Virus record (IMG/VR): IMGVR_UViG_3300035698_016888
Coordinates: 1 to 20,652 of that record
Reading direction: 5' to 3' (one strand)
Length of the DNA stretch: 20,652 nt
Origin: a virus
Shown: positions 1-20,652 of the stretch, one piece after another
Numbering within the stretch: the stretch's first letter is position 1
Layout of the letters: the number at the start of each line of letters is the position of its first letter
Notes under the pieces: model-generated
The model's database searches: none
What the model was told of the DNA's origin: nothing
The model's input: the letters and a program-made list of their open reading frames with translations, nothing else
Position numbers and translations under genes: made by a program

Positions 1-1
1 A

Positions 2-190
2 GCAAGCGATGGTTCAGATGAGAAGGGCTTCGTAGCTCCGCCTGTTGAGAAGGTTTTACCACCTGCTCCGCCTAGAACCGTATCAAGCGCAGAAACATTC
101 ATACCCGGCGGATGCAGCACACCTATGAGCAGAAGCGAAGCTAAGAAACCGCCTAGACCGCCAGTACTTGTAACTAAAGTAACTGATTAA
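2..190 (+). CDS. C-terminal end of a Pro-rich protein of unknown function (5' partial)
   Basis: An open frame runs from the left edge of the window to a TAA at 188-190 and gives 62 residues. The tail is rich in proline (APPVEKVLPPAPPR, then KKPPRPP) and in basic residues, so it is probably an extended, disordered C-terminus. A strong terminator starts about 20 bp after the stop, which fits the last gene of an operon. Base composition is richer in G+C than the replication genes that follow. The N-terminus is outside the window and no family can be assigned. The open frame plus terminator make it likely to be real. Confidence 0.6.
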   Translation, partial: ASDGSDEKGFVAPPVEKVLPPAPPRTVSSAETFIPGGCSTPMSRSEAKKPPRPPVLVTKVTD

Positions 191-211
191 AGTATAGATT
201 AGTCTAGACTT

Positions 212-244
212 AAAAGGGAGTGGTAAAATTACCACACCCTTTTT
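212..244 (+). terminator. Rho-independent terminator after the first operon
   Basis: AAAAGGG-A-GTGGTAA and TTACCAC-A-CCCTTTT form a stem of about 14 pairs with one A-A mismatch and a two-base loop (AA). It ends in a run of five T at 240-244. It lies 22 bp after the stop of the Pro-rich gene and closes that operon. Confidence 0.85.
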
Positions 245-270
245 GTTCCGGCACGATTACCGGAACAGAA
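241..270. repeat. Hairpin that captures the U-tract of the preceding terminator
   Basis: TTTTGTTCCGG (241-251) pairs with CCGGAACAGAA (260-270), with one G-U pair, around the 8-base loop CACGATTA. Its 5' arm starts inside the T-run of the terminator at 212-244, so terminator tail and hairpin share bases. Confidence 0.6.
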
Positions 271-285
271 TACCCGAACGCACCT

Positions 286-318
286 AAAAACGACAGGCAT
301 AATGCCTGTCGTTTTTTT
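286..318. terminator. Second strong terminator, symmetrical (could act on both strands)
   Basis: AAAAACGACAGGCAT (286-300) and its exact reverse complement (302-316) form a near-perfect palindrome with a minimal loop, followed by TTTTTTT at 312-318. The A-run on the 5' side also makes it a plausible terminator for the opposite strand. Confidence 0.85.
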
Positions 319-345
319 GTTAGGGCAAGAATTCCCTAACAAAAA
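314..345. repeat. Second hairpin that captures a terminator U-tract
   Basis: TTTTTGTTAGGG (314-325) pairs perfectly with CCCTAACAAAAA (334-345) over 12 bp around the 8-base loop CAAGAATT. The T-run of the terminator at 286-318 supplies the 5' end of the arm. It has the same geometry as 241-270 but a different stem sequence. Confidence 0.65.
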
Positions 346-649
346 CGGCATACTCGTTTACTAAACCCACCTAAGGAGTTCAGTATAGGCTCAGATTCAT
401 ACTTATTTGGGCTTAGATTAGCTCATATGAGGTTCAAACAATAATTCAATACCAATAGAAGGGTAAGAACATTTAAAGCTTTCAAGAGCATCTAATGATA
501 ATCTCAAACAATATTAGTCAGTCAGTTAGTCCAAGTTAAAGAGAATTTTTAATAGTAAGTTTATCTAGATGGAGCGAAGCGACACTCTCTATATACTAAC
601 TATTACTTATCTATATATATTACCTACTCTAACTGTTACTTATTCTATT

Positions 650-715
650 GTTAGTTATATGGTACCAACAGGTTAGTTATATGGTACCAACAGCCGGTTA
701 AAAGGTACCAACAAG
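650..715 (+). repeat. Three iterons with the core GGTACCAACA
   Basis: Two identical 22-bp units (650-671 and 672-693, beginning GTTAGTTATAT and ending GGTACCAACAG) are joined head to tail. A third, degenerate unit follows (694-715) that keeps GGTACCAACA. The cores start at 661, 683 and 704, so spacing is 22 and 21 bp, two helical turns, as expected for sites bound on one face of the DNA. They lie about 160 bp upstream of the initiator gene. They could be initiator-binding iterons of an origin or repressor/autoregulation sites; the core contains the palindrome TGGTACCA. Confidence 0.75.
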
Positions 716-806
716 AATAAAAACCAAATAATAGGCATAATTTGCCTAATTAAACCTACACTCTTTCACAGAAAAGCAATAAAGTTAATTATTTTTAAAA
801 TAATAC

Positions 807-834
807 TTGACAGACCAACAAAACCTGCTATACT
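807..834 (+). promoter_or_regulatory. sigma70-like promoter of the replication operon
   Basis: TTGACA (807-812), a 16-bp spacer and TATACT (829-834), with an extended -10 TG at 826-827. The -35 is a perfect consensus match. Transcription would start near 841, leaving a leader of about 35 nt before the initiator ATG at 877. Confidence 0.8.
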
Positions 835-876
835 ATTTGCAGAGGTAGAGAAGATAACATAAAATGGAGTAAGAAA

Positions 877-1920
877 ATGAGTAATTTAGACGGATGGATA
901 AGTTTACATAGAGGAATATTAGATAAAGCGATATGGAAAAACAGCAACTCTAACCAAAGAAGTATTCTGATTGCTATCTTATTAGAGGCTAACCATAGCG
1001 AAGCTCAATGGGAATGGAATGGTAAAAAATACGAATGCAAAACAGGAGAATTCATAACTTCACCTGAAAAATTAGCTATTAAAGCTGGAAAAGGCATCAC
1101 AAGGCAAATAGTTAGGTCTGCTATGGTTAGGTTTGAAAAATTCGGTTTTTTAACCATAGAAACAACCAACGACAAAAAGGACGGAACTAAGGTAACAGTA
1201 ACCAATTACAACTATTACCAAAACAACTCTAACCATAACTCTAACCATAAAGTAACCATTAACCAACCATTAACTAACCATAAAGTAACCACTAACAATA
1301 AGAACAATAAGAATAATAAGAATAAGAATAATAATAAGTGTATAGACACGTGCCAAAATACAAATTCAAATTTACAAAAAATAGAGCAGTTAAGAGATAG
1401 GTCATTTAAGAGTATAAATGAACTTAAGGGATTCTTAGATGGTTCTAACTTTGAGTTTAATGATATAAGTGAATTCTTAAGATATTGGGAATACCTTAAT
1501 AGTGCTGTTGGTTTAGATATAGGCGATTTAGATATAGCTGAGTCAGTTGCTTACCACCTAGTTGTAACAAATAAGATATTTAACCTGCCGCTTGATTCTA
1601 AAAGGTTAATTGACTCTACATACGAATATCTGTTAGATGAGGTATTGGATAGGAGAACAAGAGATACATTAATTATAAAAACAGGTAAACGTAAAGGAGG
1701 TGGTTGGTTAAACAATTTTGAAAAATGGGTAAAAAATGGTAATGGTAATGAAGAGTATGAAAAGAAGGAGGTAAAAGTTAGAAACCCTAAAGAAGCATAT
1801 AAGGATGATAAAGGGTATTGGTGGAAAGATGAAGGATTCTTAACAGATAAACAAACAGAAGAGAATAAAGAGAACAGAAGAAGGATTGATACAGAACAAG
1901 AGCTTTTTGCTAATAAATAA
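877..1920 (+). CDS. Phage replication initiator with N-terminal winged helix (replisome organiser type)
   Basis: Probably binds the phage origin and recruits the helicase loader. Residues 1-115 (starting MSNLDGWISLHRGILDKAIW, with a TSPEKLAIKAG helix and a FGFLTIET wing) resemble the winged-helix domain of phage replication organisers of the lambda O/DnaD type. Residues about 115-155 form an Asn/Lys/His-rich low-complexity linker, and the rest is a charged C-terminal region with an aromatic segment near residue 320. The DNA that encodes the linker carries phased AACCA repeats and an A-rich tract (separate entry). The start is supported by GGAG 8 nt upstream and by the strong promoter at 807-834. 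It is the first gene of the operon, 13 bp ahead of the loader-like gene, the usual initiator-loader order. Family assignment rests on motif and context only. Confidence 0.7.
   Translation: MSNLDGWISLHRGILDKAIWKNSNSNQRSILIAILLEANHSEAQWEWNGKKYECKTGEFITSPEKLAIKAGKGITRQIVRSAMVRFEKFGFLTIETTNDKKDGTKVTVTNYNYYQNNSNHNSNHKVTINQPLTNHKVTTNNKNNKNNKNKNNNKCIDTCQNTNSNLQKIEQLRDRSFKSINELKGFLDGSNFEFNDISEFLRYWEYLNSAVGLDIGDLDIAESVAYHLVVTNKIFNLPLDSKRLIDSTYEYLLDEVLDRRTRDTLIIKTGKRKGGGWLNNFEKWVKNGNGNEEYEKKEVKVRNPKEAYKDDKGYWWKDEGFLTDKQTEENKENRRRIDTEQELFANK
1231..1337 (+). other. Candidate lambda-type replication origin inside the initiator gene
   Basis: AACCA occurs at 1231, 1243, 1254, 1265, 1276 and 1287, a spacing of 12, 11, 11, 11 and 11 bp. 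An exact 18-bp repeat CTAACCATAAAGTAACCA is present at 1241 and 1274. Immediately downstream, about 1293-1337 is an AT-rich, almost C-free tract of AATAAG-type repeats. In lambda, the origin lies in the O gene as phased iterons followed by an A-rich strand. The 11-bp period is not a multiple of three, so a peptide repeat alone does not explain it. Confidence 0.55.
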
Positions 1921-1933
1921 GGAGTAACATAAA

Positions 1934-2689
1934 ATGATAGATACACCACAAGCATTAAAAGATAGACATAGCGTAAAACGTTTAGCTGAAAAACATAACG
2001 CATATAAAGGTAGAATGTTGAATAACGGTTGGGCTGAAAGAGAAATAGATTTAAAAAAGAGAATAGTATTAAAAGGAGAAGCTATTGAATTACTACACTC
2101 ATACGGCAACCCAGAAGCTTTTCTACATAGTTTATTGCGTCCTGAGAATATATGTAAACCATACAAATTCGTTTTAGCTATACCAAAAGAAGGCGATATG
2201 TTCAATAACAATAACCACATAAATACAATTGTATCTAATTTTGTATTCTATTCGGTTTTTGAACAAGAACGCAGGATAGGGGATAAAGGGGATGTAAGTG
2301 TTAAGAAGGTTACGGCAAATGATTTATACTCTAAAACAAGATATAACGATAAATCCCCTTGGGTATCTCGTAACTTTATTACAGAAGTAAAAGACCCTCA
2401 TATTTTGGTCATAGATGGTATGGAGCTTTTATGCGGTAACGAACATACTGCTCATAGCGTAGATGATATCCTTAGAAGTAGAGTGGGTAAAACAACAGTT
2501 ATAACCTTCACGCAAAACCCTGAAACAGAAATGATGGCTTTAAAAGAGGTAATGAGAACAAAGATTGCGGAAAGGTTAGGTAGCGTAATGGGAAAAATAT
2601 ACGGAGATATATTAGCATCTTCACCGTTATCCACATTAGATGATAGAGAAAAGTTTTCAAGAGAACGAGTTATAATAGATATTAAATAA
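1934..2689 (+). CDS. Putative helicase-loader-like protein lacking a Walker A motif
   Basis: Likely assists loading of the replicative helicase, judged from position and partial similarity to DnaC/IstB-type AAA+ proteins. The C-terminal half has a Walker B-like strand ILVIDGMELL (residues 157-166, D161), a sensor-1-like strand TTVITFTQN (about 187-195) and an AERLGSVMGKIY segment that resembles the RLxSR region of helicase loaders. Where the P-loop should follow the strand KFVLAIP (78-84), the sequence is KEGDMFNNNN, with no GxxxxGK(S/T). It may therefore not bind ATP in the usual way, or be a structural descendant of the family. GGAG lies 10 nt upstream of the ATG. Similarity is weak and was judged by eye, so the product name is tentative. 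Confidence 0.45.
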   Translation: MIDTPQALKDRHSVKRLAEKHNAYKGRMLNNGWAEREIDLKKRIVLKGEAIELLHSYGNPEAFLHSLLRPENICKPYKFVLAIPKEGDMFNNNNHINTIVSNFVFYSVFEQERRIGDKGDVSVKKVTANDLYSKTRYNDKSPWVSRNFITEVKDPHILVIDGMELLCGNEHTAHSVDDILRSRVGKTTVITFTQNPETEMMALKEVMRTKIAERLGSVMGKIYGDILASSPLSTLDDREKFSRERVIIDIK

Positions 2690-2700
2690 AGGAGAATAAA

Positions 2701-3138
2701 ATGGGTGCAAAAGATAGAAACATAAGAGAAACATACAGGGCATTGGTAAAATTAATAAACAGTGACCCCGAACAGTATAACGGTATATTCATTAGGCATA
2801 AAAAGAACCTATCTAAACTGTTGGATAAGAACAATACAACATTAAAAGAACACCTAATTGAGTTGAGGGATAAATATTACATACTCATAACAGATAAATA
2901 CATCATACCATTACAGAGTTTAGATATGTTCACAGACTCAGCAAGATTAAATATATTCAAAACATTAAAATCAGAATCGCAAATAATAAACGATGCAATA
3001 AGTATGTTTAAACACGAATTAGGTGATGCTGTTACTTATGGTGAAGAGATAATAGAGGTTCAAACACTTAGTGATGATGGTCTATTCCCCGGTCAAGTTC
3101 AAGCAGTAGATGACTTAATATATAACAAAGAAGAATAA
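2701..3138 (+). CDS. Hypothetical protein of the replication operon
   Basis: A 145-residue, mostly helical, charged soluble protein without signal peptide or membrane segment. The N-terminal half is basic (RHKKNLSKLLDKNN) and the C-terminal third is acidic (EEIIEVQTLSDDG). I recognise no domain. It starts 11 bp after the loader-like gene with a good GGAG site and ends 25 bp before the ParB/methyltransferase gene, so it is co-transcribed and probably acts in replication or its control. Codon use matches its neighbours. Confidence 0.7.
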   Translation: MGAKDRNIRETYRALVKLINSDPEQYNGIFIRHKKNLSKLLDKNNTTLKEHLIELRDKYYILITDKYIIPLQSLDMFTDSARLNIFKTLKSESQIINDAISMFKHELGDAVTYGEEIIEVQTLSDDGLFPGQVQAVDDLIYNKEE

Positions 3139-3163
3139 TAACAACAAAAAGGAGTAAAGTAAA

Positions 3164-4294
3164 ATGCAGATTAATAAATTAGCAAATATGTTCCCAATGA
3201 TGAGTGATGAAGAGATTCAAGAACTCGCAAATGATATTAAAGAGAATGGGTTAAGAGAACCTATATGGATTTATAACAATGAAGTTATAGACGGCAGAAA
3301 TAGAATGAAAGCTTGCGAAATAGCTGGAGTTGAACCTAAAACACAAGAGTGGGATGGTAAAGGTTCATTAGTAGCTTTTATAGTATCCTTAAATTTACAC
3401 AGAAGGCAGTTAACAGCTTCTCAAAAAACTATAGTTGCTCTTGAAATATTACCCGAACTTGAAAAAGAAGCAAAAGCAAGGCAAGTTCGTAAACCAGATT
3501 CTGTTAGCGCAATCGTGCCACAACAGAATGAACCGCTTAGTGCTAAAAATACACTAAGCGAAGATAAAGGTAAGGCAGTTGATAAAGCCTCAAAACTTGT
3601 AGGTGCTAGTGCTAGGTATATTTCTGACGCTAAGAAGATAGAGAAGGTTCAACCTAAAGCTATAGCAGAAATTAAAGAAGGTAAGAAAACAATACCTGAG
3701 GTTATAAAGGTTATTAAACAAGAAGAACGTAAAGAAAAAATAGCTAAACAAAAAGAAGATATTGAGAAAGGTAATATAGAAAAACCATCAGGCGAATATG
3801 ATGTAATAGCTATAGACCCACCTTGGCGTTACTCTGATGAAGGTAAATATGACCCTGAACAAAGAAGGGGAACTACACCATACCCAACTATGAACCAAGA
3901 AGAAATAAAACAACTCAAAATACCATCTAAAAAAGATAGCGTTTTATTTCTATGGACAACTCATTCGCAATTATTCAACGCAAAAGAATTATTAGATGAA
4001 TGGGGCTATGAGTATAAGGCAACAATGGTATGGAATAAAGTTAATATAGGTATTGGTAAACGCTTCAGGTACCTTTGCGAATTCTGCCTTGTTGGTACTA
4101 AGGGTAAACCATTTTGGAACAACACACGCTATCCTGAACTCATTGAAGAGAAGCGTAGAGAACATAGCCGTAAGCCTGAAGCCTTTTATGAGTTGGTAGA
4201 AAAAATAACGGCAGGTAGAAGGTTAGATTACTTTAGCCGTTCTAAAAGAGAGGGTTGGGATACATTCGGAACAGATGAATTTGGAGAAGAATAA
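3164..4294 (+). CDS. ParB-like domain fused to MT-A70 family adenine methyltransferase
   Basis: Predicted S-adenosylmethionine-dependent N6-adenine DNA methyltransferase. Residues 1-90 are a ParB/sulfiredoxin-type domain with SDEEIQELANDIKENGLREP and the DGRNR motif at 43-47. Residues about 90-200 are a charged helical linker (ASQKTIVALEI, SARYISDAKKIEKV) that may include the ParB helix-turn-helix. From about 210 the MT-A70 domain follows, with the catalytic DPPW at 218-221 and a SVLFLWTTHSQL strand downstream. Fusions of this kind are known in phages, where modification may protect phage DNA or regulate replication and transcription. The ATG has a strong AAGGAG site. The stop overlaps the next start by one base (TAATG), indicating translational coupling to the nuclease-like gene. 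Confidence 0.85.
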   Translation: MQINKLANMFPMMSDEEIQELANDIKENGLREPIWIYNNEVIDGRNRMKACEIAGVEPKTQEWDGKGSLVAFIVSLNLHRRQLTASQKTIVALEILPELEKEAKARQVRKPDSVSAIVPQQNEPLSAKNTLSEDKGKAVDKASKLVGASARYISDAKKIEKVQPKAIAEIKEGKKTIPEVIKVIKQEERKEKIAKQKEDIEKGNIEKPSGEYDVIAIDPPWRYSDEGKYDPEQRRGTTPYPTMNQEEIKQLKIPSKKDSVLFLWTTHSQLFNAKELLDEWGYEYKATMVWNKVNIGIGKRFRYLCEFCLVGTKGKPFWNNTRYPELIEEKRREHSRKPEAFYELVEKITAGRRLDYFSRSKREGWDTFGTDEFGEE

Positions 4295-4803
4295 TGATTA
4301 ATTTCGAAATAGATTTAGACTTCAGTAAAGAGGTCGTAAAATACCTAGAGCCTACATTTAAAGAACGCTCATTTAATGGAAGGTATATTATTACAGACAA
4401 TAAACTACTCCAAGGTAAAGGGATGGATGTTTTATTGCAGAAGGACAATGAAGAAATGAGCAAGGTAGAGGTAAAGGCATTAAAGACTATAAACGACCTC
4501 TTTATAGAAACACTTTCCTGCTCAATTAAAGGTATAGAAAAGATTGGGTGGATATCTACATCGCAAGCAGAAGAACTGTATTATTGTTTGTATGATGGTA
4601 AAGAAAATAAACTACATTGTTATATAATGAACTTCAACGATTTAAAGGTGTTCTTTTTTAAATACATTAATAACTTTAAGGTTTCAACTATAGACGGCAT
4701 TAATAGGTCTGTAGGTAATTGGGTGCCTTTAGAGTGTATTAAAAATAAAGTAGGTTACGAACACATAGTAATAGAAAACGTACATATAAACATAAAGGAG
4801 TAA
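4294..4803 (+). CDS. PD-(D/E)XK nuclease-like protein
   Basis: A 169-residue protein with a compact PD-(D/E)XK signature: GKGMDVLL with D45, then the strand KVEVKAL with E59 and K61, and FIET with E72. This spacing fits the metal-binding core of restriction-like and Holliday-resolvase-like nucleases. The segment KIGWISTSQAEELYY also looks like the Gly-Trp plus helix found after the core in several members of the fold. It is translationally coupled to the upstream methyltransferase (TAATG overlap), which suggests a paired modification and cleavage or repair role. It could instead be a recombination or DNA-processing enzyme. Function is inferred from motif and context only. Confidence 0.5.
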   Translation: MINFEIDLDFSKEVVKYLEPTFKERSFNGRYIITDNKLLQGKGMDVLLQKDNEEMSKVEVKALKTINDLFIETLSCSIKGIEKIGWISTSQAEELYYCLYDGKENKLHCYIMNFNDLKVFFFKYINNFKVSTIDGINRSVGNWVPLECIKNKVGYEHIVIENVHINIKE

Positions 4804-4810
4804 ACATAGA

Positions 4811-5158
4811 ATGCAATTAGAATTAATAAAGTCAAAGAAGAATAGCTACAAACTTATAAGCAGAAGCACACAGAAACACCCTCTTCTTATACAACTTGCG
4901 GGTTATCTAAAGTATGCAAACAAATTCTCACCACTTAAGTTAGGAATATATAGCATACACTCAGGAGAATTCTCAACCCATATAACAGTATACTCATATG
5001 TATCTAACCGCTCAGAAAAGATGAACAAAAAGAAATACTATAAATGGCTTAACGGTAAAGCTCAACTAAAAGGCTTACCATCACCCGAAAAAGTATGGAG
5101 ACCAATAGATCCTGATAAAAAGAAAGATGAGAATATACTTGCATTCTTAGAGATATAA
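4811..5158 (+). CDS. Hypothetical basic protein
   Basis: A 115-residue basic protein (KSKKNSYK, KMNKKKYYKW) ending in an acidic and hydrophobic tail (DENILAFLEI). I see no signal peptide and no family motif. Its ribosome binding site AAGGAG sits in the last codons of the nuclease-like gene, and the ATG follows that stop by only 7 bp, so it belongs to the same transcript. A DNA-binding role is possible from the charge but is not shown. Confidence 0.6.
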   Translation: MQLELIKSKKNSYKLISRSTQKHPLLIQLAGYLKYANKFSPLKLGIYSIHSGEFSTHITVYSYVSNRSEKMNKKKYYKWLNGKAQLKGLPSPEKVWRPIDPDKKKDENILAFLEI

Positions 5159-5191
5159 CTTATACTAAAACAAAATAAATGGAGAAACATA

Positions 5192-5428
5192 ATGCGTAAA
5201 ATACCTATAAAAAAGAGAATGAAGCTATCAAGAGAATTACATAACATAGAAGATGAACTAGAGAAACTCAATAACCCCTGCGACCTATTCTATAATACAA
5301 CTATCAGTATGGAGGATAGAAACGCAAGAAGAACTATGTTAGGTGCTGAGTGGGATAAAATACACGAACTACACAAAGCAACAACCAAAGATGAGATGGA
5401 TGAAATAGAAGTAGAAGAGATGATATAA
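5192..5428 (+). CDS. Small charged hypothetical protein, last gene of the replication operon
   Basis: A 78-residue protein. Residues 1-30 are strongly helical and charged (KKRMKLSRELHNIEDELEKL), compatible with a short coiled coil, and the C-terminus is acidic (DEMDEIEVEEMI). No family is recognised. It starts after ATGGAGAAACATA, which supplies a GGAG site, and codon use matches its neighbours. A new promoter begins 5 bp after its stop. Confidence 0.55.
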   Translation: MRKIPIKKRMKLSRELHNIEDELEKLNNPCDLFYNTTISMEDRNARRTMLGAEWDKIHELHKATTKDEMDEIEVEEMI

Positions 5429-5432
5429 AAGC

Positions 5433-5461
5433 TTGACATACCTAATTATAAATGCAATACT
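5433..5461 (+). promoter_or_regulatory. sigma70-like promoter upstream of the signal-peptide protein
   Basis: TTGACA (5433-5438), a 17-bp spacer and AATACT (5456-5461), with an extended -10 TG at 5453-5454. The box TGCAATACT differs by one base from TGCTATACT of the promoter at 807-834, so the same sigma factor probably reads both. It lies 32 bp upstream of the ATG at 5493. Confidence 0.7.
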
Positions 5462-5492
5462 AACGCATAACAATTAATAAAGGAGTAACAAA

Positions 5493-6050
5493 ATGAATAA
5501 CAAATACATAACAACACCATTAATACTCATAATAGCTCTCACAACCGCTCACAATAGCTCAGGAGGAACAAGCGAACTTAAAAGGCTAATACATACCAAT
5601 AAACCCCTAAGCCTCTCCAGCCCCAATATAAGCAGAATTAAGGCTATACCCAAACCTATACTAAAAACAACCAAAACAAGCCCCACTTCCAGCCCCAAAT
5701 ATAAGAACGAAAACAGAAATACAGCTTTAATTGATGATATTAGAAATGAAGCCAATATAATCAAACATAATAAAAACGTAGAAAACTGGAATATAAAACG
5801 TAAATACTCAAAAGAATTCAACATAGAAGTTAAAAAATACTTCAAAGCCGTTATTAACTGTAAAATAAATAGAGATGGCAAAACTAACAAAGAAGTTCAC
5901 GAATACCTAAAAGCAAATAATACTAAAATACAAAAAGCAGCAGAAGCTAAAGCCATTAAAGTAATTAAATATAAAATAATAAGAGAACAAAGTAGAAAAA
6001 GAACTTTAATGAGGCATAATGAAAGAATAAAATATAAAGGAAGAGGATAA
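5493..6050 (+). CDS. Very basic protein with signal-peptide-like N-terminus, unknown function
   Basis: A 185-residue protein. Residues 1-25 have a short polar start (MNNKY), a hydrophobic stretch (TTPLILIIALTTA) and a polar Ser/Gly region, which fits a signal peptide or membrane anchor. Residues about 30-70 are rich in Ser, Pro and Lys (IPKPILKTTKTSP), a probable spacer. The remainder is a highly charged, lysine-rich helical region (KYSKEFNIEVKKYFKAV, then RTLMRHNERIKYKGRG). It has its own promoter and an AAAGGAG site, so it can be expressed separately from the replication operon. An envelope function (lysis accessory or exclusion) is possible but unproven. Confidence 0.6.
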   Translation: MNNKYITTPLILIIALTTAHNSSGGTSELKRLIHTNKPLSLSSPNISRIKAIPKPILKTTKTSPTSSPKYKNENRNTALIDDIRNEANIIKHNKNVENWNIKRKYSKEFNIEVKKYFKAVINCKINRDGKTNKEVHEYLKANNTKIQKAAEAKAIKVIKYKIIREQSRKRTLMRHNERIKYKGRG

Positions 6051-6064
6051 CAATAAACAACAAC

Positions 6065-6149
6065 AGCCCCTATTAGGTAGCATATGTAGTTCAGAATAGG
6101 TTTGTTTCTCCATACCTATACCAATGCATACCAAAACCTAATAGGGGCT
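6065..6149. repeat. 14-bp inverted repeat enclosing an inner hairpin; possible structured RNA
   Basis: AGCCCCTATTAGGT (6065-6078) has its exact reverse complement at 6136-6149. The 57-base interior can form another stem, ATAGGT with ACCTAT. It starts 15 bp after the stop of the signal-peptide gene. It has no T-run after it, so it is not a classical terminator; it may stabilise the 3' end of that message or be a protein-binding site. Confidence 0.5.
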
Positions 6150-6224
6150 TATAACGCATCCTAAGAGTTCCTAAGGTTCCTCAGCCCTTTAAGAGCATAT
6201 ACCTATTTATACTTAGAATACCCC

Positions 6225-6284
6225 ACAAACGCATATAAACCTAAAGTAACATAATGTAAGGGGCAATACTCTTTAAGCGTTTGT
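6225..6284. repeat. 8-bp inverted repeat ACAAACGC/GCGTTTGT
   Basis: ACAAACGC (6225-6232) and GCGTTTGT (6277-6284) are exact reverse complements with a 44-base interior that includes the small palindrome ACATAATGT. A tandem ACCCATTTAT-like repeat follows at about 6287-6301. Role unknown. Confidence 0.35.
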
Positions 6285-6546
6285 ATACCCATTTATACCC
6301 ATTGTAGCCCCCATTAGAGTAAAGATTAAGAGGGATTAAGCCAATTTGAGTTATTATCATCCCATCCTACCCATAGCTGAACACTTATGTAAAGTAGATT
6401 ATACCGTTTTTAAAAGAAAAAAGAGGTTTTAGTGTTAAAATCTGCCACAACCCTCATAATTAGCATCTAAATCCTCCTATAATTAAAGCATATGGGGCAG
6501 TTCGGGGCAAGGATGGGTAGTTCGGGTAGGTTCAAGCCCCTTATAG

Positions 6547-6575
6547 CCCCTTTACCTTGATTTTAAAGGGGTTTT
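6547..6575 (+). terminator. Rho-independent terminator within the 826-bp non-coding region
   Basis: CCCCTTTA (6547-6554) pairs with TAAAGGGG (6564-6571) around a 9-base loop, followed by TTTT. It would stop transcription from the 5433 promoter before the terminase genes. Confidence 0.6.
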
Positions 6576-6684
6576 AGAATATGAGCGATTAACGGGGGCA
6601 TTAACGGGGGCATTTAATTGAGCAAGAATAGGGCAAGAATGAGTAAGAATAAGCAGAATGCACTCTAGAATGAACAAATTAGCT

Positions 6685-6776
6685 TTCTCATTTTTAAGAA
6701 TTTAAGAATTTGCAATTATTAGAATGTAGAATTGGCGAATATGAGAATCAAATATGCAAATTCTAAAAAATGAGAA
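6685..6776. repeat. Long AT-rich inverted repeat with an 8-bp duplication in one arm
   Basis: TTCTCATTTTT plus AAGAATTTGCA on the left (6685-6714) matches the reverse complement of 6755-6776 nearly perfectly. The left arm has an additional copy of AAGAATTT. A T6 run follows at 6781-6786. It lies about 100 bp upstream of the TerS gene. Confidence 0.45.
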
Positions 6777-6876
6777 TAAGTTTTTTCTGTAGTGCAATTA
6801 AAATAGGGGCAAGATGGGGCAATTATTCGTAAAGGTTTGGTATAGAAGCAATTAACAATTATAAAGGAGAATAAGA

Positions 6877-7398
6877 ATGAAGTTAACAAATGATAGGCAT
6901 GAGAAGTTTTGTTTAGCTATGTTAGAATTTGGGGGCGATTGGAAGAAGGTGATGGATGCGTGTGAATATAAGCATTCTAGTTCGTTCTTCTCTCAATTAA
7001 AGAATAGCAAGAAGATACAGGGGCGATTGAATGAATTACAGGAGCAGGTAGTATCAGATAGAATAATGGATTTAACTGCCCGATTAGAGATGCTCAGTGA
7101 GATTGCCCGTGATGTTAGTTTGAATAAGAATGTAAGGTTATCTGCTTTAAGAGAGTTACATATACAAACAGGGGATAGCGTACAGAAGATTGAGATGAAT
7201 TCTACTACCGAATCTGTTGTAAGGTATATAGATATTGAACTACCTAAGATAAAGGATGAGAAGGAGGTAGAGATTAATGAGGAGTGCTTAGATGGATTAG
7301 ATAAATGGTTAGGTAATGTAGATGTGCCTGATACAATAGCCCCAATGAATAGCCCCGAAGATATGCCCGATGATTTAAATGAATTGTTTGGTGAATAG
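6877..7398 (+). CDS. terS: Terminase small subunit (TerS)
   Basis: DNA-recognition subunit of the packaging motor: it binds the packaging site and hands DNA to TerL. Residues 1-50 (DRHEKFCLAMLEFGGDWKKV, then SFFSQLKNSKKIQGRL) form the helix-turn-helix typical of phage TerS proteins. Residues about 50-100 are helical and charged, suited to oligomerisation, and the C-terminus is acidic (MNSPEDMPDDLNELFGE), as expected for the part that contacts TerL. Length (173 residues) is normal. AAAGGAG lies upstream of the ATG. Context is decisive because the TerL gene is next, after a 259-bp gap rich in direct repeats. Confidence 0.8.
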   Translation: MKLTNDRHEKFCLAMLEFGGDWKKVMDACEYKHSSSFFSQLKNSKKIQGRLNELQEQVVSDRIMDLTARLEMLSEIARDVSLNKNVRLSALRELHIQTGDSVQKIEMNSTTESVVRYIDIELPKIKDEKEVEINEECLDGLDKWLGNVDVPDTIAPMNSPEDMPDDLNELFGE

Positions 7399-7657
7399 GT
7401 GCATAGATGTAGATGTAGATGAGCATAGATAGGGCATATTTAGTGAAGGGGTGGATGAGTGGATGAGTGTTAGAATGGGGTGAATGAGTGGATGTGTGAG
7501 AAAAGCCCGGATTAAAGAGTGAATGTGTGTATAGAACTCCTCACACACCACATCAAGATTTTAATTCTTTTTTATGTATTCGAATAAGGTAAATAGGGCG
7601 TAAATAAGGCTTTTATGAGTTTTTGCACAGAATTTTTTAATAATAAGGAGTAAAAAT
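7399..7657. repeat. TerS-TerL intergenic gap with GTGGATGA-type direct repeats
   Basis: Octamers of the form GTG(A/G)ATG(A/T) occur head to tail at 7451 and 7459, again at 7480 and 7488, and singly at 7519. A GATGTA repeat lies at about 7406-7419. TGTGTGAG near 7493-7500 is complementary to CTCACACA at about 7543-7550. No gene is present. Terminase genes usually abut, so a gap with repeats is a candidate packaging or regulatory site. Confidence 0.45.
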
Positions 7658-9340
7658 ATGAGTGAAGTAGAAGAAGCAGTAGTAGAAGAAGAGCGTGTTG
7701 TTATAAGGGGGCAAGAAGGACCGCAGACAGAGTTTTTAGCTAATGATTCGGATATTTGTTTATATGGTGGAGCTGCGGGTGGTGGTAAGAGTTATGCATT
7801 GTTAATAGACCCTTTGAGGCATATAGGTGTTCCGAATTTTAATAGTACAATTTTTAGAAGGAACAGCCCCCAAATTAAGAATGCAGGTGGTTTATGGGAT
7901 ACTTCTATTGAGATATACAAGCAAATTAATGGTAAGCCTACTGAATCTAGGTTATTTTGGAGATTTGGTGAGAGGGATGGGGATAATAGTGAGATTAGGT
8001 TTGGGCATATGGAGTACGAGCAGGATAAGTATAACTATGATGGTTCGCAGATATGTATGATAGGGTTCGATGAATTACAGCATTTTAGTGAATCTCAGTT
8101 CTTTTATATGTTAAGTAGGAATAGAAGTACATGTGGTGTTAAGCCTTACATAAGAGCTACTTGTAATCCAGATGCTGATGTTTGGTTACGTAAGTTTTTA
8201 GATTGGTATATAGGAGAGGATGGATTACCTATTCTTGAGAGGAGTGGTGTTGAGCGTTATTTTATGCGTGTAAATGGGGCTGTTAAATGGGGCGATAGTA
8301 AGGCTGAGTTATTGAAGAATAATGTTGAGTTTGTTGAAGAGTATGAGATTATAATGATGAAATACAAGAGGGCTATTAAGGGTGTTCGTGTTGCTTATGA
8401 TGAGAGTAAGAGGGATGTTATAAATGCTATTAATAAAAAGTATACGAAGAGGATACTTAAGATAAAGGAGGAGGCGTTAGATGGTGTTAAGAGTTTTACG
8501 TTTATTGCTTCTAAGGTTACGGATAATAAGATATTGCTTGATACTAACCCCGGATATTTGGCGAATCTTAAGGCTTTACCGTTAATTGAGAGGGCGAGGT
8601 TATTGGATGGTAATTGGAATATAAAGGCTGAATCTGGTAAATTTTTTAATAAGGATTGGTTTGTTGAGGTAAGTAATAAAGATGTTCCTGTGGTTGGTGA
8701 GGATATAAAAGAGGTTAGGTATTGGGATTTTGCTGCTACTGCTCCTTCTAAGAGGAATAAGGATCCAGATTATACTGTTGGAATAAAAATGCGTAAAGTT
8801 GGGTTGAATTATTTTATTATTAGTGTGTTGAGGGTAAGAATGAATCCTGCTGAGTTGGAGAAGTTATTTTTGGAAACCAGTATTACAGATAAAAATATGG
8901 CTGATAATTTAAATATACCTTATTCTGTTAAGTGGGAGCAAGAGCCGGGTGCATCGGGTAAATCGGAGACATATCGTTTAAAGTGTTTATTAGCGGGTTT
9001 TAGTTGTAATGGGATACCTACTGCTGGCAAGGGTAAAGAGTTAAGGGCGAAACCATTGGCTGTTCAGGCTGAGATTGGTAATATTAAGATAGTAAAAGCA
9101 GAGTGGAATGATACTTTTGTTAATGAAATGCATATGTTTGGTGATCCTAGTATTCGGCATGATGACCAAGTTGATTCTGCTTCGGGTGCGTTTAATCAGT
9201 TATGTTCTGCTTTTATACATCCTACAATTACAGGTGATTCTTCTGAAGTTGTGTTTATACCTGAGGAAGAGAAGGTTAAGATGCGTATAGAGGCATATGA
9301 GAGTTTAGAGGATGATTTTTTAAATGGTGATGATATATAA
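7658..9340 (+). CDS. terL: Terminase large subunit (TerL), packaging ATPase and nuclease
   Basis: Drives ATP-dependent DNA translocation into the procapsid and cuts the concatemer. The ATPase domain has Walker A GGAAGGGKS at residues 37-45 and Walker B ICMIGFDE with D138 and E139, followed by the coupling segment RATCNPDAD. A basic helical stretch lies at about 230-275 (KYKRAIKGVRVAYDESKRDV). The RNase H-like nuclease domain has VRYWDFAAT with D357, and later HDDQVDSASGAF with D502, D503 and D506 as metal ligands. Length (560 residues) is normal. The start follows AAGGAG by 8 nt. The portal gene begins 12 bp after the stop. Confidence 0.95.
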   Translation: MSEVEEAVVEEERVVIRGQEGPQTEFLANDSDICLYGGAAGGGKSYALLIDPLRHIGVPNFNSTIFRRNSPQIKNAGGLWDTSIEIYKQINGKPTESRLFWRFGERDGDNSEIRFGHMEYEQDKYNYDGSQICMIGFDELQHFSESQFFYMLSRNRSTCGVKPYIRATCNPDADVWLRKFLDWYIGEDGLPILERSGVERYFMRVNGAVKWGDSKAELLKNNVEFVEEYEIIMMKYKRAIKGVRVAYDESKRDVINAINKKYTKRILKIKEEALDGVKSFTFIASKVTDNKILLDTNPGYLANLKALPLIERARLLDGNWNIKAESGKFFNKDWFVEVSNKDVPVVGEDIKEVRYWDFAATAPSKRNKDPDYTVGIKMRKVGLNYFIISVLRVRMNPAELEKLFLETSITDKNMADNLNIPYSVKWEQEPGASGKSETYRLKCLLAGFSCNGIPTAGKGKELRAKPLAVQAEIGNIKIVKAEWNDTFVNEMHMFGDPSIRHDDQVDSASGAFNQLCSAFIHPTITGDSSEVVFIPEEEKVKMRIEAYESLEDDFLNGDDI

Positions 9341-9351
9341 GGGAATAAATT

Positions 9352-10821
9352 ATGAGTAGTAAAGAATATAAGAAGCAGTATTACCAAGAGAACAAAGAGA
9401 AAATTAAGGCTCGTTCTAAGGCTAAGTATTTGGAGAATAAGGAGATAAAAGAATTGGAAGAGGTTAAGGCTAGGAATATAGGTGGTATATCTACAGCATC
9501 TACATCTAATGCAACGTTTTTCAGTTTAGAGTCTCCGAATGTAAACAGTTTATGTTCTGATGCTAATGTTATGAGTTATTTAAATAGTTGGGTATATTCT
9601 TGTGCTACTATAAATGCATCTTCTGTGGCTTCTCAAGAGCTTCGTTTATATGCAACTGTTGAGGATGCATCTAGTAATAAGTTCTTACATAAAACGAGGG
9701 AGGTTAGTAAGGAGCAGTTTGAGTATATAAAGGGAGATAGTTCTGTTAAGAGTTTGGCTCGTATAAGGCAGGCTGATAATGTAGTTGAGATAATTGATCA
9801 TCCTTTACTTGATTTGTTAGATAATATAAATCCTTTTAACAATAATTTTGAGAGTTTAGAGTTAACATCTTTGTATTTGGATATGATTGGAGATTCTTAT
9901 TGGTGGATACGTAAGGATGAGTTAGGTATACCTTATGAGATATGGGTATTACAGGGGCAGTATATGAAGATTGTACCTGCTAAGACTATGAATACGTTTA
10001 TAAAGGGTTATGTATATGGTGTTCCTAAGTTTGATATGGGTGATGGTTTAAATATGAAGGATTTGATAAAGTTTAAGCGTGATGAGATAATACATTTTAA
10101 AACACCTAATCCTCAGAGTTTATATTATGGTAAAGGAGCTGCACAGGCGGTTGTAGGAGCTATTAACAGGATGGGGGCTATGGATGTATCAGAAACTGCT
10201 CGTTTACATAATATGGGGCGTCCTGACTTTGTTGTGGATTATAAGGGTAAACTTGACCAATCTGAGATAAAGAAGGTTGAGAGAATGTGGAATAATGCGT
10301 TTGGTGGTCCTGGTAAAGATGGTAAAATCAAGGTGATGGATGAGGATTTTGATTTAAAGACGTTAGGTTTTAGTCCAAGAGATATGGAGTATTTAAATGG
10401 TAGGATATGGAGTTTAAAAGAGATTGCTTCTGCTTTTGGTGTTCCTTATTCGTATTTAGATAGTTCGGATGCAAAGAAGGCTACGAGTGAGATAGCGGAG
10501 AGAACGTATGCTAAAACTACTATATTGCCTAAGATTACTCGTATAGCTGAGAAGTTGAATGAGCAGTTAGTTCCGTTATATGATGATACGGGAAGGATGT
10601 TCTTAGCTTACGACAATCCTGTTCCTCAAGATAAAAAGGCGTTATTAGCTGAGAACACAGGATATGTTAAGCAGGGTATTATGACGGTTAATGAAGCTCG
10701 TTTAAAAATTGGTTTACCTAAATTGGGTGAAGAGTTTGATATTCCTAAGGTAGATGGAAACATAGGGCAAACTTCAGATATTATAGATGATGGTGTAAAT
10801 GAACAGAATGAGGAAGAATAA
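9352..10821 (+). CDS. Portal protein, HK97 family, with an unusual charged N-terminal extension
   Basis: Forms the dodecameric ring through which DNA enters and leaves the head. From about residue 60 the sequence follows HK97-type portals: MSYLNSWVYSCATINASSVA (host helix), then the SLYLDMIGDSYWWIRKD strand region, IIHFKTPNP, and the late helix with KEIASAFGVPYSYLD. The first 40 residues (SKEYKKQYYQENKEKIKARS and onward) are lysine/tyrosine-rich and resemble a low-complexity motif known from other phage proteins rather than portals. The Shine-Dalgarno site is weak (AAGGGA). The stop overlaps the next start (TAATG). Confidence 0.9.
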   Translation: MSSKEYKKQYYQENKEKIKARSKAKYLENKEIKELEEVKARNIGGISTASTSNATFFSLESPNVNSLCSDANVMSYLNSWVYSCATINASSVASQELRLYATVEDASSNKFLHKTREVSKEQFEYIKGDSSVKSLARIRQADNVVEIIDHPLLDLLDNINPFNNNFESLELTSLYLDMIGDSYWWIRKDELGIPYEIWVLQGQYMKIVPAKTMNTFIKGYVYGVPKFDMGDGLNMKDLIKFKRDEIIHFKTPNPQSLYYGKGAAQAVVGAINRMGAMDVSETARLHNMGRPDFVVDYKGKLDQSEIKKVERMWNNAFGGPGKDGKIKVMDEDFDLKTLGFSPRDMEYLNGRIWSLKEIASAFGVPYSYLDSSDAKKATSEIAERTYAKTTILPKITRIAEKLNEQLVPLYDDTGRMFLAYDNPVPQDKKALLAENTGYVKQGIMTVNEARLKIGLPKLGEEFDIPKVDGNIGQTSDIIDDGVNEQNEEE

Positions 10822-11237
10822 TGGATTATAATTGGCAAACGTTAACACAAAAGCCTTTAGATGAGGAGTTTATTAGGGAACACGCTTCTGAGATAACGGC
10901 TTCTTCTTGGCATAACATTGAGAAGTATTCTGTATTGTCTTTACCGTTTATAGAGGAATTCATAGATAGGTTTGTGTGGAGGTATTTATGTATATACCAA
11001 GTATTAAGTGAAGATTTTATGAAGAAGTATTCTGATAGGGTTAATTGGCATACAGCTTGTGCGAATCAAACAATGAGTGAAGGCTTTATAGAGGAGTTTT
11101 CGGATGTAGTTGATTGGGTTTTTATAGCGTTGTATCAGGAATTGAGTGATGAGTTTATAGAAAAACATAGTGATAGGTTAAATGTTGAACTTTTAAAAAT
11201 AAATAGGAAGAGGAGAAATAATGAAGAAACAGGTTAA
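10821..11237 (+). CDS. Small protein of five 23-residue repeats
   Basis: Unknown function. The 138 residues are almost entirely tandem repeats of about 23 residues with the pattern (L/M)S-x2-FI-x2-(F/Y)-SD-x-(V/L)-x-W-x4-x-Q, for example LSEDFMKKYSDRVNWHTACA and SEGFIEEFSDVVDWVFIALY. Regular Leu, Phe and Trp positions suggest an ankyrin-like helical solenoid. Similar repeats occur in scattered phage and bacterial proteins of unknown role. The gene is coupled to the portal gene by TAATG, and its last 17 bases overlap the protease gene. It is therefore made at the same time as head proteins and may be a binding or assembly factor, or a moron that has inserted into the head operon. Confidence 0.8.
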   Translation: MDYNWQTLTQKPLDEEFIREHASEITASSWHNIEKYSVLSLPFIEEFIDRFVWRYLCIYQVLSEDFMKKYSDRVNWHTACANQTMSEGFIEEFSDVVDWVFIALYQELSDEFIEKHSDRLNVELLKINRKRRNNEETG

Positions 11238-12297
11238 ATTAAACAAGGTTATAAATAAATTAGATAGTGATTTTGTAAAGTTGTTAAAAGAGCAATTGGT
11301 TAAAGATGGTGTAGATTTAGATGATTGTGAAGTATTTAGGAAGAATACTGAAGCGGTTACAGATGATATAGAGCATAAGGCTAAATTAGAGGAAGGTACT
11401 AGAACTGCTATTAAGTATATATCTACGAGAACAGTTGATCAATCGGGAGATATTATTCTACCTAAGGGTGTGGATTTTAAACTATTCAAGAAGGGTGGAA
11501 TGCCTGTTTTCCATAACCACGATTACTCAAAGCCTCAAATTGGTATTGCAGAGAGTATTAAGTCCGATGAGTGGGGTGTTATGGCCAAGGTTCGTTATGC
11601 CGATACAGGAGAAGGTACTTTAGCCGATGTTCTTTGGAAGTTAACATCTCAGGGTATGAATAAACAAAGTTCAGTTGGCATAATTCCTACTGAGATTATT
11701 CGTAAAGGAGATGATAGTTTTAATTCAGCCGTTAAGATATTAGTTGCTGAATACCCTGAATTAAAGAAAACAAAGGGTGATTTGAATAGAATTATATCTA
11801 AATGTATTCTTTTTGAATTTTCAGATGTAAGTTTAGCCTGCAACACTGATACTGATGTTTTAGCTGTATCTAAGATGTATTCAGATGCTGGTGCTGATGA
11901 GAAGCTTTTGAAGCAATTAGGTTTAGATGTAGAAGTTAAAATGGAGGAGAAGGATGAGGTATTGGATGTATTGGTGGATGGAGATGAAAATAGGGATGCT
12001 GAAGTTATTGACGTTGTTGTTGAAGATAATGACGTTTCAGTGGAAGAAGATATAGTTGAAGTAAAAGAAGGTGAAGAGCCTCCTGAAGAGGTTAAGCGTA
12101 TTCCTGATTCTGCTTTTGAGTTAGAGGAGAAGGCTGAAGAGGTTGTTATAGTTGAGGAAAAGGTGGAGAAGGTAACGTTGGTTGCTGAGCCTACTACAGT
12201 TAAATTAATTCATAAGCCTCAGTTTTCTATTAGTAAAGATGATATTAAAAAAGAGTTATCTGCTGAAATGCGTAAGAAACTTGGAAGACTGCTTTAG
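11221..12297 (+). CDS. Prohead maturation protease, HK97/U35-S78 type, with an acidic C-terminal extension
   Basis: Serine protease that cuts scaffold segments from the procapsid. Residues about 60-215 form the protease domain: TRTVDQSGDIILPKGVD, the PVFHNHDYSKPQIGIAES segment with the candidate catalytic His at 98/100, KQSSVGIIP with the candidate Ser at 150/151, and FEFSDVSLACNTD. From about 230 to 320 there is a strongly acidic Val/Glu/Asp-rich region, then a basic helical end (KKELSAEMRKKLGRLL). A tail of this kind could serve as a built-in scaffold. GAGGAG lies upstream of the ATG, inside the preceding gene. The capsid genes follow after a non-coding leader. Confidence 0.88.
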   Translation: MKKQVKLNKVINKLDSDFVKLLKEQLVKDGVDLDDCEVFRKNTEAVTDDIEHKAKLEEGTRTAIKYISTRTVDQSGDIILPKGVDFKLFKKGGMPVFHNHDYSKPQIGIAESIKSDEWGVMAKVRYADTGEGTLADVLWKLTSQGMNKQSSVGIIPTEIIRKGDDSFNSAVKILVAEYPELKKTKGDLNRIISKCILFEFSDVSLACNTDTDVLAVSKMYSDAGADEKLLKQLGLDVEVKMEEKDEVLDVLVDGDENRDAEVIDVVVEDNDVSVEEDIVEVKEGEEPPEEVKRIPDSAFELEEKAEEVVIVEEKVEKVTLVAEPTTVKLIHKPQFSISKDDIKKELSAEMRKKLGRLL

Positions 12298-12322
12298 TTC
12301 TTCTTGGCTTGGTAGTCTTTTT
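12285..12322 (+). terminator. Weak terminator overlapping the end of the protease gene
   Basis: AAGACTGCT (12285-12293) pairs with GGTAGTCTT (12311-12319), including two G-U pairs, around a 17-base loop, followed by TTTTT at 12318-12322. The protease stop codon is in the loop. Pairing is modest, so it may be a partial attenuator. Confidence 0.4.
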
Positions 12323-12356
12323 GCTTTCATATTAATAGTATATGAGAAAAGCAAAA
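12319..12356. repeat. Hairpin that captures the U-tract of the terminator at 12285-12322
   Basis: TTTTGCTTT (12319-12327) pairs with AAAGCAAAA (12348-12356). CATAT (12328-12332) pairs with ATATG (12340-12344), with a three-base bulge (AGA) and a 7-base loop. The 5' arm is the T-run of the preceding terminator, as at 241-270 and 314-345. Confidence 0.5.
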
Positions 12357-12523
12357 TAAATCAAGCCTTTGTTGTAAAAAAGGTAATAAAAGTATTATTA
12401 TTAGTGTGATTGGGTGAATGTAGCCCTTAAGTTAGAACCGTAGCTATTGGAGTTTAGCAGGGAATCGACGCAAACGGCAATTCTTAGTGTAAATTAAACA
12501 AACAAAAATTAAGAGAGGTAAAA
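12357..12523 (+). promoter_or_regulatory. Leader of the major capsid gene
   Basis: About 170 bp without an ORF. A weak promoter-like pair lies near 12370-12400 (TTGTTG, 18 bp, TATTAT). The segment 12420-12485 is less AT-rich than its surroundings and includes CCCT and AGGG blocks able to close a stem-loop of about 40 nt. An A-rich stretch then leads into the AGAGAGG ribosome binding site. Long structured leaders ahead of capsid genes often set high expression; that role is inferred. Confidence 0.35.
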
Positions 12524-13780
12524 GTGAAATTTATAAAACTTATTAAAAAGTATATGGATTCAGAAGACACCGTTTATGATAGCGGTTCTGTTCTTGAAGT
12601 ATCTGATGATATAGCTGAAGAGCTTATTAAGTCTGAAAGGGCTGAAGCATCTGATGGTATTATCAAAGAAGTTAAGGCTGAAGATGTTGCTGCTGAGATT
12701 AAAACTGCTGTAGCTGATGCGTTGAAAGAAGTTAAGAAAGAAGAGAAGGTTGAAGTTAAAGAAACTATTGTTGTAGTTGAAGATGAGCCTATTTGGAAAG
12801 ATAGTGGTGAATTCTTACAGGCTGTTATTAAAGCTGGTAAGGGTAATAGACCTGATGAGCGTTTGTTCAAATCTACTGGTCAGAATGAAACTACTGACGC
12901 TGATGGTGGATTCTTAGTTGAACATCGTATTGGTACTGAAATCTATAAGTTAGCTGCTCAGGAATCTGTATTGCTTCCTAAGTGTGATGTTAAAGAAGTT
13001 GGTCCTATGTCCAATGGTCTTAAAATCAATCAGGTTAATGAGAGTTCTAGAACTGCTACTACATTGTTTGGTGGCGTTAGAGTTTATAGTCCGGGTGAAG
13101 GTGTAGCTAAAACTGCATTCAAACAGGCTTATTCTCAGGTAGACGTTTCTCTGGGGAAATTATGCGCCGTATCATATATGACAGATGAGTTGATGCAAGA
13201 TCGAACAGCTCTTCGTAGTTTTATAACTGCTGATGTTGGTTCTGCTTTTGCTTGGGCTATTGATGATGATATCCTTCACGGAACGACTAACACTGATATG
13301 ATTGAGATTGAAAACCACGCAGCTACTGTTCAAGTAACTGTTGCTGGTGCGAATCCTACTGCAGCTGAACTTAGTAATATGTATATTGCTATGGCTCCTC
13401 GTTCTATTGCTAGGGCTGAATGGTATATGAGTTTATCTCAGTATGCAGCTATTATGCAGTTAGAGTCCACGGTTGGTGCTAAGATTGTTCAGCCTTCGTT
13501 TGAAATTAGTCCTTACGGAACTCGTTTCGGGCGTCCTATAAATGTTATTGAGCAAGCAGATGTTGACGCAAATGATACATCCGTTATGTTCCTTGACCTT
13601 AGCCAGTACCTTGTTATTAAGAAGGGTGGCATTGATGTTGCTGAAAGCATCCACATAAAATTCCTTGAGGATGAGACAGCCCTCCGGTTCACTATGCGTA
13701 TGGGTGGATCACCTAAGTTAGCGTCTGCTGTTACGCTTCCTGATGGAACTATTATCTCGTCATTTGTGACCAGAGATTAG
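12524..13780 (+). CDS. Major capsid protein 1 (HK97 fold) with N-terminal scaffold segment
   Basis: Forms the icosahedral shell. Residues 1-43 (MKFIKLIKKYMDSEDTVY, then GSVLEVSDDIAEELIKSERA) look like a small stand-alone phage protein usually encoded near capsid genes. Residues 44-95 are a Lys/Glu-rich helical delta-domain segment. The mature part probably starts near residue 105-125 (TDADGGFLVEHRIG), as in HK97-type capsids. It continues with the E-loop region (GVRVYSPGEGVA), the spine-helix region (YMTDELMQDRTAL) and the C-terminal A and P domains (SIHIKFLEDETALRFTMRM). The start is GTG, 5 nt after AGAGAGG. The upstream protease would remove the N-terminal part. A strong terminator follows 14 bp after the stop. 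Confidence 0.9.
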   Translation: MKFIKLIKKYMDSEDTVYDSGSVLEVSDDIAEELIKSERAEASDGIIKEVKAEDVAAEIKTAVADALKEVKKEEKVEVKETIVVVEDEPIWKDSGEFLQAVIKAGKGNRPDERLFKSTGQNETTDADGGFLVEHRIGTEIYKLAAQESVLLPKCDVKEVGPMSNGLKINQVNESSRTATTLFGGVRVYSPGEGVAKTAFKQAYSQVDVSLGKLCAVSYMTDELMQDRTALRSFITADVGSAFAWAIDDDILHGTTNTDMIEIENHAATVQVTVAGANPTAAELSNMYIAMAPRSIARAEWYMSLSQYAAIMQLESTVGAKIVQPSFEISPYGTRFGRPINVIEQADVDANDTSVMFLDLSQYLVIKKGGIDVAESIHIKFLEDETALRFTMRMGGSPKLASAVTLPDGTIISSFVTRD

Positions 13781-13793
13781 TAAATATATTAGT

Positions 13794-13834
13794 AGGGGTG
13801 TGGGCAAGACATTCAGCCCACATCCCTTCTTTTT
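13794..13834 (+). terminator. Strong terminator between the two capsid genes
   Basis: AGGGGTGTGGGC (13794-13805) pairs with GCCCACATCCCT (13816-13827) with one G-U pair around a 10-base loop, followed by TCTTTTT. Capsid gene 2 has no clear promoter after it, so read-through would feed the downstream genes. Confidence 0.85.
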
Positions 13835-13878
13835 ATCAGCCGAAAACAAAGGCTAAACAGAGATAGGAGATAAATAAG

Positions 13879-14973
13879 ATGCGTATGGAAAAGAGGTTGG
13901 AATTAGGTAAAAGGATCCAAGCGGTTGTAAAAGCTGCAAGCGGTCAAGGTGAATCAGCAGTAGGATTTGGAGATACATTAGTTGATACCACTTTAATTGC
14001 TGATATTTTGGGACAGAACTTTGCACAAGGTTCTATATACTCAAGATGTAAGATTTATAATGTTGGTGAGAATTCAAATGGGTTAAAAATTCCTATTGCT
14101 GATACATCTACTAGAACAGAATCTGGTGGTGTAAGAGGTGGAGTTCTTGCTTATTGGTTGAATGAAGCTGATACCAAAACAGCTTCTGATGCAGAGTTTG
14201 GACAGTTAAACTTAGGATTGAATACGCTTGTAGTTGTAATACCTACTACGGATGAGCTTTTAAATGATGCTCCTGCGTTGGCTCAGTTTTTACACGATTC
14301 AGCGATAGATGCTATTCTTTACAAAGTTGATAGAGCTATCCTTTATGGAAATGGTGGTTCTTCTATTAATGGTATCGCTAATTCTGCGGTTACTATTGTT
14401 GTTACTGCTACTGACCCTATTACTATTGCAGAGATTGAAGATATGTATCATGCATATTACGGTTCTCCTAATGGTGTATGGTGTATGAGTAAAGCAGCTC
14501 AGGAAGAGGTTATAGACCTTGATTGGACTACACAGCCTAATGGTTATGACTTTGAAGTAACTGAAGATGCACCGTTTGGTCGTTTATATGGGCTTCCTAT
14601 TCTTGTAACTGATGTAATGAGCGGCGATGATATAGTTCTTGGTGATTATTCTCAGTTTATATTAGCACAGAAAGAAGTAACTCAGGCTGTTAATAGTTCT
14701 CTTAAGTTTTTAGAGGATGAGAAATATTTTCGCTTTGTTCTTAGGATAAACGGTGATGTTGGTTGGACTTCTAGTATGACTTTGGAAGATGGTTCGGTTG
14801 TATCTCCTTTTGTTATTAAGAGTGATATGGATCAATCTACGAGTTCTAGTTCTTCTGAGTTATATAGTTCTTCGAGTTCTAGTTCAGAGAAGTATAGTTC
14901 TTCTTCTAGTTCTGTAGATAGTTCTTCAAGTAGTTCTGAGAAGTATAGTTCTTCAAGTAGTTCTAGTGCGTAA
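13879..14973 (+). CDS. Major capsid protein 2 (HK97-fold paralogue) with Ser-rich C-terminal repeat tail
   Basis: A second HK97-fold capsid protein. It aligns by eye with capsid protein 1 throughout the mature region: NSNGLKI, the STRTESGGVRGGVLAYW E-loop region, TDELLNDAPALAQFLHDSA spine region, the conserved KFLEDE and a TL-DG-(S/T)-(V/I)-(V/I)-S-x-FV end. It lacks the delta-domain: only about 30 residues precede the mature-like part. Residues 320-364 are a low-complexity tail of Ser runs broken by ELY, EKY, VD and EKY, absent from capsid protein 1. It may be a second shell component, a vertex protein comparable to T4 gp24, or a displayed capsid variant. AGGAG lies upstream of the ATG. Terminators flank the gene on both sides. 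Confidence 0.85.
   Translation: MRMEKRLELGKRIQAVVKAASGQGESAVGFGDTLVDTTLIADILGQNFAQGSIYSRCKIYNVGENSNGLKIPIADTSTRTESGGVRGGVLAYWLNEADTKTASDAEFGQLNLGLNTLVVVIPTTDELLNDAPALAQFLHDSAIDAILYKVDRAILYGNGGSSINGIANSAVTIVVTATDPITIAEIEDMYHAYYGSPNGVWCMSKAAQEEVIDLDWTTQPNGYDFEVTEDAPFGRLYGLPILVTDVMSGDDIVLGDYSQFILAQKEVTQAVNSSLKFLEDEKYFRFVLRINGDVGWTSSMTLEDGSVVSPFVIKSDMDQSTSSSSSELYSSSSSSSEKYSSSSSSVDSSSSSSEKYSSSSSSSA
14827..14972 (+). repeat. Ser-codon repeat tract in capsid gene 2
   Basis: The DNA is a run of AGT and TCT-type serine codons interrupted by GAG-TTA-TAT and GAG-AAG-TAT. It encodes 45 residues with units of about 10 (six to seven Ser, then Glu-Lys-Tyr). Two codon families alternate, so the repeat is not a simple recent triplet expansion. 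Confidence 0.8.
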
Positions 14974-14980
14974 TTGATTT

Positions 14981-15011
14981 AGGGGTGAGGCTAATTTCTC
15001 ACCCCTCTTTT
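14981..15011 (+). terminator. Terminator after capsid gene 2
   Basis: AGGGGTGAG (14981-14989) pairs with CTCACCCCT (14998-15006) around an 8-base loop, then CTTTT. The T-run continues directly into the AAGGAGG ribosome binding site of the adaptor gene; TTTTAA (15008-15013) and TTAAAA (15021-15026) could also pair weakly and place GGAGG in the loop. Confidence 0.75.
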
Positions 15012-15025
15012 AAGGAGGAATTAAA

Positions 15026-15913
15026 ATGGCTAAAGCTACAACAGGTATAACAAATTTATTCTTATGGAATAAATTCATTAATGATACCGATGATGATAAC
15101 ACTTCTTTAATTGGTGATACTGAAACAATAAGATATATTATTGAGCAAACGAATGATTTAATTGCTCAGAAGTGTGGAAGAACGTTTGGTTCAACTACGT
15201 ATAAGGAATGGGTTCAGGGTTATGGAACTGAGTATTTGGTATTGGGGAATTATCCTATAACTAATGTAAAACTTGTATCTGCTTCTTCTGTAGATGTATG
15301 CACAGTTGAAGGAACTGGTTTTCAAGTTGCAACGGTTACATCTAATGCATCTTCTATGTCCTTATACTCTATAGATACTACTGGAGCGGATGTTGAGAGT
15401 GTATTGAATTATTCTAATTATGCTAATGTTAATTCTATTGTTACGGCTATTGATTTAGTTTCGGGATGGGATGCAGAGGTATTATCTGATAGGGGAGATG
15501 CATTAACACAGCTTATACGCCCATTAGATTCAGGTTGGGCATTAGATGAGAAGCAATATATGAAAACGCCTTATTTGGGTATTTCTGTTAGGATTGCTGA
15601 AGATTCTGATTCTACAATTGAGAGGATTGGTGGTGGTTTATTTTGCACTGATGTATTTTGTTGGTATACTGCGGGATGTGATTTGCCAATTTCAGATGAG
15701 GTAGGTGGAACACAGTTAGTAGAAGGCAACGTTCCTCAATCATTAACATTAACTGCGAACCGTATTATTAAAGATTATCTCGAACAAACCAATGAAGATA
15801 CCAATATGAAAGAGGAAACGATAGGTGATTATAAATATAAAAGAGATGGTATTATGAGTGCGGTGGATAGACATTGGAAAGATTTGCAACAGTATTCTAG
15901 GAAGGTAGTTTAA
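15026..15913 (+). CDS. Head-tail adaptor (HK97 gp6-like connector)
   Basis: Binds under the portal and forms the first ring of the head-tail connector. The N-terminal helices (residues 20-55, TETIRYIIEQTNDLIAQKCG) and the YKEWVQGYGTEYLVLGNYPI segment (59-78) are the signature of gp6/gp15-type adaptors. The late helix LTLTANRIIKDYLEQTNED and the DYKYKRDG strand complete the fold. Residues about 85-195 are an additional Ser/Val-rich region with little charge, so the protein (295 residues) is much longer than a minimal adaptor. AAGGAGG lies just upstream. The stop overlaps the next start (TAATG). Confidence 0.8.
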   Translation: MAKATTGITNLFLWNKFINDTDDDNTSLIGDTETIRYIIEQTNDLIAQKCGRTFGSTTYKEWVQGYGTEYLVLGNYPITNVKLVSASSVDVCTVEGTGFQVATVTSNASSMSLYSIDTTGADVESVLNYSNYANVNSIVTAIDLVSGWDAEVLSDRGDALTQLIRPLDSGWALDEKQYMKTPYLGISVRIAEDSDSTIERIGGGLFCTDVFCWYTAGCDLPISDEVGGTQLVEGNVPQSLTLTANRIIKDYLEQTNEDTNMKEETIGDYKYKRDGIMSAVDRHWKDLQQYSRKVV

Positions 15914-16233
15914 TGAGTAGGAAATCGTTACAAAACACAAAGATGCAAGTTAAGAGGCTTCAATTGGGTCAGCAGGATGCGTCAGGTGGGATTGTACAGG
16001 TTAAGACTACTGTGTTTACCGCTCCTTGTAGGTTGAGGCTTCTAAACGCATCTGAACAGTCTGTAGGGGGTAAGGATGGTGTAGTTAGCACAAACCGTAT
16101 ATATTCTAGAAAATTAGATATTAGAAATAAGGATGAAGTTATTATAGATAAGATTATTTACGATGTTAATACTATAAATCCAACTTCAGCTAATGATGGT
16201 TCGATGGAGACGGATGTAACTAAGAGAGTGTAA
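15913..16233 (+). CDS. Head-closure (stopper) protein
   Basis: A small beta-rich protein of 106 residues located between adaptor and gp10-like genes, where SPP1 gp16/HK97 gp7-type stoppers are encoded. It contains the typical pattern of strands (VKTTVFTAPCRLRLL, then YSRKLDIRNKDEVIIDKIIY). The stopper seals the connector after packaging and gives the docking surface for the tail. Translational coupling to the adaptor by TAATG supports equal ring stoichiometry. Assignment relies on position plus strand pattern. Confidence 0.65.
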   Translation: MSRKSLQNTKMQVKRLQLGQQDASGGIVQVKTTVFTAPCRLRLLNASEQSVGGKDGVVSTNRIYSRKLDIRNKDEVIIDKIIYDVNTINPTSANDGSMETDVTKRV

Positions 16234-16234
16234 T

Positions 16235-16522
16235 ATGGGAACGAAAATTAAATGGTATGGTAGAAGATATAATAGTGGACTTTTTAGATATACAGATAAG
16301 AAGATTGAGAAAGCTGCTAATACCGTTAAGGAGCAAGCTCAATCTAGAGTTCCAGTAGATACTGGTGCTTTAAAAAGTTCTATAGTTGTTCAGAAGGTAA
16401 AAGAGTTATTTTGGAGAGTTCAATCAGATAAGCAGTATGCTAAATATGTTGAATATGGAACGTCTAAACGTTCGCCCCATCCGTTTTTTAGACCTGCATT
16501 AAAGTCCTTAAGGAGGTTTTAA
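16235..16522 (+). CDS. HK97 gp10-like neck/tail-completion protein
   Basis: A 95-residue member of the gp10 family, involved in joining tail to head. The hallmark segments are present: SRVPVDTGALKSSI (residues 37-50), YAKYVEYGT (68-76) and PHPFFRPAL (81-89). It starts one base after the stopper stop, and its own stop touches the ATG of the Cys-rich protein. The protein is slightly shorter than most of the family, mainly at the N-terminus. Confidence 0.85.
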   Translation: MGTKIKWYGRRYNSGLFRYTDKKIEKAANTVKEQAQSRVPVDTGALKSSIVVQKVKELFWRVQSDKQYAKYVEYGTSKRSPHPFFRPALKSLRRF

Positions 16523-16747
16523 ATGGGTTGTAATGGTTGCAGAAAGAAAAGAGATAAGTTTAGGAGGAAGGTAATGGAAGATAAAGAGAACGTTGGTGGT
16601 AAGGTATATAGTGCAGAAGAGCATTTTAAGAAGGTTTGTAAACACGGAGTTCCTGATGGTTTTAAATGCCAAACGTGTGATAAGGTGATTGAGATACCTG
16701 CTGATGCTGTAATAAAAGATATAGTTGAACCTGAAGTAGAGGAATAA
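16523..16747 (+). CDS. Small Cys-rich protein with two possible starts
   Basis: A 74-residue protein of unknown function between two neck genes. Four cysteines lie as CNGC at 3-6 and later as C-x8-C-x2-C (CKHGVPDGFKCQTC), consistent with a metal-binding knuckle, and the C-terminus is acidic. AGGAGG sits exactly 6 nt before the first ATG (16523). A second AGGAGG sits exactly 6 nt before an in-frame ATG at 16574 (residue 18), so a short form lacking CNGC and the basic KKRDKFRRK segment may also be made. The stop overlaps the next start by one base. Confidence 0.65.
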   Translation: MGCNGCRKKRDKFRRKVMEDKENVGGKVYSAEEHFKKVCKHGVPDGFKCQTCDKVIEIPADAVIKDIVEPEVEE

Positions 16748-17196
16748 TGTTATACAATTTACAGAAAGCCATAATGGATAAATACAATAGTACCTCTGGC
16801 GATACCCTTAGGGGGCTTGTATTGGGCTTGTGGGAGGATGAAGCTCCTTCTAGTATAGTTCTAGAGACCCAAAAGGGAGAGTCTCTTAAGGAGCAACCTA
16901 AGCCTTTTCTAACATTCTCTACGATACTAACTGATTTGGAACAAGATGCGTGTTCTAATATGTTTTTACCATTAGTTCAATTTACGATACACGGAGATGC
17001 TAATAATAAGAGTTCATTGGGTTTATTGCAAGTTGGTGATGAGTTTTTAAGTGTATTTGGTGATGAGCTTTTAAGTATGGATAATGGTTATACTATGATT
17101 CGTTCAGATACGGTGGGACAGAGTAAATTTAAAGATATTGATAAAATGTGGATTATTATCTACGAGATTCAATATATGGTGGAAAAGGATAGGTAA
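16747..17196 (+). CDS. Tail terminator protein (probable)
   Basis: A 149-residue protein at the position of the tail terminator (lambda gpU/SPP1 gp17 type), just before the tail tube gene. It has an N-terminal helix (LQKAIMDKYNST), a central strand KPFLTFSTILTD followed by PLVQFTIHGD, a helix (LGLLQVGDEFLSVFGD) and a final strand MWIIIYEIQYMV, which is the usual order in this family. It would cap the tube and set the tail-head joint. It is coupled to the Cys-rich gene by TAATG. Assignment is from topology and order. Confidence 0.65.
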   Translation: MLYNLQKAIMDKYNSTSGDTLRGLVLGLWEDEAPSSIVLETQKGESLKEQPKPFLTFSTILTDLEQDACSNMFLPLVQFTIHGDANNKSSLGLLQVGDEFLSVFGDELLSMDNGYTMIRSDTVGQSKFKDIDKMWIIIYEIQYMVEKDR

Positions 17197-17198
17197 TG

Positions 17199-17234
17199 TT
17201 GTATAAAGTATTGCAAATATTATATACTTTATAT
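17199..17234. promoter_or_regulatory. Hairpin and possible promoter ahead of the tail tube gene
   Basis: TATAAAGTAT (17202-17211) is the exact reverse complement of ATACTTTATA (17224-17233) with a 12-base loop and no T-run. Within the same bases TTGTAT (17199-17204), 18 bp and TATACT (17223-17228) form a promoter-like pair. It may be a promoter, an RNA stabiliser or a processing site for the tube message. Confidence 0.35.
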
Positions 17235-17271
17235 GATGAGAAATAAATAACAAATAAAGAGGAGAAATATC

Positions 17272-17607
17272 ATGTCGGCAATTTCGGGAAAAACTGGAAC
17301 CGTAGATGGGGCTTGTAATGAAATAAAGAGTTGGGAAGTAACAATTAGCACAGATATGCTTGATGCTACTGATTTTTGTAGTGATGGTTGGAGAGAGTTT
17401 GTAGCTGGTTTAAAAGGAGCTACAGGAACTATTACTTCAACTGAGAGGTATACTGGTTCTAGTTCTATTACATTGGCAAACAGTGCTGGTGGTGTATCTA
17501 TATCTGGTGATGTTCTTTGGAATGAAGAGACAATCTCAAATGAAGTAGAAGGTTTAATTGAATATTCTCAAGGGTTTACGTTCAATGGGGCAGTTACAGT
17601 AACTTAA
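17272..17607 (+). CDS. Major tail (tube) protein
   Basis: Forms the tail tube. The start SAISGKTGTVDGACNEIKSW followed by DMLDATDFCSDGWREFVAGL is the typical N-terminal pattern of small siphophage tube proteins. Strand-rich sequence follows (SITLANSAGGVSISGDVLW, then GFTFNGAVTVT). At 111 residues it is at the short end for the family, and no C-terminal Ig-like domain is present. The ATG follows AGAGGAG by 8 nt. A hairpin with a promoter-like sequence upstream may raise its dose over the neck genes. The chaperone gene starts 32 bp downstream. Confidence 0.85.
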   Translation: MSAISGKTGTVDGACNEIKSWEVTISTDMLDATDFCSDGWREFVAGLKGATGTITSTERYTGSSSITLANSAGGVSISGDVLWNEETISNEVEGLIEYSQGFTFNGAVTVT

Positions 17608-17639
17608 TTAAATAGCTTATTTTCAAATGGAGGAATAAG

Positions 17640-18095
17640 ATGGAAGCTAATAATGCACTTACAGTAAGTGAGATTGCTAATATCCCAAGAGAAGTTCAGA
17701 TTGGTGGGCATAAGCTCGAAATACGCCAACTCTCAATCAAGGAAATCTTCGGTTTCTTTGAGCAGAAGATTAAAGATGTAAAGATTAAAGAAGCTCAAGA
17801 AATGTCTTTAATTATGGATGCTTCCACAAGGAAGGAATTTCTAATAGACGTATGGAAGAACCTACCGTCAGGCACAGAATTAACAGATAAGGTCACAGAT
17901 CTAATGGCTTCTATTGACGGTGTATACGATATCCTTTATTTAGCCAGTAAGGATTACTCTGATATTACATTAGAGGGTATTAAGGATTCTATAGATTTTA
18001 AAAACATAGGGGAACTTACGCCAGTTATCAATTGGATTGCTGGGATGGAAGATGTAGGTTCTGATGATGGTGGAGAAAAAAAAACGGAGAAATAA
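17640..18095 (+). CDS. Tail assembly chaperone G (0-frame product)
   Basis: A 151-residue soluble, helical protein between tube and tape measure genes, the invariable position of siphophage gpG-like chaperones. It coats the tape measure and recruits tube subunits. It has an N-terminal strand pair (REVQIGGHKLEIRQLSIKEI) and helices through VINWIAGMEDVG, and ends soon after the run of nine A at 18076-18084, giving GGEKKTEK. Part of the ribosomes should slip to -1 there and make the longer GT protein. Codon use shows more C-ending codons than the neighbouring late genes. AGGAGG-like GGAGG lies upstream of the ATG. Confidence 0.85.
   Translation: MEANNALTVSEIANIPREVQIGGHKLEIRQLSIKEIFGFFEQKIKDVKIKEAQEMSLIMDASTRKEFLIDVWKNLPSGTELTDKVTDLMASIDGVYDILYLASKDYSDITLEGIKDSIDFKNIGELTPVINWIAGMEDVGSDDGGEKKTEK
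18076..18084 (+). promoter_or_regulatory. Slippery sequence for -1 programmed frameshift
   Basis: Nine A. In the 0 frame the codons are GAA-AAA-AAA-ACG, so an A-AAA-AAA heptamer (18077-18083) allows tandem slip to -1. The -1 frame is open only from 18065 (after TGA at 18062-18064) to 18442, and the 0 frame stops at 18093-18095, so this is the only good shift window. A purine-rich GGTGGAG lies directly upstream. Confidence 0.8.
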
Positions 18096-18442
18096 CTGAT
18101 AATGTAGAATTAAACTGGGGTAGTGAATTCTGCACCATTGGTGAAATATTTGGGTTTACTCCATCCCAAATATCAGATTTTACAATGCCCCAGTTTTTAT
18201 TATATGCTAGATATGCAAATGAACAGAAGGCGTTTAAGTTGGATATCAGAACGGTCAATGAATATATCGGGCAGGTATTTGGGAAAAAGAAAGAGCCTCT
18301 TGAGATGGCAGAGGATGACCCGAATAATTTTGTATGGCAGATTAAAGAAGCGAGAGATACTTTAATAGAGCAGACGGGAAAGAAAGAGTTTACATTACAG
18401 GAAATATGGGCGGAGATTTACAGGAAGAAAGAAAAAAAGTAG
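18083..18442 (+). CDS. T extension of tail assembly chaperone GT (-1 frame)
   Basis: After a slip at 18083 the -1 frame adds 119 residues (NGEITDNVELNWGSEFCT, then FTMPQFLLYARYANEQKAF) to 148 residues of G, giving a GT fusion of about 267 residues. The T part is helical, with a charged end (EIYRKKEKK), and in the lambda model it contacts the tape measure while G recruits tube protein. An internal ATG at 18185 has no ribosome binding site and would drop the conserved-looking WGSEF segment, so independent translation is unlikely. The tape measure gene starts 7 bp after the stop. Confidence 0.8.
   Translation, partial: NGEITDNVELNWGSEFCTIGEIFGFTPSQISDFTMPQFLLYARYANEQKAFKLDIRTVNEYIGQVFGKKKEPLEMAEDDPNNFVWQIKEARDTLIEQTGKKEFTLQEIWAEIYRKKEKK
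18112..18196 (+). promoter_or_regulatory. Nested RNA structure downstream of the frameshift site
   Basis: AAACTGGGG (18112-18120) pairs perfectly with CCCCAGTTT (18188-18196). Inside it ATATTTGGG (18146-18154) pairs perfectly with CCCAAATAT (18165-18173) around a 10-base loop. It starts 27 nt after the slippery run. A stimulatory role is inferred. Confidence 0.5.
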
Positions 18443-18449
18443 GTGATAT

Positions 18450-19946
18450 ATGGCTTATTCAGGAAAAATAGCAGATGCTTTTGTAGACATAAAGGCTAAT
18501 ACAAAAGGATATGAAAGAGGCGTTAAGGGTGTTAAATCAAGCCTTAAGGGTTTAGCTATAGCTGCTGCAGCTGCTTTCGCTGTTAAAAAAGCATTTGATT
18601 TTGGTAAGTCTGCCGTAGCTATTGCAAGTAACTTTGAGGAAACTAGAGGTAGATTTAAAACTATCTTCCAAGGTATAGGTTCTGAAGCTGAAGCTGCTGC
18701 TACTGAAATAGCATCTAGTTTTGATTTAGCGTCTGGAACTGCAAAAACAATGTTAGCCGCTACTGGTGATTTGTTAACTGGTTTCGGATTCACAAAGGAA
18801 GAAGCGTTATCAATGTCCAAATCAGTTGCAACATTGGGTGGTGATTTAGCTTCTTGGAGTGATATAGCTGGTGGTGCAGAAGTAGCGGCTCAGAAAATAA
18901 CATCTGCTATGCTTGATGAAACAGAAGCTACAAAATCTTTAGGTATTAAAATTGACCAGCAATCTAAATCGTTTAAAGAAAGGGTTAAGCTATTAAAAGA
19001 AGAAAGGGGAATAACTGAGTCGCAGGCAAAGGCTCACGTTATTTTAGCTCAAGTAACAGAACAAAGTAAGAATGCATTAGGTGACTATGCAAGAACTTCA
19101 AAGAGTTTTGCAAATCAGCAAAGAGCAGCTAGTGAGCAAATGAAGGAATTAAAAGACACTGTTGGTGGAGCAATTATAAAGTTTATCGAGATGGCTGGAA
19201 TTATGCCAAAGATAATTAATTTTATGAAGGGGCTTAATGGTAAGATAAAAGCTTTGGTCGCAGGTGGGAAGATAGAAGAGTGGTCGCTAATTGTTGTCGC
19301 TACCTTTAAACATATTATAGAGGTTTTTAGATTTGGGTTTAAAGTAATGGGTGAGGCAGCTCAGGTCTTTTGGGATAAGATGAAGGCTGATACTAAATTC
19401 TCTGGACAAATAATAGGAAGGTATTGGGGTAATGTTATAAACGGAACTAATTATTCTCTTGCTAATATAAAAAGAGACGCAACGAAAAGCTATGCAGAGT
19501 TAGGTTCAGATATAGAGGATATGGCTAAAAAACACGCAGAAAATTTAAAGAAAATTAGTGACGATGTAAAGAAGGCAAATGAAGCTAGGTTGAAGAAGGG
19601 TGCTAAGGACGAAGAGGAGGCTGCCGATGATGGGGCTGATGCTGTTGTAGCTGCTGAGAAGAAGAAACAAAAAGCTATGCGAACTTCTATGCGAACTTCT
19701 ATGTTTAGTGCAGAAGGTTTACTTGCTGCAGCTCAGAAGGCAGCAGATGAAGGGTTGGGCGGAGCAGCTCATGGTTCTAAAGTAGCGGCAGCTGTCTCTC
19801 CTAATGGGGCAGTTAGAGCAGCTCAAGTTGGGACATCTGGAACACAACGAATATTATCAGATATACTTACTACTCTTAAACTTAGTGATGGGAGATTGGC
19901 TTCTATTGATAAAAACATTTCAAGCGGGTTTTCGGTATTCGCATAA
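18450..19946 (+). CDS. Tape measure protein (short)
   Basis: Sets tail length and is extruded during infection. The N-terminus (IADAFVDIKANTKGYERGVK) is typical of siphophage tape measures, followed by an Ala-rich segment (GLAIAAAAAFAVKKAFDFGK), the FEETRGRFKTIFQG region, long helical stretches and a membrane-compatible segment around residues 265-285 (SLIVVATFKHIIEVFRFGF). A Lys/Ala/Glu-rich stretch (about 370-410) and a tandem MRTSMRTSM lie near the C-terminus. At about 0.15 nm per residue, 498 residues imply a tail near 75 nm, short for a siphovirus. The start follows AGGTG by 6 nt and the GT stop by 7 bp. Confidence 0.88.
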   Translation: MAYSGKIADAFVDIKANTKGYERGVKGVKSSLKGLAIAAAAAFAVKKAFDFGKSAVAIASNFEETRGRFKTIFQGIGSEAEAAATEIASSFDLASGTAKTMLAATGDLLTGFGFTKEEALSMSKSVATLGGDLASWSDIAGGAEVAAQKITSAMLDETEATKSLGIKIDQQSKSFKERVKLLKEERGITESQAKAHVILAQVTEQSKNALGDYARTSKSFANQQRAASEQMKELKDTVGGAIIKFIEMAGIMPKIINFMKGLNGKIKALVAGGKIEEWSLIVVATFKHIIEVFRFGFKVMGEAAQVFWDKMKADTKFSGQIIGRYWGNVINGTNYSLANIKRDATKSYAELGSDIEDMAKKHAENLKKISDDVKKANEARLKKGAKDEEEAADDGADAVVAAEKKKQKAMRTSMRTSMFSAEGLLAAAQKAADEGLGGAAHGSKVAAAVSPNGAVRAAQVGTSGTQRILSDILTTLKLSDGRLASIDKNISSGFSVFA

Positions 19947-19955
19947 GGAGATAAT

Positions 19956-20652
19956 ATGTCAGGTTATAATGAGTTAAGAGAAGGGTATTCATTTACGTTA
20001 AGTTCTAATTCGTCAAATGGAACAAGGGTATTTATAGAACAGACTGGAGGGTCAGATAGTTTACCAGCGATAGGTGACTCATTTAGTATTGCATATCCTA
20101 ATTGCGTTCTTACTGACAGGACTGAAACTGAATATCATTTTGAAGGGAGTAATTGTAAATATAAATATGCGTGTAACTATACTACTAACCCTTCTGAATT
20201 TACTGTGTTTGGAGTGTCAAAAAGTGACCCTGATAATTTTATAGCTTCTGGAGGAACTGAGATAATAGCTGTAGATGGACCAAATGCTTGGAACTGGCAC
20301 GAAACAATTGGTGAACCTGCTAATTCTAAGGTCAACCAAAAGATATATACTAATACTGTTAGGGGTTCTTTAAGTAAAACAAGAACATTTACACGTACTC
20401 AATACCTTACATTTAAGGGAACACATATCATTCCTAAGTTGGGTAAGATTAATAATGCAACTCTTTTATCTGCTGATTGGAACTATAACTATCTTGTTGG
20501 CACAGTTTTGTTTGTAAGCACAGATGAGAGACTTGTTTTTAATGATGATGGTGATAAGGTTTGGGAAGTGACAATGAATTTTGCGTATAGAACACTTACC
20601 GTTTCGGGCGTAGATGTCTCCCATTCGTGGTTATATTTAGCTAATAAAGATA
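19956..20652 (+). CDS. Tail protein following the tape measure (3' partial)
   Basis: An ATG at 19956, 5 nt after AAGGAG, opens a frame that is still open at the window edge (232 codons seen). Its start is MSGYNELREGYSFTLSSNSS. The sequence is rich in beta-strand type residues with many Thr, Asn and aromatic positions and no coiled coil or membrane segment. Position after the tape measure is that of distal-tail or baseplate components, but no specific family motif is visible and the C-terminus is missing. Confidence 0.75.
   Translation, partial: MSGYNELREGYSFTLSSNSSNGTRVFIEQTGGSDSLPAIGDSFSIAYPNCVLTDRTETEYHFEGSNCKYKYACNYTTNPSEFTVFGVSKSDPDNFIASGGTEIIAVDGPNAWNWHETIGEPANSKVNQKIYTNTVRGSLSKTRTFTRTQYLTFKGTHIIPKLGKINNATLLSADWNYNYLVGTVLFVSTDERLVFNDDGDKVWEVTMNFAYRTLTVSGVDVSHSWLYLANKD

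Follow-up and report, generated by a model that had tools for sequence, protein, structure and literature searches.

The window, by which we mean the whole stretch of DNA analysed here, is a linear IMG/VR virus record of 20,652 bases whose head region runs in the order TerL, portal, a small gene, protease, MCP1, MCP2, small genes, major tail protein and a tape-measure-like gene. Elsewhere in the window, positions 3164-4294 encode an MT-A70 methyltransferase with a weak match to a ParB-like N-terminal domain. The features of the capsid locus and its surroundings were as follows:

7658-9340, TerL
9352-10821, portal
11221..12297, plus strand, head maturation protease upstream of MCP1 (phrog_80, 3.8e-7)
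12412..12494, plus strand, structured RNA leader upstream of MCP1 (covariation)
12524..13780, plus strand, MCP1, HK97-fold major capsid protein, 418 aa, GTG start (PF05065, phrog_10, RcGTA capsid PDB profile)
12524..12868, plus strand, N-terminal scaffold-like (delta-type) segment of MCP1 (~115 residues before KSTGQNE, absent from MCP2)
13794..13827, plus strand, strong hairpin of terminator or attenuator type in the spacer between MCP1 and MCP2, a 12-bp stem followed by TTCTTTTT (spacer MFE z = -5.5)
13838..13854, plus strand, small covarying hairpin directly before the ribosome-binding site of MCP2 (stem pairs vary between loci)
13879..14973, plus strand, MCP2, second HK97-fold capsid protein, 364 aa (PF05065, PDB profile to HK97 gp5)
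14833..14970, plus strand, Ser-rich C-terminal tail of MCP2 with E-K-Y / E-L-Y spacers (32 Ser in 46 residues)
14981..15006, plus strand, terminator-like hairpin after MCP2 (folding)
15026..15913, plus strand, gene after MCP2, probable head-tail connector (by position; behind MCP2 in relatives too)

Both capsid ORFs are uninterrupted at these coordinates. The GTG start of MCP1 is preceded by AGAGAGG and is supported by the orthologue in lineage L005, which has ATG at the equivalent residue. In Pfam, MCP1 (108.5 bits, 5.3e-31) and MCP2 (96.5 bits, 2.3e-27) both passed the curated cut-off of 24.2 bits for Phage_capsid (PF05065), and both matched the PHROG major head protein family phrog_10. The two proteins align with each other over 335 columns at 31% identity (E = 7e-38), share KFLEDE and TL[PE]DG near their C-termini and have similar codon bias. 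A sequence-only reading had proposed tandem HK97-fold capsid paralogues at 12524-14973 with KFLEDE and TL-DG landmarks in each; both proposals were borne out, the second in the form TL[PE]DG. Profile searches of the PDB matched MCP1 to the RcGTA capsid and MCP2 to HK97 gp5. All Foldseek matches of MCP2 in the PDB with E < 0.001 were HK97-fold capsids or encapsulins, obtained with a poor AlphaFold query model (pLDDT 45). The HK97 fold assigned to MCP2 thus rests on the sequence profiles, and the structural support for it is weak.

The HK97 core, including the E-loop region, is wholly kept in MCP2. The N-termini of the two proteins differ. Because ~115 residues precede the shared KSTGQNE/ASGQGE motif in MCP1 and ~20 in MCP2, only MCP1 carries a scaffold-like segment, as the sequence-only reading had stated; it is probably removed during maturation. 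The segment is missing from MCP2 in all lineages, and a similar N-terminal extension is present in relatives with a single MCP. Family searches (Pfam, PHROG) with the product of the gene after MCP2, which is 24-60% identical in relatives, gave nothing above a weak level.

Descent and divergence of the capsid gene pair

Scans of IMG/VR viral contigs recovered 12 further lineages with the MCP1-MCP2 pair (L005, L006, L008, L009, L010-L013/L016, L014, L017, L020, L021, L025, L029 and L040; 13 including the window), with the near-identical contigs L010-L013/L016 taken as one lineage. All relatives are uncultured contigs of up to ~42 kb. Using clade-specific HMMs, we found one MCP1 and one MCP2, and no more, in every pair-lineage contig spanning the region; no complete locus holds a further capsid gene or a fused version. 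With one of each in 13 lineages, the pairing far exceeds chance. Gene order is constant, with MCP2 after MCP1, and in L040 an HNH-like gene lies between them. Contigs L018, L022 and L023 stop at or within MCP1. A scan of GTDB genome contigs for prophage relatives that would name a host found none, and tblastn against named phages, searching for both genes, gave single-copy matches only, at 24-27% identity. Our literature search, which left most subscription journals outside its reach, found no report of two HK97-fold capsid paralogues in siphophages.

Genes for probable homing endonucleases are inserted beside MCP2 in L040 (3108-3653, HNH-like by sequence, without a Pfam match) and in L005 (12642-13373, GIY-YIG/NUMOD3 by Pfam). 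The large terminase ORF of L020 (1810-5610, 1266 aa) has a LAGLIDADG endonuclease domain and a sub-threshold match to an intein splicing domain, and probably contains an intein.

In a rooted maximum-likelihood tree of 14 MCP1, 13 MCP2 and four single-MCP reference sequences, MCP1 and MCP2 each formed one clade (support 100/98 and 100/99), and the two clades were sisters; in an earlier tree, which included HK97 and a Helicobacter prophage, the clade supports were 96/93 and 91/92. Because the two clades are sisters in the rooted tree, the pair stems from a single old duplication followed by joint inheritance, and the duplication is lineage-wide across the 13 lineages, a point that the sequence-only reading had suggested testing. 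The alternative that MCP2 was acquired on its own from a different phage was ruled out by its sister position to MCP1 relative to the single-MCP references. The duplication predates the split of lineages that now share ~30% identity. Purifying selection acts on both genes, with dN/dS of ~0.1-0.3, a rough estimate from pairs with high dS; the near-identical L010 and L013 differ by too few changes to be informative.

MCP1 and MCP2 have diverged at different rates. In the close clade (L005, L006, L008, L017, L020 and L021), identities to the window were 70-79% for the MCP1 core, 46-54% for MCP2 and 42-68% for portal and TerL, and the MCP1 orthologues of this clade are 51-75% identical. The contrast is clearest in L006, whose MCP1 is 79% identical to that of the window and whose other head proteins reach merely 40-48%. 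Of the head proteins, MCP1 is the best conserved; MCP2 evolves about twice as fast, with a median MCP2/MCP1 distance ratio of 2.0. Between L021 and L025, the MCP1 distance is 0.13 whereas the MCP2 distance is ~1.1. Because the MCP1 and MCP2 trees conflict for these two lineages, MCP2 is exchangeable, and the pattern reflects recombination between the capsid genes with MCP2 exchanged against a constant MCP1.

RNA elements and the serine-rich stalk

The claims of paralogy and of a scaffold segment in one protein stood, but the sequence-only reading had overlooked the Ser-rich tail of MCP2 and the C-terminal domain of its relatives; it was also silent on the strong hairpin after each gene and on the conservation of the pair across the lineage.

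In 11 of the 13 lineages examined, the spacer between the capsid genes (13781-13878 in the window) folds far more stably than its dinucleotide-shuffled versions (z between -3.5 and -6.8); in the other two, L029 and L040, the strong hairpin is missing. The hairpin stems have unrelated sequences among lineages, and a T run follows several, not all, of them. In the simple reading, the hairpin would be an attenuator that lowers MCP2 expression; alternatively, it could serve to protect the MCP1 message at its end. MCP2 is equipped with its own ribosome-binding site, and the small hairpin ahead of it was at an identical position in 12 of 12 loci examined, with the stem pairs AGCC/GGCT, CGCC/GGCG, AACC/GGTT and CTC/GAG. 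An outer RNA stem masking this ribosome-binding site was considered and rejected, as partners swapped between loci paired equally well (p = 0.48).

The leader upstream of MCP1 has an architecture of nested GUA/A internal loops. Both sides have changed in 8 of its 15 pairs, and 96.6% of cells are paired versus 13-46% in slid controls. A model of the leader (R1) matched upstream of MCP1 at 10 loci (the window, L005, L006, L008, L017, L018, L020, L022, L023 and L025), with no other match below E = 1. The leader may control capsid translation. Neither the MCP1 nor the MCP2 leader had a match in Rfam.

Of the 12 lineages with a complete MCP2 C-terminus, 11 have the Ser-rich tail (the C-terminus of L029 is lost at the contig end and was left out of the count). 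In the window, its Ser codons include 14 TCT and 14 AGT. A stretch of this kind is unique to the MCP2 tail in eight of the loci examined; very long Ser-rich tracts, with up to 303 Ser per protein, also occur in tail- or connector-region proteins of L009 (5411-12692) and L040 (7431-8957). The stalk is the most variable part of MCP2, and because the MCP2 of L014 is without one, it is dispensable for the protein. In seven lineages (L006, L008, L009, L020, L021, L025 and L040), the tail runs into a conserved domain of 85-99 aa with an invariant Cys and YWA.S...GDP motifs. This tip domain had no Pfam match above cut-off and no PDB match with E < 0.4, the latter with a model of middling confidence (pLDDT 70).

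A scan for the tip domain revealed one other setting: in L038 (4410-5387), a Ser stalk and a tip domain 49% identical to that of L025 are attached to an unrelated head-region protein. This protein is encoded between the portal and the scaffold-like/coat genes of a phage with a P22-type coat (PF11651), and its anchor is an unrelated domain of ~130 aa without the HK97 fold. The shared architecture suggests that stalk and tip form a portable head-surface module. Because the module moves between unrelated head-region proteins, a surface display reading is favoured: the stalk would be exposed on the head surface, as judged from the module common to MCP2 and L038, and display would be a large part of the role of MCP2.

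A proposed division of labour

Taken together, the rates of change, the exchange of MCP2 and its missing N-terminal segment indicate that the main lattice is probably built of MCP1, with MCP2 as a specialised addition. Overall, we consider it reasonably probable that MCP1 forms the bulk shell and that MCP2 is a lower-copy, specialised subunit that co-assembles at vertices or some hexamer positions and carries an external stalk. In an ancestor of this phage lineage, one HK97-type capsid gene would have been duplicated; MCP1 would have kept the scaffold segment and build most of the shell, and MCP2 would have lost it and be unable to nucleate a shell alone. MCP2 would then be built into the lattice of MCP1 as a specialised subunit of lower copy number; the simplest place for it would be the vertex pentamers, as for T4 gp24, or else some hexamer positions. 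Its C-terminus would form a flexible stalk rich in Ser, tipped in many relatives with a small domain; this stalk would project from the head and probably touch host cells or surfaces, and the spacer hairpin would cut MCP2 mRNA and thereby set the MCP1:MCP2 ratio. We infer virion presence, copy number, location and the outward direction of the C-terminus, as well as the display function and the effect of the hairpin. By analogy with T4 gp24, a vertex position is plausible, but a tightly fitted vertex protein might resist the exchange seen between L021 and L025. The sequence-only reading had proposed either a hexamer/vertex split or a mixed shell; the unequal N-terminal segments and rates fit this proposal, and sequence alone decides neither form of it.

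Exchange of MCP2 between lineages with near-identical MCP1, retention of the full HK97 core with its E-loop region, and a surface stalk that is its most variable part would also suit a mixed shell, in which MCP2 is placed stochastically or at set hexamer positions as a display platform only and MCP1 makes the pentamers as well. The 31% identity to MCP1 and the separate MCP2 clade, however, point to a distinct structural niche, and we regard such a shell as rather unlikely. It is improbable that MCP2 stays outside the virion or is a non-essential duplicate, for example an assembly regulator or decoy: in rudiviruses a second MCP paralogue is not incorporated into virions (PMC10848311), a warning that such a paralogue need not enter them, but MCP2 has been kept under purifying selection in every lineage since a deep duplication, and its stalk and domain are otherwise found on another head-region protein (L038). 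Reversed roles, with MCP2 as the bulk shell and MCP1 as a minor protein supplying the scaffold segment, would accord with the ribosome-binding site and leader hairpin of MCP2 and the similar codon bias of both genes, but are very hard to reconcile with an MCP1 that is the most conserved head protein in the usual slot after the protease, with the MCP1-like N-terminal extension of single-MCP relatives and with a hairpin upstream of MCP2.

The favoured division, with MCP1 as bulk shell and MCP2 as specialised subunit, can be extended, although tentatively and with considerable doubt, to a two-protein shell that arose independently of T4 in small-genome siphophages, in which MCP2 would be a vertex protein with a fibre anchor on every subunit, a swappable tip and a ratio adjusted through the attenuator.

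Comparison with known systems

In most tailed phages, a single protein makes up both hexamers and pentamers. HK97 gp5 and RcGTA Rcc01687, each one capsid gene making both, differ from the pair in this respect and resemble it in fold, in the N-terminal segment (MCP1) and in the portal-protease-capsid order. The spacer hairpin alone is not unusual, because HK97 has a terminator annotated after gp5.

T4 gp23 and gp24 are HK97-fold paralogues thought to stem from gene duplication; they are ~20% identical, gp23 loses 65 N-terminal residues and gp24 10, and gp24 forms the vertices (PMC9958956). Like them, MCP1 and MCP2 are an HK97-fold paralogue pair from one duplication, both retained and with low mutual identity, and like gp24, MCP2 has a much shorter N-terminal part (~20 versus ~115 residues before the shared motif), although cleavage is only predicted here. 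Unlike the T4 proteins, they belong to PF05065 (Pfam gave this family and sub-threshold DUFs, and no T4-type capsid family), they lie in a siphophage-type gene order on contigs of up to ~42 kb, and MCP1 has its own scaffold-like segment whereas MCP2 has a Ser-rich stalk, often followed by a further C-terminal domain. By these sequence criteria, the locus encodes two paralogous HK97-fold capsid proteins that fall outside the T4 group, the second of them bearing a Ser-rich stalk. If the proposed roles are true, this would be a second, independent paralogue division, in a small siphophage, that could be used to test under what circumstances and for what reason a vertex protein arises, and would let one ask whether display keeps a duplicate capsid gene. 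The lineage offers natural experiments, with the stalk present or absent, the tip domain present or absent, and MCP2 exchanged against a near-constant MCP1.

The L038 protein shares with MCP2 a Ser stalk and C-terminal domain but carries them on its unrelated anchor of ~130 aa instead of an HK97 fold. T4 Hoc projects from the head and probably binds surfaces (PMC10385173). As in Hoc, decoration and head-fibre proteins, MCP2 would project from the head and probably bind surfaces; unlike Hoc and decoration proteins, its projection would be part of a shell subunit and not a separate addition to the finished head. A shell subunit that naturally bears a long stalk at its C-terminus would offer a ready-made platform for display.
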